Source: Candidatus Thorarchaeota archaeon
Lineage (GTDB): Archaea > Asgardarchaeota > Thorarchaeia > Thorarchaeales > Thorarchaeaceae
DNA: 64,000 nucleotides
Direction of reading: 5' to 3'
Assembly (NCBI GenBank): GCA_008080745.1
Contig: SHMX01000001.1
Coordinates: 558,617-622,616, forward strand
The notes below the pieces were generated by a model. The model saw nothing but the letters and a program-made list of their open reading frames with translations, made no database searches and was not told where the DNA came from. Positions 1 to 64,000 of the stretch are shown here, piece by piece. The first letter of the stretch is position 1. The number at the start of each line of letters is the position of its first letter. The translations under genes were made by a program, and so were the position numbers.

Positions 1-1
1 C

Positions 2-706
2 TTTGTTCGTTATGTCCGAGAAAATCCCCAGTATGGAATCAACGAGTTCACTGATAATGCAGATGGTACCATCTCAGATCAAGCAACGGGTCTGATGTGG
101 TCAAGGAATGATAGTGGAGATGGGATGAACTGGGAGGAGGCTCTTCTCTATGCTCAACGGATGAATGATGAAAATTACCTTGGTTATGATGACTGGAGGA
201 TACCAGATGCAAAAGAACTTCAAAGTATTGTGGATTATACGAAATCACCTGATACAACGGACTCGGCAGCCATCGATCATATGTTCAATTGTACGCCCAT
301 AATAGATGAGGGAGGTAGTAAGAATTATGCGTTCTACTGGACCAGTACTACGCATCTAGATGGTCCTGATGCAAGTGGTGCAGTCTACATAGCATTTGGA
401 GAGGCATTAGGCTGGATGGAAGTCGGTGGAGAATATGTCCTCTATGATGTCCATGGGGCAGGAGCTCAGCGTAGTGACCCGAAGACAGGGGATGCCTCAG
501 ACTATCCACATGGATTTGGACCACAGGGAGATGTAAGAAGAATTGATAATTTTATCAGACTGGTTAGAGGTGGAACTTATCAAGAATTGACCGAGAAACG
601 AACCTCTGATACCATCGATCTGAATACAATTCTCTTGGTAACAGTTCCTGTAAGTTTGGTGTCAATTGGAACAATATCCTACTATTTGAAACGAAAAAAG
701 GAATAG
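2..706 (+). CDS. DUF1566 (Lcl C-terminal) surface protein, 5' end cut by window edge
   Basis: The frame is open from base 2, so the gene starts outside the window; an internal ATG at 95 is not the real start. The visible part reads as a DUF1566/Lcl_C domain: NADGTISDQATGLMWSR, then NWEEALLYAQ, YDDWRIPDAKELQSIVD and FYWTSTTHLDGP, which are the family's usual blocks. A single hydrophobic helix (TILLVTVPVSLVSIGTISYY) followed by KRKKE ends the protein, so it is probably a surface protein anchored by its C terminus with the domain outside. DUF1566 is best known from bacterial secreted proteins; its role is unknown. No partner gene is visible upstream. Confidence 0.8.
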   Translation, partial: FVRYVRENPQYGINEFTDNADGTISDQATGLMWSRNDSGDGMNWEEALLYAQRMNDENYLGYDDWRIPDAKELQSIVDYTKSPDTTDSAAIDHMFNCTPIIDEGGSKNYAFYWTSTTHLDGPDASGAVYIAFGEALGWMEVGGEYVLYDVHGAGAQRSDPKTGDASDYPHGFGPQGDVRRIDNFIRLVRGGTYQELTEKRTSDTIDLNTILLVTVPVSLVSIGTISYYLKRKKE

Positions 707-847
707 CCTGAATTAGGAAATACTCTAAACAGAAGAAATTTTCACATGGATAGGCATCATTCTCGAAGAATTTGATGGATTAGCTGCGTTAAATAAAAGG
801 AATATTAGCAACTACGTATTTTCTTAGAGAAATCCATTGAGGGAATT

Positions 848-1729
848 ATGAAAGTGGAATTCTTTATTTCAGGTCGTATAATAGACAACATATTAGATGT
901 TTCCACAAAGTTCAATCCAATAGACAACGCACCAGAATTTGTGCTAAAACCATTGGACTACCTTATTGGTTTCATAAGGCAGAAGAAGCCAGAAGATGTG
1001 GAAAGTTTTGTAGACGGTCTCATGCAGATATATGATGTAAAGGTAAAATCAGACTATTTCGCAGAGAAAGGAATAGAACTGCAACCACTCTTGATTGAAT
1101 ACAAGAATATTGTGTACCATCCAGACCTGTCTAGATTGGCCTTGAACTATTACATTCAAGTTCTCAAGGTGTCAAAGGAAAAGGACTGGTATAGTGATGT
1201 AGATATCGTTTGGAGAGGTTTTCACTACGCAATCCTACATCCACACTATTACAATCTTCAGACTCTAATCGAAGTGATGGGGCGAGAAGAAGCAGTCAAG
1301 CTCTGGAAGATGTTCGTGACAAATTACAGAATTGATAACAGAAGCCCACCAGAACCGCCCTTTGTGGAACTTAAAACACTCTACGAAGAGAGACGTAAAG
1401 AGAAAGAAGATGGAAGCTGGAAGGTCATCCATACGATGCTCGCAGATGGAAAATACGCCTATCTGAATGTCAACTGCACATGGATGAGAGCTCTTGAGGA
1501 CCTTCCTGATGATGAGATAAAATACTACATCTGTTGTTATGGTGATTATGAGGATGCCAGAAACTTTCACAACAATATCATTCTGACAATGGAACACACT
1601 CTTGCTCAAGGAGACCGCTATTGCTCACGAGTAATGCATGACACAAGAGTTGACTATGATCTTCAACATCCACCAATAGAATTCTGGGATGAGTTGTATT
1701 TATTGAAAGATGCTGAATCTAACGAATGA
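848..1729 (+). CDS. L-2-amino-thiazoline-4-carboxylate hydrolase-like protein
   Basis: A 293-residue soluble protein. Its C-terminal third (residues about 205-275) has the layout of the ATC hydrolase family: NVNCTWMRALEDL, then YYICCYGDYEDARNF, then LTMEHTLAQGDRYCSRVM, matching the family's Cys-containing blocks ending in a G-x-x-x-C segment. The N-terminal 190 residues are helical and not recognised. The ATG has a GAGGGA ribosome binding site about 5 bases upstream. Family members hydrolyse a thiazoline ring in some bacteria, but most are uncharacterised, so the substrate here is unknown. It stands alone and converges on the next gene across a hairpin. Confidence 0.6.
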   Translation: MKVEFFISGRIIDNILDVSTKFNPIDNAPEFVLKPLDYLIGFIRQKKPEDVESFVDGLMQIYDVKVKSDYFAEKGIELQPLLIEYKNIVYHPDLSRLALNYYIQVLKVSKEKDWYSDVDIVWRGFHYAILHPHYYNLQTLIEVMGREEAVKLWKMFVTNYRIDNRSPPEPPFVELKTLYEERRKEKEDGSWKVIHTMLADGKYAYLNVNCTWMRALEDLPDDEIKYYICCYGDYEDARNFHNNIILTMEHTLAQGDRYCSRVMHDTRVDYDLQHPPIEFWDELYLLKDAESNE

Positions 1730-1767
1730 AATTCAACTGATATGACTTGTAGGAAGAAAGATGAATG

Positions 1768-1799
1768 GATATGGTCAAACTCAAAAAATTGACCATATC
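1768..1799. terminator. Hairpin between convergent genes
   Basis: Perfect 11-bp inverted repeat GATATGGTCAA / TTGACCATATC with a 10-base A-rich loop, lying between two convergent genes. No T tract follows on the plus strand; on the minus strand the loop itself is T-rich. A role in ending or stabilising transcripts is inferred from position only. Confidence 0.45.
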
Positions 1800-1822
1800 A
1801 CAATCGAAACGATTTTTGATTT

Positions 1823-2383
1823 TTAGCCACTAGTAGGTACGGTGAACGTGCGATTTACCGGACTAAGATTCAGGTCAACAACAGGTTCATCGAATCCAGG
1901 GGGTGTTACTCGTATAGTAATGGTGATGGTAAGATGAAACTCGCCACCAGCGTCAAGCCCTTCCTCTGGTCCAAGTAGTGTGGTAACTTCATGTTCTCCA
2001 GTTCCTTGACTTCCAGGTGTTAGGGTAAAGGTAATCGAGTTGTTTGAGGGGGTGGTAAGATTGAAGAAGATAGAGATCTCTACTAGAGCCGCACTACTTG
2101 AGTCTGGACTATCAACTTGGGTCCGTGCAGTATTTCGTTCAATCATATAGGAATATGGATTCATCGACTCAACATCAATTTGTACTCCACTCATGCCAGC
2201 AGTAAAAGAGGGTATTTGTAAAACACCAAATTCAGACAGGCTTACTGCAGTGGTGCCACCAATGTTCAGACCAATATTGACCTTGGCAACATTCACCTCG
2301 GTTCCGTATAGCGCAACTGGCACTAGAGCCAATGCACCAATGATTACAATTAGGACAATTCCAGCTTTTGCTTTACTCATCAT
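1823..2383 (-). CDS. Secreted/anchored beta-rich hypothetical protein
   Basis: A 186-residue protein with an N-terminal hydrophobic segment (residues about 8-27, GIVLIVIIGALALVPVALYG) acting as signal or anchor. The rest is Thr/Ser-rich with alternating hydrophobic residues typical of beta sandwiches, and carries N-glycosylation sequons (NLT, NNS, NRT). The family is not recognised. Two consecutive ATG codons could serve as start. The ArsR-like membrane regulator lies just upstream on the same strand, but a gap of about 90 bases and its own A+T-rich leader suggest separate transcription. Confidence 0.6.
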   Translation of the reverse strand: MMSKAKAGIVLIVIIGALALVPVALYGTEVNVAKVNIGLNIGGTTAVSLSEFGVLQIPSFTAGMSGVQIDVESMNPYSYMIERNTARTQVDSPDSSSAALVEISIFFNLTTPSNNSITFTLTPGSQGTGEHEVTTLLGPEEGLDAGGEFHLTITITIRVTPPGFDEPVVDLNLSPVNRTFTVPTSG

Positions 2384-2470
2384 ATCACAATCTAAATAGT
2401 ATGTGAGTAAACTATATTTAATTGTCTTATTAAGAGTTCTTGTAAAGCGAGATTGCTTGGTGACAGCACC

Positions 2471-2958
2471 TCATGAACGCGCATATATTGCTGTAGAGTA
2501 AAGAATAATGTTACTCACCACAAAGAAGGACAGGAACACAGATACTGTCAAGAATTCAAGAGGGCCCATCATTACCTGCAAATAGGCAATGGCAGACGCC
2601 CACATCAGTGCGTTGGCAATGATAGTAGCACCAAGTTTCTCATTGATGATTCCAAGTTTCTGTACAGAAGACGAGTAAGCTGCCATCTTGCTCATGAGTG
2701 CATATGCGTCTTTCCCAATATTTGATAGACGATATATATCATCTTCATGTATTAAAAGTGGAGAGAGTGTATTGAGATGGTATGATAGAGATGCGCTTTC
2801 TTCAATATTTGTTGCTCTCTAATCTCACTGAACTTGGCTTCTTTAGATTCACCAATGAAACGAAGGATATCACGACGGACTTGATGGCTAAGTGTCTTGA
2901 ATACTTCAGATTCCAAATCGGTAGATGTTTCGTTATCGGTAGACAATTTCGTTCCCAT
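2471..2958 (-). pseudogene. Winged-helix regulator with membrane tail, frameshifted
   Basis: Two overlapping pieces make one gene. The 5' piece (from ATG 2958) encodes an ArsR-type winged helix start, EVFKTLSHQVRRDILRFIGE followed by SKEAKFSEIRE, then runs into junk and stops at 2752. Adding one G on the minus strand between 2815 and 2814 restores reading: SEIRE-ATNIEESASLSYHLNTL, then SPLLIHEDDIYRLSNIGKD, then AYALMSKMAAYSSS and two membrane helices ending at 2471. The restored protein has about 162 residues and the common Asgard layout wHTH plus two C-terminal membrane spans. The single missing base may be a true mutation or a sequencing/assembly error; the rest looks undecayed, which favours error or a very recent event. 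Confidence 0.8.
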
Positions 2959-3199
2959 TATATCATTGAATCATGTGATTATAATATGCTCAGTTAAAAG
3001 AAGTTTAGTAAAATATTCTTTACCAAGAAAGATACAAAGTCACACGTGCCTAAACACACTTGATGAAGAGGAGATTTGAAGGTCTAAGGAAATTATTGTC
3101 CAAATCAATTATGTAGAATATTCCATTCAATGAATTAATTGTACATAACTCTAAATTGTTCTACGATTTTAGTATCTATGAGAACAGGAGGCGATTTCA

Positions 3200-3859
3200 T
3201 TGGCAAACTGTGATGGATGTGGAGCAGATATTGAACCTCATACAAGTGAATGTCCGTACTGTGGACATACAATTTCAACTACAAAATCTGATGACAAAAC
3301 TTTCGGGGTAGTAAGAGGGGACGGGGATACAACCCCCGCAACCCATGTTCGTTTTGGAGACGGAGACATAGGCAGACGACCGAGCTCAAGTGGTATCCGA
3401 GCATCCTACAGGTCTGGAGAGGGAATAGTATCCACAGTGAAGAAAATAGAACACCTAGACCAGACGCTAACAAGAGGACAAGACTCACTAGAACGGGGAA
3501 AAGAAAAAGACGCAGGTGTAAAAATGGTTGAAGCCTTCGCAACACTCAGCGATCTAATTAGCACATATCAAAAGATGATTTCCCAAGAGGCGCATCTCAG
3601 TACTAAAGATAACGAGAGATTATCAGCAAAAGAGGAACGAATCAGACCCCAAGTACAATCCCTTATTGAAATATGTGAACGATTGGACTCGAAGACCATG
3701 AAAAGAATGAAGATCTCTCAAACGGAGATTCGAAGGATACATTCTACTGCAAAACAGTTTCTAGAGCTCTCAAGTAGACGAGCAGGAATATGTTCGACCT
3801 GTGGGGCGAAAAATCCATCTAAAAAGAGAACCTGCCAGAGATGTGGAGCGCCAATGTAA
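3200..3859 (+). CDS. Double zinc-ribbon coiled-coil protein
   Basis: A 219-residue soluble protein with a zinc ribbon at each end: N-terminal CDGC...CPYC (residues about 4-21) and C-terminal CSTC...CQRC (about 197-216). Between them lie a Gly/Ser/Arg-rich linker and a long charged helical segment (about 80-190) likely to form a coiled coil. The start is TTG at 3200, supported by AGGAGGCG a few bases upstream; no ATG fits. Paired zinc ribbons of this kind usually mediate protein-protein contact; no enzymatic residues are seen. It is preceded by a long A+T-rich leader and is not in an operon. Confidence 0.75.
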   Translation: MANCDGCGADIEPHTSECPYCGHTISTTKSDDKTFGVVRGDGDTTPATHVRFGDGDIGRRPSSSGIRASYRSGEGIVSTVKKIEHLDQTLTRGQDSLERGKEKDAGVKMVEAFATLSDLISTYQKMISQEAHLSTKDNERLSAKEERIRPQVQSLIEICERLDSKTMKRMKISQTEIRRIHSTAKQFLELSSRRAGICSTCGAKNPSKKRTCQRCGAPM

Positions 3860-3999
3860 CTATTCTCAAAGGGAATTGTAAAACAAAGGAAGTACTTAGA
3901 GGATGTCTGATTACAATAATTAGCAAATGCAAGACTAATCTTGCTTAGAAATTATAGTTGAAGTGGTAACAAAAGAAAAATAATCCAAGTGAATCCAGA

Positions 4000-4827
4000 A
4001 TGAAAGAGTGGATTGAAAGGAAAAAATTAGGTGTCTTTGTTTTACTTGCTTATGGAATAACATGGATTCTCGCACTACCACTTATCCTTTCACATCTTGG
4101 AATTATTAGTATAGCAATACCGTACTCAATACACTACCTTCTCCCATTCGGTCCTCTGCTTGCCGCATTGATTGCCACGATACTAGAAGACGGAACTGAA
4201 AGAGTGAAGGGTCTTCTTCACCGAATGGTGAAATGGAAGATTAGACCGTTGTGGATTGGCATAACACTATTCTCGGTATGGATGATGTATATTGGTTCAG
4301 GATTGATAATTGTAGCAATAGGAAATCCATGGCCGGACATAAACACATTTGGACAGATGCAATATTTGCCGTATCTGAATGTAATCGTTGCATGGCTCCT
4401 CTGGATAGGCACCTATGGCTTAGGAGAGGAAACAGGTTGGAGAGGATTTCTATTACCTTATCTCCAATCAAAATACAATGCTTTGACCTCAAGTCTGTTT
4501 CTAGCCTTGATATGGGCTGGATGGCACCTCCCCATGTTTTTGTATCATGAGAACTTCATAATGATGGGGCCTGTAGGAACTATATTTTGGGTGATTGGAT
4601 TGGTATTTGGCTCAGTGTTATTGACGTCATTGTACAACAATACAGAAGGGAGTATCCTCTTGGTTGCAATCTGGCACGGAACTTACAATCTGTTTACCGC
4701 AGCAGTAGGAGAAACAGCTGACCTCACAGCAGGGATCATAACAATGTTTGTAATGGTTTTCGTGATAGCAATAATCCGAAGATTTGGATCAGAAAATCTA
4801 TCCAAATATGAAAGAGTGTCACAATGA
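4000..4827 (+). CDS. CPBP-family intramembrane protease (CAAX protease-like)
   Basis: A 275-residue polytopic membrane protein of about eight helices. It carries the three hallmark motifs of the CPBP/Rce1-like (ABI) family: EETGWRG with the Glu pair at 143-144 and Arg148, the WHLP histidine at 176, and a third histidine in AIWHGTYN at 226. These residues form the active site of the glutamate intramembrane proteases. Substrates of prokaryotic members are mostly unknown; some act in bacteriocin immunity or protein maturation. It is a single gene, and the next gene converges on it after about 180 bases. Confidence 0.88.
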   Translation: MKEWIERKKLGVFVLLAYGITWILALPLILSHLGIISIAIPYSIHYLLPFGPLLAALIATILEDGTERVKGLLHRMVKWKIRPLWIGITLFSVWMMYIGSGLIIVAIGNPWPDINTFGQMQYLPYLNVIVAWLLWIGTYGLGEETGWRGFLLPYLQSKYNALTSSLFLALIWAGWHLPMFLYHENFIMMGPVGTIFWVIGLVFGSVLLTSLYNNTEGSILLVAIWHGTYNLFTAAVGETADLTAGIITMFVMVFVIAIIRRFGSENLSKYERVSQ

Positions 4828-5008
4828 TGAGTACCAATCGCAGTACAAGACGTATTTTTCAAGGAGTTTTCAATATAAGCAGGGAACAATGATCAATAAG
4901 ATAAATCATTTACCAGACATCATTGTAAACAGACTTTGTAGAACAACAAATGAACAAAGAAATCAAGGATTATTATCTGAGGAGGGTTATCAAAAAAGTG
5001 GCAGGATG

Positions 5009-7708
5009 CTAATCTTCATCGATATTGCAGGACTGTAACATCATTTGAATGACAGAAGAATGAGTGGACAATATGTCTCGAAGACGAACAGATTTTTCCG
5101 AATCAATTGTGGAGGGTTCAGTTTCGAGGGAGAGATGATCAGATTGCTTAATTTGTGTTTCCCAAGGTGCTTGCCAAGTTTCAAGCTCGGAGAAATCAAT
5201 CGGGTAGATTTGGGCAGCTTCACGTGTCAAATCAATAAGACTACTGAGATTGGTTCGCACCTGAAGAAGCTGTTTCATCAACCATGGAATGAGAGTTCTA
5301 TTTGGAACAGTAGCATACACCCGACTTAATACTTCGATGAGAAGTTCAGCAATTCCTGGTGCAAACGGTAAGGCTAGAACAAACCCCATAACATAATCGG
5401 GTATCTTTTCCAACAATAATGGATTTGAAAAAAGGTTGTTGAAAAACTCGCGAATAGAGTTCATATCACGCAGACGAACATACCATTCAGCAGTCATCAA
5501 AAGACCCAGTTTTCGAGGGTCTATCTCATATGTAGGGGCATTAACACTCCTAAGAGCGATAATCAATTGTGACCGGTCACATCCCATCATAACAGCAAAG
5601 TTCTCAAGTGTCAAGGCAAAACTTAGTGACGCCGCAATCTGTTCAGGGGTGGTGCCCCGGTCATCAAAGGTCTGGGGAAGGCTTGCAGTATAATATGAAT
5701 ATCCCGTTGCAATATAGCTCTTTACCCAGAGGGGAATTCCTCCTGGTGTGGTCTGATAATAATAGACAAGTTCACGAATCAGTCTGAAGTTTTCGGGCGC
5801 ATCTTCGATTCCACTGTCATTCATCAGGCGCTCCTCTGCTTTCTTTCCCAGCTCTTCAGAAAAACGAGGACTATCCAAAAGAAGGATGCTGTCCTTAACT
5901 AACTGAAGGACCTCTCCAGACTTGATATCGGTTCTGTTGGCTTTGGTTCTCATGCGTTTGGTTATCACTTGTTCAAGTGATATGCCCTCATAACCAAGCT
6001 GAATCAGTTCAGCTTGATGGTTTCTGAATCGAAGATCCCATGATTCCTGTAGGCGTTCCTTTCCCAATTCGAGTTCACCCATGATTGGTTTGACTATTGG
6101 AGATGACGGTAAAAGGAACTTTATTCGCCAGAGAACATTAGAACATTGTAGCAAATCAGGATTCTCTCTGAAATCCATGAGAGCACGTTGAATCCTCTTC
6201 TGGGTGAGATCAACATCTTTCAGCCGACCTAGGACATCATAAACTTCTTTCACGAGTGGGGGAAGAGCAGTATAGCCCACACTTCCCATGACGTCGAGAG
6301 CAATCATTTCTTGACAGAGTTTGAAGATGTCTTTGGTCTTTGGTACATAGTCCTTCTCAAGGCAAGTTACTGCAGCATCCTGAAAATCATAGAATGTGGG
6401 GTGATTTCGTTGTCTCAAATTTGCGAGAAGCTTGGAGGTCTCGAAGATGGCAATAGAGTCAGCAGTGGTTGCTAAATAACCGTGATTGCGAGCTAGTGCT
6501 ACAATCTCCATACAATTTTGAATTAGTTCTCTCTCGTCCTCAGCAAGGAAAGCAGGAGGTTTAGTCAGAAATCCAAGAAGAGCTTCGTCATCGACGGGTG
6601 TGTTGGGTGTGTGGGGATGTTTCTGTGTTTCTTTCTCTTTTCGCTTTAGAGAGAATGGCCTGACACCTGTAGCATTCAATCCTTTCTTCCATGCACGTTC
6701 TGAGATAGAGGCGGTTCCAAGAGGTTGACCGAACTGACGCTCTATCATGGAAAAGCTTACAGGAATCACACCATGTAACCAGTCAGTATCACTTAACTGT
6801 GGGATATCAAACATCTCAGAGCTCTCAACCCCAAACTCGGGAACATCACACACAGTGTGGGCAGCTCCACATATGAAGATGGCCTCATCGGGTTTGATTC
6901 CGTGTTCTTGCATATGTTCTTTGATTCGGGTCCACATGTATCGCTCTCGCCAGCGTGAATCTTTGAGACGATCCATGTTAGTACCCAATCTTCTTATGAG
7001 ACTTCCAATGAGAAACATAATCTGTCGATAGGTCTGATAGTCGCTTCCAAGAACTACTTGGTCTACATACTGATTCCACCATTCAGAGAAGTGGCGTACG
7101 CGAGCGTTTTTGAGAAGAAATGTTACAAATTTTTCAAGAGAGGGTGCCATATCGCCCATCTGAAGCCCAATGGTGGTAGTCAATTCCTCATCCTCGGGAG
7201 CTTCTTTTGCATTTGTTTGATGATCAGCCCATAAACGCTGGAAGATGTGATCAGTTGAACGATCAATAAAAACAATCTCAACATCTTGATTTAGAATCCC
7301 AAATGCGATAGCCTGATACTCAGCAGACATCTCAGTAAGGGGAGCTATGACACTCAGAGGGAGTTGAGATGCTGGAAAGGTTCGTGACCGATTGGCCAAT
7401 GCTTGAAATGCCACGGGTAATTCACATTCAGTGAGCATAGGAACAAGTTCAATGAGGTCTTCACAGGTCTCAAGATAGATGACCTTCACAGGTCGACTTC
7501 TAAGGCGCTTGATTAATTGGAGAGCAGATGCAGGAGAATGATGAGTTACTGGAAATATTTCAAGAGGTTCGCTCATAGCTCGTTCTACATCGCTAAGGAG
7601 AACATTAAGAATCTCATGGGGCTTCTCACCGGTCTTTCCAAATTCCTTTACGATTGCATCAATTTGTTCCCTCAGAGGTTGATAATCGATTTCCATTTTG
7701 GTCATCAT
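5009..7708 (-). CDS. DUF5682 family protein, last gene of SWIM-VWA-MoxR operon
   Basis: An 899-residue soluble protein. The N-terminal region shows the DUF5682 signature: FPVTHHSPASALQLIKRLRS with His56-His57, followed by the strand VIYLE (Glu80), and a later GAAHTVCD block near residue 285, an arrangement that recalls EreA/ChaN-type His/Glu metal sites. The remaining 550 residues are helical. A GAGGGAG ribosome binding site sits just before two consecutive ATGs; the second ATG has better spacing. The gap to the MoxR gene upstream is 21 bases. In bacteria DUF5682 is found next to MoxR and VWA genes, so the association seen here is conserved; its biochemical activity is not known. Confidence 0.85.
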   Translation of the reverse strand: MMTKMEIDYQPLREQIDAIVKEFGKTGEKPHEILNVLLSDVERAMSEPLEIFPVTHHSPASALQLIKRLRSRPVKVIYLETCEDLIELVPMLTECELPVAFQALANRSRTFPASQLPLSVIAPLTEMSAEYQAIAFGILNQDVEIVFIDRSTDHIFQRLWADHQTNAKEAPEDEELTTTIGLQMGDMAPSLEKFVTFLLKNARVRHFSEWWNQYVDQVVLGSDYQTYRQIMFLIGSLIRRLGTNMDRLKDSRWRERYMWTRIKEHMQEHGIKPDEAIFICGAAHTVCDVPEFGVESSEMFDIPQLSDTDWLHGVIPVSFSMIERQFGQPLGTASISERAWKKGLNATGVRPFSLKRKEKETQKHPHTPNTPVDDEALLGFLTKPPAFLAEDERELIQNCMEIVALARNHGYLATTADSIAIFETSKLLANLRQRNHPTFYDFQDAAVTCLEKDYVPKTKDIFKLCQEMIALDVMGSVGYTALPPLVKEVYDVLGRLKDVDLTQKRIQRALMDFRENPDLLQCSNVLWRIKFLLPSSPIVKPIMGELELGKERLQESWDLRFRNHQAELIQLGYEGISLEQVITKRMRTKANRTDIKSGEVLQLVKDSILLLDSPRFSEELGKKAEERLMNDSGIEDAPENFRLIRELVYYYQTTPGGIPLWVKSYIATGYSYYTASLPQTFDDRGTTPEQIAASLSFALTLENFAVMMGCDRSQLIIALRSVNAPTYEIDPRKLGLLMTAEWYVRLRDMNSIREFFNNLFSNPLLLEKIPDYVMGFVLALPFAPGIAELLIEVLSRVYATVPNRTLIPWLMKQLLQVRTNLSSLIDLTREAAQIYPIDFSELETWQAPWETQIKQSDHLSLETEPSTIDSEKSVRLRDILSTHSSVIQMMLQSCNIDED

Positions 7709-7729
7709 ACTCCCTCATTTGCTTCAGAG

Positions 7730-8917
7730 TCATATCCGGGTCATAGCATCTTTGCCACCCTTAGCAAAGGAGTCCCAGTCATCACCACTTTGTTTTGTCA
7801 CCACAGCGTGCCAGAACTTGCTAAGTGCAGAAACATCCTCAGGCAATCGTCTTACTAAGGCACCCACTAGAGAACGACCCATTGTATAACCATCCATCTT
7901 ACCTTCGCTGAAAAAGGTGCTATACAGAACCGTGTCCTCAATAACACCAATCTGTTCAGCTGTAGACAGAGCAGACTCAATGCGTTGTTCTTCTGCCCCT
8001 TGAGATGCATTATACTTACGAAGATCGTTGAAGGTCTGGATAAGAATCTCTAGAAGCGTAGGAGGAATCTCAACCTTGAACCCATGACGGGCCATCAAAT
8101 CCTTTGTTCTGAATTCGATAATCTCACGTTCGATCTTTTTGCTGGTCACTACAGGAATGTGTATGAAATTGAATCGCCTTTTGAGAGCTGAAGACATGTC
8201 ATTCACACCGCGGTCTCTACTGTTTGCCGTGGCTATAACATTGAATCCGGGTTTTGCATACACCATATTACCGATTTCTAGTTCAGGTATTTTGATGTAT
8301 TTTTCACTCATAAGAGAGATTAGCGCATCTTGTACATCACTCGTACAGCGAGTCAGTTCCTCAAAACGACCCATACTCCCCTCCTTCATAGCTACCATGA
8401 GAGGCGAGGGAATGAGGGAATCACGCGACTGTCCTTCGGCAATTACCTGTGCAATATTCCAACTGTATTTGATTTGGTCTTCTGTGGTACCTACAGTGCC
8501 CTGTAGAACATTTACGGAATTTCCAGAGATTGCAGCAGCTAATAATTCAGCCAGCCAGCTCTTTCCCGTACCGGGGTCTCCAATTAACAATAGCCCTCTA
8601 TCTGATGCCAAGGTTACTATTGCCCTTTCCACAATGGTATAATCACCATACCATTTTTGTTGAATCTCACGGTCTAACTTGTCAGATTTCTCGCTGCCAA
8701 GAACAAAGATACGAACCATTCGAGGTGATAGCTGCCATGAGAAGGGTTTTGCATCTTCATCCTGCTTCACTAAATATGTCAATTCCTCTGCGTACTTCAT
8801 CTCAGCCGGTGCACGTAGCAAGGTTTCGTCGCTATCTTTTGGTTTGCTCTTTTTCGAGGGCGAGGTTTTCGCTTTGGTCTTGGCTGTTGTCTTTTTTGTT
8901 TTCTTTTTTCCAGACAT
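7730..8917 (-). CDS. MoxR-like AAA+ ATPase
   Basis: A 395-residue AAA+ ATPase. Walker A is GDPGTGKS (113-120); the Walker B region reads GRFEELTRC (183-191), with Glu-Glu in place of the usual Asp-Glu, as I recall for the branch encoded with SWIM and DUF5682 genes; sensor 1 is IATAN (Asn232) and the arginine finger is ALKRRFNF (Arg247/248). The first 30 residues are an unusual Lys/Thr/Ser tail (about 15 Lys) that is likely disordered and may bind nucleic acid or another acidic partner. MoxR ATPases act with VWA proteins as chaperone-like remodelling pairs; the VWA partner is encoded 16 bases upstream. Confidence 0.93.
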   Translation of the reverse strand: MSGKKKTKKTTAKTKAKTSPSKKSKPKDSDETLLRAPAEMKYAEELTYLVKQDEDAKPFSWQLSPRMVRIFVLGSEKSDKLDREIQQKWYGDYTIVERAIVTLASDRGLLLIGDPGTGKSWLAELLAAAISGNSVNVLQGTVGTTEDQIKYSWNIAQVIAEGQSRDSLIPSPLMVAMKEGSMGRFEELTRCTSDVQDALISLMSEKYIKIPELEIGNMVYAKPGFNVIATANSRDRGVNDMSSALKRRFNFIHIPVVTSKKIEREIIEFRTKDLMARHGFKVEIPPTLLEILIQTFNDLRKYNASQGAEEQRIESALSTAEQIGVIEDTVLYSTFFSEGKMDGYTMGRSLVGALVRRLPEDVSALSKFWHAVVTKQSGDDWDSFAKGGKDAMTRI

Positions 8918-8933
8918 CCTATTTCCTCCAATA

Positions 8934-10283
8934 TCATGTCACAATTATCTGTTTGAGTTCAGCAATCAGTTTCTTGGGACTGCCTGAGAGAATCGGATGG
9001 CCGATATCCTTCAGACGAACTCGGAACCAAGAATTTACTGAGAAATATCCGGAAGAGGTCATAGCTCCTACCGGAATGAAATTGATATCAGAATCAATTA
9101 TTGATTTGATGTAATCATAAAGTTGGACGTTAGAAGTACCACCTTCATAAAAATCGGTAACAAGAACAATAGCCGTGTCCTTAGGGTTTGTCACCCGACT
9201 GGCTGCCTCAGTCAATGCCGCATAAATGTTAGTTCCACCTCCAAGTTGAGTACGAAGTAGCGCCTCAAAGGGGTCATGCACCCAAGGAGTCAAGTCTATA
9301 ATTCGGGTGTCAAAGGCAAGAAGTTCTACTGCAACGTTGGGTACTCCAGCAAAGATGGATGCAAGAATGGAACACTGGACCATAGAGTCCACCATAGATC
9401 CAGATTGGTCAACCACTACAATGATTCGCTTTGGTCGTTTTAGCTTGGCTGTGTGATGATAAAAGAGATGATTGATATACAATTTCTTGCTCTTTGGGTC
9501 ATAGTACGGGAGATTTTTCCAAATCGTTCGTCGCAAGTCCAAATTTCTATATACCCGCTTTGGTGGCACGGAATAATCGATTTTACCAACAGGTGTCTGA
9601 GCCACCATCAATTTCAGAACCTCAGCTAATTCACGAACGAAACGACGTATGATACTCTTTGCATTCTCGAGAGCAACACCTGAAATATGAGACTTGTCTC
9701 GAAGGAGTTGTTCTACGAGACCCATGGATGGATGCAGCTTTTCTGCAAGTTCTCTATCTTGTAGGATTTCACGCAAGGCCATTCGTTGTATCATTTGGGT
9801 CTCAACAGGTTCAAGAGAGGGGTAGTTCGATTCACTACCACTAGTGCCATGCCCACCACGTAACGAGTCAGGAGGGATATTGAGTAAAGCAGCTAGGTAT
9901 TCAACATCTTCGCTCCATTGTTGGAACTGAGATGCCGTAATTGTGGAGGTGTGGGTGTTAGAGCCAAGAGTGTTTGAGAGGGCCTTGGCCTGGATTAGAA
10001 AGACTCTGAGTTGAGTTTCATAATCAAGAGATTCAATTTCTTTTCCGGAGTCTTCTTCGGGAGCTAAAACCAGATTGAATAGTTCCTGTAATTCAGGATA
10101 CCTCTGCAGCATAGCTGATATGGATATAGAGGGATTCAGTAAAATCTCAGGTAGATTCAGTTCCTCAAGTATTTGTTTCATGAAACTGGAGAATGGGGAG
10201 TCATCATCCACCTTGAATGTAGATGACAAAAGATGCCAACATATAATCTGGCGTTTCACTGTAAAGGTTCGTTCATCCATCAT
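8934..10283 (-). CDS. VWA-domain protein (CoxE-like)
   Basis: A 449-residue protein. Residues 1-280 are helical; residues about 285-449 form a von Willebrand A domain with an intact MIDAS metal site: DQSGS (Asp292, Ser294, Ser296), GGGTN (Thr351) and LVTDFYEGG (Asp377). Its ATG overlaps the TAA stop of the upstream gene (TAATG), so translation is likely coupled. VWA proteins of this type pair with MoxR ATPases, here the next gene, to remodel or load metal into a target complex. The target is unknown; DUF5682 and the SWIM protein are the candidates in the operon. Confidence 0.9.
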   Translation of the reverse strand: MMDERTFTVKRQIICWHLLSSTFKVDDDSPFSSFMKQILEELNLPEILLNPSISISAMLQRYPELQELFNLVLAPEEDSGKEIESLDYETQLRVFLIQAKALSNTLGSNTHTSTITASQFQQWSEDVEYLAALLNIPPDSLRGGHGTSGSESNYPSLEPVETQMIQRMALREILQDRELAEKLHPSMGLVEQLLRDKSHISGVALENAKSIIRRFVRELAEVLKLMVAQTPVGKIDYSVPPKRVYRNLDLRRTIWKNLPYYDPKSKKLYINHLFYHHTAKLKRPKRIIVVVDQSGSMVDSMVQCSILASIFAGVPNVAVELLAFDTRIIDLTPWVHDPFEALLRTQLGGGTNIYAALTEAASRVTNPKDTAIVLVTDFYEGGTSNVQLYDYIKSIIDSDINFIPVGAMTSSGYFSVNSWFRVRLKDIGHPILSGSPKKLIAELKQIIVT

Positions 10284-11671
10284 TACTTACTCCTGAGTAA
10301 TCTACTGGCTCGTTCCTTCAAAATTTTCACAGGGTTGTATCTAGATTTTCCCTCAAACGTGTCGATAAAATTGTACCCAGGGAAGATAGGCTCTGAGGCT
10401 ATTTGGTCGGATTTGCCTAATGAGAAGGGCTGAAACCACCAACATGTATTATCATATCGAAATGCACCAAAGATCCATTTTGACGTCTTCAGGGTCTTTG
10501 TATCAAGTTCCGGAAAGGTACCGGGAATTAACAAAGGAATTGACACTTCACCAATTTTAATGTGAGAAGTACCTGTACCTTTAATCTGAAAGGTGTCTGT
10601 AAAAATCATCTCAGATACATGAATTGGATGACGATAGAAGGCAGGCAATGTAAGAGGGGTGGAGTTGTTCGTTGGGGATTCTATCGAGTAACACGACGAC
10701 ATCATCTCTATCAAGTTAAAGGATTTGCCCGATTTCAAATGAGAATAGGATATTGTAAGATCACCACCCGGTGAGAGTTGACCATTCTCAATCTTGAGAG
10801 ATTGTGCAGATGAGAGTGCGGTAATCAGTGGTTTCAACTCGGGAAATAGAAGCCAGATATGAGATGTATCAATCACATCCACTTTGAACGAGCTCCGAAC
10901 TATCCGTACTGAATGTAAATCTTCCTCTGCTTTCAAAAGACCATAAAGTATCACAGAAACAAATTGAGTATGTTGCTGTATTTCGAGACCTAAGAGAAAA
11001 AGGTCACCACTCACAGATTTACAATCAACCTGTATTTTTGGTGACAGTGTCCTCATCATCAATCGACTCCATAGATCAGCCCATCGATGCTGAGGAATCA
11101 TGTCGATATTATGAATAGGTTGGTAATCCATTATCTCGTTGATGAAACCTAGAAGAATAGCATGTGTCTCATTCAGTTCCGGTATGGAAACCAACTTCTC
11201 AAGAGTGGGTATGAATGGAGTCATTGCATCTGCGCTTAGCCCATCAAATCCTGCTATGGCTATCTCAATAAGCCACTTTTTGACTGCGTTCAATATGCCA
11301 TTTTCGGACCCTTGAGTTTGAAGGGAGGAGAAGGTATCATCTGAAATGATACTAGCTCTTCCAAGAATTGTGGTTAGATAATGCTGGAGAATCTCATATT
11401 GTGCTATCTGCAATGTTGACCGTACCAATGCAATGGTTTCATATGCCTCATCGTTTAGAAGATTTTCATCGAATGCCCTGACTAATGCATGAACTCTATT
11501 CTGCAGACTTTTGCTAGGAACTGCCTCAGCAAGAGTTCTGAAGATATCGATATCACTGGGTTTTGCATGGCCTGTGCCGACAAGAAGCAAAGAATCGATG
11601 GACTCAATATATGTGTGTAGCTCCTGAAATTGCGTGGGAATCTCACTAAGATGTTCTAAGGTTGCATCCAT
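10283..11671 (-). CDS. Operon-linked helical protein of unknown function
   Basis: A 462-residue soluble protein I cannot assign. The first 200 residues are predominantly helical; the rest looks alpha/beta, with motifs such as FRYDNTCWWFQPFSLG near residue 410. Bacterial versions of this operon often carry DUF5691 at this place; I do not see clear similarity to it. It lies 10 bases after the SWIM gene and its stop overlaps the start of the VWA gene by one base, so it is an obligate member of the operon. It is probably a structural or substrate-binding component rather than a catalyst. Confidence 0.75.
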   Translation of the reverse strand: MDATLEHLSEIPTQFQELHTYIESIDSLLLVGTGHAKPSDIDIFRTLAEAVPSKSLQNRVHALVRAFDENLLNDEAYETIALVRSTLQIAQYEILQHYLTTILGRASIISDDTFSSLQTQGSENGILNAVKKWLIEIAIAGFDGLSADAMTPFIPTLEKLVSIPELNETHAILLGFINEIMDYQPIHNIDMIPQHRWADLWSRLMMRTLSPKIQVDCKSVSGDLFLLGLEIQQHTQFVSVILYGLLKAEEDLHSVRIVRSSFKVDVIDTSHIWLLFPELKPLITALSSAQSLKIENGQLSPGGDLTISYSHLKSGKSFNLIEMMSSCYSIESPTNNSTPLTLPAFYRHPIHVSEMIFTDTFQIKGTGTSHIKIGEVSIPLLIPGTFPELDTKTLKTSKWIFGAFRYDNTCWWFQPFSLGKSDQIASEPIFPGYNFIDTFEGKSRYNPVKILKERASRLLRSK

Positions 11672-11681
11672 GTGAATCCCT

Positions 11682-12152
11682 CTAGAAGAACCAGGCCATC
11701 TCTGGAATATATTCGTTCACAGACTCAACCTCAAGATAGCGAAGATAACCCAAGAACCTGCTGAAGACTTCACTTATGGATTCCTTTACTTCTGACCCGT
11801 GAAGTAGAGCCAGTATATTTCTTGCAGACTTGACCGATTCAGGATTAGTAGGTAATTTGAGATATTCTGCAACCTTCTTTGCACCAAACTGTTTGACTGC
11901 CTCTTCAAGTAACCATCTTAGATGTTTACAATAAGTACCCCGTAACCCACCACACCTTCTGTTGTTGTTTGTACTGCAATAGTAATCATGAGAATTTGCC
12001 TTTATGAAAGCTAGGTACACCCTTTCCTTGCTCGATCCTGACGATACCACTCCCTGCAATCGCCCATCATGCAGTTCGACAAAGGGAACATTATTGACTT
12101 TTCGTTTGTCGATTTTTGTTTCTCTATCAGAACCTTGTGTTAGAAATGACAT
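11682..12152 (-). CDS. SWIM-type zinc finger protein
   Basis: A 156-residue protein, first gene of the operon. The zinc site reads C59-x7-C67-x7-C75-K-H77 (YYCSTNNNRRC then GTYCKHL); the last C-x-H is canonical SWIM, but the first pair is C-x7-C rather than C-x-C. SWIM fingers bind DNA or protein. The ATG is preceded by GAGGTGA, a strong archaeal ribosome binding site, about 8 bases upstream. A 17-base inverted repeat at 12199-12215 overlaps the likely TATA region. The C-terminal half is helical and may contact the downstream partner. Confidence 0.8.
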   Translation of the reverse strand: MSFLTQGSDRETKIDKRKVNNVPFVELHDGRLQGVVSSGSSKERVYLAFIKANSHDYYCSTNNNRRCGGLRGTYCKHLRWLLEEAVKQFGAKKVAEYLKLPTNPESVKSARNILALLHGSEVKESISEVFSRFLGYLRYLEVESVNEYIPEMAWFF

Positions 12153-12198
12153 TCTTTTTCACCTCATAACTCACAGATTTGATGCCCATTTGAAGTCT

Positions 12199-12215
12199 AT
12201 TGATTTAAAATCAAT
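12199..12215. promoter_or_regulatory. Inverted repeat over promoter of SWIM operon
   Basis: ATTGATTT-A-AAATCAAT, 8-bp perfect arms around one base, lies 47-63 bases upstream of the SWIM start and includes a TTTTAAA TATA-like core on the minus strand. Its place fits either a TATA box with flanking symmetry or an operator that would repress the operon when bound. Confidence 0.45.
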
Positions 12216-12370
12216 TCGACAGTTGGTTAAGGACTTACACATATAAACCAAGCGGGATATACTAGAAAACGAACTAATTGAGTTCATAGGATTTGTACGG
12301 TTTCTTCCATACAATATCGCTTTTTCTTCGCGCCAGCTTATATTCATTCTAATCGAGATAGACAAGAAAG

Positions 12371-13063
12371 GTGATACCGTTGCTACAATGGACTCCAGAA
12401 ATAATTCAACTCATTCTTGAAATGGCAGAAAGACTCAATGAGAACCTCTATCCACTCTCAGTAATCATCCCATTTGCTTCCGCATTATCATTTGTCATCC
12501 TAATATTATATGCAAAGCAGAATCCAGGAAACAAAAGTAGTACGTATCTCAAAATACTTTTTGCAGTCATTTACATCTATAGTGGCTGGACAATCCTTCT
12601 TATGATATATGAAGAAGCTGCTCTTGCAATAATAGGTGGGGCTGCTATGTGGGGAATTGCAATATTGCTTCTTTTGGATGTTTATTGGAAAAAGGCCACA
12701 TTTACATTCTCTTTAGAATCCCATAGATGGGTTAGAATCATTGGTCTGATCCTCATCATTTCAGGCCTCCTAGTATATCCGCTCCTTGAGATAGCGACAG
12801 GTCACACATGGCCCGCAATGGTTTTGTTCACTGCTGAATGCCCAACCACCACATCTCTGATTGGGCTTTATCTTACTGCGGTGCCAAAGACAAACAAATT
12901 ACTTCTAGCAATTATCTCACTCAATGCAGCTTATACAGGGTTTGCGGTTGCTCTAGCTGGTTTTCTAACTGATGCATTGTATGGTATTGCGGGAGTGTTT
13001 GGGCTCCTTACTCTAATCATCTACTGGAGAGAAATATCATTTCTACCACTCAAAGAAGAGTAA
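12371..13063 (+). CDS. DUF6064-like membrane protein
   Basis: A 230-residue protein with about seven membrane helices. The block YPLLEIATGHTWP followed by ECPTTTSLIGLYL matches the DUF6064 family signature of a conserved Cys-Pro-Thr-Thr in a membrane helix. The frame opens with GTG at 12371, but that GTG lies inside GGTGAT, an excellent ribosome binding site whose best partner is TTG at 12380, four bases further on; the mature start may therefore be 12380. A TATATT element at about 12338-12345 would place the transcript start near 12368, which keeps the leaderless GTG option open. Function unknown. Confidence 0.75.
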   Translation: MIPLLQWTPEIIQLILEMAERLNENLYPLSVIIPFASALSFVILILYAKQNPGNKSSTYLKILFAVIYIYSGWTILLMIYEEAALAIIGGAAMWGIAILLLLDVYWKKATFTFSLESHRWVRIIGLILIISGLLVYPLLEIATGHTWPAMVLFTAECPTTTSLIGLYLTAVPKTNKLLLAIISLNAAYTGFAVALAGFLTDALYGIAGVFGLLTLIIYWREISFLPLKEE

Positions 13064-13070
13064 ATCTGAT

Positions 13071-13847
13071 TCACGTATACTCGAGCTCTTTTAGTTGAAC
13101 TTCAATAGCATGCTCCTTCAAGGACCGATGAAGGCGATTGAACCAATAAACTGCCCTAGGTCCTTGTAGGAATAGACACTGTGAGAAGCCAAGATTGTTA
13201 TCTAGGGAGGGAAGGAATACAACACCACCACGTTCAGTAAACCCATAACCAATATTGCATGGCTTTTTCATATAGAATAGACGAGTAACATCAGTAGAAA
13301 CATTACGTATGAGAACACTATCAGCAGAGAGACCCTTGAGCGATTCAATCACCTCTTTTGGAAAGACAAATTCGCTATCAATACTTTTGAAATCGGGTTG
13401 CCAGATTTCCAGAAGGGAGGTCTCAATCGCCATATCAAGTGCTCCACCAACACGAATATACTCAGGTTGATTGTAAAGCTCCTTTTGTAGACGTTCGACC
13501 AGGGTCAAAATATTTGTTAACACTTCAAATTTCAATGTGGTAAACTCATATTGCAACTGCTTATCAGGGATTTCAAGACGATGAGTTGATAGATATGAAT
13601 CCAATGCGACTCTGGAACAGACATCCATCATCGTCAAGCAATATTCCGAGTTTATGTTTGAAGTGTACAAACCCTCATGTTGAGATATAAGACCTGAATC
13701 GATTAGTTTTCTAATATGATCCTCCATAGTGGATTTATGAATATCAAGTTCCCGGGCAATGTCACTGAAACGCATGGCTTCCTTATTTTTAGAAAGAAGC
13801 AAAATGATACGCAAACGTGTCTCCGATGCAAGAGCCTTGAATACCAT
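13071..13847 (-). CDS. Winged-helix transcription regulator with effector domain
   Basis: A 258-residue protein. Residues 1-70 form an ArsR-like winged helix (VFKALASETRLRIILLLS, recognition helix near ELDIHKSTMEDHIRKL). Residues 80-250 form a domain like that of archaeal regulators with a DUF1724/FilR1-type C-terminal half, ending in FLQGPRAVYWFNRLHRSL, and probably sense a small ligand. It converges on the DUF6064 gene with 7 bases between stops. Target genes cannot be read from the sequence. Confidence 0.8.
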   Translation of the reverse strand: MVFKALASETRLRIILLLSKNKEAMRFSDIARELDIHKSTMEDHIRKLIDSGLISQHEGLYTSNINSEYCLTMMDVCSRVALDSYLSTHRLEIPDKQLQYEFTTLKFEVLTNILTLVERLQKELYNQPEYIRVGGALDMAIETSLLEIWQPDFKSIDSEFVFPKEVIESLKGLSADSVLIRNVSTDVTRLFYMKKPCNIGYGFTERGGVVFLPSLDNNLGFSQCLFLQGPRAVYWFNRLHRSLKEHAIEVQLKELEYT

Positions 13848-14148
13848 TTCATTATGATTGATTGAAGCCTTGTCGTTTATTATGACGCACCCAATTTTGC
13901 AGGTATTACCAATCGTATTATTTCTATTGAGTCTAAGATAGATACTCCTACAAGGAATCTCTTTCCAGTTTTGGCTGTATATTGCAACTGCTCAGAATCC
14001 CTAATCGTATAGTGGAATATCCAATTAGCTTGTTCTGCACGAAGGAATTAGCTTTCAAATGCTGCATTTACATATCATCAATAGCACTATAAGCAGGTAC
14101 GACCATATACTAGGTTGTGCCATCACGGGATTATGAGGAGCGAGTCAA
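13848..14148. promoter_or_regulatory. Divergent promoter region before the small GTPase
   Basis: About 300 bases without a gene between the minus-strand regulator and the plus-strand GTPase. A CTATAAG element near 14088-14094 is the best TATA box for the GTPase, giving an expected transcript start near 14116, and a GAGGAGCGA ribosome binding site lies 7 bases before ATG 14149. The part next to the regulator is A+T-rich with no clear site. Nothing else is visible. Confidence 0.4.
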
Positions 14149-15531
14149 ATGAGTCGGATTCTTAGAAGGCAATTCAAGGTTTGTCTCTTAGGGAATGGCT
14201 TTGTCGGCAAGACAAGTATACGCCGAGAATATTTGAAAGAAGGATTCAAGAGAAGCTATATTCCTACTCTGGGGGTTGACTTCGCTCAGAAGCAGACGGA
14301 ATACAAGGACATACCTACAACACTCGTTATTTGGGATATTGCAGGCCAAGAGGCATACAAAAGACTGCGACGTCAGTACTATCAAGGTTGTTCTGGAATG
14401 GTTCTAGTATACTCTGTGGTAGATAGACAGTCATTCGATGATGCAACCAAATGGCTTGTAGAAGCACACGGATTCATAGAAAAATTCCCACCATTGATTA
14501 TTGCCGCAAACAAGATAGATCTTCGTCCAACACATCTAATAGAGGAAACAGTTACCACCAAAGAGGGTCTGGAGTTTACCGAGAGGTTCAGAGAGAGATT
14601 AGGAACGCCTGTTATCTTTTTGGAAACATCCGCCTTGGAAAATATCAATATAGATGAGGCTTTTGAAGCGCTTACCAAAATGATGGTAGGAGATGAAGCA
14701 TTTGAGGAGATTGAATTAGAATATTCTACTAGACCAAAAGCATCAACATCCGAGGTAGAACCCAAAGTTTCAGAATTGCAAGAGTCTTTGAGAGAGGAAC
14801 CATCTACTGCAGAAGCAGATACACAACAAGCTGAAACAGTGGATAGAACAGAGAGCATCGTGGCAGATCGAACTGCCGATTCTGAAGTCAAAGTTGAAAC
14901 CAATGAAGAACCTACTGGCAAAGTAGCTGTTTCAAGCTCGGAAGCAACAGAAACCAGTAGCAGGGAATCTGTTACTGAGAGGTTCACACCAAGTTCAGAA
15001 CAAGAGGAATCAACAGCAAAGGTTTTCAAATCTGGGGTAGAGGTTCAGAAGGAATCTGTTGATGAAGATATAGAAGAAGTAGAAAAACCAGCAAGAGAGA
15101 TTGTAGAAATACCCTACACAGAAGATGGCGATTTAGAACCTATTACATCCTTACCTGCAGGGTCTCAATATCTAAAGGAAGAAGAAATTGGCAAAGCAAT
15201 GGCAAAGCTAGTTGAACTTCGAAAGAAATTGAAGGAAAAAGAAGATGAACTAGCTAACATTCTCTCAGAGGCAGAAAAGAAGCTTCTCACGCTAAAGAAC
15301 ACTGTACATGTCAAGAAGCTAATGTATGATCATCTGCAAGAACAACTTGAACAAACCCGAAAAGAATGGGCGGATGCATACGACGAATACGTAGAGGTTG
15401 ATACTGCCAAGAAGAAAGCGGTCTCTAAGAAACTCGAACAGATGAAAGATATTCGGGACCATATTGAGGAAGTCGGAAGAGGAATCCGGAAGCGAGTCAG
15501 TAAGCTGGATCTCAAGAATATGGCCGAATGA
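14149..15531 (+). CDS. Rab/Ras-like small GTPase with acidic linker and coiled coil
   Basis: A 460-residue protein. Residues 8-180 form a Ras-superfamily GTPase with every G box intact: G1 GNGFVGKT (15-22), switch I Thr40 (YIPTLGVDF), G3 WDIAGQE with Gln67 equivalent to Ras Gln61, G4 NKID (121-124) and G5 ETSA (159-162). Residues about 190-345 are a disordered Glu/Ser/Thr-rich linker; about 345-460 a highly charged coiled coil. There is no C-terminal Cys for lipidation, so membrane attachment, if any, goes through partners. Such expanded GTPases are a hallmark of Asgard archaea. No GAP or GEF gene is adjacent; the longin-like proteins further along are possible partners. Confidence 0.95.
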   Translation: MSRILRRQFKVCLLGNGFVGKTSIRREYLKEGFKRSYIPTLGVDFAQKQTEYKDIPTTLVIWDIAGQEAYKRLRRQYYQGCSGMVLVYSVVDRQSFDDATKWLVEAHGFIEKFPPLIIAANKIDLRPTHLIEETVTTKEGLEFTERFRERLGTPVIFLETSALENINIDEAFEALTKMMVGDEAFEEIELEYSTRPKASTSEVEPKVSELQESLREEPSTAEADTQQAETVDRTESIVADRTADSEVKVETNEEPTGKVAVSSSEATETSSRESVTERFTPSSEQEESTAKVFKSGVEVQKESVDEDIEEVEKPAREIVEIPYTEDGDLEPITSLPAGSQYLKEEEIGKAMAKLVELRKKLKEKEDELANILSEAEKKLLTLKNTVHVKKLMYDHLQEQLEQTRKEWADAYDEYVEVDTAKKKAVSKKLEQMKDIRDHIEEVGRGIRKRVSKLDLKNMAE

Positions 15532-15707
15532 AAAATCCAACGATAGTAAAACTATCAATATTTCATCAAGTTCGAATCTAATTGAAGAGGACAATATGGA
15601 GCTCTAGTATCATTGAGAATACGAAAGGTTTATTTGGATTCGAGAAATGAATTAGATAGACTTTATTGTTTTATGCATAGAGTCAAAATATATAGAGTGT
15701 TAAAGTG

Positions 15708-16406
15708 ATGGAAAGAAAGAAACTAGTAATGCTTGGTTCACTTCTGATGGTTTTCATGCTACTAGGAAGTTTATCTACAGTGGTGGCATTTGACCTAGAT
15801 CCAGGTGATGGCGGTACAGAATATACTAAAGCAGATGTTACTGTTAAATTCCAGAAACTCAGATGTGTTGAAGACACAGATTGGAATTCTGGAGCAGATG
15901 TTTGGATGAGAATCGATGGTCCTATTGACTATTACACATATTATGCGCAACTTGATATGATATATGGATTTGAGGGCGTGATTGATGGTGCGACGGGTTA
16001 CCCTGAAACCGAGTTAAAATCATCATTATGGAATGGATACGGAGCTGGTGGATATTTCGAGGTCACCTATCAGAATGTCAATCTGAATAACGATTTTGTT
16101 TTGAGATTGAGAGTTCGAGATGATGATGGGTGGTTTAATGATGAGCTTGTTGAATGCAGACTGACCGTCAAGTCACATGCATCTGTTGAAAGCAGCCGCT
16201 CATACAACAATATATTTGCACACTGTGCAGGTCAATATGACGCATATTTTGGTACGAATTACTACACCTATGGTTATGAAGACAGCTACATCAATTATGA
16301 ATGGATTGATGGAGCAGGGTTCTGGTTTGGCGGTATATCGGATGACTATCGATCATACACTTCAAACGGTCTGTACATTGATGTGTGTCTAAACTATCAT
16401 TTATGA
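15708..16406 (+). CDS. Secreted aromatic-rich hypothetical protein
   Basis: About 232 residues. Residues 1-28 are a signal peptide (KKLVMLGSLLMVFMLLGSL then a V-A-F cut region), so the protein is exported. The mature part is rich in Tyr, Trp, Asp and Gly, with repeated YxYxY patterns, as in beta-rich carbohydrate-binding or surface proteins; no family is recognised. A GTG at 15705 precedes the ATG used here; ATG is preferred. ATATATAG about 20 bases upstream may be the TATA box. A hairpin terminator follows at 16420. Confidence 0.7.
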   Translation: MERKKLVMLGSLLMVFMLLGSLSTVVAFDLDPGDGGTEYTKADVTVKFQKLRCVEDTDWNSGADVWMRIDGPIDYYTYYAQLDMIYGFEGVIDGATGYPETELKSSLWNGYGAGGYFEVTYQNVNLNNDFVLRLRVRDDDGWFNDELVECRLTVKSHASVESSRSYNNIFAHCAGQYDAYFGTNYYTYGYEDSYINYEWIDGAGFWFGGISDDYRSYTSNGLYIDVCLNYHL

Positions 16407-16419
16407 ATACAGAGATAAT

Positions 16420-16460
16420 GGTTCTGTGAAATCAGTCACAGAATCTCTCTTCTCTTTTTT
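16420..16460 (+). terminator. Hairpin terminator
   Basis: GGTTCTGTG and CACAGAATC form a 9-bp stem with one G-U pair and an 8-base loop, followed by a pyrimidine tract ending in six Ts. It lies 14 bases after the secreted-protein gene and faces the convergent yjbQ gene. Confidence 0.6.
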
Positions 16461-16500
16461 GCAATTCACTCTTTTCTCGACCAGATAGATGACCAAATAT

Positions 16501-16920
16501 TTACTCGCCAATGATTTTTATTAGAACACGTTTGGGTCTCCGGCCATCAAACTCACCATAGAATATACGCTCCCAGGTGCCGAGGTCAAGACGTCCCTTT
16601 GTAATGGCTACAACGACTTCCCGACCCATAATTTGTCGTTTCAGATGAGCATCTCCATTATCCTCACCTGTGCGATTATGATGGTATTGGCTGGTGGGCT
16701 CATGAGGTGCTAATTCTTCTAACCAACGTTTGTAATCTTCGTGAAGGCCGCTCTCATTATCATTGATGAAAACACTAGATGTGATATGCATGGAATTGAC
16801 TAGACAAAGTCCCTCTTGAACGCCGCTCTCAGAAACAGCCTCCTGTACCTGAGGTGTGATGTGAATGAGGTCCATCCGTTTTGGAACAGTAAATGTCAGA
16901 TATTTTGTGTGACTCTTCAT
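16501..16920 (-). CDS. yjbQ: YjbQ/UPF0047 family protein
   Basis: A 139-residue protein covering the whole YjbQ family. Signature pieces are [35 protein letters not shown] and [20 protein letters not shown] with the conserved His residues and the C-terminal GxRxRxV-type strand. Family members show weak thiamin phosphate synthase activity in vitro, but the physiological role is unsettled. Single gene, divergent from the MinD-like ATPase. Confidence 0.93.
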
Positions 16921-17042
16921 ACTTTACATTGGTTATTCGTTTGGTTTAAGCATTATTGAAGAAACAGCTGTGAATAGTTGTTCCGACCAGAAATAGCGAC
17001 ATCTTTAAGGAGATGCATGAAAGGGTAAAGAAGGGAGCTAAA

Positions 17043-17828
17043 TTGACAACGATTACAGTTCATGGTTTCAAAGGTGGAACTGGAAAGTCCCTCATTGCTA
17101 TAGCTCTAGGATATTTACTAAGCAAACAGGGAAAGAAGGTTCTTCTTATCGATGGAGATTATTTTGCACCTTGTTTTGATGCCTTCTTCCCTCAGAATGA
17201 CGATGTGAATCCCTTTACAGAATATCTGGAGGAGAAATCGAAATTCGAAGAAGTTGTTGCTGAAACTAGATTTCCAAATCTATGGGTGAGCTATGCACCC
17301 ACTCCGAGTTTCACACAAAAGATTCTTCAAGCAGATACCAAAACGCACGGAGGGTTTCTCAAGAGAATATATGCAGGAATCAAAATAGCTCGTGATGATT
17401 TAGGATTTGACCACATTGTTATTGACAACTCAAGCGGAATCTCTCTCGCTGCAATCAATTTCCTAACTTGTAGCAATCAATCTCTATTGGTAATTCGGCC
17501 GGTCCGATATGGAGTTGAATCAACCTACAATCTCATCAGTGCAATATACAGAAAACTCAGGTACGCCGACTCAAAATCCGTACGCCGTGACTTCCTAGTC
17601 TGGAATCAAGTACCCACTGATGAGGAATCCATAATCAATCCGGATATTGAGAGATATTTGAACCATTGGACCGATAAATTCTCTGAGGCAGGGATTCAGC
17701 TGGGGTCTAGAATACCCTATATTTCCGAAGTGGTTACATCCATGATTGTGGATAGTACACTAGATATAGAGAAAATAAGCAAGCCAATATCTAACTATAT
17801 GGGAAACCTAATCAAGTTACTTGGATAG
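17043..17828 (+). CDS. MinD/ParA-like P-loop ATPase
   Basis: A deviant Walker A ATPase (KGGTGKS), followed by the Asp box VLLIDGDYFAPC and the switch strand HIVIDNSSGISL. I place the start at TTG 17043: it gives the standard family N terminus LTTITVHGFKGG and has GGGAG five bases upstream. The open frame reaches ATG 17013, adding ten hydrophilic residues; this start is possible but its ribosome binding site abuts the codon. Without a ParB or a cargo gene nearby, the role (positioning, cofactor insertion or partitioning) is undecided. No C-terminal amphipathic MinD helix is obvious. Confidence 0.88.
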   Translation: MTTITVHGFKGGTGKSLIAIALGYLLSKQGKKVLLIDGDYFAPCFDAFFPQNDDVNPFTEYLEEKSKFEEVVAETRFPNLWVSYAPTPSFTQKILQADTKTHGGFLKRIYAGIKIARDDLGFDHIVIDNSSGISLAAINFLTCSNQSLLVIRPVRYGVESTYNLISAIYRKLRYADSKSVRRDFLVWNQVPTDEESIINPDIERYLNHWTDKFSEAGIQLGSRIPYISEVVTSMIVDSTLDIEKISKPISNYMGNLIKLLG

Positions 17829-17843
17829 ATTCGGCGCGATAAT

Positions 17844-18515
17844 TTACTGTGTCCATGGAAAATAATAATCCTCATCGACAGTCTGTTCTTTTCTAATCAA
17901 TATTCTGCGAAGTAGATACTTAATTGCAGAATCAAGCTTCGGTTCAATATTCTTTTTTGGAACATCATTCCATGGCTCTTCACCTTGTTCTTTCAATCCT
18001 TTGACAAATTCAAGAAGTTCGAGCTTGCTTATACCTTTATCAGAGTTTTTGACAATTGTCTGTGCAATTGGGACAATGTAATCAGGAAGATCCATTAGAA
18101 CAGGTAGGTCTTCTAATCCCTCATCACGGTTTGTCACCGAGTAGAATTTTGCATTGTATGGTTTAAGGCCAATCTCTGTACCTCGGAGCCAGAAGATTAG
18201 AGATGCCTCTTCGAGTTTTGAGAGGTGGTCATAAATCGTTGGCAGCTCTACTCCACGTAGCCTAGCTAGGTCTTTTGCAACTACACCATGTTCATGTTCT
18301 TTCTCATATTTCTTAATTGTATCAAGAGTGCCCATCAAAACTTTTGAGAAAATGAGTGGATTCCCACTATCAAAGCTGGTCTTTGGACCCAGTGCTCTCT
18401 CAAGGGATGCAATTCGTTCATCAAAACTTGATAGAGTCTTGTTGATAGATTTCAGTTCTTTCTGAATTTTCTCTAGAACCGGACCCAATGCGAGGTCTTT
18501 CTCAACAGGACTCAT
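17844..18515 (-). CDS. Coiled-coil plus winged-helix regulator
   Basis: A 223-residue soluble protein. Residues 8-45 form a coiled coil (LEKIQKELKSINKTLSSFDE); residues about 60-125 form a winged helix with recognition helix VELPTIYDHLSKLEEASLI and a wing ending at KFYSV; the rest is helical and may be a second wHTH-like unit. The coiled coil suggests a dimer. It converges on the ATPase gene with 15 bases between stops. Targets are unknown. Confidence 0.7.
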   Translation of the reverse strand: MSPVEKDLALGPVLEKIQKELKSINKTLSSFDERIASLERALGPKTSFDSGNPLIFSKVLMGTLDTIKKYEKEHEHGVVAKDLARLRGVELPTIYDHLSKLEEASLIFWLRGTEIGLKPYNAKFYSVTNRDEGLEDLPVLMDLPDYIVPIAQTIVKNSDKGISKLELLEFVKGLKEQGEEPWNDVPKKNIEPKLDSAIKYLLRRILIRKEQTVDEDYYFPWTQ

Positions 18516-18568
18516 CTATGCACACCTAGAAGATAGTATTTCATGCATAATATGATAAAGTCTTACCT

Positions 18569-21500
18569 TTAAGTGCTATCCTCATGGCCTTCCATCTCGG
18601 ATTGTACCATGTCAAGATAATCTAGGGCAGTTTCTAAGTCCTCTCCTTTATTGGTAGAGAGAGGGTTAAATCGTTTGAGAAGTCCTTTTGTATGCAAAGC
18701 TGCCAGGACAGCGACAATACCCATACCGAAGCCAGCAATTCCTAGAAAGAGTAGCCAGGGAGGGATTAGGCCCGGCACTTCACGTACAGTAATTGAGATG
18801 ACAGTTGATAAATGATTATCATACTGATCGTATATTGTTATATTGATAATATAGGTGTCAGGAAGTAAGTTTCCTTTAGTGGTGAGTAGACCAGTATCAC
18901 TGATAGCAAAATGATCAGAATCGTTCACCATCCAGAGCTTGATTGGTGATAGATCCGTAACATAGAGTTGATATGAAAGGCTTTCATCAGCGAAAATAAA
19001 CTGATTCTCGGGAATTTCTACCCATTCAGGACCTGTACGATCCATAACGGATATAGAAAATGTTGTACTAAGTTGGTTTCCATGAATATCACTAACCATC
19101 ACAGTTAGAATATAATCACCAACTGGAAGAACTACATTATTTGATAGAACTCCTGAGCCGTCAATATCAAAAAGAGAAGATCCTTCAATAGACCAAGATG
19201 AGAGGGGAGATAGATCGATTGCCTTCAAGTTCATCAAGAAAGAAGTTCCCAGTTCGATAACTTGGTCTTGTGGAACCTCCACCCATGAGGGTGAAATTGT
19301 ATCTTCCACTAGAACATGCAATTCGGTAGTATTCCAATTTCCTTCAGAATCATCAACCCGAATCTCCAGATTATAAAGCCCAACTGGAATCTTGCTTTGA
19401 TTTGTCAGTTTTCCTGTCCCATCAATATGAAAATACGAATCGTTCACTGACCATTCCAGAGGTGTAGAAAGGTCAAATGCACTAAATTGAAGAATTAGAT
19501 GCGACCCGAATTCAGACTCAAATTCTGATGGAGCTTGAATCCAACTAGGAACTGTATTATCGGTTACAGATACCCAAATTGTCGCATTCAGCTCCCGACC
19601 CCAGGTATCGTTCAAGAATACAATAATCCAGTATCTTCCTACAGAGAGAGGCGTGTTGTTTTGAAGACTACCATCTTCTGTAACTACAAATTTTGAGTCA
19701 TTTACCCACCACATATCAATTTCTTGAAGGACCTCGGCAAGTAGGGCATAGGACAATGCCTCACCGAGTTCGATATCTTGATTTTGGGGTTCCTGTATCC
19801 ATTCTGGAGCTGTAGTATCATAAACGTGTATCAGAAACACCTCAGAGAGGTTATTGTTATGTGTATCATTAACCGTAACTAGAATCCAATACAAACCTGT
19901 ATCGAGCCACGTCTTATTTTGAATCTCACCAGTACTGGTTATGAAAAAGTTAGCTGTGTCATTCACTGTCCAAGTATGAATCCCCGAGGGATCAGTGGCA
20001 TTAAGATCATAATAAAAATGATAACCATATTCTCCAGGCTGCTCTGATGGAGATTCAATCCACTCTGGTGGAAGGGTATCGCTAACAGATATTGAAAATG
20101 AAAACGAAATATCGTTATCGTATGTATCATTAACTGTTACTTCTAACCAATATACTCCAACATCAACTACAGTGTTATTGAATATGACACCTGAATTAGT
20201 GATGTCAAAGTAGGAGGTGTCATTTAGAATCCATTTATCTAGACCAGACGGGTCACTACAATTGAAACCATAGAGAAAATCTGTAGCATACTCGTAATCC
20301 AGATTACCCAGAGGAGAAATCCAATGTGGAGCGGTGGTATCTTGAATTATTACTTGGAATGTAGTGTTGATTGTTCGTCCATAGCTATCATTTACAAAGA
20401 TCCGAAGATTGTATGTCGATATGGGTATAGTAGTTGAATTAGTTAGAAATCCTGTATTGTTGACTTGGAAATAAGTATCATTGTCTAACCACCAGAGAAA
20501 GACACCAGATGGAACAGTAGCATTCAATTGATATTGGAATGAATCAAGATATTCAAAAATCTGTGTGGAGGGGTCTTGATCCCAGGAGGGGGCAGGTTCA
20601 GGATAAGCCCAAACACAGAAGGTGGAATTACTGCTAAAAATAGTAAAGACATTCCAAGTATCATCACCATCAGCACTTGATACATTGTATCCTAATCTAC
20701 CTTCATCATTCAGAATGAAGGTGGTGTCATTTATGTGAATGGTACCAGAATATACTTGGAATCCATGATACTCCCAGAAATAGTATTCTGCCCGGATTAC
20801 TATTCCTGAGGCATTGGCCCCAGGAAGAATTACCTGTTCAGTAGGCGGAGAGATATAGCAATTCAGTTCTTCCCAATACATTGTTAGAGAGAATTCATTC
20901 ATATTTATTTCTGAGATTCCGTGTGCATCAGGGGTGATTTGAGATATGATGTTGTATGTGATATTCTTCAACTCATTAGGTGTATGCGATGCCCTCCACA
21001 AATCATCGATTTGTTTCTCTAAACTCAAATCATTCAGGAGATAAGACCCATCCACCACATTGGAGTTATCATATTCATATCTTAAGCGTACATGCATAAT
21101 TCCAGTATGGGAGCTATCTATGATGAAAGCAGGAGTTGAAAGAGAGGTGCAATTGATTCGGTCTGATATGTATGTCTTTGTAGATGTGGAAATTAACCGA
21201 TTCACTCCTTCTACTCTGGCCTCAAAGGAATAGGTGTCAATTCCTACTTCATCATCAGCAACAACATCTACAGAGAAAAAACCAGTTGAATCATCATATT
21301 GTAGAACTGTCCAAGGGCTGGTAGATACATTTGCACATTCTACAATAATAGTGGTGATTTCTGTGAGAGGATGATAGTTTTCAAACCCGTAGTAATGTAG
21401 TGTTCCATTTGCAATAATAGTTCCGTCAATGGAGCCGCGATCAAAGGTTCCAACACCATCGAAGAGACCCCAATTTCCTGATAGGGCTAGCCTGTTTTCT

Positions 21501-22936
21501 GATGACCAATTTGTTTCATACCAGTATGGAGAATCCAAACCAGCTTCATCTTCGTCCACAACAAGCAGCTTATAATCCGCATTGGTAATACGAGGACAAT
21601 CCATATCTAGAGTGTAGTTAAAGTCGAGAAAGATATTGATTCCTGATTTACTGACTGAAGAGGTTGTAATGTCAAATTTGACATAATGAGGGTTATGCGT
21701 GACTTGGAATGAATCATTACTCTCATTGTACAAAAAACGGAAATATTCTGTTGATCTACCATCATCATACACACTCAGTTCAACATAATCCAAATTAGAA
21801 TAGCCATCAGGATCACTTACGTTCAATGATGTAACCACATAGTTATACTCTGAAAGAATTGTATCACTATCTACAAGACCCTCAGTGATAGGGGTTCCAT
21901 TGGTCTGTGGGTCCGAGTTTGTCAATCGAAGGTACATGCGGTCTATTGCCCAGGTTGATGAAATTGCATCGTTAGACCTCGATTCATCACGAATCATAAC
22001 ATAACAATCAGGACCTGTAAGCCAATCATGAATATTCACCACAAAATCGGTATTTCCTGCTATATTGTCCACAATAAGATGATCAGGGCTTGTATCACCA
22101 GACTCGAACCAGAACTCCAATGTTTCTGAGGAACTCACCGAGTTAAAGTCTACAACAAGTTCTTCTGTTGCATAAGAGTCAAAATCAATACCTGAAAAAT
22201 TATAGATTGCCTCAAAACGGTAGCGGGTATATGTATCACGCTGCTCAATTTTCCAATTGTCAGCATCAAAGGACATACTATCAGCATCATTCCAATAATA
22301 GATTTGAACGTGAAAATCCGTTCTTTTATATTGAGCATCTGTTGATGTGACCGTGCGAGCAGACTTTGAACCCTCCGTTAACGTTGTCATTACATCATAA
22401 TTAGACCCATCCCAAAATTGGATATAGACATACGAGTTTATATCCCATGAACCACCAAAGTCAATGCTGAACCGTATCTCTTCAGAACCAGAGGTATCTA
22501 CTTGGGTACAGCGTAAATACCCAGTCATGAACCCACTAACGTCTTCATGGAACTCAGAGTCATAATAATCAATATGATCATCAGTCCATCCAGTAGGTTT
22601 CGAGCTAAATGTTGTCTGTTCCAAAAGAGTGCTCCACTGCGATGCAGTGTAGGATGCCTCAGCTAGGCTGGTTCTTGAGTCAACCGTTTCGTTATTGTCT
22701 AATGCCATTCCATTTGGGGGACCATTAGTATGAGTACCATAAACCTCATCATAGATACCATCCACATAATAATCACCAGCAGAAGACAGAACGGGTACGA
22801 CTTCTGTTTCTAACGTGTTTGGTGTTGGGGTAATTTGCATATCCGTATTGGAACTTGTAAATATTGGAATTATCAGTAATATAACATAAGTCACTAACAG
22901 GATACTAAAACTTCTTTCAGCGTGCATCAAAGCCAA
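18569..22936 (-). CDS. Giant surface protein with seven cadherin-like repeats
   Basis: 1455 residues. An N-terminal hydrophobic signal (about 10-28) exports it, a C-terminal helix (about 1391-1412, PPWLLFLGIAGFGMGIVAVL) anchors it, and about 40 acidic residues remain inside. Residues 40-770 include jelly-roll-like and Ig-like beta domains. Residues about 779-1388 hold seven tandem repeats of about 87 residues, each starting near PxWIxxP and containing a W-x-VND motif, a D/N-x-x-G-x-L-x-N block and ending V-x-DTTAP, the pattern of cadherin-like putative-Ig repeats. Sequons are many, so glycosylation is likely. TTG 22936 is the longest start; ATG 22927 is also good. Adhesion or S-layer-like function is inferred. 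Confidence 0.88.
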   Translation of the reverse strand: MALMHAERSFSILLVTYVILLIIPIFTSSNTDMQITPTPNTLETEVVPVLSSAGDYYVDGIYDEVYGTHTNGPPNGMALDNNETVDSRTSLAEASYTASQWSTLLEQTTFSSKPTGWTDDHIDYYDSEFHEDVSGFMTGYLRCTQVDTSGSEEIRFSIDFGGSWDINSYVYIQFWDGSNYDVMTTLTEGSKSARTVTSTDAQYKRTDFHVQIYYWNDADSMSFDADNWKIEQRDTYTRYRFEAIYNFSGIDFDSYATEELVVDFNSVSSSETLEFWFESGDTSPDHLIVDNIAGNTDFVVNIHDWLTGPDCYVMIRDESRSNDAISSTWAIDRMYLRLTNSDPQTNGTPITEGLVDSDTILSEYNYVVTSLNVSDPDGYSNLDYVELSVYDDGRSTEYFRFLYNESNDSFQVTHNPHYVKFDITTSSVSKSGINIFLDFNYTLDMDCPRITNADYKLLVVDEDEAGLDSPYWYETNWSSENRLALSGNWGLFDGVGTFDRGSIDGTIIANGTLHYYGFENYHPLTEITTIIVECANVSTSPWTVLQYDDSTGFFSVDVVADDEVGIDTYSFEARVEGVNRLISTSTKTYISDRINCTSLSTPAFIIDSSHTGIMHVRLRYEYDNSNVVDGSYLLNDLSLEKQIDDLWRASHTPNELKNITYNIISQITPDAHGISEINMNEFSLTMYWEELNCYISPPTEQVILPGANASGIVIRAEYYFWEYHGFQVYSGTIHINDTTFILNDEGRLGYNVSSADGDDTWNVFTIFSSNSTFCVWAYPEPAPSWDQDPSTQIFEYLDSFQYQLNATVPSGVFLWWLDNDTYFQVNNTGFLTNSTTIPISTYNLRIFVNDSYGRTINTTFQVIIQDTTAPHWISPLGNLDYEYATDFLYGFNCSDPSGLDKWILNDTSYFDITNSGVIFNNTVVDVGVYWLEVTVNDTYDNDISFSFSISVSDTLPPEWIESPSEQPGEYGYHFYYDLNATDPSGIHTWTVNDTANFFITSTGEIQNKTWLDTGLYWILVTVNDTHNNNLSEVFLIHVYDTTAPEWIQEPQNQDIELGEALSYALLAEVLQEIDMWWVNDSKFVVTEDGSLQNNTPLSVGRYWIIVFLNDTWGRELNATIWVSVTDNTVPSWIQAPSEFESEFGSHLILQFSAFDLSTPLEWSVNDSYFHIDGTGKLTNQSKIPVGLYNLEIRVDDSEGNWNTTELHVLVEDTISPSWVEVPQDQVIELGTSFLMNLKAIDLSPLSSWSIEGSSLFDIDGSGVLSNNVVLPVGDYILTVMVSDIHGNQLSTTFSISVMDRTGPEWVEIPENQFIFADESLSYQLYVTDLSPIKLWMVNDSDHFAISDTGLLTTKGNLLPDTYIINITIYDQYDNHLSTVISITVREVPGLIPPWLLFLGIAGFGMGIVAVLAALHTKGLLKRFNPLSTNKGEDLETALDYLDMVQSEMEGHEDST
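18780..20600 (-). repeat. Seven tandem ~87-residue cadherin-like repeats (protein level)
   Basis: Coding repeat of roughly 261 bases, seven copies, within the surface protein. Copies are recognisable at protein level by PxW, VNDS/T, and V-x-D-T at the ends, but have diverged in DNA, so they are an old array. The sixth and seventh copies have lost part of the VND motif. Confidence 0.75.
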
Positions 22937-22976
22937 GCGTCCTTCTGAGATTTATCTCTAGAGATTGGTCCTAATA

Positions 22977-22992
22977 TTTCGAAATTTCGAAA
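22977..22992. promoter_or_regulatory. Perfect 16-bp palindrome between divergent surface genes
   Basis: TTTCGAAATTTCGAAA, perfectly symmetric and composed of two TTTCGAAA units, lies 41 bases before the giant surface-protein start and 41 bases before ATG 23033 of the divergent M23-like gene. Central placement fits an operator controlling both. Confidence 0.5.
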
Positions 22993-23032
22993 CACATAGC
23001 GAACTTATAGGGACCATTCTTAAAGTTTGTCA

Positions 23033-23827
23033 ATGAAAAAGTATATCCTTGGACAGAAAGAAGGTTTATCATGCAGTTTTATTATTCCTCAAATGGTCTG
23101 TATGAATAGCAAGAAAAAGGCACTATTGGTGCTACCACTGATTGTTATTGTTTCGATTATAGGGTATAGCTATTACAATATGAGTACTAGTAATTCGAGT
23201 CCACCAACACTTGAATTTCCAATAGCAGAACCTGAAAAGATAGAACGACTAAGTGCATATCACACACCAGACTGGGGAGAACCAGGAGTCTATCACAATG
23301 GGATAGATCTGATTACTACAGATAATGTAACCATCATATCACCAACAACTGGAACAGTGGTTGGGAAGACTGAACATCTCAATACGTATGGAGGGAACAT
23401 GCTGTTCACCATCTCTATCGAGTATAATTGGGCATGGCATGTTGACTTGGTGTTAGAGCCAGATTTCTACGATGATGCAAATAACTCACTTCAGACCAGT
23501 ATGATTGAGGTTGAGGTCGGGCAAACAGTAGAAACAGGTGATGAGATAGGAATCTTGCTTTACAATGGTCCATCATATTATTCACATCTTCATTATATGT
23601 TGAGAGTTCAAGGTGCAGATGTATGTGCGTACAACTATTCTTCATCTGCTGCACAGACCATCTTTGAAAATATTGCAGAGGACTCGGACACCAGAATTCT
23701 GTATCCCTACGAAGAACCGGAGATTGCCACCGAACAGAATATTCTTGCAAATCCAATGATTATCATTCCAAGTTTCGCAGGAGGAGTGTATGCAATTATC
23801 ATCCTTGTGGTGATTCGTCGAAAATAA
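23033..23827 (+). CDS. Membrane-anchored M23-type metallopeptidase-like protein
   Basis: About 264 residues. A hydrophobic segment (about 31-50 counted from the longest start) and a C-terminal helix (IIIPSFAGGVYAIIILVVI) flank an extracellular M23/LytM-like domain. The zinc and catalytic residues are visible: HNGID (His and Asp ligands), WHVDL and SHLHYML (H-x-H). In bacteria these enzymes cut peptidoglycan, absent in archaea, so the substrate would be another surface polymer or protein. Start codon choice is open: TTG 23027, ATG 23033 (leaderless, with TTATAG about 25 bases upstream) or ATG 23102. It is divergent from the giant surface protein. Confidence 0.75.
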   Translation: MKKYILGQKEGLSCSFIIPQMVCMNSKKKALLVLPLIVIVSIIGYSYYNMSTSNSSPPTLEFPIAEPEKIERLSAYHTPDWGEPGVYHNGIDLITTDNVTIISPTTGTVVGKTEHLNTYGGNMLFTISIEYNWAWHVDLVLEPDFYDDANNSLQTSMIEVEVGQTVETGDEIGILLYNGPSYYSHLHYMLRVQGADVCAYNYSSSAAQTIFENIAEDSDTRILYPYEEPEIATEQNILANPMIIIPSFAGGVYAIIILVVIRRK

Positions 23828-23832
23828 CCACT

Positions 23833-24366
23833 CTATCGATTCGATACACTTCTTTGGAGACTGCCACCGGGACAGATATCTCGGATTGCACATGAGGGGC
23901 AGACCGAGAGACCAAATATCACGTAATGTCCGAGTTGGAATATGAAATAGAGTAAAGCAAACTCAAGACTGAACTGATATATCCAGTAGAGTGGAAAAAG
24001 AACAGTAGCAAACCAGCTGAAAACTCCCAGATTCTTATGAAGTTTGAATTTCTTTTCAGAAACCTCAGCATTCTTCTTTCTAAGATGGCTAGCAAGGATA
24101 TTACCAAGATATATTCCTGAGATAGCTGGACAAAATGCCCCTACATAGGGACATCTCTGATAATAGCAGCAGTAGGCTTGGAAATAGTTCGTAGCAAGAT
24201 AGAAACCAATCACAATCAGAGCAAGAAATGGGCTAACTGCCCAGAGATAGAGAATGACCCAGCCCAAGACTACAAGAAAGACCGCAGTAAGAGCATAGTA
24301 TCTTCTACGTTTTGCGTATGGCACACAGGTCATATCAGGTTCATTCTCTGTCATAATTGGCACCAA
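23833..24366 (-). CDS. Cys-rich four-helix membrane protein
   Basis: A 177-residue membrane protein with about four helices. Cysteines are clustered at membrane edges: QAYCCYYQRCPYVGAFCP (about 71-86) and SVCPSCAIRDICPGG (about 154-168), a spacing that could bind metal or Fe-S, or form a redox pair. The family is not recognised. It converges with the M23-like gene, with stops only a few bases apart, so it is not in its operon. Confidence 0.65.
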   Translation of the reverse strand: MVPIMTENEPDMTCVPYAKRRRYYALTAVFLVVLGWVILYLWAVSPFLALIVIGFYLATNYFQAYCCYYQRCPYVGAFCPAISGIYLGNILASHLRKKNAEVSEKKFKLHKNLGVFSWFATVLFPLYWIYQFSLEFALLYFIFQLGHYVIFGLSVCPSCAIRDICPGGSLQRSVSNR

Positions 24367-24844
24367 GTTGATTTCTAGAGATATAGAACGAATATTTTGG
24401 TGTTTGATTATAACTTATTGGAAATTCCCAGGTCCATAGAGAATTATGTAAGCGAAAGGAATGGGAGGGATGAAGCCCTCCCCAGTAATATGAAGCGGTT
24501 AATACAATTCCGTTACATTATGGAGTTTTATTTCTACTTGGAGCTGTTTCTGTTTGAAAAACGCTTTAGTTCATCATTATTGGATACATGCTTGTTCTCT
24601 TTTCGCATTTTATCACCTCTTCTTACCAAGATGCACACCTGTACCATATACATCCAAAATCAGGGATGCGATGCCAGGTTATTTCATTTAGCTGTTCCAC
24701 TAGTAATGGAAAAAATGAATATGAATTTATCCAAAGAGACCAAGTCCTTTTGTTTGCTCTTGAAATTTACACTTGCGAAGATACGATCCACTCAATATCA
24801 ATCATATTTCTTTTAGGTCTAGTAGTTATGTACTATTATCCAGT

Positions 24845-25255
24845 AAAATCGGGCCCGGGGACGTTAAATCTTCATCTGCGTTCTGTACTTGAAAAGAAAT
24901 CTTCAGAAGATGTGGGAGCGATTTAGAAGAAGAAGGAATTGATAAAGACAAGATTGAGAAAGTGCTGCAAAAAATGGAACAACTCGTAGAAGCAAGAGCA
25001 TTCGGGGGATACCTTGAATTTCTTATTGCGCCCACAGTTCCGAGTATTTCAAGCAATGACCGAGGCGGTTATTGAGGATACAAATGATCCTTCGAAGGTC
25101 CCGTTAACAGCAGGATGGAGAAATAAGAATCAACCCAGAGTAGTAAGTGAAGTTTCAAGAAAGCGAATATACGGAAGAGGAGGGATAACTGCATGGTTTG
25201 TTAAATTGGATCTTGCTATTATTCGTGAATCGCCTAGCAGATGGGGAAGATAGCA
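24845..25255 (+). pseudogene. Possible decayed coding remnant in a 0.95-kb gene-poor stretch
   Basis: Between 24397 and 25352 no intact gene convinces. Three short frames in a row look coding: SGPGTLNLHLRSVLEKKSSE (ending near 24926), then LEEEGIDKDKIEKVLQKMEQ to EARAFGGYLEFLIAP in another frame (24917-25078), then TEAVIEDTNDPSKVPLTAGW in a third (to 25253). Together they suggest one gene broken by two shifts. No start, ribosome binding site or family can be assigned. The upstream part, 24397-24844, shows nothing. Confidence 0.28.
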
Positions 25256-25352
25256 ACTTCAGTATAGACTGAATACAGATATCCAGGTAGTAAAAGACTA
25301 CATTAACACAATTTGGAAAATCAAATCATAGTAATGAGTAAAATTGCTTATT

Positions 25353-26075
25353 TTACCAATCAGCAAAATTCAACCGTTTTCTAACTCCATTCAATAGTGA
25401 AACGAAATCTGGATTTACTGAATCAATCAACTTCAACACTTCGAAAATCTCTGAAATATCAAGGCCTTGTTTAGTAATTGCTGCCTCATGTTCAATTAGC
25501 CAATTACCCAAAGTTTCCTCTTGTTTCCTTTTGAGTGCATGATACTCCTTTGGAACATGTTTTTGCTTATCTAAGTTCGGAGATACGCCGATTGCTTCCA
25601 TCAGATCAAATAATTGAGAGAACCGTCTCTGTAGAGTATCGAGTCGTTCTATAGGGTCTCGAACAAAGATGTATTGGGCACGTCTACCATAGTATGTAAT
25701 ATAATGACGTTTCTGGAGAATTTGCGCAACAGGGATAATTAGACCAGCTTCTTCCAAGACCTCAAGATGGAAGTACATATTGGTCTGACTAAGTTCGATA
25801 GAATGATGGGTTTCAAGCATCTGCCTTAGCTCACTGGCATTCATAGCATGACGTTTTGCACCTTCTATTTCATCTTCAATACCTTGTTTTAGAATCCCAA
25901 GTATTGCTGCTCTTGCGGGATGTGAACTCAGGGTGTCTTTAGAAACATCAAGGAACTTGGATTTCGGTATCTCATCCCAGTACTCAAACAGAACTCTGCG
26001 TTCAGATCCTCGATAAACTTCTTTCTCCAAGTGAATACACTCCTTTTCTACACAGTATCCAAGTACACAAGACAT
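25353..26075 (-). CDS. Winged-helix transcription regulator
   Basis: The open frame runs back to 26126, but a TTATAATTA TATA box at about 26093-26101 lies inside it, so the transcript probably starts near ATG 26075; TTG 26030, with AAAGGAG upstream, is another option. The protein (about 241 residues) has an ArsR-like wHTH at about 55-150 in this numbering (HPARAAILGILKQGI, then LSQTNMYFHLEVLEEAGLI as recognition part), and a helical C-terminal half. It is divergent from the aldo-keto reductase, whose promoter it could control. Confidence 0.78.
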   Translation of the reverse strand: MSCVLGYCVEKECIHLEKEVYRGSERRVLFEYWDEIPKSKFLDVSKDTLSSHPARAAILGILKQGIEDEIEGAKRHAMNASELRQMLETHHSIELSQTNMYFHLEVLEEAGLIIPVAQILQKRHYITYYGRRAQYIFVRDPIERLDTLQRRFSQLFDLMEAIGVSPNLDKQKHVPKEYHALKRKQEETLGNWLIEHEAAITKQGLDISEIFEVLKLIDSVNPDFVSLLNGVRKRLNFADW

Positions 26076-26143
26076 ATATACATTTACCATTCTAATTATA
26101 ATTGAACGGTACAGTTCAAAATGCATTTGAATGGTGAAATAGA

Positions 26144-27121
26144 ATGAAGAAACGGAAACTCGGGAAAAGCGGAATCAAAGTTAGTCCAATGGGACTCGGT
26201 GGCTGGGCAATTGGTGGACCTTTCCTCCACCCAAAAAATGGAGTTTTGGCTTATGGGAAGGTTGATGATAAGGAATCGATTGAGGCGATAAGAAAAGCGG
26301 TAGATATGGGAATCACATTATTTGATACTGCAAATATCTATGGAGGGGGAAGAAGTGAACGTGTATTAGGAGAAGCACTTGAGGGACATCGAAACGATAT
26401 GGTAATAGCAACAAAATTTGCTACAACATGGGACATGAATTCAGGTAATCCAGACATTCCTTGTCAGATTACAGGTACTGATGTAACACCTGAAGGAATC
26501 AAGAAAGCTTGTGAAGGTAGTCTCAAACGGCTTAGAACTGACTACATAGATGTATACCAACTACATGATGGTGGACTCGATTTTGAGATAGCAGAGAATG
26601 TGCTTGATACTTTGGATGAATTAGTCCAAGAGGGAAAAATTAGATACTATGGATGGAGCACAGATGATCCAGAGAGAGCAGAGATTTTTGCTAAGAAAAA
26701 ATATTGTGCTACTGTTCAATTTCGTCACAATATCTTCTCGCACAACGAGATTATGATCTCTAATGTGATTGAGAAATATGGAATTGCTGGACTTGTCAAA
26801 GGGCCTCTTGGATATGGAATCCTCACTGGAAAATACAAAGCTGATTCACAACTGCCAGAAGACCATATGTGGCATGGAACCGAATTCGATAAAGGTAAGG
26901 CTGCAGAAACTCTGGAAAAGTTAGAAAGAATAAGAGAGATATTACAAGAAGATGGCAGAACTCTTCCCCAAGCCGCTCTAGCTTGGATTTGGGCACAGCA
27001 TGATTTGCTCATACCTATTCCGGGATTTAAAAACGTCAGACAGGTGGAAGAGAATGTCAGTGCAATGGAATTTGGACCACTGAAGAAAGAGCAGCTTAGA
27101 TCAATTGATAGTTTGCTTTGA
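26144..27121 (+). CDS. Aldo/keto reductase
   Basis: A 325-residue NAD(P)H-dependent oxidoreductase with a TIM barrel. The catalytic tetrad is complete: Asp61 (FDTANIYG), Tyr66, Lys91 (IATKFAT) and His141 (YQLHDGG). The C-terminal part holds the cofactor-binding end (PIPGFKNVRQVEENVSAMEF). It is closest in style to the AKR11/YhdN-like group acting on small aldehydes or ketones; the substrate is not deducible. It sits 69 bases after the likely start of the divergent regulator. Confidence 0.95.
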   Translation: MKKRKLGKSGIKVSPMGLGGWAIGGPFLHPKNGVLAYGKVDDKESIEAIRKAVDMGITLFDTANIYGGGRSERVLGEALEGHRNDMVIATKFATTWDMNSGNPDIPCQITGTDVTPEGIKKACEGSLKRLRTDYIDVYQLHDGGLDFEIAENVLDTLDELVQEGKIRYYGWSTDDPERAEIFAKKKYCATVQFRHNIFSHNEIMISNVIEKYGIAGLVKGPLGYGILTGKYKADSQLPEDHMWHGTEFDKGKAAETLEKLERIREILQEDGRTLPQAALAWIWAQHDLLIPIPGFKNVRQVEENVSAMEFGPLKKEQLRSIDSLL

Positions 27122-27192
27122 AATGACTATTGTTATGTAATCCGCGAATGATTATTATCAGTCTTTGATATCGTAAAGTAGAGGATTACATT

Positions 27193-27525
27193 ATGAGTAT
27201 TCAAGAAAAGTTTGAGGAAGAGATGCAGGATATCTGTGAGAAGTATTATGAACTGGACAAGGAACGAGACGCAATCGAAGAGCAGTTAGAACAATTAAAA
27301 GACTATATGGAGATTACTCTTCGGAAATATGATAAAGACGAATATGATGATCCAAAGACTCCAGTACGAGTAAAGAAAATCTCATACACCACAGAACGCA
27401 TGAAACGGGGTGGAAAGGATAGACTCAGAGAAATACTCACAGAAGAGGAATGGTCTGAGGTATATGGTGAGCCCAGAGAAGTTGAGTCTGTCAGAGTGTC
27501 AACTCGTAGGGATTGGGACGAATAG
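27193..27525 (+). CDS. Small charged coiled-coil protein
   Basis: 110 residues, about 45% charged. Residues 2-45 form a coiled coil (FEEEMQDICEKYYELDKERD); the C-terminal half is basic and acidic in turns and may fold as a small alpha/beta unit (LREILTEEEWSEVYGEP). No family recognised. It has its own upstream A+T-rich region and an ATG with a GAGGA-like site about 8 bases before. Confidence 0.6.
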   Translation: MSIQEKFEEEMQDICEKYYELDKERDAIEEQLEQLKDYMEITLRKYDKDEYDDPKTPVRVKKISYTTERMKRGGKDRLREILTEEEWSEVYGEPREVESVRVSTRRDWDE

Positions 27526-27623
27526 GATTTCTATTACAAGAAGAGTTGCTATTGAGAATAACTTAGCCCAACCAGAGTGAAATCCTATGAAAATGAATAG
27601 CACATAGGATGGTGGAATGAATC

Positions 27624-28415
27624 ATGTCCGATATCAAACTATTTCATTTTGGAGCATTTTGTCCTTATGGTCTACATATGATAGGAGAGGTAGATATTGC
27701 TGCTAAGAAGTTAGACTATTCATTTTCGGTTTATGATATTGGAAAAGAGCCAAGATACGCTAAAGAGTTTGAAATCTTTACACCTTACATGCTGCTCGTT
27801 AATGATGAACTCCGATATTGTAAACCAATGAGTCATACACAACTCATCAAAAAGATCAAGAATAAAGAATTGGACTCATGGCGTAGATATACTCAAAGAG
27901 ACCCCATCAGAGAAGCATTTCGTATTGAGGATTTGAGATATAATGAAATCTATAGATCAGTTCCAATCTGCATGGAGGGAACAGTCGATGTGTATGATGC
28001 ACAAAAAAGTAACTGGGCACTTCATCATCACAAATCAACGGGCATAATTCATTTTGGATATATTGCATGGAGTAAACAGTCGTATTTTCCAGTTGGAGCA
28101 AATCAGATTCTACCGGCCAACCTCATTCCATTCCCAATACCAGAGCACAACAAAGAAATTGCATTCATAATTTGTCTGCATTCCAAACCAAAAATGGGAG
28201 ATTATCGTAGGGACCTAATTCGTCATGCGATCAAAGACCTTCCATCGAGAGGATACACTTCATGTCAGGTTATTGCAGGAAAGAATACTGCATATCCAAA
28301 TGGCCCAGCTTACATTTTCGAAGAATATGACTTTGAAGAAAAAACGATTCTGCAAAAAGTAGAACTGAAAGACGGATATGAACCATTGATTCTACTTGAG
28401 TATCAATTCACCTAG
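27624..28415 (+). CDS. Protein with thioredoxin-like N-terminal region
   Basis: 263 residues, soluble. Residues 4-75 suggest a thioredoxin fold: strand IKLFHFGAF, a CPYG motif (Cys14) where thioredoxins have CPYC/CGPC, helix, then the strand-Pro block FTPYMLLVNDELRYCKPM. The rest (about 90-263) is alpha/beta with a motif GYTSCQVIAGKNTAYPNGPA, and recalls the YoaP-like C-terminal part of some GNAT-associated proteins, but I cannot confirm this. The missing second Cys argues against dithiol chemistry. Its 3' end overlaps the next, minus-strand gene by 8 bases. Confidence 0.6.
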   Translation: MSDIKLFHFGAFCPYGLHMIGEVDIAAKKLDYSFSVYDIGKEPRYAKEFEIFTPYMLLVNDELRYCKPMSHTQLIKKIKNKELDSWRRYTQRDPIREAFRIEDLRYNEIYRSVPICMEGTVDVYDAQKSNWALHHHKSTGIIHFGYIAWSKQSYFPVGANQILPANLIPFPIPEHNKEIAFIICLHSKPKMGDYRRDLIRHAIKDLPSRGYTSCQVIAGKNTAYPNGPAYIFEEYDFEEKTILQKVELKDGYEPLILLEYQFT

Positions 28416-28602
28416 TTATAGAATAATTTCTAATTATCAATAATCCAAGTCCGTTTATTGGAATAGAGAGTCCCAGAAAGAAACCTGATAAGAAATTTAC
28501 CAATGTAAATGGAGAGGCAATAATACTAAGGAAAAGCCCTAGAACTAATGCTATCATCCCTAATGGAAGTAATGCTTGTGTTTTTGTTTTCATTTGTTTC
28601 AC
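28408..28602 (-). CDS. Small two-helix membrane protein
   Basis: 64 residues with two membrane helices (LLPLGMIALVLGLFLSIIAS and VNFLSGFFLGLSIPINGLGL). It overlaps the 3' end of the convergent gene by 8 bases. No family recognised; such short proteins are easy to overcall, but the amphipathic ends and clean hydrophobic pattern support it. Confidence 0.5.
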   Translation of the reverse strand: MKQMKTKTQALLPLGMIALVLGLFLSIIASPFTLVNFLSGFFLGLSIPINGLGLLIIRNYSITR

Positions 28603-28726
28603 TGCGATTATAGAGGAATATTAGTACTAAAAACAGAACAACGATGCAATCTATTGCATAGAAATATATCATATAGCATTAGCAACAAGATGACTGACTT
28701 CTGATGTGGCAAAATTGCTTATTCAG

Positions 28727-29551
28727 TCAAGTTTCGACAATATTTTCTCCACGTACGAAAATCATTCCCTTTTGACCAACATCACGGCCCTGGTCGTATT
28801 CATCAGCATATACACACGACACATCCCATCCAGTTTTTGCAAAAAAAGCTGGGATATCCATGATTTCGATACCCCATTCAAAATGTCGAGTAAATGGTCC
28901 AAATTTCAATTCAGCAATGGGTGGTACACAGGTATCTGTAAATAGTTCGCTGTTGGGTGAACTAATTTCTGACATGGTTCTAAGTAACAAAATAGAGGCG
29001 GTTTTAGGGATATAATACAGAAGGCCTTCCAAAATCCATAATGAAGGAATATCTTCTGAAAACCCAGCATCCAACAACTGATGAATCCAATCAGGTTTGG
29101 ACATATCAGTGGGGATTCGCACAAGTCTGCATAATGGAGTCTGATCTTCTAGTATTCGTGTCTTATACTTAATTGTGACAGGAAGGTCCAATTCAAAAAT
29201 TGTGTGTTTAGTATTCTTGAGTGGGGCAAATCGATATGCTCGAGTATCCAATCCAGCTCCAAGAAGTATAATCTGTGATTCTTTATGAGTTGATAACCAC
29301 GGTCTTAGTAGATATTCATCAATGTAATAGGTGCGTGCGATTGTATAACCATCTCGTGCCATTGAGTATCGATGTTCTTTAGCATAATCAGAAATGTCTC
29401 CAACTAACAGCTCAGCATAAGGATCCTCAAATAATGACTCTTTTCTCTTTGTTTCAGCTGCTCGATGATATGCTGTTAGCTTTGCAGTAAATGGAACTGC
29501 ATCATTCTTTTCATCAATTCCAGCATCGTTCTTACAGCACATAAGATTCAC
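28727..29551 (-). CDS. LCM-family SAM-dependent methyltransferase
   Basis: A 274-residue class I methyltransferase of the leucine carboxyl methyltransferase/PPM family. Family marks: residues 20-45 (VPFTAKLTAYHRAAETKRKE then LFEDPYAELLVG), the SAM loop IILLGAGLDTRAYRF, acidic strand TIFELDLPVTIKYK, and LWILEGLLYYIP. The LCM fold also includes polyketide and actinobacterial O-methyltransferases, so the target need not be a protein. Single gene. Confidence 0.9.
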   Translation of the reverse strand: MNLMCCKNDAGIDEKNDAVPFTAKLTAYHRAAETKRKESLFEDPYAELLVGDISDYAKEHRYSMARDGYTIARTYYIDEYLLRPWLSTHKESQIILLGAGLDTRAYRFAPLKNTKHTIFELDLPVTIKYKTRILEDQTPLCRLVRIPTDMSKPDWIHQLLDAGFSEDIPSLWILEGLLYYIPKTASILLLRTMSEISSPNSELFTDTCVPPIAELKFGPFTRHFEWGIEIMDIPAFFAKTGWDVSCVYADEYDQGRDVGQKGMIFVRGENIVET

Positions 29552-29651
29552 ATCAAAGATAGGTTATGATGTTCACTGAAGAAAAAGGAAAATATCTTTT
29601 GGTACTATAATTTTATTTATCTTTTTATCAATTAATATATGAGGAGTTAAT

Positions 29652-30059
29652 ATGAATAAATCGGAGAGAAAGTGTAATTCGTGTGGTGCTCCAATACCAA
29701 CAGGTGTGAGAGTGTGCCCACAGTGTGGAAGATTATCTGTGGAAAAGTCAGCAAGATTAGGCGCTGAACCACAAACACAGAGACCTGAAGAAACTAGTCT
29801 GTCAGAATCATCAGACCCTCCCGTAGATCCAAAACCTACTGAGAAGCCACCATCAGGAGATGACAGGACAGATAGCTATTATTCCATAGCACCAAGAATA
29901 CTTCCAAAATGCCCAAAATGTGAAAAGAGCTACGAGCCTCCAAAGTGTGAGAATTGTGGATATGTCAAGGAGGAAAGCTCAAAGAAATGTGGTTGCGGTC
30001 CCTGTGTGATACTTCTAGTGGCGTTATCTTGGATATCGACCGCAGTCTGGTTTCTTTAG
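29652..30059 (+). CDS. Zinc-ribbon protein with C-terminal membrane anchor
   Basis: 135 residues. N-terminal zinc ribbon CNSCG...CPQCG (about 8-26), a Pro/Glu/Ser-rich flexible linker (30-80), a second Cys cluster CPKCEKSYEPPKCENCG (about 85-101), then KKCGCGPC and a single membrane helix (VILLVALSWISTAVWFL). It is a tail-anchored protein facing the cytoplasm. GAGGAG upstream of ATG supports the start. Role unknown. Confidence 0.75.
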   Translation: MNKSERKCNSCGAPIPTGVRVCPQCGRLSVEKSARLGAEPQTQRPEETSLSESSDPPVDPKPTEKPPSGDDRTDSYYSIAPRILPKCPKCEKSYEPPKCENCGYVKEESSKKCGCGPCVILLVALSWISTAVWFL

Positions 30060-30132
30060 TATTCATTGAAGAAATATGCAGGCAGTTGCAAAATGATTAT
30101 CAGAGTAGAGAAAGGGCATTATTTGAAAAACC

Positions 30133-30783
30133 ATGTACGAAGCAGAGAGAGATGTTTTATTCCGAACCTGTAGAGAGATGGAAAATGCAGGTCTAGTGTT
30201 AGGTTCTGCTGGAAACGGGAGTTACAGAGTAAGAGATCACGTTGTGCTAACACCCAGTTCCGTTAGATATGACGAGATGGGTCCTGCAGATATGCTGGTT
30301 ATGGACTTGGAAGGCAATATCGTGGAGAGTACTCGTAAACCAAGTATTGAAACAGCTATGCATCTTGAAATCTATCGACATAGAGAAGATGTTCAAGCTA
30401 TTGTTCATACTCACAGCCTCTATGCTTCAGCTATGTCATTGTTGAACATGTCCCTACCGCCTATTCTTGATGAGATGGTTCATGTATTTGGTGGAGAAGT
30501 CAGATTATCACCATATGCAATGGCTGGAACTGAAGATCTTGCAGAAAACGTAGTAAAAAATTTAGAAAACAGGAATGCCCTACTCCTTGCGAATCATGGT
30601 GCTATCTGTTGTGGGGATAGTCTAAGAGATGCTTTTCAAGCTGCGATGCTCCTTGAGCGATGCTGCAAGATTTATGTTACAGCTTTACAAGTGGGAAAAC
30701 CAATCTCTCAACTTCCTAAGAAAGCCGTTGAGGCACAGAAACAAGCGTGGCTCAAGAAACAAAGAACTAAAGAAGTTCCTTGA
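30133..30783 (+). CDS. Class II aldolase/adducin-family protein
   Basis: 216 residues, the full length of the L-fuculose/ribulose-phosphate aldolase family. Active-site parts: GNGSYR and TPSSVRYDEM (phosphate binding), Glu73 (KPSIETAMH, the catalytic acid/base), zinc ligands His92 and His94 (VHTHSLYA) and His155 (NHGAICC). It would cleave or epimerise a phosphorylated sugar, typically into dihydroxyacetone phosphate and an aldehyde; the exact sugar is open. The gene converges with the HAD phosphatase gene (overlap 17 bases). Confidence 0.9.
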   Translation: MYEAERDVLFRTCREMENAGLVLGSAGNGSYRVRDHVVLTPSSVRYDEMGPADMLVMDLEGNIVESTRKPSIETAMHLEIYRHREDVQAIVHTHSLYASAMSLLNMSLPPILDEMVHVFGGEVRLSPYAMAGTEDLAENVVKNLENRNALLLANHGAICCGDSLRDAFQAAMLLERCCKIYVTALQVGKPISQLPKKAVEAQKQAWLKKQRTKEVP

Positions 30784-31492
30784 TTTCAATCAGCTCTTTG
30801 ATGACAATCACATCGTCTAGTTCTTGCTCATATGGACCAAGTAAGATTGACTTCATCCCAGCCCGTTTAGCCGCTTCTGCATCTTTAGTAATCGAATTTC
30901 CAATGAATACACATCGGCCTGGATTGACACCAAGGTTATGGCTTGCCATTATTAGCATGTAAGGCGAAGGTTTCGAATAGCCACGTACCAATGTCCATTG
31001 AATATCATCAAAGAATTTGAGTAGACCATGTTCCTCAAGTTGTTTATGAGGGGGTCTGTCCCAATTAGATGCAATTCCCAAGAGATAGCCCTTCTCTTTT
31101 AGGTATGATAAGATTTCTTTCGCCCCGGGCAATGGAGCATGACCCGTAGATTCCAATAGATCAACCCATAGGGATTGATATTGAGCAGCAAGATCGTCAA
31201 TATTTTCAGTAACTCCAAGCTCTTTTAGAAGAGTTCTATCAACCAAGTGCCACTCATCACTAGTAATCAGATGATCGTATCCAACTCGTGAATCAAAATG
31301 ATGTATGCCAACCACATGTTCAGCGATGCTAATTGCGGAAGATAGTTGTTCAGACGTCACTTCAAAATCGTCACCAAGAATCTGTTTTAAAAATTTGAAG
31401 TGATATTCTTCAATCGAAAGTGGAAATCTGAGTAGAGTATCGCCTATGTCAAATATGACAGCATCTATGCTTTCCAATTTATTTTCTGACAT
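30767..31492 (-). CDS. HAD-superfamily hydrolase
   Basis: 241 residues. HAD motif I AVIFDIGDTLL has the nucleophile Asp but Gly-Asp as the next pair (D-x-G-D-T), as in many phosphatases; motif II IASNWDRPP, motif III Lys in GYSKPSPYML, and motif IV FIGNSITKDAEAAKRAG, in which Asn and a later Asp take the place of the usual GDS/ND. It likely dephosphorylates a small metabolite, possibly a sugar phosphate, given the adjacent aldolase. The 17-base 3' overlap makes antisense interference possible. Confidence 0.88.
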   Translation of the reverse strand: MSENKLESIDAVIFDIGDTLLRFPLSIEEYHFKFLKQILGDDFEVTSEQLSSAISIAEHVVGIHHFDSRVGYDHLITSDEWHLVDRTLLKELGVTENIDDLAAQYQSLWVDLLESTGHAPLPGAKEILSYLKEKGYLLGIASNWDRPPHKQLEEHGLLKFFDDIQWTLVRGYSKPSPYMLIMASHNLGVNPGRCVFIGNSITKDAEAAKRAGMKSILLGPYEQELDDVIVIKELIEIKELL

Positions 31493-31574
31493 AATTATTC
31501 AGCTGGTTTGATTATTTTAATCGTTTTCCAGAAAGTATTTTGCATATATAGAAGATTGGAGTATTTGTGATCAA

Positions 31575-31886
31575 ATGACCAAAGAAAAGTCACGAAAAAT
31601 CATTGCAGAACTAGTAATAGCTCCTTTTGGAGTTGGTACAAGTCTTAGCAAGTATGTAAAAGAATCTGTAAAGGTTATCGATTCATTTCCAAGAATCCGT
31701 GTGCAACATACACCAATGAGTTCAATAATCGAGGCAGACTCAGTAGATGATATTCTTCAAGTCACCAAAGAAGCACATGAGAAAATGTTTGAGGCTGGGG
31801 CTGAGAGAGTATCTACGTTACTTAGAATTGACGACCGTCGAGATAAGAAGAGAAGCATGGAGGATAAAGTAAAGGCAATTCAGTAA
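31575..31886 (+). CDS. MTH1187/YqgV-family thiamine-binding protein
   Basis: 103 residues, the whole Thiamine_BP (DUF77) domain: IIAELVIAPFGVGTSLSKYV, then RVQHTPMSSIIEADSVDDIL and the C-terminal RVSTLLRIDDRRDK with the basic tail. Family members bind thiamine in a ferredoxin-like tetramer. Its gene converges with the RNase H-like gene by 13 bases. Confidence 0.93.
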   Translation: MTKEKSRKIIAELVIAPFGVGTSLSKYVKESVKVIDSFPRIRVQHTPMSSIIEADSVDDILQVTKEAHEKMFEAGAERVSTLLRIDDRRDKKRSMEDKVKAIQ

Positions 31887-31899
31887 GGGCTTCGCAATA

Positions 31900-32322
31900 T
31901 TATTGATTGTCAACAATCTCAAATCGGACATCCATATTCTCAATCTTCCACCATATCTCCCGGATGAACTGAACATAACCCCGAGCAACCTTGTCACGTT
32001 TGAATTTATCATCACTCACACAGTCATATTCTCGAGTCAGACATTTCACACACCATTTACAATCGGATTTCACTACTACCGATCCTGAAAAATCTGATGA
32101 CTTCACAAACATGACCGCTTGAAGAATTGCATTAAGCTTCATCTGTCTGGTAGTGGTTCCAGATGCTTCTCCACAATCCGAGTGATTAAATGATATTGAC
32201 CGATTTGGAGAAATATATTCTAGTTCATAAGACCATTTTCCAAGTCCTTTGAAACATGAGCCGTGAGTAGTAATGGTAAATGACATTTTCTTAGAATGAG
32301 GCAACAATCTGTAAATTTTCAC
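31900..32322 (-). CDS. RNase H-fold protein with altered active site
   Basis: 140 residues reading as a short RNase HI-like fold: the first strand FTITTHGSCFKGLGKWSYELEY (residues about 15-36) matches the usual D-G-S-x-x-N-x-G-x-G-G start, but the catalytic Asp is His19; TTTRQMKLNAILQAV matches T-T-N-N-x-M-E-L, but Glu is Lys; VVVKSDCKWCVKCL keeps the Asp of the D-S-x-Y strand. The final catalytic Asp is not obvious. GTG 32322 overlaps the TGA of the flavin reductase gene (GTGA), supporting this start and translational coupling. It is probably a non-catalytic nucleic-acid-binding or repurposed domain. Confidence 0.65.
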   Translation of the reverse strand: MKIYRLLPHSKKMSFTITTHGSCFKGLGKWSYELEYISPNRSISFNHSDCGEASGTTTRQMKLNAILQAVMFVKSSDFSGSVVVKSDCKWCVKCLTREYDCVSDDKFKRDKVARGYVQFIREIWWKIENMDVRFEIVDNQ

Positions 32323-32882
32323 TCTTTCATTTCATTACCGATATTCCAAGCCTCACCAAGTTCATTTCCAACAGTCCAATACCGATTGTCTGGCATTGTC
32401 AAGGTGAAAGGTTTTAGTTTTTTAATATCCGGGGTATCATCAGTAAGAATCGATTCATCTGCATACGCATTGATAATTTCGCCAACAAACAATGTATTTG
32501 TTGGAAACTCTACCTTTTGGTATAATTTGCATTCCATAGTCATCTTGCACTGTTTAATCATAGGAGCGGATTTCAAAGCACCATAGAATATATCGAATAG
32601 GTCCGATTTGTCAACATTTTTTCCCTTAACTATGCCACAGTAATCAGTTACTTTCACCATAGTTACGTCAGGAATATTTACACTGAAAACTTCGGTATCC
32701 ATTATTGCTTCAGCTGTAGTATGGCGAGTGTTAATGCCTGCACCTAATAATGGCGGATTGAAATTAACACGATTTATCCATCCGACGGGCATAAAGTTTG
32801 GTCTATCCTGGTAATGAGTACCGACCAAAACCATTGGCATGGGATAAACAAATGCGTTGGCATCTATCTTCTTTTTATCCAT
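32319..32882 (-). CDS. Flavin reductase/FMN-binding split-barrel protein
   Basis: 187 residues of the flavin reductase-like family: YPMPMVLVGTHYQDRPNFMPVGWINRV, then NTRHTTAEAIMDTEVFSVNI, then DYCGIVKGKNVDKSDLF and LFVGEIINAYAD. Such proteins bind FMN and act as NAD(P)H:flavin oxidoreductases or flavoredoxins. It heads a two-gene operon with the RNase H-like gene. Confidence 0.9.
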   Translation of the reverse strand: MDKKKIDANAFVYPMPMVLVGTHYQDRPNFMPVGWINRVNFNPPLLGAGINTRHTTAEAIMDTEVFSVNIPDVTMVKVTDYCGIVKGKNVDKSDLFDIFYGALKSAPMIKQCKMTMECKLYQKVEFPTNTLFVGEIINAYADESILTDDTPDIKKLKPFTLTMPDNRYWTVGNELGEAWNIGNEMKE

Positions 32883-33404
32883 TAGAAAACTCTCCTATTT
32901 ATCTGCCAACTAGCGAAGTTCCTAATGAAATAGTTGGTTTTCTGACTTTTTTCTCATCGTAGAGAAAAAAAGCTCATGATTACTTTGTTGCAAACCTTGT
33001 ACACAAAAGTTCCAATTCATGCATTGATTGAATTTGATGGCTTGAAGCGAATGCCACGGAGAACCATTGCATACCTATAGACTTTATACGCCTCATAATT
33101 CCAGTCGTCTGTACATAGTAGTTACATCATGAACCCATTCAATTATTTGAATAGAAGATAATGGATACCAATTATTATTCATACTAAGAGGATATCGGGA
33201 TATACATCACTTCATTCTAATTTGATGATTCACAACCAGCATTGACATAACCGAAATGACTTGTCAAGTAAATAGTGACCCCATCAAGAGAAATCCAACT
33301 ATCAATAGAAATATTCCTGAAACAACTCCTGTATTTCTCTTATATTGGAAAATAGAAAAGGATACCAAAAAACTCAGTCAGTGAGAGCTTTTCATCATCA
33401 TCAA
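32883..33404. other. Intergenic stretch without a convincing gene
   Basis: About 520 bases, A+T-rich. It holds the promoter of the flavin reductase operon near its left end and a TTTTTCTC/GAGAAAAA inverted repeat at 32948-32969. A 34-codon minus-strand frame at 33264-33368, starting with TTG, encodes one hydrophobic helix; it has no ribosome binding site and I do not call it. Confidence 0.4.
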
Positions 33405-33617
33405 TTAATCATCAATCATGTCAATGCTATCATTCTCGTCTTCGAAAGCACCATAGTCTGTGTAGAGAGAGGGGAGAGATTCTAGAAACGTGGGATTTTG
33501 CTCATGAGGGGGGGTAGGTCTTGGAGCAATAGCCACAAGAGCCACGGCAAGCAGCATGATCATGAACATAGCTAGAAAGAGTGTAAAGATTATAGAGAGG
33601 TTCAAGTCTACTGCCAT
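33405..33617 (-). CDS. Small single-helix membrane protein
   Basis: 70 residues: a clean N-terminal membrane helix (IIFTLFLAMFMIMLLAVALV) followed by a Pro-rich turn and an acidic C-terminal tail (ENDSIDMIDD). A TTTATC element about 26 bases before the ATG fits leaderless transcription. No family recognised. Confidence 0.45.
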   Translation of the reverse strand: MAVDLNLSIIFTLFLAMFMIMLLAVALVAIAPRPTPPHEQNPTFLESLPSLYTDYGAFEDENDSIDMIDD

Positions 33618-33711
33618 ATATGTCTATACTCATGAGAAGGGATAAATGTTTTTATCAATATTTGACACATTCTTATGTCTCCTCAATCTCATGCAGAAAA
33701 TACGGACAGTC

Positions 33712-33855
33712 ATCTTGGCCAGGGGGCACGGGAGCCATCCGCACGTGGCCACGCATGAGCAGATGTGTATAGTGTCTGTCGTTAATTCTTCCTCCACAGG
33801 GTGAGGCCCGCAGGAGCCCGAGCGAGGACCTGTACCCATGCTTTGGTGGGACATA
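33712..33855. other. G+C-rich island, possible structured RNA gene
   Basis: In an A+T-rich gene gap, about 140 bases are markedly G+C-rich. They contain a perfect palindrome CGTGGCCACG, a GGCCA/TGGCC pair around 24 bases near 33717-33750, and a nested stem near 33799-33836 (GGGT/ACCC, AGG.../CCT and CGC/GCG arms). In A+T-rich archaea such islands are typical of RNA genes. I find neither the RNase P ACAGAAA block nor the SRP helix 8 signature, nor a tRNA. Either strand could be transcribed. Confidence 0.3.
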
Positions 33856-34283
33856 TCGCTTTTCTCATCGTTGTGCTCGATTTTCCATAGAGTGTGGTTT
33901 GGCGAATTTCACTCTCAACCTCCCATGCTTTTGTGAGATCTTCTTCTAGAAAATGAGCAGCTGTTCCAAAGCACACTAATAGATACAGGAATGAAGAGTA
34001 TTCTAGCAGGGAAATGATTATGGAAACAAAATACCTGCAATCACTGATAAAGTTGTTAATCTAGCTAGAAACCCAACGAGCGGTTTGAAAATTTTCATCT
34101 CTCGTCGGGCAGTCATTTTTTTATAGTCATATAATTCTATCGAAGAACAATAATATTTTCTCCCATGAATTGCTTTTTTTCCTTTCAATTGTTGAAGACC
34201 TTTGGGACTCCAGAGGTTCGATTTCTTGCTATTTACGAATCAATATAACTGTACAAAAGAACAGATTGACAAAACCCGTAGAG
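33856..34283. other. Gene-poor stretch before the MutY-like gene
   Basis: About 430 bases. The minus frame across 33782-33976 is open but lacks a ribosome binding site and shows no fold pattern. A TATA-like ATAATATTTTC at about 34150-34160 may serve the MutY-like gene. The open frame of that gene reaches back to TTG 34170, but an ATG start at 34284 is preferred. Confidence 0.35.
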
Positions 34284-35117
34284 ATGTTGGTAATTTTGGG
34301 AATAATTTTGAATCCGAATAAAATCAAAGAGTTTCAAAATCACGTGATGGACTGGTGGTGTAGTAATGCACGAGACCTTCCTTGGAGAAATAATCCTACA
34401 CCATATCAAGTATTAGTTTCTGAGATAATGCTCCAGCAAACACAAGTTACCAGAGTTGTTCCAAAATATCACGAATTTTTAGAAACCTTCCCGACTATTG
34501 AAGATCTTTCTAATGCCGATACAAAAAAACTGCTACAAGTATGGAGTGGGCTTGGATACAACCGTCGAGCACTCTGGCTTAAAGAAGCAGCCAGTCAGAT
34601 ATCGGAGATGGATGAATTTCCATCTGAAGCTAAAGACCTCAGAAAATTGAAAGGTATCGGCCCCTATACTTCTCGTTCTATTCTCATTTTTGCATTCAAC
34701 AGAGATTTAGCCGCGGTGGATACAAACATTCGTCGAGTATTCATTGCTGCTGGGTTTGCAACTGAGAAAATGTCCAAGAAAGAGATTCAAGAGATTGCTG
34801 ACCAATTGCTACTTAATGGAAGGGCAAGTGATTGGCATAATGCACTCATGGACTATGGTTCCAAAGTCTTGACCGCCGCATCAACGGGAATCACCCCAAG
34901 AACAACTCAATCTAAATTTGCAGGTTCGACCCGTCAACTGCGAGGAAAGATAGTTCGCTTGTTAACTCAGTCGCAAACAATATCGGAGAAAGATTTGTTG
35001 AGCAGGCTTGAACTTGATGATTCTCAGCAAAATCAACTAAGATGCATACTTGATCAGCTTATCAAAGAAGAGATGGTAGAGAGAATAAACGAAGACTCGG
35101 TTAGAATTCCTTCATGA
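34284..35117 (+). CDS. MutY/endonuclease III-like HhH-GPD DNA glycosylase without Fe-S motif
   Basis: About 277 residues. The HhH-GPD glycosylase core is complete: LPWRNNPTPYQVLVSEIMLQQ with the catalytic-region Glu, the helix-hairpin-helix LKGIGPYTSRSIL, and the catalytic Asp in DLAAVDTNIRRV. MutY-specific features (LPWR, LQQTQV) fit an adenine or mismatch glycosylase. The C-x6-C-x2-C-x5-C cluster that should follow is absent; only two non-matching Cys are found overall. The C-terminal 70 residues form a small wHTH-like unit (EKDLLSRLELDDSQQNQLRC). It would act in repair of damaged bases. Confidence 0.88.
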   Translation: MLVILGIILNPNKIKEFQNHVMDWWCSNARDLPWRNNPTPYQVLVSEIMLQQTQVTRVVPKYHEFLETFPTIEDLSNADTKKLLQVWSGLGYNRRALWLKEAASQISEMDEFPSEAKDLRKLKGIGPYTSRSILIFAFNRDLAAVDTNIRRVFIAAGFATEKMSKKEIQEIADQLLLNGRASDWHNALMDYGSKVLTAASTGITPRTTQSKFAGSTRQLRGKIVRLLTQSQTISEKDLLSRLELDDSQQNQLRCILDQLIKEEMVERINEDSVRIPS

Positions 35118-35201
35118 AATTTGTTACCATCCAGCATCTAATAGTTTATACTCGTTTTTTTGTTAGCAAATCACATCAGAAGAAACGGAATACTGATCAT
35201 A

Positions 35202-35708
35202 ATGAAATGTCTGATTGCTTATTGTACGCGATATGGAGTTACAAGGGAAACCTCCAATGTGATAGCTGAAACTCTGAAAAGTAACTTTGATGCTGAAGTT
35301 GATATCATCGATTTGAAAGAAGAAAAGAAACGAGCTAAATCGGTTAATCCAAACGATTACGATATAGTAATAGTTGGTTCTAGTATCAGAATTGGGCGGT
35401 GGACAAAAGAAGCAAAGAACTTCCTGAAGTCAGATTTCAAAAACACACATGTTGCTATATTTGTTTCATCTGGCAGATGCGGACAAGCAATTGAGGATGA
35501 CGATATGGAAGAGTATGATAAATACGAGCAAAAGTATATAGATAGAATAGCTGAGAAACAAGGACTCAAGCTTTTTGCAAAACGAGGTTTTGGTGGAAGA
35601 ATGGAGAGGGGTGGTGAAGTTCAATCTGATACCTGGAATCGAGACCACATAGTAGAATGGACTGTAGAAGTTGGAAAGAAGATAGAAGAAGAGATGCCAA
35701 GCGCGTAA
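35202..35708 (+). CDS. Flavodoxin-domain protein (HemG-like)
   Basis: 168 residues of the flavodoxin/protoporphyrinogen oxidase HemG-like type: FMN phosphate loop in AYCTRYGVTRETSNVIA, the strand YDIVIVGSSIRIGRW typical of this group, HVAIFVSSGRC and a Gly-rich loop RGFGGRMERGG. The frame opens at TTG 35160, but ATG 35202 gives the normal family N terminus. The role may be electron transfer or heme synthesis; no other heme genes lie nearby. Confidence 0.85.
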   Translation: MKCLIAYCTRYGVTRETSNVIAETLKSNFDAEVDIIDLKEEKKRAKSVNPNDYDIVIVGSSIRIGRWTKEAKNFLKSDFKNTHVAIFVSSGRCGQAIEDDDMEEYDKYEQKYIDRIAEKQGLKLFAKRGFGGRMERGGEVQSDTWNRDHIVEWTVEVGKKIEEEMPSA

Positions 35709-35718
35709 GTGGTACTCA

Positions 35719-36465
35719 CTATTTAAGATCGACTATGAGAATACTCTCCTGTCTTATTGGAGAAGACTTTCTCAAATTACCATATTTATCCATATACCAA
35801 GCACCACCAATTGCAGGCTTTCTCTCATCAGGTTCATAGATATTGGATGCTAATACAGGTAATCGGGTCGACCTCCATCGTTCCAAGTATTTTGGAAATT
35901 CTTTCACCCACGCAGACACAATGTCTGTAGATGAACTGATGCTTTTTGTGAATGGATAAATCAAAACATCTACATCTCTTTCTTTGAATTGGTTATATAT
36001 CTCAGGTTGCCATAACTCACCGCAAATCAGCATTGCGACTTTTCCAAAGCTCGTATCAGCAACTGGAATTTCAGAGCCAATCTGATAAATTGATGGATTG
36101 AAGTCATCTCCAAACCAACCTCGATCATTACTGCGGTGATGTAGAATCAGCTCGCCAGAGGGGTTAAACAAAACAGCTGAATCATAGATGACTTGTTCAT
36201 CTAATTCAAGTAGCCCCGCTTCAAAATAGACTCCAAACTCCTCTGCGAAAATAGCCCATTCCTTGTTACGTGGACCCGGAATCGACTCAGTAAGTGGATA
36301 GTCATGTCCAGCTTTACCATTGATGACCAGTCCTGTTGCGGCAGCCTCTGGAAAAATCACCATCTCAGCATCCATGTTGACTGCGTCCTGAGCTAGTCTC
36401 AGCATGCGTTCTTGGTTCTTTGTTATATCTGAGGTGACCAGGTTAGAGATTACAGCGACTTTCAC
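35719..36465 (-). CDS. Nitrilase-superfamily hydrolase with incomplete triad
   Basis: 248 residues with the carbon-nitrogen hydrolase fold. Catalytic Glu40 (IFPEAAATG) and Cys148 (LICGELW) are present. The third residue, a Lys usually in Y-x-K-x-H-L, is not seen: the site reads LILHHRSNDRGWF, with Arg111. The C-terminal part (RSTRLPVLASNIYE, then GAWYMDKYGNLRKSSP) has the family's strand order. With the Lys gone, activity on amides or nitriles is in doubt; it may be a binding protein or use Arg. Confidence 0.85.
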   Translation of the reverse strand: MKVAVISNLVTSDITKNQERMLRLAQDAVNMDAEMVIFPEAAATGLVINGKAGHDYPLTESIPGPRNKEWAIFAEEFGVYFEAGLLELDEQVIYDSAVLFNPSGELILHHRSNDRGWFGDDFNPSIYQIGSEIPVADTSFGKVAMLICGELWQPEIYNQFKERDVDVLIYPFTKSISSSTDIVSAWVKEFPKYLERWRSTRLPVLASNIYEPDERKPAIGGAWYMDKYGNLRKSSPIRQESILIVDLK

Positions 36466-36558
36466 GGCATATTCCAGCTTCTGTATTTAGGGGGATATCA
36501 CTATGACATGGTATTGCACACTGCAACTTTAAAGTTACCAATGATTGATATAATGACT

Positions 36559-38778
36559 TCATGTTATCTTGGGATGGCTACGGAGAGACTCTATTGCTGA
36601 TTTGATCTCCTCATGAGCAGTGAGAAAATCAAACCGTTCAACAATTTCAGCAATAGTTCTGCCTTCTCTATTGTATTCAATCAGGTATGCAATATCTGAG
36701 GCTCTACTCAACACAGCTTCACGAATTGCTTCATTTTTGAATAGATTCTCGGGGTTTTGAATGTCACATATCTCCCATGGTTCGTTGTGATGCAGAATTG
36801 CATATACAACAGCATCAACAATTTTCTGTGACTTGAGAAGTTCTTTGCACCAAGAGATTTGACTTATCACCTCGAAATTGTCACGTCTTCGCTCTATGGC
36901 AAATACTAGATCATCAATACGACTCAGTATAGCTTTCATCAACGCTGGATGTTCCTCCAAAAACGGATAAACTGACGCATCGTTTATGATGAACCAACAT
37001 TCCGCATAATCAGATATCTTTCTTATCAGACTTGTAGATAGTGTTTCCAATGCAGCACGGACGGACTCATTCTTGAGAATATCTTGAATGTAAGAGAGCG
37101 AATTCAAGGCAAGACGATATTCATTTCCTGTTAGCGTTTTCACAAGATTGGGAATGTTCTCTTCAATGCTTTTTGCGAAAAGAGGAGTGTCAATGATTCT
37201 CTTATCTTCATGAGCTATCTCGGCAATTAGCCAAGGCTGGTCTATATTAGTCAAAGAATCTAGAACCGCATCAACATAGTCCTGACTTTCTGAGAAAAAG
37301 GGAATTTTGGATAGAGATTCCAAGTCATCAAAAGAACAGGTACCTGTCCGAACAGTTTCGTATATGTCATACGACCTCTGTGTTAATGCATCCATAACAG
37401 CGGGTTTGTCTTTGAACTGGGGAACTTTGAGAAGGAAATAAACAGGCTCGAAGGGATCATGATGGGTTCGGATGAATTTTGCAATACTATCCACTACTGC
37501 AGGATGATTATACAACCAAGGTAAGTGGTCAGCAATTGACACAAATGGGTGATACCCATAGGGTTTCAGCATACATTGAATGACCGCTTCCTTCCATTTT
37601 TCATCACGGAGGATACGCATAAACCAAGAGGAATGGACATAGAAAGGCATCAGTTCATAGATTGCAAATCCTTTCTTTACATCTTCAACAATCTCAGGAA
37701 GATTGTCATATAAAGCAGAATGTATTGGTTCATGTCCTATTAATTCTGGTACTTCTGAAATCAGAGCAATATAGGAGAGAGGTGGATTCTCTTGTGCGTA
37801 ATATTCGACAAAATCATCCAGTTTTGAAATTAGTGATTCCGTTAAGTCATCACTCTGCATGACATGAGGTAAATCGTGAATGGGAACAAGAATATTCATC
37901 ATATCAAGCCCATCCTTTGATGTAAGAGCATCCACAATAGCATGTTGAATCTCAGATTTGCTCGTTATTTCGTAATATCTTACAATCAGATTGATGATAT
38001 TCTTGGAAATCTCTGGATGTTTCAGAGACTCAACTATAGCATCCGTTATCATAGAATCATTTAGAAATTCAGGGTCAGAACAGATACTCTCAACTGGAGT
38101 CCAGATTGTTTCAAAGCTTCTAGTCGCAGCAACAATATCTGGAAATCTTGACTTTATTGCAGCACGGATAGTTTCATTTTCTGCCAACAGACGAATGCCA
38201 AGAGCTGTCTTGATTAATATCCAAGGATTTTCGGAGGTCTTAATCTTTGACTCAATCGTTTTGATAGTGCTTTGCTCGTTGAAGAAGGAGGAGTGATTCT
38301 CAGCTACCTCAAGTACCGTTTCGGGATATTCACTGTTCTTCAGAAATTGAAGTAATGCATCCCTGAAAATGTCATGTTTGATGAGAATATCGAGGTAAGG
38401 TTGGAGTTGGTGTACCTGAGCCGGAGATGATGTAGTACGAACCTTTTCAACAATGCTCCTGAGAATATGTTCATCATCCAATAACCACGGATAATGCTCA
38501 ATATTTCCAAGGATTTCCCAATACATATCAGAGATGGAAATTCCTGCTGCAATGTTTTCTGCCGTACCTTTGATGATGTCATGAACTTCGTCATTATCAG
38601 CAATGTCAGATTTTGCAAGATAACCAATTCCCCACCAAGGGCATTTAGAAGCCTTTACACGTTCCAATACTAGTTGAATATCTCGTTCAGCCAAATTATC
38701 AAAGATATTCTTCTCAATGGTTGTATCCCCACTTGGATTTCCATAATCAGAGTCACTATTCCTCGACACATCAAACAC
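36559..38778 (-). CDS. Alpha-helical repeat protein
   Basis: 739 residues, soluble, no signal. It is built from about fifteen poorly conserved helical repeats of roughly 45 residues with a recurring P-W-x-I/L start, a short helix, then L-x-x-x-E-x-I-x-x-A-I-x-x-x-I-x-D-I, for example NPWILIKTALGIRLLAENET and EPWEICDIQNPENLFKNEAI. This is a HEAT-like solenoid pattern for protein binding. The open frame starts at GTG 38778; GTG 38769, with AGGTG six bases before, may be the real start. No partner is evident. Confidence 0.72.
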   Translation of the reverse strand: MFDVSRNSDSDYGNPSGDTTIEKNIFDNLAERDIQLVLERVKASKCPWWGIGYLAKSDIADNDEVHDIIKGTAENIAAGISISDMYWEILGNIEHYPWLLDDEHILRSIVEKVRTTSSPAQVHQLQPYLDILIKHDIFRDALLQFLKNSEYPETVLEVAENHSSFFNEQSTIKTIESKIKTSENPWILIKTALGIRLLAENETIRAAIKSRFPDIVAATRSFETIWTPVESICSDPEFLNDSMITDAIVESLKHPEISKNIINLIVRYYEITSKSEIQHAIVDALTSKDGLDMMNILVPIHDLPHVMQSDDLTESLISKLDDFVEYYAQENPPLSYIALISEVPELIGHEPIHSALYDNLPEIVEDVKKGFAIYELMPFYVHSSWFMRILRDEKWKEAVIQCMLKPYGYHPFVSIADHLPWLYNHPAVVDSIAKFIRTHHDPFEPVYFLLKVPQFKDKPAVMDALTQRSYDIYETVRTGTCSFDDLESLSKIPFFSESQDYVDAVLDSLTNIDQPWLIAEIAHEDKRIIDTPLFAKSIEENIPNLVKTLTGNEYRLALNSLSYIQDILKNESVRAALETLSTSLIRKISDYAECWFIINDASVYPFLEEHPALMKAILSRIDDLVFAIERRRDNFEVISQISWCKELLKSQKIVDAVVYAILHHNEPWEICDIQNPENLFKNEAIREAVLSRASDIAYLIEYNREGRTIAEIVERFDFLTAHEEIKSAIESLRSHPKIT

Positions 38779-38934
38779 CTAACGTAGAAAAGATTAGACT
38801 CGCGAAGTACTATTTCAAGTATAGGAGAAACAGACATGAATTAAGATAATTGTTTTGTTGAAAAAAGTGATAGAATCCTTCACAATGTCATATAATGCCT
38901 TTTTATCATTCTAAAAACTCTATAAACCGCCCGC

Positions 38935-38950
38935 AACCCCAATATTAAAG
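38935..38950 (+). promoter_or_regulatory. Leader box of first dodecin gene
   Basis: AACCCCAATATTAAAG lies 53 bases before the first dodecin start, right after a TATAAAC element at about 38920. A near-identical box, AACCCCAATGTTGAAA, occurs 58 bases before the second dodecin gene, so it is part of the duplicated unit or a shared regulatory site. Confidence 0.5.
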
Positions 38951-38987
38951 AAGAAGTGAATAAACTATAATTAAGAGGATACATACA

Positions 38988-39191
38988 TTGTCAGTAGCCA
39001 AAATTATCGAGTTAGTTGGAACTTCAACAGAAAGTTTTGAACATGCAATACAGACGGCCCTCGAAACCGCATCACAGTCGATAAGACACATTCATGGCGT
39101 AGATGTTAGAAATATGACATGTGATGTCGAGGACGGTAAAATTACCGCGTACAAAGTGGATCTCAAAGTAGCTTTTCGCTACGAAGAGTAA
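38988..39191 (+). CDS. Dodecin-like protein, copy 1
   Basis: 67 residues with the dodecin fold (AKIIELVGTSTESFEHAIQT, then SIRHIHGVDV, then VEDGKITAYKVDLKVAF). Dodecins form 12-mers that store or buffer flavins. The Trp that stacks on the isoalloxazine in classical dodecins (in the R-W-F/A-E-V segment) is Gly here. The start is TTG with AAGAGGAT nearby. A terminator hairpin follows. Confidence 0.88.
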   Translation: MSVAKIIELVGTSTESFEHAIQTALETASQSIRHIHGVDVRNMTCDVEDGKITAYKVDLKVAFRYEE

Positions 39192-39198
39192 AGAAGAG

Positions 39199-39222
39199 AG
39201 GCTCTTTTGAGCCTTATTTCTA
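39199..39222 (+). terminator. Terminator hairpin after dodecin copy 1
   Basis: AGGCTC-TTTT-GAGCCT, 6-bp stem with four-base loop, followed by a T-rich tract. It lies 8 bases after the stop codon. Confidence 0.6.
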
Positions 39223-39315
39223 TTTTTATTAAGCGGACAAATCAATACATTAAATGATTCATTAATAGTAAAATAAAGTATATTATAATTTTTTATCCTT
39301 TATCGACTTTTCATA

Positions 39316-39330
39316 AACCCCAATGTTGAA
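39316..39330 (+). promoter_or_regulatory. Leader box of second dodecin gene
   Basis: AACCCCAATGTTGAA, the partner of the box before copy 1, directly after a CATAAA element. See the first box for comparison. Confidence 0.5.
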
Positions 39331-39373
39331 AAAGGAGCGTTAAGAGTTGATTTTTAATTAGGAAGATAATATA

Positions 39374-39577
39374 GTGACCATAGCGAAAGTAATTGAATTG
39401 GTTGGAGTATCAACAGAGAGTTTCGATGATGCAATTGAATCGGCATTAGAAACTGCATCTGAGTCCATAAGAAACATACATGGTATAGATGTAATTAGTA
39501 TGAACTGCGATATAGAAGAGGGAAAAATAGTAAGATACAAGGTAAACCTCAAAGCTGCTTTTCGATATGAAAAGTAA
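39374..39577 (+). CDS. Dodecin-like protein, copy 2
   Basis: 67 residues, a paralogue of copy 1 (about two-thirds identical by eye), with the same domain and the same loss of the flavin-stacking Trp (SIRNIHGIDV). The start is GTG, with AGGAAGAT upstream. Each copy has its own leader box and its own terminator, so both are independently transcribed and may be expressed under different conditions. Confidence 0.88.
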   Translation: MTIAKVIELVGVSTESFDDAIESALETASESIRNIHGIDVISMNCDIEEGKIVRYKVNLKAAFRYEK

Positions 39578-39587
39578 AATAACTCAC

Positions 39588-39620
39588 GGGCTCAATTGAG
39601 TCCTCATCTTTTCTTTTTTT
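39588..39620 (+). terminator. Terminator hairpin after dodecin copy 2
   Basis: GGGCTCAATTGAGTCC forms a compact symmetric stem (one G-T mismatch) followed by a pyrimidine tract with a run of eight Ts. Confidence 0.55.
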
Positions 39621-39775
39621 TCATAGTTTTGTAGAATCACCAAAAAAGCTGAGTACATAATGATTGAAATGAAACCTATGAAAAAGATTGGCTTCATACA
39701 CTGTTCTACACTTTGAAACAAAGAAATCCATCTGTTCTAAACTTTAGATTGAAGTAAATACCTGAGTACAACAAC

Positions 39776-41671
39776 ATGATTCATATGACACAGAAACCGC
39801 CAGAGATGTCTAAAAAACGATTCAGAAATAAAATCGTCCAACATATATTGATGGCATCGATTCTTGCGATAATCATTAGCTCAACAATTATCGCTTTTGT
39901 GCCTATATCAACAATACCACAGACACAGATCATAGAGGGGGAGCAGGTAGCTGATCAGCAAGACACGATGTCTTTTCTTGAAGATATAGAACAGCCTTTT
40001 GATGGCATGCTATTGAACGCCACACCATTTCCAGGTGATAGAAAATGGGACTTTGAGGCATACTCAATCGGAGGTGTTGCTCAGTATTCATATGCTGACA
40101 GAGAAACAGGTTTGCAGATTGATTATGAAGACACAGAGTTGGTGTTCTCAACAGATGTGAACATTCCACTTCACAATATCACAAGACTGAGTTTTGATGT
40201 CCAAATTGAGGTGTTACAAGGCATCACAAATCTTAGTATGTATGTAGGCATTGTGAGATGGAAAGAACTTCTTAGAGTTCCATTTAATAACACATTCTCG
40301 AATTTGACACGATATGCCTTGTATCAATATTCATCAGTTCCAGAGAGTTATACCTTACAAATAGAGATTCCTGTTTGGATGATTAGGAATGCGACTGATG
40401 ACTGGATGGTCCAAGCCGATTTTAGAGTTAGATTGGACTCGATATACTCTTCGTCCATCATTGTGAAAAGCGCACAAGTATTGGCAGAATACGACATCGA
40501 CCTCTATCCAGTTACTATAGACATGATTACATCCGAGGGAAATAGTCTTTATTCAAACCCCTATTCCCGTGAGCTCGGCCCCACGCCGTATCTAAGTCTG
40601 ACTGATACCACTCATGAAAATTATTCTAGGATATATATCTCAGTTGGAAATGAAACAATATACTTACCTCAGGGAGAATACGAAGGAATCATAGGTTGGC
40701 ATGTATCATTCGACTATTGGGAGGCGAGTGCAACATCATTTGTGGTAGAGAATCAAAAAAGAACAATACTGCAAGCTCCAATTAGTACTCTAAAGTTGCA
40801 AATCGACCTCAGTCCGAGAGTACCCCATCTTCAGATGTCTGTCTTATTTTTCAATGAAAACTCAACTGCAAAGTTCAAGTATGGAGATGGGCCATGGATA
40901 TCATATTCGTACTACCGCTTCTGGAATATGGCAGCACATGAAATAGACTATCTCTATATTCCTGCTATCATGGGGAAATTGATTCTAGGAATTAATGTGA
41001 TGGATCAGATACTGTTCTTCAGTTCAGAAACAGATATTGACATCCAACAGGAGATTTCGGGATCGAACGACTTGATTCTTGACATAGATCTAGCATATTT
41101 CGAATTTTTGGGAATAGCACTCTCACCAGGAGAGACTATAGTCATTACCATTGCGGTTTCAATAATGTTTGCAGCTATCATCATGTTATGGAAAAATACG
41201 GAGGAACAAAAATGGATCTCACATCTAAAGAGCGTAAAATCTATTCCATTTTTATTATTACTGGGCAGTATATTTGTACCTTGGTTCATGGTAAATATAC
41301 AAAGTGGTCCGTTTACTGATGTATATGAAATCAATTATCTAGCTTTTGTGCCTCTAATGCTATTAGTGACATGGAATGAGGGCAGTTTGATATTTCCCAT
41401 TGGGTTCCCACAGAGTTTTGTAAGCATTATTGTGATAGCTCTATTCTGGGTTCCATTTTTGTCAATGTTATATGTAATAAGAGAGGACAATATTTGGCAG
41501 CTACGGATACCACATTTGATAGCCATGCTTGGCCCACTCGCTATGGTAGGATCATTTCTGATTGTAGCGAACCTGTTAGATGTGCCGTTGATTCTACTAC
41601 CGGGTGTATATCTAGCAATTCTTGTTCCTGTATCATGGATAGGAACATATGCATTGAAGAAACACAACTAA
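39776..41671 (+). CDS. Large membrane protein with extracellular domain, possible sensor
   Basis: 631 residues: a membrane helix near 23-48, an extracellular beta-rich region of about 400 residues with several N-glycosylation sequons (NIT, NLS, NYS), then about six closely spaced membrane helices (ETIVITIAVSIMFAAIIMLW onward). I know no family. The winged-helix membrane protein starts 17 bases after the stop, so the two are co-transcribed and could form a sensor-regulator pair. Start choice: ATG 39776, with another in-frame ATG three codons on. Confidence 0.7.
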   Translation: MIHMTQKPPEMSKKRFRNKIVQHILMASILAIIISSTIIAFVPISTIPQTQIIEGEQVADQQDTMSFLEDIEQPFDGMLLNATPFPGDRKWDFEAYSIGGVAQYSYADRETGLQIDYEDTELVFSTDVNIPLHNITRLSFDVQIEVLQGITNLSMYVGIVRWKELLRVPFNNTFSNLTRYALYQYSSVPESYTLQIEIPVWMIRNATDDWMVQADFRVRLDSIYSSSIIVKSAQVLAEYDIDLYPVTIDMITSEGNSLYSNPYSRELGPTPYLSLTDTTHENYSRIYISVGNETIYLPQGEYEGIIGWHVSFDYWEASATSFVVENQKRTILQAPISTLKLQIDLSPRVPHLQMSVLFFNENSTAKFKYGDGPWISYSYYRFWNMAAHEIDYLYIPAIMGKLILGINVMDQILFFSSETDIDIQQEISGSNDLILDIDLAYFEFLGIALSPGETIVITIAVSIMFAAIIMLWKNTEEQKWISHLKSVKSIPFLLLLGSIFVPWFMVNIQSGPFTDVYEINYLAFVPLMLLVTWNEGSLIFPIGFPQSFVSIIVIALFWVPFLSMLYVIREDNIWQLRIPHLIAMLGPLAMVGSFLIVANLLDVPLILLPGVYLAILVPVSWIGTYALKKHN

Positions 41672-41687
41672 TGGTAAGGTGCTAGAG

Positions 41688-42134
41688 ATGACTAAAGATG
41701 ATGAGCTAGATATTTCATTGGTCTTTGAATTGGGTGAAACAACGTGGAAGGTCTTGGTCACCATGCTTAGCATCAAGAAACCCATAGGTCCCAGAGAGCT
41801 AGCTCGTCATCTTAATCTGAGCAGTCCCAGCGTGGCACTCTACCACCTTGACAAGCTCAAAGAACACGGGCTAGTAACAAAGGATGTTCATGGCGAATAT
41901 CAGATAGATCCAAAAGCAGACATAGGATTTCTGGATAATTTCCTATTTCTCAAGCAGAAGATCGTTCCACGGACTTTATTCTATGCTGTATTCTTGACCA
42001 TAGTTCTTGCAATATATGTAACCATTGTCAGATTTGACTATGGCATTCATAATGTGTTTGCCCTCGTTCTAGGTATTTCTGGTTGTGCTTTTCTATGGGC
42101 GGAAGTCATCCGAATTTGGAAAGGGCTTGTTTAA
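41688..42134 (+). CDS. Membrane-tethered winged-helix regulator
   Basis: About 148 residues from ATG 41688, which has AAGGTG six bases upstream; the open frame begins at GTG 41679. Residues about 10-70 form a MarR/ArsR-like wHTH (ELARHLNLSSPSVALYHLDK as recognition part), and two helices follow (RTLFYAVFLTIVLAIYVTIV; VFALVLGISGCAFLW). It is a membrane-bound transcription factor, likely controlled by the large membrane protein upstream. A copy of the GGGAAAT-ATTC-GG motif starts three bases after its stop. Confidence 0.8.
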   Translation: MTKDDELDISLVFELGETTWKVLVTMLSIKKPIGPRELARHLNLSSPSVALYHLDKLKEHGLVTKDVHGEYQIDPKADIGFLDNFLFLKQKIVPRTLFYAVFLTIVLAIYVTIVRFDYGIHNVFALVLGISGCAFLWAEVIRIWKGLV

Positions 42135-42136
42135 TA

Positions 42137-42152
42137 CGGGAAAATATTCCGG
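42137..42152. promoter_or_regulatory. Motif copy A, CGGGAAAATATTCCGG
   Basis: A near-palindromic 16-base site with core GGAA-AATA-TTCC, related to the motif at the promoters at 42255, 43943 and 49916. It lies about 120 bases before the secreted-protein start at 42275, just after a regulator gene. Confidence 0.45.
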
Positions 42153-42240
42153 AAAACAAGATGTACAAGATAGAGACGTAATCCCATAAGCCCCACAATC
42201 AAAACGGCAGATAGAAATCTAATGCGATAGAATTCTCGTA

Positions 42241-42267
42241 ATATTTAATAGTCACCGAACATTTCCC
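42241..42267 (+). promoter_or_regulatory. TATA box and motif copy B before secreted protein
   Basis: ATATTTAATA (42241-42250) fits a TATA box for a transcript starting at about 42272, next to ATG 42275. CCGAACATTTCCC at 42255-42267 is the reverse of GGGAAATGTTCGG, one mismatch from the motif at 43943, and lies between TATA box and start, where binding would block transcription. Confidence 0.55.
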
Positions 42268-42274
42268 ATATATT

Positions 42275-42766
42275 ATGAAATCGTTGAAGGGTAGAACCAT
42301 TATTCTTGGTCTGGTTCTCATAATGGCTGTTAGCCTGTTACCAAGTTCTGTTGTTGCGTATTCCAGCAATAGCTCACTGTTATCAATAACCCATGCCGAT
42401 TATGGTGACTTGGACGATGACGGAGCAGATGATGATGTAATTACAGAGGCCCGAATTGGGTCGCTCACCGGTTTTCCAGAATTCATTATCTGTACAGTGA
42501 CATTTACACTTACATTACCGTCAGGAGCCAATTATACAACTGACGTAGTGATATGTGGGATATATGATGTAGTAGATCTTACAATCGAATGGTACGACCA
42601 TGCAACCGAATCAGGATGGTATAAGATCCACGCAGAGATGGAATCAGTCACTATGTTATGGGAATTCTCAGCTGATGCATATGTTATATTCGACCCACCA
42701 GAAGAGGGTCCACCAGGTACACCCTGGGTAAGAGTCCTTGTAAATAACCAAGTACCCTTCTGGTAA
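42275..42766 (+). CDS. Secreted Asp-rich protein
   Basis: 163 residues. A signal peptide (about 8-28, IILGLVLIMAVSLLPSSVVA) precedes a beta-rich domain with a calcium-loop-like stretch GDLDDDGADDD near residue 50, as seen in dockerin/FG-GAP type loops. Family unknown. It is the first of three secreted proteins sharing the promoter motif. Confidence 0.7.
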   Translation: MKSLKGRTIILGLVLIMAVSLLPSSVVAYSSNSSLLSITHADYGDLDDDGADDDVITEARIGSLTGFPEFIICTVTFTLTLPSGANYTTDVVICGIYDVVDLTIEWYDHATESGWYKIHAEMESVTMLWEFSADAYVIFDPPEEGPPGTPWVRVLVNNQVPFW

Positions 42767-42795
42767 TCATGATACTTGTGGGGGAAACCACATAG

Positions 42796-43914
42796 TTGAG
42801 TAATGGCCTTACGGCCAATCATCTCAGAGTGTTAGTTGCTCTTCAACAAATACCCCTTGGTACGTATGACCAACTCTCCGAGAAAGTAGGCCTAGCAAAA
42901 TCAGTAGTTTATGGATACGTCCAAGAGCTAGCAGAATGGCCTGGAACTGGAGAGTCCTACTTTGTAGTTGCTGCAAACCCACACCTAGAAAATCTAGGAC
43001 TGCAGCTAGTTGATGTACTTGTGGAGGCAGACAGTGAACCTAAGTTAGAAGCAGTCGAAAGGATTTGTCAGAAACACCCATACACGGTATACAGAGCTAG
43101 ATGTTTTGGAGACACTAATGGCATGCTAACCCAGTTCCGTATACCAATTGGAAACACAGGAAAAATAGAAGAACTCTTCGGCAAAGCATCAAAAAGAGGG
43201 GTTTGTGACGATTTCAAAATCTTACCTTTTGTCGATTCAACACCTACGTACACCACAATGGACATAGATCACTGGAACCATGACATAGGTCATTGGGAAT
43301 TCAATTGGGAGAAATGGTTTTCAGAAGAAGCCAAACTTAATCAGCCAACAGAAACTAAGCAGGCCCTGGGCTCTGAGAAGTCTTGGCTATCTCGAGAGGA
43401 CATCATCATTATTCGAGAATTGACCAAGAACGCACGACAGAAAAACAAAGACATCATGGCGACTTTGAAAAAAGCAGGAATTGAAATGACTTCTCAGGCG
43501 TTTAGCAGAAAATTAGCAAGAATCAAAAAACGATGTATCAATGGATATCGTGTTCAGATAAACCCGTTTGCATTTGATTCTTATAATCCAGTTCTTATCT
43601 GGGGTGAAGGAAAAATCGAAGATATTCAGTCACTTCAAGCGAGAATTTCAAAGAATCCAATACCATTTACATCAACCTTCAAAACAGACGATGGAAATCT
43701 GTTCTGGTACCTCCATCTCCCCGCAACACATCTTTCTGATCTCCTCTTTCATCTCCGTCCCATTCTACACGACCTTAGATTTAATCACATAGACTATGTA
43801 CGAAGTAGCACTTACTATCTCTGGCCGGAAACATTCAATGAGAAAGAACACGACTGGAAAAATGATTCCAATTTCATGATTGACAGTGTCCTTGACCAGA
43901 TAAGTGATCGATAA
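42796..43914 (+). CDS. Two-domain Lrp-like transcription regulator
   Basis: 372 residues, start TTG. It looks like a tandem duplication of Lrp/AsnC-type units: wHTH 1 near 8-45 (VLVALQQIPLGTYDQLSEKV), an RAM-like ligand domain (about 65-145), wHTH 2 near 195-245 (IRELTKNARQKNKDIMATLK), and a second RAM-like domain (about 250-340). It lies between two copies of the shared motif (42255 and 43943) and next to the genes they precede, so it is the leading candidate for the factor that binds them. This link is inferred from position only. Confidence 0.75.
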   Translation: MSNGLTANHLRVLVALQQIPLGTYDQLSEKVGLAKSVVYGYVQELAEWPGTGESYFVVAANPHLENLGLQLVDVLVEADSEPKLEAVERICQKHPYTVYRARCFGDTNGMLTQFRIPIGNTGKIEELFGKASKRGVCDDFKILPFVDSTPTYTTMDIDHWNHDIGHWEFNWEKWFSEEAKLNQPTETKQALGSEKSWLSREDIIIIRELTKNARQKNKDIMATLKKAGIEMTSQAFSRKLARIKKRCINGYRVQINPFAFDSYNPVLIWGEGKIEDIQSLQARISKNPIPFTSTFKTDDGNLFWYLHLPATHLSDLLFHLRPILHDLRFNHIDYVRSSTYYLWPETFNEKEHDWKNDSNFMIDSVLDQISDR

Positions 43915-43942
43915 GGGTATGTAGCAGCCCGCAACCCGTTAT

Positions 43943-43969
43943 GGGAAATATTCGGTAAATATATATAAT
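43943..43969 (+). promoter_or_regulatory. Motif copy C plus TATA box before subtilase
   Basis: GGGAAATATTCGG (43943-43955) directly abuts TAAATATATATAAT (43956-43969), the best TATA box, for a transcript starting near 43995 and ATG 44029. A weaker mirror copy, AGAATATATCC, follows at 43974-43984. The identical 13-mer precedes the alpha/beta hydrolase gene on the minus strand. Confidence 0.65.
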
Positions 43970-44028
43970 ATGAAGAATATATCCGCAATATCTCTAGTCT
44001 TTATGGACAATAGAGAGAGGTAAACAAA

Positions 44029-46305
44029 ATGAGAATTGAACGGAAAATGCTGGCGGCATTATTATTCATTGCCACCTTATTAAGTGTGAGCGGGCAATTC
44101 TATGGGGCACCCATTCATACACAAGTAATTGTATATGAGCCTGTAGAACAGCCATACTCACCGTCATGGGATTCTGATCTAAACAGAATCCACGACGATC
44201 TTGATAAGAAACTCAGAGATATGAGTTTTGGTGATTCGGTAAACGTGATAGCCAAAGGCGCATCTATTGAACTACTAGAAGCTGCTGCTGCGGATTATAA
44301 TTGTGAGGTCAGTTCACGATATCCAGCTATCAACGCTATAGCTCTTCAAATCGATAAACATCTAATCGATGATTTCAGCAAGGACGTTAGAATCCATCAT
44401 CTTGAGGATGCAGATCTTGAGATGAAGACGTTTCTTGACAGCTCACTAGATGTTACGGAAATACCCGAGGCGTATGCAAATTATCCCTACCATGGTGAAG
44501 GAATGGTCATTGCCATTGTAGATACTGGTATTGACAACAGCCATATGGACCTAGATGATGACGATCCATATAATGATCATAAAGTCATAGCATTTAGGGA
44601 CGTTATCAATGGTAACGACGACTTTTCATTACCCATTGATGCTTATGATGATCAAGGACATGGTACCCATTGTGCCAGCATCGCTGCTGGAACCGGTGAG
44701 GCAAGTAGCGGGCAATACAGAGGTGTTGCATATGCATCACAGCTGGTCGGCGTAAAAGTTCTGAGTGGAGAGGGCAGCGGAACAGAACAGCAAATCCTTG
44801 ATGGGATGCAATGGGTCATAGACAATAAGGATGTCTATGGTATAGACATAGTCTCAATGAGTCTAGGATCAAACAGTGCAACTCCATCTGATGGAACTGA
44901 TTCACTCTGTCAAATGGCTGATGCAATGATGGATGCGGGATTACTTCTATTTGTAGCGGCTGGTAATCACGGATATCCAGAGTGGTTGTATGGATACAAT
45001 ACTATTGGATCTCCAGCAGCTTCAGAAAAGGCAGTAACAATCGGTTCCGTTAATGATGATGGAAGCTGGTCTTCATTTAGCAACGAGGGGCCAACAGGTG
45101 ATGACCGCATTAAGCCAGATGTGATGGCAGTTGGAGCTGATGTCACAGCCGCTAAAGCTGATTCGACCAATCAGTATGTGGCATATTCTGGAACCAGTAT
45201 GGCAACACCAACCGCAGCTGGTATTGGAGCACTTCTGCGCCAAGCAAATCCCAGTCTCAACCCATCTCAATTGAAAGATGTATTGCAGGATACTGCAATG
45301 GATATGGGAGATCCTGGAAAGGACAATACCTACGGTTCGGGAATCATTCAGACCAAGCAGGCTCTTGATGTGGTGACAGGAGGAATAGACAATCCACCAA
45401 CAGTCAGCATCGAGGCACCACTTGACCAGAGTACGGTTTCAGATACCTACCGGATTCTTGTTGCAGCTAGTGACGATAACTCTGTTACATCCGTTGAGCT
45501 TGCAATAGATGGCACTTGGATTGATATTACCGCTAATTATGATGGTACCCATTATTATTATGACTGGGATACAACCACATATTCCGAAGGACTTCACACT
45601 ATATCAGCCAGGGCGACCGATGACGCAAGTCAGACTGCTGAGACCACCATTGAAGTAACGGTCTCAAACGAGGGGCCCATTGACAATCCACCCACCTGTG
45701 TAATAGCTGATCCCACTGAGGGAGAAACAATCACAGGTACTCATAGAATTCTTGTCTCAGCAAGTGATGATAATGGCATCAATGCTATCGAGGTAAGAAT
45801 CGATGGGGGAAGTTGGATTGATATAACTGGTAACTTTGACGGTGCATACTATTACTATGACTTTGATTCAACAACTGTTGATGATGGAACACATGGAATA
45901 GAGGCAAGAGCCATTGATACCATCTCCCAGGCCACTTCTGATACGATTAGTGTCACTGTCGAAAATGAGATTGTTCAAAATGCAATGTTTATTGCCGACA
46001 TAGAGGTCAGTAGTTGGAGCTTTTGGATCTTCACTTATTGTGAAGTCGAGGTCACCATAGTGGCAGGTACACCCTCAGACTATGTGGGTCTATCTGGTGC
46101 AACGGTGAACTTGGAAACAACATCTCCACTGGGAAGTACCAAATCCTATTCTGACACTACCGACTCATCAGGTGTAGCCTACTTTGACATCGGTTGGATA
46201 TCTTCAGGTACGTGGGTGTTCAAGGTAATTGATGTCACACATGCCGATTACACATATGATCCATCTCTCAACATAAACGGTGACACCGTAGAAGTGGATC
46301 TCTGA
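44029..46305 (+). CDS. Secreted subtilisin-like serine protease with Ig domains
   Basis: 758 residues: signal peptide (1-22), an I9-like propeptide (about 50-130), an S8 peptidase domain with catalytic Asp165 (AIVDTGID), His211 (GHGTHCA) and Ser390 (SGTSMATP), then two Big_7-like Ig domains (about 455-545 and 555-645, each with PPTV/PPTC start and YDWD/YDFD blocks) and a C-terminal beta domain. All active-site residues are intact. There is no C-terminal anchor. It should act outside the cell on proteins; co-regulation with other secreted genes suggests nutrient scavenging or surface processing. Confidence 0.94.
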   Translation: MRIERKMLAALLFIATLLSVSGQFYGAPIHTQVIVYEPVEQPYSPSWDSDLNRIHDDLDKKLRDMSFGDSVNVIAKGASIELLEAAAADYNCEVSSRYPAINAIALQIDKHLIDDFSKDVRIHHLEDADLEMKTFLDSSLDVTEIPEAYANYPYHGEGMVIAIVDTGIDNSHMDLDDDDPYNDHKVIAFRDVINGNDDFSLPIDAYDDQGHGTHCASIAAGTGEASSGQYRGVAYASQLVGVKVLSGEGSGTEQQILDGMQWVIDNKDVYGIDIVSMSLGSNSATPSDGTDSLCQMADAMMDAGLLLFVAAGNHGYPEWLYGYNTIGSPAASEKAVTIGSVNDDGSWSSFSNEGPTGDDRIKPDVMAVGADVTAAKADSTNQYVAYSGTSMATPTAAGIGALLRQANPSLNPSQLKDVLQDTAMDMGDPGKDNTYGSGIIQTKQALDVVTGGIDNPPTVSIEAPLDQSTVSDTYRILVAASDDNSVTSVELAIDGTWIDITANYDGTHYYYDWDTTTYSEGLHTISARATDDASQTAETTIEVTVSNEGPIDNPPTCVIADPTEGETITGTHRILVSASDDNGINAIEVRIDGGSWIDITGNFDGAYYYYDFDSTTVDDGTHGIEARAIDTISQATSDTISVTVENEIVQNAMFIADIEVSSWSFWIFTYCEVEVTIVAGTPSDYVGLSGATVNLETTSPLGSTKSYSDTTDSSGVAYFDIGWISSGTWVFKVIDVTHADYTYDPSLNINGDTVEVDL

Positions 46306-46327
46306 AATCTGTAGAATATCTTCTCCC

Positions 46328-46357
46328 GGAATGAAGGTTCGTCCTTCATTCCTTTTT
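46328..46357 (+). terminator. Terminator hairpin after subtilase
   Basis: GGAATGAAGG / CCTTCATTCC, a perfect 10-bp stem around TTCGT, followed by TTTTTCTTTT. It begins 23 bases after the stop codon. Confidence 0.75.
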
Positions 46358-46432
46358 CTTTTCAAACTGGATTCGTTTCCTTGACTGAAAAAGAAGAGTA
46401 AGCATTACTTTTTAACAGGCTTCGATAAATGG

Positions 46433-47647
46433 ATGTCCGAGGGACGATATTTGGTTTGGTCGATTCCAAAGAGGAATACGCTCTTTTTGATTTTGATAAT
46501 GGTCAGCCTTTGTTCGTCCATAACCAGTATTGAAGAATACACCTTAGCAGATCAAAACATAGAAACCCGAGCTGTCTGGCTAAACCATTATGCCTTCAAT
46601 TCTGATGCAAAACGGAATGAAACATTAGAAAAGATTCGTTCAGCAAACCTGAACACGGTATTAATGATATCTCCTCCGATAGGAGATAACAACGGTTGGT
46701 CCGAGATAGAGGATTTCTCAGAAATGCTAGAAGAGTTGGTAGAATATGACATAAGTGTACATGCTTGGATTGCCAACCTATACAGAGTAAAAGGACAAAG
46801 AGCCGATTTTAGTAACACCACGGAACAGTCAGAGCAAATCAATTGGGCATTGGAAATTCTGCGCACATATCCAAAACTCGATGGAGTTCATTTTGATTAC
46901 ATACGAACAGAGAATTTGGATTACGTTAATGCAACAAAAATGAACGCAATCAGTTCCGTGATTGAACACACCAAAGAGAGAATCAGAGAAGAGTTTCCCG
47001 AAAAATACCTTACCACCGCCGGATGGTCTCTATCAGGAGAGATAAGGACACCACAAGACGAGCTTCCCGAATGGTATCTCGAATGGTTCAATCAGTATGA
47101 AGACGATCCAGTAAACAGATGGAGTAAAGCCGCTTACAGCCACAATGGACATCCCACATGTTTTGGTGTTCAGCAAGATCCTGTAATTTGGCTATCTCAA
47201 GGCGAATTGGATTTTCACATCTCGATGGAGTATTGTTATGAAACAGACTGGTGGACAGGTGAAGTGGATATCTGGAATACCTTCCCCTACGAGGTGGTGG
47301 AACATATCTTCATGGGACTTGGTTGGTATTCAGGAGTTTGGGAGGAGGAGAGCTACACAGAAGAAATGGTTGCAACAGAGATTGTGAATAAGATTCAGTA
47401 CGGCAGATCTCATAAAATCACAGGATTCAGTATATTCGAACTTGGTGAGCCTTACAACAATGATAGTATTCTAATCTCGAAACTGGCAGGAGATGAAAAT
47501 GATCCATTCTGGAACAAGGCAATATCCGGATTCAAAGCTGAATCTCATAGTCCTATTGACCTTTTCCAAGAGAATATCTTCCCAATAGCTCTGATAGGAA
47601 TCATATCACTAGTTGTTGTATATGCAATCAAAAGGAAGAGAAAATAA
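46433..47647 (+). CDS. Membrane-anchored glycoside-hydrolase-like TIM-barrel protein
   Basis: 404 residues. An N-terminal helix (about 15-33) and a C-terminal helix (about 381-399, NIFPIALIGIISLVVVYAI) with KRKRK flank an extracellular domain resembling the GHL10 (DUF187) glycoside-hydrolase-like family: ETRAVWLNH, SANLNTVLMI, YDISVHAWI and the DGVHFDYIR block, whose Asp is at the predicted active site. It would cleave or bind a glycan at the cell surface. The start ATG 46433 fits a TTTTTAAC element about 20-25 bases upstream, i.e. leaderless. Confidence 0.8.
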   Translation: MSEGRYLVWSIPKRNTLFLILIMVSLCSSITSIEEYTLADQNIETRAVWLNHYAFNSDAKRNETLEKIRSANLNTVLMISPPIGDNNGWSEIEDFSEMLEELVEYDISVHAWIANLYRVKGQRADFSNTTEQSEQINWALEILRTYPKLDGVHFDYIRTENLDYVNATKMNAISSVIEHTKERIREEFPEKYLTTAGWSLSGEIRTPQDELPEWYLEWFNQYEDDPVNRWSKAAYSHNGHPTCFGVQQDPVIWLSQGELDFHISMEYCYETDWWTGEVDIWNTFPYEVVEHIFMGLGWYSGVWEEESYTEEMVATEIVNKIQYGRSHKITGFSIFELGEPYNNDSILISKLAGDENDPFWNKAISGFKAESHSPIDLFQENIFPIALIGIISLVVVYAIKRKRK

Positions 47648-47650
47648 GAA

Positions 47651-47680
47651 AAAAGGAACCTCAGAGGGGTTCCTTTTTTT
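47651..47680. terminator. Bidirectional terminator between convergent genes
   Basis: AAAAGGAACC / GGTTCCTTTT, 10-bp stem around TCAGAGGG, with T runs on both strands. It lies between the stops of the glycosidase-like and hydrolase genes and can serve both. Confidence 0.75.
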
Positions 47681-47685
47681 ACATG

Positions 47686-49863
47686 TTATTCTATCTGTTT
47701 TCGAATTATATCAAAGATAGAGAAATCCAATAGGATGTTAGAACCAGTGGTTTGGTATGTCAGAGTCACCGTAAGTTCATAGGATCCCGATCCCCAATAA
47801 CTATGGACCATGATATACATGACCCCAGTAGAGGGGTTTTCAATGGTGATATCCTCGCCACCCCATGTACTTGCCTTGAAGTCATAGTTAGAAGTAGTTG
47901 GCTCGGAACCCATTTTACCATATATGTCAAAATCTGTGAACCATCCAGAAGATAGTTGAACTCGCATTGACACACAGTCTTGATCGATTACTATGAACCA
48001 AACTTCACTTGATCCACTGGAAAGGGAACCACCAACCGGAACTCCATTCTCCAGTTCATTCTCTACAGCATTTAGCACTTGCACCGTGATTTCAGCTGAC
48101 CCAACATTTCCTGCTGCATCTGCTGCCTCACAAGTAATTATGTGGTCTCCATCGGTATAACTGGTAGTATCCCAGGTAAAGGAGGAATCAGTAGAAACCT
48201 CAATACCATCAATCAATATGCGATAACTAGTCACACCTACATCATCAGTTGCAGAAAAATCGATGTTTGCATTTCCAGACACGGTTGCTCCATCAACAGG
48301 GGATAGAATTTCTACCTCTGGAGGAGTAGTATCAATATATGAATTATCAACTACAACAGAGATTGACGAACTTCCAAGATTGCCACTAGTATCAATAGCC
48401 TCACAAAGAATAGTATGATATCCATCTTCGTAAGTTTCCGTGTCCCACAGGTAGTGGGTTTCGGCAGATACTGAAATACCATCAATCTTGATACAGTATG
48501 AGTCAACACCCTTGTCATCTTCTGCTGAGAAGATTATTTCAACGACATCCTTCACAGTTGCACCATCTGTTGGTTGACTAATTGTTACTACAGGCAGGGA
48601 ATCATCTATATTATCGACAGTAACAGATATCTCTTCAGAACCCTGGTTGCCCAATGTATCGATTGCTTCGCACCGTATGAAGTGGGTACCATCGGACCAT
48701 CCAGTTGAGTCCCAGTGGTATGTGTTCGATTCTGATACAAGAACATCATCAATGTAGGTCTTTATTTCTGAAACACCGCTTTCATCTTGAGCTGAAAAGC
48801 TAATAGTAACGATGCCATCCACAATAGAACCGTCAGTGGGGGATTCAATTGTTATTGTTGGAGGAGTCTGATCGATTCCTTCATGAGTACGAGCCTCAAC
48901 GATTCCTGCATTTACATCAGCATCGAGCTCTTCACCAAAAAGATACTTATGAAATGATACATCACCAACTAAGAAATATTGAAGATGAGCTATAGCATAT
49001 TTACAAGCAAGTCTATGGTGTTCCTCAAGACTTATTGTAGGACTATTATCACCCATTCCGCTATTTTCATCCATGTATTGATAGTGATTTGCACCAACTA
49101 TACCAATAAAGATCTTTGACACATCTGAGAGTGTACCATATACATAATCAGGATCGTTTCTAGCAACGTCATCCAATGTTCCTTTTTGAATCATTCCAGG
49201 AACATCAATTCCAGCAACCTCATCATACATATCAGGATCAGGCTGTCCAGGAAACATATTCGTCTTGTTTGCAGGAGCCATCGCAATAAATGTGCTGATT
49301 CGAGAATCACGATTTGTTGCCAACAATATAGCCCGAGCTCCCATTGAGTAGCCTACTGCAGCAAACTTTGATACATCGAACATTCCTGCGAGGAAATAGG
49401 AAGTATCAGCGTTCCTATTAATCACCCAATCAATACAATCAGAAATATCCTGTGCATTTCTTTCATGATTAGTTGAAAACAACCCATCACTAAAGTCAAT
49501 GACAGCAACTATGTAACCCCAGCTTGCCTGCCATTCTGCATACCACTCATATTGAGATGGATCAGAATTGAATCCCCTCCCAAATATGACGACAGGATAT
49601 GGAGCGTTATCCTGTGAAGGATTTGTATCAGTACCACCTTCTGTTGCAGGATAGTATAATTCAACGTCTATGGTGTACCCAGATTCATCCACGAAACTTC
49701 CTGTTGTGAACCCTACTTGATAGGCACCAGGAGAATCAGGAGAAGTTGTAGAGAGTCTACTAAATCTGACAGCAACACTTTCTGTGGAAGTCTGAAAGCC
49801 AGAATACAGGACTCCACTAGTAATGATGGTCAGAAGTAGTAAGATAGCAAATGTCTTTTTCAT
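47686..49863 (-). CDS. Secreted alpha/beta hydrolase with Ig and PPC domains
   Basis: 725 residues: signal peptide (1-22), an alpha/beta hydrolase of the dienelactone/PET-hydrolase-like type (about 40-325; VVIFGRGFNSDPSQYEWYAE, nucleophile elbow GYSMGAR, acid region and a late ANHYQYM histidine), three Big_7-like Ig domains (about 340-625, each PP/LPxVxIxxPxDG... to GNxGS), and a C-terminal PPC-like beta domain (about 630-715). The Ig domains resemble those of the subtilase in this window. It should be a secreted lipase/esterase. Its promoter carries the shared motif. ATG 49863 has GGAG seven bases upstream. Confidence 0.92.
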   Translation of the reverse strand: MKKTFAILLLLTIITSGVLYSGFQTSTESVAVRFSRLSTTSPDSPGAYQVGFTTGSFVDESGYTIDVELYYPATEGGTDTNPSQDNAPYPVVIFGRGFNSDPSQYEWYAEWQASWGYIVAVIDFSDGLFSTNHERNAQDISDCIDWVINRNADTSYFLAGMFDVSKFAAVGYSMGARAILLATNRDSRISTFIAMAPANKTNMFPGQPDPDMYDEVAGIDVPGMIQKGTLDDVARNDPDYVYGTLSDVSKIFIGIVGANHYQYMDENSGMGDNSPTISLEEHHRLACKYAIAHLQYFLVGDVSFHKYLFGEELDADVNAGIVEARTHEGIDQTPPTITIESPTDGSIVDGIVTISFSAQDESGVSEIKTYIDDVLVSESNTYHWDSTGWSDGTHFIRCEAIDTLGNQGSEEISVTVDNIDDSLPVVTISQPTDGATVKDVVEIIFSAEDDKGVDSYCIKIDGISVSAETHYLWDTETYEDGYHTILCEAIDTSGNLGSSSISVVVDNSYIDTTPPEVEILSPVDGATVSGNANIDFSATDDVGVTSYRILIDGIEVSTDSSFTWDTTSYTDGDHIITCEAADAAGNVGSAEITVQVLNAVENELENGVPVGGSLSSGSSEVWFIVIDQDCVSMRVQLSSGWFTDFDIYGKMGSEPTTSNYDFKASTWGGEDITIENPSTGVMYIMVHSYWGSGSYELTVTLTYQTTGSNILLDFSIFDIIRKQIE

Positions 49864-49885
49864 TTTGCAGTCTCCATTGTGGGTA

Positions 49886-49928
49886 GGGAAATATTCTTTT
49901 AATTATATATATCTGCCGAATATTTCCC
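49886..49928 (-). promoter_or_regulatory. Promoter of hydrolase: two motif copies around TATA box
   Basis: On the minus strand GGGAAATATTCGG (49928-49916) is followed by a TATATATAAT box (about 49910-49900) and then by an inverted copy GAATATTTCCC (49896-49886) near the expected transcript start. The first copy is identical to that before the subtilase, with the same order motif-TATA. Confidence 0.65.
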
Positions 49929-50061
49929 TTATTTGCAATAACAGATTCATTCGGAAATCAAACTAGCATAAATGAAAATTCGAAATTGTGATTCAGCGGA
50001 AGAGTGCTAATATAGCAAAGTCATAATACAGACGACACATTATTAGAATATGGTGTACTAA

Positions 50062-50280
50062 ATGAAAGAAATAGCAATTAAAGACCATGAGAAGGGTGGA
50101 ACCTACAAGATATATGTCAAGCGCGAAGAAGATGGTGGAATTGCTATTTATAAAAAGCCTGATGACCCAAAAAAGTTTGTATCAATTGTTGGAAATCGGG
50201 TATATATCCATGGAGACTGGATTAGTTCCGAGGCATTCAAAGTAGTTGCTTCTGTAATCGATTGTATCGACCTGATCTAA
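50062..50280 (+). CDS. Small basic hypothetical protein
   Basis: 72 residues, beta-rich with alternating pattern (TYKIYVKREEDGGIAIYKKP) and a hydrophobic C terminus. No signal or membrane helix. It stands between divergent genes, and its reading pattern (purine-rich first bases, frequent Lys/Asp codons) is coding-like. No family recognised. Confidence 0.55.
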   Translation: MKEIAIKDHEKGGTYKIYVKREEDGGIAIYKKPDDPKKFVSIVGNRVYIHGDWISSEAFKVVASVIDCIDLI

Positions 50281-50335
50281 AAGCCAATAATGTGCCACAA
50301 ACTAAGGTGTAAAATACTCTCATAAGAATTATATG

Positions 50336-50411
50336 AGGAAATATACACTGTAATCATTGGTGTGTATCTAAGGTTATCATAGAGGAGATGGCCTTAATCA
50401 GGAAATATACA
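50336..50411 (+). repeat. 12-base direct repeat in leader of giant surface gene
   Basis: AGGAAATATACA occurs at 50336-50347 and again at 50400-50411, 64 bases apart, the second 17 bases before the start codon. It resembles the first half of the GGGAAATATTCGG motif, so it may be a weaker relative, or a simple operator pair. Confidence 0.35.
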
Positions 50412-50427
50412 GAAGAGGCAAAACAGG

Positions 50428-53400
50428 ATGCGATGGCGTCGCTTGACCCCTGTTCTAGCCCTGATGTTTCTATTAGTTGGTTCAACCTTATCAGGCTATC
50501 CAGCGATAGATGATGAGCAAGAGAATCAATCTGAACCGAATAGGGCGGAGAGTTCAGTACCGGACAACAGAAATGAAGGGGTCAACCCAAAGAGGATATT
50601 AACAGAGGGTGGTTCAAAGACAGGTGTTCTAGAACCATTATTAGTGGAAACCATAGGTTATTACTCAACGGGAACTATCAGCACGATTACTGCACCGGGT
50701 TTTAATGAAACCTTCGGGCTCCCAATTGATACAGATAACAACTGGAAAGCAAGTCTAACCGAAATCAGTTTGTGGAATCTTGAACGACTCTATGCGATTA
50801 ATGGAACGTTTGATGATGGAATTCCAGGATTCAACCAAAATCCCAATGGGTCAGTATCATATTATCCATATGGCTGGGATGCGTATAGCAATAACACAGA
50901 CCCAGATAGCGAACAGATTCAAACGGCTGGATATGATACAACTACACCATCATATATCAAATTGGAAAACCAAGGAAAGAAAGACGGACCGTCAGGAAGG
51001 AAATTCGACCATTTTGCGGGGACATGGGTAAATTGGATACAGACCGTTAGCAACACACCATTGATTCAAAATTTCATACTAAATTTTGATTACATTTACA
51101 CATCTGGTCCGCTACATAGATCAGGCGGTGTATCTCTTGATGGTAATTGTTCACTAAAAATCTATGTGAACAATACGGAGGCATGGAGCCAGACCCTGAC
51201 TACACTTGACTCTCGAGGAACTTGGTATGAAAGTGGCGCGATTAATATCAGCCTTTCCACAGTAGGAAACTTCGATTTTAAAATCGTATTAGAGATTGAT
51301 AAAAACTTCAATGACCTAAATGCAGAGAATGATTATGATAATGATGGAATCGATGATGGGATAGCAAATGCTGCTTACATTACAGTTAACGTAGACAACG
51401 TCCATCTTATTGGAGAAATTCCTCCAACGCCAGAAAGTGTTGGGCTTCAATTTGAGGCGAATACTAATTCCACTAATATAGAAGGGTCATCAGGAATAGG
51501 AAACGCAACAATACAATCGGAAAGTTACTGGACAGATTCACCAGTTAACATCACATTATCATCCAATGTCAGCGTATCATACGATTATGAATCTAGACTA
51601 CTAAACCACAGATTTACAAATTCATCGTGGACTACAGATAATTCAAAGCAAGGTATTGCCTATTCTATAGAACCCAATTCCAGCTCAAATAATGAATTAT
51701 ACTTCTACCTTGGTTCAACAAGCACCTATGAAGACCAAGAGATATTTTTGTATTATCCAAAGGATTGGGATAATGCCACGATATATGACCCATTTCTTAA
51801 TGATGTTACTTCACAGTGTACAATTACAAGTGGAGAGATTACGATTCCCACATCACTATTCAGTAGGTTAGGTTGGTGGGAAATTACAATAGACTCACCC
51901 AATTATGCTGCAAATGCAACAGTTCAAAAATATGACAGCTCACTAGGACAATGGGAAAATAGTTCTACGTTCAGAAGCGGAAACGAAACCAGAGCAACGA
52001 TAGAGATTAGGCATAACACAGACCAACCCATTTTACAACATCCAGTTAATGTTTCACTCATAATGCCAAATGGAACGGTCTGGGCTGATGATTCCACTAC
52101 TAATGATATAGGATACACGGTAAACACAAGCTCATGGACATTGGATGGACTAAACACAACAGCAGGTCAATGGTTCTATGATTACATTTGGAGTAATGGA
52201 ACTGAAGTAGCGTATGGAACTACACACTTAGAGTTGTACCATGCATCAACTTTGACACCAATCAATTCCCTTATTGAAACAGACCATGGGTTAGTTGTAA
52301 CTAACTTCATTCAGTTTGTGGACGCAGATAATGGTCAATATTTGATGAGTGATGCAGCCACAATCAAAGGTAATTGGTCAGGAAGCTTTGTCAACTTCGA
52401 ACCAAATCTACTAAGAAATTGGTGGGAAGGAAGCTTTGATACCTCACTTGCGTCTAACGGTCAATTCACGGTAGTAGTAAATGCCTCACAACCATATTAT
52501 GACTCTGTCAGTTGTCAATTCGTTATCGAGTCAATATATCCAACTTTGTTTACACTGACCAATGTAGGATCTGACCCTGTTGAAACTGAAGTGTTTATGG
52601 ATGAATCAATAGATTTGACCTACACTTTTGAAAATGGAACCGGAATTGTCGGTGCAGATATTCAGATGAGCTACTCGGGACCATCAGGAGGACTAAACCA
52701 AGGAACAACAAATGATCATGGAGATGGAAACTATACAGTTACTATTACCACTCTTCAAACAGGGACCTATACAGTCACTCTGACCGGAGTTAAAGACTAC
52801 TACGAAACAACTCAAAAATCATTCACTCTTCTTGTGGGTAAGATAGATACTGACTTGACAAGTATGAATGGAACCTCAGATATACAAGAAGTATTCCAGA
52901 GTTACAATCTCACAGTATTTTACGAGAACTCAACAGGAGATGGTCTGGGAGAATCTACTGTTCAAATAACTTCGATGTCGCCAAGCTCAGGAGTGTCCTA
53001 TGGTGCTTTTGTAGATGATACAAATGGCTATTATTCAATCGAACTGACTCCAATGCAGGCTGAAACATACACATTCACTATACAAGCTAACCTATCTAAT
53101 CATGAAACACAGACAACAACCTTTGTCTTAGCGGTCACACAAGTTCAGACTTCACTTACTGTAAACTTTTCGTCCGTAAGTATGGGTCTTACAGACACAC
53201 TATTTGTTCAGGCATCCTATGTAGATGTCTACTCAAATGGACTTGAATCTGCAACAATCTCAGTTATAGATCAACCCGCAGCAATTTCAGTAGATATCCA
53301 AGAGGGAGTGAATGGTAACTACTCGATTTCAATTCAATCATCACTGGTTGGCACATATATTCTAAGATTCTCAGCAAATCGAACTAATTACGAAACGAGT

Positions 53401-56400
53401 TATGCTTCATTTTCACTGACGGTTAACCCAATTGGAACCAATTTCCAAAGTGTTAACGGAACTTCTGGGATAGTGGAGATTCTTGATGAGTATAGGCTAG
53501 TTGTCAGATATACGAACAGTACGGGATATGGTTTGGATGGAGCAAATATCCAAATTACAGCTGTAACCCCAACGACGGGGCTTGCAAATACATCATTTTC
53601 ATATCTCTATGATGGGTACTATTACATTTTATTGACACCTGAAAATAAGAATACATTCACCATCGAAATCAGAGCAGAACGTCTGAATCATGCTACCAGA
53701 ATTCTAACTTTTACTCTTAGTGGTTCAGAAATCCCCACAACACTTACAGCTAATATAACAAGTGCAACACTACCTGTTTATGATTCAATAGAAGTACAGG
53801 TATCATTTGTAGATAAATATTCAAATGGTATAGAAGGAGCAACAATTAGCATAATAAATCAACCAGTAAATGTTAGTGTGACCATTCAAGAGGTATCCGA
53901 TGGAAACTATACTCTCACCTTGAGCGCTAATCTTCAAGGAACGTATCTCATAAAGGTGGGAGCCAATCGGTCAAATTACGATGATGGAATTACCTCATTC
54001 TCACTGGTATTTGAACCAAAGGCATCGTCACTTCTTCGGGTTAATGGAACATCAGGTATAATGCAAGTCAATCAGTCGTATAGATTAGTCATTCAATATC
54101 TAAATGGTACTGGATCTGGACTGGAAAATGCAACAACAACCATAGTTGAAATTTCACCATCCATAGGATTATCATATGGTGCTTTTAGTGAGGAGGCAGA
54201 AGGGTATTATTCGATATATCTATCCCCACAAAACACTGAAACATTCACCATTGTGATTAGAGCAAATATTACAAATCATGTCACCCAAACAACTACTTTC
54301 ACCTTGACCGGATCGGAGATTCCCACATCTTTTGTATTCAACATAACCAGCGCCACAATCGCTATTTCTGACGTTCTGGATGTCCAAGCTTCTTTCGAAG
54401 ACTTCAATGGTAACGGATTAGATGGGGCCACATTGAATCTTGTTGATTCATATTCTGGATTAGATATCGGTATCACGGAAGTAAATGATGGAAATTATAC
54501 CATCACTGTGATTGCTAACGAGTCTGGAAGTTACTTGATAACTATAGCTGCTAGTGTCCCGAACTACCAGAGTCAAGTGAAATCATTTTCTGTTATTGTA
54601 GAGTCCATTGGAACAAAAATACAAATCCTGAATGGTTCTTCTGCAATGATACAATATGGAGAAAATTATTCTGTTGTGATTCAATACACTAACAATACAG
54701 GGTATGGTCTTGATGATGCAAATATTACTGTTCTAAGTATTAATCCAGAGGGAGGTATGAGTGTTGATGATGCAATACCTTTGGGAGAGGGATGTTTCCA
54801 GGTTGTCCTGAAACCAACCCTAACTGCCACCTACTCGATCCTCTTTCAAGCAAATCGAACAAATCACGTCACAAGAACCATAACATTCACATTGACTGTG
54901 AGCGACATCCCATCCATTCTTACTGTAAACACTGGAAGTAAAACAATTGCTTTGGATCAGACTTACACATTACAACTAATTTTCACTGATGAGGATATAA
55001 TGCCTCTTGACTCTGCCACGATTATTGTATTAGACCCACCCAATAGTCTCGAGTTCTCTGATGTGATTTCATTAGGCTCGGGAAAATATAACATCACAAT
55101 AACACCAAGTGTAATTGGAGCATATACTCTTGCATTTCGGGCCGTTCAATCAAATTATGAGAATGCAACAGTTGGATTCAGCCTTATAATAATTGAAATC
55201 CCAACAGAGCTTTCATTCATGGGAGAATCATCCGCTTCGATTAGATTCAAAGATTCCTATGAGATAGTTATTCAATATATAAGAACAGACTTGGTAGAAA
55301 ATATCACAGAGGCTCAAATCAACTTTTACACAACCGACTCTGAAGGGCTAAATATTACAATCTCTGAGCTGGACGGACTATATTATGTGAGAATTACAGC
55401 TTCATCTACGGGAACATGGACCCTGACTGTATCTGCATCCAGAAACAATTATCAGTCAAAATCGAAACAGTTCATACTAGAAGTTCAAAATATAGAAACA
55501 GAAACAATTCCCAATTATGACTTGGGACAAGTAGTCTATGGACGAGTCTATGAAATAGTAGCTGAATATATTTTCTCAAATAACGAGAGTCATATTATCA
55601 ATGCAAATTCAATTGTATTAGGCGACTCTATAGAATGGTTCGAAATCGTCAATTCGGAGAATGGTAGTTATATCATCAAACTGAACCCCAATGCGTTAGG
55701 AAGATATCAGACAACAATTAGGTTGGAAAAAGAGGGATTTGAATCTCAAAGATTTCTGATTGACTACACAGTGGTTCAAGTCCCAATAGATGTTGAAGTC
55801 CTCTCATCGATGAGTGTTATGGAGGGAATGGACTTTGAGGTGAGAATAAGACTTTTTGAGAGTGACACCGGGAACCCAATAAGTGAAGCGGATGTCACTT
55901 GTGGAATCTCTCTAAATGGTAATGAGCCATCAAACGAAATCGAGATGACAGAGATAGAAGCTGGAATTTATGTTGCGACTATTACCATGCCAATCGCATA
56001 TGGTGAAGAAACCTACACATTGAGAATATTTGTGGATAAGGAATATCATACTTTGGAGGACACCTATTTTGAAACTAACCTTATACCCAGGTATAATGAT
56101 AGTGCACGATTAACAGCAGCGGTTGTAGGCTGGTCGCCAATAATAGCTTTATTGATTGGCGGCCCATTGTTTCTTATAGTAGGATATCGAATCTATGACA
56201 AGCGAAAACGGACTAGAATTCTTAGAAATCAAGCCGTTAAACGTCAGTTCGATGATTTACATAACCTGATTGGAGTTCTAGTTCTTCATAGGTCTAGCGG
56301 ATTGCCGGTCTACTCAAAATTCCTTCGTGGAGGCTTTGATGAAGCCATGATATCTGCATTCATCACAGCTGTAACACAATTCAGGTTGGAGGTTGAACAG

Positions 56401-56877
56401 GAAAGCGAGATACCTGATGATGCACTAATCCCAGTGTCTGATATTATCAGAGTGATCTCAACAGAAACGCTAATCTGTGCATTCATCACGGTACGAAGTC
56501 CTTCAATGTTCCATAGGGAGAAAATGATTGAATTTGGAGAAACAGTAGGAAATCAGTTTGATGAGATATTCAGACTGACTCCAGCAGAGGTTCTTGATGG
56601 AGATACACAAGATAGATTCGATGCCCTTTTTGATGAGATACTTGACGGAGCACTGCTGAAGAAATATAGACTTGATGATGATAAAGCAATTCCAAGAGAT
56701 ATGAGATGCCTAGAATTGGGCGCAGATGCCATGGAAAAGGGAGAGCTCGATCTTGATGAGTTGGCCAAGAAGATGGCAATGTGCGGACTTGAAGAGGGGA
56801 GGGTGTATTATCTAATCATGGAAGCTATAAAGAAAGACCTCATAAAACCTGTTGAAGGCTCTGCAGACACATACTAA
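50428..56877 (+). CDS. 2149-residue surface protein with Ig-like repeats and cytoplasmic longin-like domain
   Basis: A signal peptide (about 6-24) leads into an extracellular part of about 1870 residues: a jelly-roll-like N-terminal region (80-330), further beta domains (350-700), then about twelve Ig-like repeats of about 100 residues in alternating types (about 705-1880), rich in sequons. One membrane helix (about 1899-1921, GWSPIIALLIGGPLFLIVGY) is followed by a basic stop (RIYDKRKRTR) and a cytoplasmic tail of about 220 residues. Tail residues about 1940-2050 (NLIGVLVLHRSSGLPVYSKF onward) look like a longin/roadblock fold, and a helical end follows. Longin domains bind small GTPases, so this protein may join the surface to internal GTPase machinery. 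Confidence 0.88.
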   Translation: MRWRRLTPVLALMFLLVGSTLSGYPAIDDEQENQSEPNRAESSVPDNRNEGVNPKRILTEGGSKTGVLEPLLVETIGYYSTGTISTITAPGFNETFGLPIDTDNNWKASLTEISLWNLERLYAINGTFDDGIPGFNQNPNGSVSYYPYGWDAYSNNTDPDSEQIQTAGYDTTTPSYIKLENQGKKDGPSGRKFDHFAGTWVNWIQTVSNTPLIQNFILNFDYIYTSGPLHRSGGVSLDGNCSLKIYVNNTEAWSQTLTTLDSRGTWYESGAINISLSTVGNFDFKIVLEIDKNFNDLNAENDYDNDGIDDGIANAAYITVNVDNVHLIGEIPPTPESVGLQFEANTNSTNIEGSSGIGNATIQSESYWTDSPVNITLSSNVSVSYDYESRLLNHRFTNSSWTTDNSKQGIAYSIEPNSSSNNELYFYLGSTSTYEDQEIFLYYPKDWDNATIYDPFLNDVTSQCTITSGEITIPTSLFSRLGWWEITIDSPNYAANATVQKYDSSLGQWENSSTFRSGNETRATIEIRHNTDQPILQHPVNVSLIMPNGTVWADDSTTNDIGYTVNTSSWTLDGLNTTAGQWFYDYIWSNGTEVAYGTTHLELYHASTLTPINSLIETDHGLVVTNFIQFVDADNGQYLMSDAATIKGNWSGSFVNFEPNLLRNWWEGSFDTSLASNGQFTVVVNASQPYYDSVSCQFVIESIYPTLFTLTNVGSDPVETEVFMDESIDLTYTFENGTGIVGADIQMSYSGPSGGLNQGTTNDHGDGNYTVTITTLQTGTYTVTLTGVKDYYETTQKSFTLLVGKIDTDLTSMNGTSDIQEVFQSYNLTVFYENSTGDGLGESTVQITSMSPSSGVSYGAFVDDTNGYYSIELTPMQAETYTFTIQANLSNHETQTTTFVLAVTQVQTSLTVNFSSVSMGLTDTLFVQASYVDVYSNGLESATISVIDQPAAISVDIQEGVNGNYSISIQSSLVGTYILRFSANRTNYETSYASFSLTVNPIGTNFQSVNGTSGIVEILDEYRLVVRYTNSTGYGLDGANIQITAVTPTTGLANTSFSYLYDGYYYILLTPENKNTFTIEIRAERLNHATRILTFTLSGSEIPTTLTANITSATLPVYDSIEVQVSFVDKYSNGIEGATISIINQPVNVSVTIQEVSDGNYTLTLSANLQGTYLIKVGANRSNYDDGITSFSLVFEPKASSLLRVNGTSGIMQVNQSYRLVIQYLNGTGSGLENATTTIVEISPSIGLSYGAFSEEAEGYYSIYLSPQNTETFTIVIRANITNHVTQTTTFTLTGSEIPTSFVFNITSATIAISDVLDVQASFEDFNGNGLDGATLNLVDSYSGLDIGITEVNDGNYTITVIANESGSYLITIAASVPNYQSQVKSFSVIVESIGTKIQILNGSSAMIQYGENYSVVIQYTNNTGYGLDDANITVLSINPEGGMSVDDAIPLGEGCFQVVLKPTLTATYSILFQANRTNHVTRTITFTLTVSDIPSILTVNTGSKTIALDQTYTLQLIFTDEDIMPLDSATIIVLDPPNSLEFSDVISLGSGKYNITITPSVIGAYTLAFRAVQSNYENATVGFSLIIIEIPTELSFMGESSASIRFKDSYEIVIQYIRTDLVENITEAQINFYTTDSEGLNITISELDGLYYVRITASSTGTWTLTVSASRNNYQSKSKQFILEVQNIETETIPNYDLGQVVYGRVYEIVAEYIFSNNESHIINANSIVLGDSIEWFEIVNSENGSYIIKLNPNALGRYQTTIRLEKEGFESQRFLIDYTVVQVPIDVEVLSSMSVMEGMDFEVRIRLFESDTGNPISEADVTCGISLNGNEPSNEIEMTEIEAGIYVATITMPIAYGEETYTLRIFVDKEYHTLEDTYFETNLIPRYNDSARLTAAVVGWSPIIALLIGGPLFLIVGYRIYDKRKRTRILRNQAVKRQFDDLHNLIGVLVLHRSSGLPVYSKFLRGGFDEAMISAFITAVTQFRLEVEQESEIPDDALIPVSDIIRVISTETLICAFITVRSPSMFHREKMIEFGETVGNQFDEIFRLTPAEVLDGDTQDRFDALFDEILDGALLKKYRLDDDKAIPRDMRCLELGADAMEKGELDLDELAKKMAMCGLEEGRVYYLIMEAIKKDLIKPVEGSADTY
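52540..56070 (+). repeat. About twelve ~100-residue Ig-like repeats (protein level)
   Basis: Repeats with N-G-T-S-x-I-x-x-V-x-x-x-Y-x-L-V-I-Q-Y, then N-x-T-G-x-G-L-x-x-A-x-I, then G-x-Y-x-I-x-L-x-P and a final A-N-x-T-N-H/Y. Two subtypes alternate, as if the unit of duplication was a pair of about 200 residues. The DNA is diverged, so the array is not recent. Confidence 0.7.
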
Positions 56878-56938
56878 TGACAATGCTTTCGCTTCTAAAT
56901 CGAAAGAATCCTTTATGAGATGTGTCATAATCAAAATC

Positions 56939-57370
56939 ATGAAAACGCGGGTGTTATATTTGGGACTAGAGGGAAAATCTCGGAGACAAGTTTTGGCAAT
57001 AATCGGATGTATAGTTCAATTAGGTTTTGGAGTGTGGCATTTTGCTGTTCCAAATCTCTATGACTGGTATACATACCTTCAAGATATTCCACAGGAACTC
57101 ATCAATGGTATAAACGCAACGAACTTTTTCCTTTCAGCTTTGATGACATTAACAGCCATCTATGCAATGTACATCTTCATCACATCATGGGATCTTATAA
57201 AAAACCGAGATGCGCTGCTCATCATCCTATCCATCTTGTGGGTCTCACGCACAGGATATCAATTAGTTGTACCGCAGGGTACTATGATTCCGGGATTATC
57301 AACAGTATTGCTAGTAGTATTCGGCCTCACTGCTTTGACCTTCATCATACCTTTACTTGGGAGAGAATAA
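56939..57370 (+). CDS. Four-helix membrane protein
   Basis: 143 residues from ATG 56939 (open frame from 56852; 56914 is another ATG). Four membrane helices, with a characteristic HFAVPNLYDWYTYLQDIP loop after the first. Family unknown. It is followed by the DUF362 gene with one base between stop and the next start, so they form an operon. Confidence 0.65.
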   Translation: MKTRVLYLGLEGKSRRQVLAIIGCIVQLGFGVWHFAVPNLYDWYTYLQDIPQELINGINATNFFLSALMTLTAIYAMYIFITSWDLIKNRDALLIILSILWVSRTGYQLVVPQGTMIPGLSTVLLVVFGLTALTFIIPLLGRE

Positions 57371-57371
57371 C

Positions 57372-58202
57372 ATGGACACTGTATCGCTAATAAAAACCGA
57401 TGAGAAACTGAAAAGAAGCATAGAAGCAGGTCTAGATCTCATAGGAGGTTTTGGTGGTTTACGTTCCCCGGTATTGATAAAACCCAATATATGCACGATA
57501 TCGGATGGAACAGGATATTCAGTATCCGACATAAAGTTAATTGAGGCACTTGTTCAAGTTTTGTTTGAGTGGGATTCTAGCCTCTCAATACGAATAGTAG
57601 AATCTGACAGTCAGAGTAAATATGCAGATAAGGCGTTTGAAAAATTTGGATATACTGAACTTGTTGAAAAAATCAATGACAAAGGACAAGATCTCAAATT
57701 AGTGAACCTGAGTAAATCAGAATTGGTTGAAACCAATTTTGAAGGGAGATACTTCAAACATGCAAAATTGCCAAAAGAACTGGTAGAACCACACTATTTC
57801 ATCACGGTGCCAGTTGCAAAAACCCACTATCTCACATGGATTACTGGAGCTCTAAAAAATCAATTTGGATTGCTACCTGAAAAGAATCAAGCATCATTCC
57901 ATAAAAAAATAATCGAAATTGTAATCGATTTCAACAGACTTGTTCAACCAGAACTATGTATTATTGATGCAAGAATAGGGGTGGAGGGCTGGAACGGACC
58001 AAAAACACATGAGATAGGAGTATTGATTCTGGGACACAGACCAGTTTCTGTAGATTCTGTAATGGCTCAACTGATGTGTTTCGAACCAGAGAAAATAGAA
58101 CATCTCGTTGAATCTAGTAAGCATAATTTAGGTAGTCTATCTCCTGAGATTGTTGGAGAGAGCTTGGAATCGGTCAAAATAGAATTTAGTTCTCCACATT
58201 GA
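57372..58202 (+). CDS. DUF362 domain protein
   Basis: 276 residues with the DUF362 domain: VLIKPNICTIS, the YFITVPVAKTHYLTWITGAL block with Lys and His, GALKNQFGLLPEK and CIIDARIGVEGWNGP. Some members carry ferredoxin domains; this one does not. Catalytic role unknown, though Lys/Asp/His residues resemble the larAR/lactate racemase neighbourhood only weakly. ATG 57372 is preferred to 57357 because of GGGAG upstream and better family N terminus. Confidence 0.85.
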   Translation: MDTVSLIKTDEKLKRSIEAGLDLIGGFGGLRSPVLIKPNICTISDGTGYSVSDIKLIEALVQVLFEWDSSLSIRIVESDSQSKYADKAFEKFGYTELVEKINDKGQDLKLVNLSKSELVETNFEGRYFKHAKLPKELVEPHYFITVPVAKTHYLTWITGALKNQFGLLPEKNQASFHKKIIEIVIDFNRLVQPELCIIDARIGVEGWNGPKTHEIGVLILGHRPVSVDSVMAQLMCFEPEKIEHLVESSKHNLGSLSPEIVGESLESVKIEFSSPH

Positions 58203-58216
58203 CCGATTCTCATTAT

Positions 58217-59068
58217 TCATTGGTTGGATATTCCAAGATCTGATTCGGTTAGAGGGCCCGCTTGTTGTAATCCTTTTCGGAGATAGTCGTTGCTCATTCT
58301 GGTATAGACGATATAACCCGGAATTGTTTGAAGGATTAGAAAAAGAGGAATGAGTAGTGTAAATACAGCAACTTCAACAAGTCCCTCCTGTCCCGCAAAC
58401 AGAAGGAAGATAGACACAAAGAAAATTACAGAAGATAGTCCAGCATAGCCCTTCAGGTATCCACTATATTGGTGATGAATTGGTTCAATATCATACAACA
58501 CTCCATCCTTTTCTGGGAGATAGTATTGTAGTATACCTGCATCCTCCAGAGCCCATGATACAGCCCAAAGCCCAAATGCAAGAGGAGAAAGAAAACCAGC
58601 AATAGAGATTGTTACAGGAGGTGTATATTGCGGAAGCCCTGTTTCCGCAAGAAGATCAGCATAGTTTGTGGGAGTCATAAGAATCTGTGGATCGATGATA
58701 TTGATTACGGCCGCCATTAGACCCAAGATGAGTAAAGCTGTAAGCACTGCCCGGCCAAACCATCTCCGGATTCCGAGACGGTCATGATGGACTGGAAGAT
58801 ATGCAGTCTTGTACTTGCGCATTTTCAGTCCAACTAATCGTAAAAAGAGAGGTGTAATAAGTCGTGGAAAAACTATTCCGGTTATAATTCCTCCGAGCAT
58901 AGGAATTACAAAGGCCACAACTAAGAAATGCAATGGAGTAGGAAGGCCAAATAATGGAGTAATATCACTGAAATCGGACCCGAAAAATGCCCATAACATA
59001 CTTAGGATAAATCCAATCGTGGTGAGTAGAAGTAGAACTACTAAGGATCTTTTATTGATAGACGCCAT
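58217..59068 (-). CDS. Polytopic membrane protein of unknown function
   Basis: 283 residues with about seven helices. A cytoplasmic loop KYKTAYLPVHHDRLGIRRWFG separates helices 2 and 3; another contains YLPEKDGVLYDIEPIHHQYS. The His-Asp-Arg loop is conserved-looking but I do not recognise the family. It converges with the DUF362 gene. Confidence 0.65.
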   Translation of the reverse strand: MASINKRSLVVLLLLTTIGFILSMLWAFFGSDFSDITPLFGLPTPLHFLVVAFVIPMLGGIITGIVFPRLITPLFLRLVGLKMRKYKTAYLPVHHDRLGIRRWFGRAVLTALLILGLMAAVINIIDPQILMTPTNYADLLAETGLPQYTPPVTISIAGFLSPLAFGLWAVSWALEDAGILQYYLPEKDGVLYDIEPIHHQYSGYLKGYAGLSSVIFFVSIFLLFAGQEGLVEVAVFTLLIPLFLILQTIPGYIVYTRMSNDYLRKGLQQAGPLTESDLGISNQ

Positions 59069-59290
59069 TCAATGCACCAAAGAATAGGTAGACATCCACA
59101 TAGAAAAAAGAACCTATCATCAAATTAAATTGTGGTTAGAAATAGTTTCAATCATTGTATCCCCATAGTAGTTTCAAAATCACAATCCTTTCCTCTGAAT
59201 AATCATACAATTAACCAAAATATATCTTCACAAAAGTTTATTACAGTTTGAAACTATCCAATTATTAACTATAGTAAATTGGTGTCTGAG

Positions 59291-59659
59291 ATGAATTTGT
59301 TAGGAACAAAAGCGTGGATGTGGATTAATGGTATTACGTTGATTATTGTGGGAGCGATTTCACTCGTTCCAGAAATAGCACAAGCAATACCAGGAATCCC
59401 ACTGAGCATAGTGAAGATAATTGTGGCGATGATAACTCTGGTTGTTGCATTTCTTGAAAACGACATTGAGATGCTTAACGGAAAAATCTGGTTACTTGCA
59501 ATCGGGTTGATACTCTTGTTCATGGGAATCTTCCCATTCTTTCCGGATGCAATGGCAGCAATACCACAGATTGGGGACTTTCTAAACACCCTGAAAGTAG
59601 TGTTGGGTGGAATTACATTTCTCATCATGGTACTAGAATGGTCCAAATGGGGACCATAA
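59291..59659 (+). CDS. Small four-helix membrane protein
   Basis: 122 residues, four helices in two similar halves (PEIAQAIPGIP versus PDAMAAIPQIG), which suggests internal duplication. ATG 59291 has GGTG about 6-8 bases upstream; the open frame reaches TTG 59279. A perfect 8-bp hairpin terminator follows. No family recognised. Confidence 0.6.
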   Translation: MNLLGTKAWMWINGITLIIVGAISLVPEIAQAIPGIPLSIVKIIVAMITLVVAFLENDIEMLNGKIWLLAIGLILLFMGIFPFFPDAMAAIPQIGDFLNTLKVVLGGITFLIMVLEWSKWGP

Positions 59660-59666
59660 TCAGAAT

Positions 59667-59700
59667 GATCAACCTTCTTGGTTGATCTTCCTCTCTATTT
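59667..59700 (+). terminator. Terminator hairpin
   Basis: GATCAACC-TTCTT-GGTTGATC, perfect 8-bp stem, followed by a pyrimidine tract, ending transcription of the small membrane-protein gene before the DUF547 operon. Confidence 0.65.
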
Positions 59701-59740
59701 TAATCGATAACAGAACAATAACAGATTCTGAGGTGGTATA

Positions 59741-60472
59741 ATGGATAAAAAAGGAAGGATATTCCAAACATTACAAGGCATTCTGGAACGATACCGAAGT
59801 TTAGAAGGTGGCGTCGACTATTTCGCATTGATAGCAGATACTTCAATTGTAGAATATGCCGATTCACTAGCAGAATTCAACCCAGATGTATTGAATTCTG
59901 AGAATGAGCGACTTGCCTTCTGGATAAATTGTTATAATGCTCTATCAATCGCAGGGGTTGTTAAGAAACTCAAAAAAAATCCTGAATACGCAGAAGAGGG
60001 AAATAGTAGTTGGATTCAAAGAGTAAAGTTCTTTGCATTGCAGAAATTCAATGTTGGAGGTAAAAAATACACTCTCAGAGAGATAGAGAATCATATCCGA
60101 GAGAACTTCCAAGAGCCAAGAATTCATTTCGCATTAAACTGTTCATCAAAGGGATGTCCCGCTTTGAAGAATGGTCTGTATAGTTCAGAAAATCTTGATA
60201 GTGAGCTTGATGAGGCAACAAGACTCTATCTCCAGAGTTCCAAAGGTCTACAATTGGACAAAGAAAAATGCATCCTTTTTCTAAGTATGATATTTAAATG
60301 GTATAAAGACGACTTTGAACATGATGAGGTAAAGATAGTCGATTTCATCTTACGATATATCGATGATGAAAAAAGAGAATTCATCACAAATCATAGAGAA
60401 GACATAGACATCAAATATATCGATTATGATTGGTCATTGAATCTGAGTACCGATTCGGAGGGAGCTAAATAA
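59741..60472 (+). CDS. DUF547 family protein
   Basis: 243 residues. The DUF547 domain is clear: RLAFWINCYNALSIAGVVKK, then YTLREIENHIRENFQEPRIHFALNCSSKGCPALKNGLYS, the Cys-rich core with a His (IHFALNC) and the pair C-S-S-K-G-C. The fold is predicted cysteine-protease- or transglutaminase-like, but the reaction is unknown. First gene of a four-gene operon; GAGGTGGT upstream of ATG is a strong ribosome binding site. Its TAA overlaps the next ATG (TAATG). Confidence 0.88.
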   Translation: MDKKGRIFQTLQGILERYRSLEGGVDYFALIADTSIVEYADSLAEFNPDVLNSENERLAFWINCYNALSIAGVVKKLKKNPEYAEEGNSSWIQRVKFFALQKFNVGGKKYTLREIENHIRENFQEPRIHFALNCSSKGCPALKNGLYSSENLDSELDEATRLYLQSSKGLQLDKEKCILFLSMIFKWYKDDFEHDEVKIVDFILRYIDDEKREFITNHREDIDIKYIDYDWSLNLSTDSEGAK

Positions 60473-61479
60473 TGGAAAGGTTTAGAGACACAAAATTTGG
60501 TTTGTTGAAAATAGGAAAATATCTTACTGATTCTGAACTGAGACAGGCCTACTCAGAATACAAAGAATCGGAGGAGATTGCCCTTCGATTAATAATAAAC
60601 ACAATACTCTCAGAAGGATGGATGGTATCTCTTTCACGACCTTTGACGGTGGAAGAATTAGCCAAGGAATATGGATACACAAACATGCCACTTTTGAATC
60701 AGATTCTCAGACTTATGATAGAAGAAGAGGTACTTGAGAAGATGGAGAACACCTATCAGATTAAGCAAGTAAAGACCTCGCCCATTCGCCCTGAAGATAT
60801 TGGAACAGTTCTTACAAACTTCTATTATGATTGTGCACAGTTTCTCCCGGATGCTTTACGCGGTCAAAATGTAAAATTAGAACAGGTTCCCAGAATAGTT
60901 CTTGAATCGGTATTCAGTAGCACTCTCACAGAAAAAGGACGTGCAGTACTACTCAGATCCTTCGCTCCAAAGAACCCAACAGAAGTAGGAGTTGCGGCCT
61001 TTGCGGATGTGGGATTGCCGTATACATTGAAACAGATTGACGAAATTCTGTCACCAAAACGAATCCATCTCTTCATGCAAAACTATCGTTGGCTCTCACC
61101 ACTTACATCGGTACTCAAGCTTTTTTCAAAAGACAATATTCTCGAAAAACTGACAACCGACTTGCTTGGAAGAAGTGTTGATGCTCACTTAGATTTGTTA
61201 TATGGGGAAGAACTCTTCGCATTCGACCATGACACACTTGATGAGAGAGTAAGTATTGTATCATCATATCTACGTCCTGGTGCAAAAGTAATCACTAACG
61301 ACCCGATACTTCCTCAAGGTGAAACTCTCAGTAGTCCTGCATATATTTTGATGCAAACAATAGAAGGATATCCTCAGCCACTAAGCAGAAATCATATTGA
61401 AGAAGTATTTACAAAACATAACCTAAGAATCCAAACAATTGGAGATAATTGGATAATTGCAGAGAAGGTGGTGAAATAG
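60472..61479 (+). CDS. Winged-helix plus methyltransferase-like protein
   Basis: 335 residues. Residues about 40-105 form a wHTH of the dimerisation type (SRPLTVEELAKEYGYTNMPL, then MIEEEVLEKMENTYQIK). The remaining part ends like a class I methyltransferase (LSRNHIEEVFTKHNLRIQTI then GDNWIIAEKV), but the SAM-binding Gly loop is not visible, so it may be a catalytically dead relative, a regulator or a partner of the active methyltransferase two genes downstream. Its start overlaps the DUF547 stop; its stop (TAG) abuts the start of the longin-like gene. Confidence 0.65.
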   Translation: MERFRDTKFGLLKIGKYLTDSELRQAYSEYKESEEIALRLIINTILSEGWMVSLSRPLTVEELAKEYGYTNMPLLNQILRLMIEEEVLEKMENTYQIKQVKTSPIRPEDIGTVLTNFYYDCAQFLPDALRGQNVKLEQVPRIVLESVFSSTLTEKGRAVLLRSFAPKNPTEVGVAAFADVGLPYTLKQIDEILSPKRIHLFMQNYRWLSPLTSVLKLFSKDNILEKLTTDLLGRSVDAHLDLLYGEELFAFDHDTLDERVSIVSSYLRPGAKVITNDPILPQGETLSSPAYILMQTIEGYPQPLSRNHIEEVFTKHNLRIQTIGDNWIIAEKVVK

Positions 61480-62202
61480 ATGAGTAAAGTTTCAGGTGTA
61501 AATGAGCTGTTTGTAATTCATAAGAGTGGGTTGCCAATTGCACATGTAGGTACAGGTAAATTGCAGATCGATGACGCGTTATTTGGTGGTCTCCTCTCTG
61601 CGATTGAGAATGTTGGGTTAAGCCTTGGATTAGAGGAGGATGGGGCATTAGATACCATCAGATTCCGAGCATACGATTTAGTGTATGTTCGCACCGAAAA
61701 CAGTTTAGTTGTGCTATTGACTGATGATGATGACCCAGAATTCTTTAGACTAGCTAAAGAAGAACTGCAGAGAATTGGAGATAGCATAGAAGAGCAGGGA
61801 TTTCTTGATGATATTGGGGAGATTACTAGCGAACGTACTGCAAGGCTTGATGAAATAATAGCTCATAGTGGAAGAACAATCTTTGCACGTCAAGATGATG
61901 TCTTTATTTGGGATGATAAGCACACCTTCCAGCTAGCATCTCATAAGAATGCAAGATGGATTGGTAACAAACTGTTTGCAAACTATTTCCTATTATCACC
62001 TATGAAGGATATGCTCAACCTGCCAATGGATGATCTTATCCGACTTTGTAATTTTTTGGAGGGTAAAAGACATCCATCTGAGATACTCTCTGATGAAAAA
62101 TTGAAAGTGCATGATGAGAAATTGATAGAGAATACCGTTAAGTTTCTTCACACCTATGGAATTGTTCATTGTTTCTCATCCATAGTACATAAGATTGAGT
62201 AG
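61480..62202 (+). CDS. Longin/roadblock-like domain protein
   Basis: 240 residues. Residues about 8-110 look like a longin/roadblock unit: NELFVIHKSGLPIAHVGTGK, LFGGLLSAIENVGLSLGLEE, FRAYDLVYVRTENSLVVLLT and a following helix; the same IHKSGLP / LHRSSGLP pattern occurs in the tail of the giant surface protein. The C-terminal 110 residues hold a beta strand-helix unit and a wHTH-like end (SEILSDEKLKVHDEKLIENT). The domain suggests GTPase binding. Translation is coupled to its neighbours. Confidence 0.65.
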   Translation: MSKVSGVNELFVIHKSGLPIAHVGTGKLQIDDALFGGLLSAIENVGLSLGLEEDGALDTIRFRAYDLVYVRTENSLVVLLTDDDDPEFFRLAKEELQRIGDSIEEQGFLDDIGEITSERTARLDEIIAHSGRTIFARQDDVFIWDDKHTFQLASHKNARWIGNKLFANYFLLSPMKDMLNLPMDDLIRLCNFLEGKRHPSEILSDEKLKVHDEKLIENTVKFLHTYGIVHCFSSIVHKIE

Positions 62203-62204
62203 AG

Positions 62205-62885
62205 ATGACTGGATTGTCTGAAACAATCAATAATGAAGAAATAAGAAGGATATATGGTGAAAATACCAGAACATATGAGATGATACTCAGAATATACAAG
62301 ATTCTAGGTGTCAGACTCTCCAAATGGCGTGCTCAGGCATTTGAACATCTCCCGGTTCTGAGTAATCCCAGAATACTCGATGTGGCTTGTGGAACCGGAG
62401 CTAACTTTGACTATCTCACGGAGAAATATCCTGATTTTCAGGAGATTGTGGGAATAGATTACACACCACAAATGTTAGCAAGAGCTAAAAAGAGAATTAA
62501 CGAAAACGATTGGGATGGAATCAACCTAAAACTAATCGACGCAAAAAAGATGACATCTGTTCTCAAGGGAAAATTTGATTTGGTCGTTTCAACCTACTCG
62601 CTCTCGATAATTCCTAACTCTCCTGTTGTTCTGAAAGAAATTAATAAAATCTTGAGAGACAAAGGGTTTGTCATGTTGTTAGACTGTCAGAAATTTGAAG
62701 GATTTCTTAGGATATTCAATCCTATTGCAATATTCCTTTCTAAGAAATTGGGAGGGAATGAAGAAACCTATTCTGTTCCTGTGAGGGAAATCGCTTCAGA
62801 AATATTCAATCCAATCCATGGAAGATTGCTATATTCAGGACTTTTCTATGAATGTGTTTTTAGAAAGAGATCTTCTCGAAAATAA
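62205..62885 (+). CDS. Class I SAM-dependent methyltransferase
   Basis: 226 residues: SAM loop ILDVACGTGANFDYL, acidic residue IVGIDYTPQMLARAKK, LKLIDAKKM, and the FDLVVSTYSLSIIPNSP strand-helix of the Methyltransf_11/UbiE-like group. Substrate unknown; lipid or quinone-like substrates are common in this group. Last gene of the operon, two bases after the longin-like gene; its 3' end overlaps the convergent minus-strand gene by 26 bases. Confidence 0.92.
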   Translation: MTGLSETINNEEIRRIYGENTRTYEMILRIYKILGVRLSKWRAQAFEHLPVLSNPRILDVACGTGANFDYLTEKYPDFQEIVGIDYTPQMLARAKKRINENDWDGINLKLIDAKKMTSVLKGKFDLVVSTYSLSIIPNSPVVLKEINKILRDKGFVMLLDCQKFEGFLRIFNPIAIFLSKKLGGNEETYSVPVREIASEIFNPIHGRLLYSGLFYECVFRKRSSRK

Positions 62886-63651
62886 ATACTTGATATCCGA
62901 TAACACCCTCTTCTATTTGAATTAGGATTTTATCTAGCAGATTCAGGGCTGTTTTATACTTCTCCTTTGTTTCTGCATTATTGGAACTAATTCTCAAAGA
63001 CATCTTGGCCTTCCCAACAGCTCTGTTTGCCATAATCTCAAGCTGTTCACTATGATTTGATGTATCCACAAGACGGCAACCCGCGGATTCAAAGAGCTGG
63101 ATATAGTCTTCAGAGGAGAGGGCACCAGCAATACAAGCAACATACCCAAAAAGATCTTTCAGATCAGCATCAAGTTGACTGTAATCAGAAATCACCACAT
63201 CACTGATTCCAATTACACCATCATTTTTCAAGACTCGCATTATCTCTTCAACAGCTGTATCTTTATTGGGAAAAGTACAGAGAGCACATTCACTGTATAC
63301 CGCAGAAAAGCATCCCGTGGGAAACGGTAATTTGCTAGCAACTGAAACATGAAATGCGGTCAATTCGGAAACGCCTAGGGTTAGGGCACGCTGCTTTGCT
63401 TTCTCTACCATTTCAGTTCCTACATCGATGCCAGTAATATGACAAGACAGGGTTTTTGCGAGGAAGCATGCGCTCATTCCATCTCCACACGCAATATCGA
63501 GGACATTAGATTCTTGTCCAAGACCCATTTTTTGTGCCATCATTTTTGTTAGTGCAACACCGCCAGGGTGGAAAATGCCATCAAGAAGATGTCGTACCAC
63601 AGGATGATTATAGAAATCAGCACAACATTGACCAAGCTCATCTTCTTGCAT
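62860..63651 (-). CDS. ArsM-like SAM-dependent methyltransferase
   Basis: 263 residues. CCADFYNHPVVRHLLDG, then VLDIACGDGMSACFLAKTL, ITGIDVGTEMVEKAK and the Cys-containing SECALCTFPNKDTAVEEIMR loop match the arsenite methyltransferase-like branch (Cys in the acceptor pocket), although a role in arsenic is not proven. GYVACIAGALSSEDYIQLFE and NSHSEQLE-like helices follow. Its ATG directly abuts the stop of the upstream radical SAM gene, so the two are an operon. Confidence 0.85.
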   Translation of the reverse strand: MQEDELGQCCADFYNHPVVRHLLDGIFHPGGVALTKMMAQKMGLGQESNVLDIACGDGMSACFLAKTLSCHITGIDVGTEMVEKAKQRALTLGVSELTAFHVSVASKLPFPTGCFSAVYSECALCTFPNKDTAVEEIMRVLKNDGVIGISDVVISDYSQLDADLKDLFGYVACIAGALSSEDYIQLFESAGCRLVDTSNHSEQLEIMANRAVGKAKMSLRISSNNAETKEKYKTALNLLDKILIQIEEGVIGYQVFIFEKISF

Positions 63652-64000
63652 CTAACCACCTACATCCCTATGGAAGAGGTTGAAATTACAAAATGGTATC
63701 ATTTTACCATCAGGTTGGACTACATGGATACAGCATTTTCTCGCTCTCTCCAGCTGATAGTTATGACGATCCATAAAGGCATGAACGGCAATCATCTTCA
63801 CAACATTGTCACCTAAATCTGGAATTGCAATACCACATGCATCACAGAAGGCTTCAAGATTCTTTTCAGTGCCCGGAACAGCACTTGATGAGAAAAGGGT
63901 TTCAAATGCCTTCTCTTTCAAAACAGCCTCACTCACAAGGGTACGATCTCTAGCATAGTCAACGTACTCATCCACATCAGCAATCTCCGCAAGTGGAGTA
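63652..64000 (-). CDS. Radical SAM protein C-terminal part, cut by window edge
   Basis: The minus frame is open from the stop at 63652 to the end of the window, with TPLAEIADVDEYVDYA before the first internal GTG, so the start lies outside. CCIHVVQPDGKMIPFCNFNL near its end matches the C-terminal Cys block of archaeal radical SAM enzymes related to the tetrahydromethanopterin-dependent methylase group. The CxxxCxxC motif is not in view. It is followed by the ArsM-like gene without spacing. Confidence 0.75.
   Translation of the reverse strand, partial: TPLAEIADVDEYVDYARDRTLVSEAVLKEKAFETLFSSSAVPGTEKNLEAFCDACGIAIPDLGDNVVKMIAVHAFMDRHNYQLERARKCCIHVVQPDGKMIPFCNFNLFHRDVGG

Follow-up and report, generated by a model that had tools for sequence, protein, structure and literature searches.

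A 13-bp sequence that recurs before genes for exported proteins in a Thorarchaeota genome is one arm of an inverted repeat straddling the TATA box, and it marks three promoters that make up a local, accessory module linked to a regulator. The module consists of a small secreted protein (sec163), a fused double Lrp-like protein (LrpL) and a subtilase, plus a hydrolase. We consider it probable, on the evidence set out below, that LrpL is a local autoregulator binding the two inverted arms on either side of TATA.

Gene content of the locus

The window, by which we mean the whole 64,000-nucleotide stretch analyzed (G000:C1:558617-622616), is part of a 3.16-Mb genome, and positions below are counted from its first letter. 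The operon opens on the plus strand with sec163 (42275..42766), which encodes a 163-aa exported beta-sandwich protein with a signal-peptide-like N terminus; its AlphaFold2 model is all-beta beyond the signal helix (pLDDT 84.9), and its structure matches are weak, the best being the C-terminal domain of Wzt. About 30 bp further on in the same operon lies lrpL (42796..43914, plus strand, TTG start), encoding the putative regulator of 372 aa, with the domain order wHTH-RAM-wHTH-RAM. The two other candidate targets are an exported subtilase with Ig-like domains (44029..46305, plus strand; Peptidase_S8 E 2.7e-59) and an exported PETase/alpha-beta hydrolase-like protein, also with Ig-like domains, on the minus strand (47686..49863). 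Directly upstream of sec163 adjoins the gene of a membrane-anchored, ArsR/Lrs14-like winged-helix protein with a DNA-binding domain (41679-42134). Two further proteins, of 404 aa (46433-47647) and 2149 aa (50428-56877), have signal-like N termini, and their genes lack the motif.

A rare motif confined to three neighboring promoters

The exact 13-mer GGGAAATATTCGG lies directly upstream of the TATA box of the subtilase (43943-43955, plus strand) and, as the earlier note had also reported, of the divergent hydrolase (49916-49928, minus strand). A copy with one mismatch, GGGAAATGTTCGG, is found in inverted orientation before sec163 (42255..42267, minus strand); the note had placed it over the start region, and although the copy is real it lies between a TATA-like element (42241-42250, plus strand), recognized by sequence and aligning with TTTAAAA in genome G005, and the ATG at 42275. 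The near-palindromic variant GGGAAAATATTCCGG that the note described after the winged-helix gene is present at 42138-42152 on the plus strand. It stands far upstream of the promoter, beside a synteny breakpoint, adjoining position 42135, where homology to the related genome G015 ends.

These copies are unlikely to have arisen by chance. With up to two mismatches the window contains seven matches against 1.29 expected, a count reached in 0 of 100 shuffles, and the whole genome holds two exact copies against about 0.09 expected (P ~0.004). Allowing one mismatch, the genome has four matches, three of which are promoters within 8 kb of each other, and this clustering has P ~2e-4 when the rate is set to the observed genome-wide density. 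The fourth falls inside an ORF for a FEN1/XPG-like protein.

Does the motif mark a genome-wide program for secreted proteins? The earlier note had proposed a putative regulon of secreted proteins, with an enrichment before their genes as its check, and such an enrichment does not appear: the FEN1/XPG-like ORF holds the sole match outside the module at up to one mismatch, whole-genome scans found the motif in no other promoter, and the exported neighbors of 404 and 2149 aa are without it. We rejected a genome-wide program on these scans. The narrower statement that all controlled genes encode exported proteins holds in so far as three transcription units for exported proteins share the cis-element, but the sec163 operon also encodes the regulator, which is not exported.

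Two inverted arms at a fixed distance enclose TATA

A single 13-bp arm is semi-palindromic (GGGAA-NNN-TTCGG), and at the hydrolase and subtilase promoters it is paired with an inverted counterpart across the TATA box. In the hydrolase promoter a 17-bp spacer with the TATA box, CAGATATATATAATTAA (49899..49915, minus strand), separates the exact 13-mer from the second, inverted copy announced by the earlier note, AAGAATATTTCCC (49886..49898, minus strand), which is complementary to the upstream arm at 11 of 13 positions; TATATATA sits at the dyad between GGGAAATATTCGG and AAGAATATTTCCC. The subtilase promoter has the same 17-bp spacing, with the spacer and its TATA box, TAAATATATATAATATG, at 43956..43972 and a degenerate inverted arm, AAGAATATATCCG, that the note had missed at 43973..43985 (both plus strand), weaker than the upstream arm. 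The geometry is thus 13-17-13 bp, 43 bp in all, with the dyad on TATA, and since the arm centers are 30 bp apart, or about three helical turns, the two arms lie on one face of the DNA. At sec163 a degenerate upstream arm, CGATAGAATTCTC (42225..42237, plus strand), completes the same 43-bp span; it is weak, with only ATTC kept, and the two sec163 arms are complementary at 5 of 13 positions.

With the gap varied from 0 to 70 bp and arm complementarity totaled across five promoters (the hydrolase and four subtilase ones), a gap of 17 bp was best at 44/65; the mean over gaps was 16 and the runner-up scored 26 (z 7.6, a value that overstates independence as four of the five promoters are homologous). 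The hydrolase promoter, which is not homologous to the others, by itself scored 11 at a gap of 17 against 6 for the next best. When the 64-kb window was scanned for two-arm sites, the hydrolase (24), subtilase (22) and sec163 (17.5) promoters came out on top, each with a span of exactly 43 bp. The best of the remaining sites reached 17.0, so the upstream arm of sec163 is marginal. When up to three mismatches were allowed, a whole-genome search for the 43-bp inverted repeat returned the hydrolase and subtilase promoters as its two best matches (0 and 2 mismatches) and three further matches, all with 3 mismatches, two of which were examined and found to lie within ORFs.

The motif follows LrpL, not the winged-helix protein

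Which protein reads the arms? The nearest relative, G015, belongs to the same genus and has all of the backbone genes, with the segments 39697-42135, 46531-47466 and 50063 onwards collinear and adjacent. This locus in G015 lacks the sec163-LrpL-subtilase genes as well as the hydrolase, and the 13-mer occurs nowhere in that genome; the difference may reflect a gain in G000 or a loss in G015. The winged-helix protein at 41679-42134 adjoins the module, carries a DNA-binding domain and is directly followed by the near-palindromic variant, all of which would suit a regulator that binds the motif. However, a 92% identical ortholog keeps its place in the gene order of G015, at a locus that lacks both the motif and every motif-bearing gene, whereas G005, which keeps both the motif and an LrpL ortholog, has only a 40% relative, located elsewhere. 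The motif therefore follows LrpL. We rejected the winged-helix protein on this pattern of presence and absence, and regard such a role for it as quite unlikely. The two-domain Lrp-like protein between the promoters, which the earlier note had singled out, tracks the motif across genomes and is the best candidate regulator.

For the hydrolase, a search of the other 227 genomes at E<=1e-25 yielded neither a homolog nor an ortholog for footprinting. The gene combines this lack of homologs with the strongest operator, which suggests an accessory gene recruited into the switch.

Position and architecture are conserved across genera

The earlier note had staked its proposal on the motif keeping its place in orthologous promoters, and in G005, a member of another genus, that place is kept while the flanks have diverged. 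There sec163 is 59%, LrpL 65% and the subtilase 68% identical, the LrpL ortholog shares the TTG start, and the subtilase gene is inverted and now divergent. In the G005 sec163 promoter CCGAACTTTTCCC again sits between TATA and ATG, identical at 12/13 positions where the flank upstream matches at 12/40, and the subtilase promoter of G005 has CGGAAGAATTCGG directly upstream of TATA (10/13, with 14/60 for its upstream flank), paired with TCGAATGCACCCG across a span of 43 bp.

Other genera have drifted forms of the motif. The subtilase orthologs adjoin sec163-LrpL in G005, G036, G038, G039 and G037, the last a locus pieced together from contigs C55 and C29, which overlap at their ends. The subtilase arms again span 43 bp in G038 (CGGAAATTTCAGG / TTTCATTTTTCCG; G039 is nearly identical) and in G037 (GGGAGATTTCTAG / TTTACATTTTCCC); the upstream 13-mer is represented by CGGAAATTTC in G038 and G039 and replaced by GGGAGATTTC in G037. 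Within G037, G038 and G039 the subtilase and sec163 promoters also share sequence: the identical 13-mer TTTACATTTTCCC lies just downstream of TATA at both promoters of G037, where the left arm of sec163 departs from the standard orientation, and the word CGGAAATT upstream of TATA is common to both promoters in G038 and in G039. The exact 13-mer is not conserved across the family, and its single matches in G020, G024 and G039 are at about the level of chance and off promoters. Across the family, then, position and architecture are conserved, and the exact 13-mer is not.

Might the copies instead be functionless remains of the ends of a mobile element? Compared with G015 the genes are indeed an accessory insertion, and the synteny break has the 42138-42152 variant next to it. 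Yet the copies stand at a fixed distance from TATA and not at the module ends, and they persist through three different arrangements of the genes in G005, G037, G038 and G039; we give this idea almost no credence. A search for a tRNA-associated integration site found no tRNA.

LrpL is a fused double Lrp-like protein

The AlphaFold2 model of LrpL (pLDDT 89.9) has two tandem wHTH-RAM units, with putative recognition helices at residues 35-46 and 233-247. Foldseek places the fused NirDL first (4ch7, E 3.1e-10), followed by many single Lrp/FFRP regulators aligned over one half. Each half matches Lrp/FFRP structures in fold, and the Pfam RAM model AsnC_trans_reg is not reached at E 0.01. HTH_24 scores 22.2 in LrpL against a gathering score of 21.9, and in Pfam searches it is found in 15 of 17 LrpL homologs, with HTH_AsnC-type domains in 14 of 17; the NirdL-like HTH domain PF22451 occurs in one of the 17, which is not the window protein. 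A role as regulator is favored because most homologs have a DNA-binding HTH family, the NirDL-type HTH being limited to just this one. The genes examined next to lrpL encode the exported protein and the subtilase, with no tetrapyrrole gene among them. The second HTH is strongly basic (net +9); the first has a net charge of 0 and departs from the family consensus.

Related loci and their arms

The named relatives of LrpL come from Thorarchaeota MAGs and, more distantly, Heimdallarchaeota MAGs. LrpL paralogs nearly always lie behind a sec163-like gene, and the Heimdallarchaeota relatives have a similar exported protein directly upstream. The paralog promoters often carry TATA-straddling repeats of other sequence, such as GGGAAAATGCAA...TTGCAATTTCC (G015 C46), GTAGTAATGTAAA...TTTACTTTACTCC (G014) and AGATAAAAGCAAA...TTTACTAATATCT (G015 C151). 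A repeat matching at 9/13 or better occurs in 18/35 paralog promoters and 62/247 controls, a moderate enrichment among promoters that are related and not independent, with the controls taken from the same loci and some of them true targets. This test, with a free dyad and 269 control promoters, gave a Mann-Whitney P of 5e-4 for spans of 42-44; spans of 38-51 also scored high, and spans of 31-33 did not. When the repeat was anchored on a TATA picked automatically, the result was weak (p<0.05 in 8/35 promoters), since the pick often fell on the wrong TATA, and a search of all sec163 promoters for a 5-3-5 palindrome found nothing general.

Arms are more alike within a regulator clade of the tree than between clades (permutation P 1e-4, for repeats picked by score and by eye). 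Clade A contains the window and G005, clade B, which includes the G015 C46 ortholog, has GGGAAAATGYAA-like arms, and clade C has AT-rich arms mostly ending in GTAAA; members of two clades can occur together in one genome. This is supportive, though not conclusive, of arm sequence following the regulator clade and not the genome. It also bears on whether the arms could be an unusual core-promoter element, an extended BRE plus initiator region read by basal factors. The arms do abut TATA and overlap the BRE position, but just three such promoters were found genome-wide, the sec163 arm is inverted and displaced, and arms vary by regulator clade within one genome, which makes this reading highly improbable.

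We tentatively extend the proposal, at somewhat less than even confidence, to an expanded double-Lrp family in Asgard archaea, in which every member would lie downstream of a gene for a secreted beta-sandwich protein and have a two-arm operator of its own around TATA. Through fusion a single chain could read an asymmetric site; the arms would have diverged by clade, and the secreted partner might serve as a signal or sensor.

A model for control by LrpL

From the computed arms, their fixed spacing, their conservation and their co-inheritance with the regulator, we infer that LrpL binds, with one chain per arm, and we infer the sign of control. Within one chain, the two unlike winged helices would read a single asymmetric 13-bp arm as an internal pseudo-dimer, one taking the GGGAA half and the other the TTCGG half, and a pair of opposed chains would close around the TATA box. 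Given the neutral first HTH, this two-half reading of the arm may be wrong. LrpL would act on its own operon, sec163-lrpL, from a single strong arm located past TATA and before the ATG, on the subtilase from a strong upstream and a weaker downstream arm, and on the hydrolase from two strong arms, so that the genes of the module would travel with their own regulator. Repression would work by excluding TBP/TFB or RNA polymerase and be relieved by a ligand of the RAM domains.

We moderately favor repression, with negative autoregulation of sec163-lrpL, because two flanking arms whose dyad falls on TATA are most simply read as closing around it. LrpL might instead act mainly as an activator, the arm upstream of TATA recruiting TBP and the downstream arm being a brake or mere symmetry. 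The upstream arm is the best kept in subtilase promoters, and the archaeal Lrp activators Ptr2, LysM and Ss-LrpB work through TBP from a site a few bp upstream of BRE (PMC2995911). The strong arm of sec163, however, lies downstream of TATA, the position from which P. furiosus LrpA, at a site bordering TATA downstream, blocks RNA polymerase (PMC2995911), and the hydrolase has both arms. We judge a mainly activating LrpL unlikely, if a serious contender; activation from the upstream arm is possible at the subtilase promoter in particular.

Relation to known systems

We found no worked-out regulon for Thorarchaeota in the literature, and the setting here is the archaeal group closest to eukaryotes. 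With a defined candidate regulator, an exactly spaced operator, three promoters as targets and naturally occurring variants from other genera, the model can be tested with reconstituted archaeal transcription and no culturing. If it is true, the pairing of a fused Lrp chain with a TATA-centered operator would offer a simple route by which local repressors diversify their specificity.

Among possible relatives, the membrane-anchored winged-helix regulators of the archaeal Lrs14/ArsR-like type are represented by the adjacent gene (41679-42134), whose presence does not follow the motif. NirDL is an enzyme, and its HTHs are not known to be used for DNA. This fused siroheme decarboxylase (PDB 4ch7, 4czc) is nevertheless the best full-length Foldseek match of LrpL (TM-score 0.60 by target length), and both proteins consist of two tandem Lrp-like units; the two differ in sequence (14% identity), in the operator-like repeat behind which lrpL lies and in the DNA-binding HTH families found in most LrpL homologs.

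The closest functional parallel is with the archaeal Lrp/AsnC (FFRP) autoregulators, including P. furiosus LrpA, P. horikoshii FL11, S. solfataricus Ss-LrpB and M. jannaschii Ptr2 (PMC2995911), with which LrpL shares, in its predicted model, the wHTH-RAM fold and, as we propose, autoregulation. The putative LrpL arms resemble the sites of this group, which are 13 bp long and semi-palindromic, as in the FL11 co-crystal, occur more than once in a promoter and border TATA/BRE. Whereas a typical Lrp/AsnC protein responds to a small-molecule (amino acid) ligand and is a dimer of ~15-kDa chains with a single wHTH-RAM unit, LrpL is a fused variant in which one chain of 372 aa holds two units in tandem; its arms are asymmetric and inverted around TATA at a fixed 17-bp gap, and it is paired with a secreted beta-sandwich protein. 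In the FL11 co-crystal a 13-bp palindrome is bound by a dimer (PMC2995911), and a fused pair of unlike wHTHs reading an asymmetric 13-bp arm would be its natural counterpart. Archaeal Lrp regulation would thus gain a new form in this operator and its probable regulator LrpL, here tied to the exported hydrolases of an accessory module.

Accessory segments around the regulator

Comparison with the corresponding locus of a same-genus relative (contig C25 of G015, L131) revealed two interleaved accessory segments, both missing there, where their flanking genes directly abut: one carrying the exported beta-sandwich protein sec163, the double Lrp-like regulator LrpL and the subtilase (42136-46430), the other the hydrolase (47650-50060). 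A near-palindromic GGGAAAATATTCCGG at 42138-42152 starts 3 bp beyond the end of G015 homology, and may be a remote operator or a junction relic. The gene at 46433-47647, which lies outside motif control, encodes a 404-aa protein conserved in G015, without a Pfam match, that has a signal-like N terminus and possibly a C-terminal membrane anchor.

Related regulators at other loci

A second pair of LrpL paralogs, in the window's own genome (L046, contig C5) and in G015 (L049/L082, contig C151), has its own repeat, with ATTAGTAAA arms. About 4 kb away, a similar TATA-straddling repeat occupies the promoter (L046:11630, L082:8790) of a small-GTPase-like gene; this may be a second local switch. Among the control promoters, an outlier in G011 near a clade B LrpL (L096:6967) carries a 12/13 inverted repeat, GGTACTACTTTAT...AGAAAGTAGTACC, on both sides of a TATA-like region, preceding a 295-aa gene.

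No Pfam family covers the window's sec163. Secreted sec163-like proteins with ESGWY and FDPP motifs are also paired with double-Lrp genes in Heimdallarchaeota (L086, L088, L090), and the range of this pairing reaches past Thorarchaeota. On contig C73 of G010 (L074), a distant member of the LrpL family has a subtilase, also more distant, in its vicinity, with a secreted-protein gene in between; the association of double-Lrp genes with subtilases may therefore be older or repeated.
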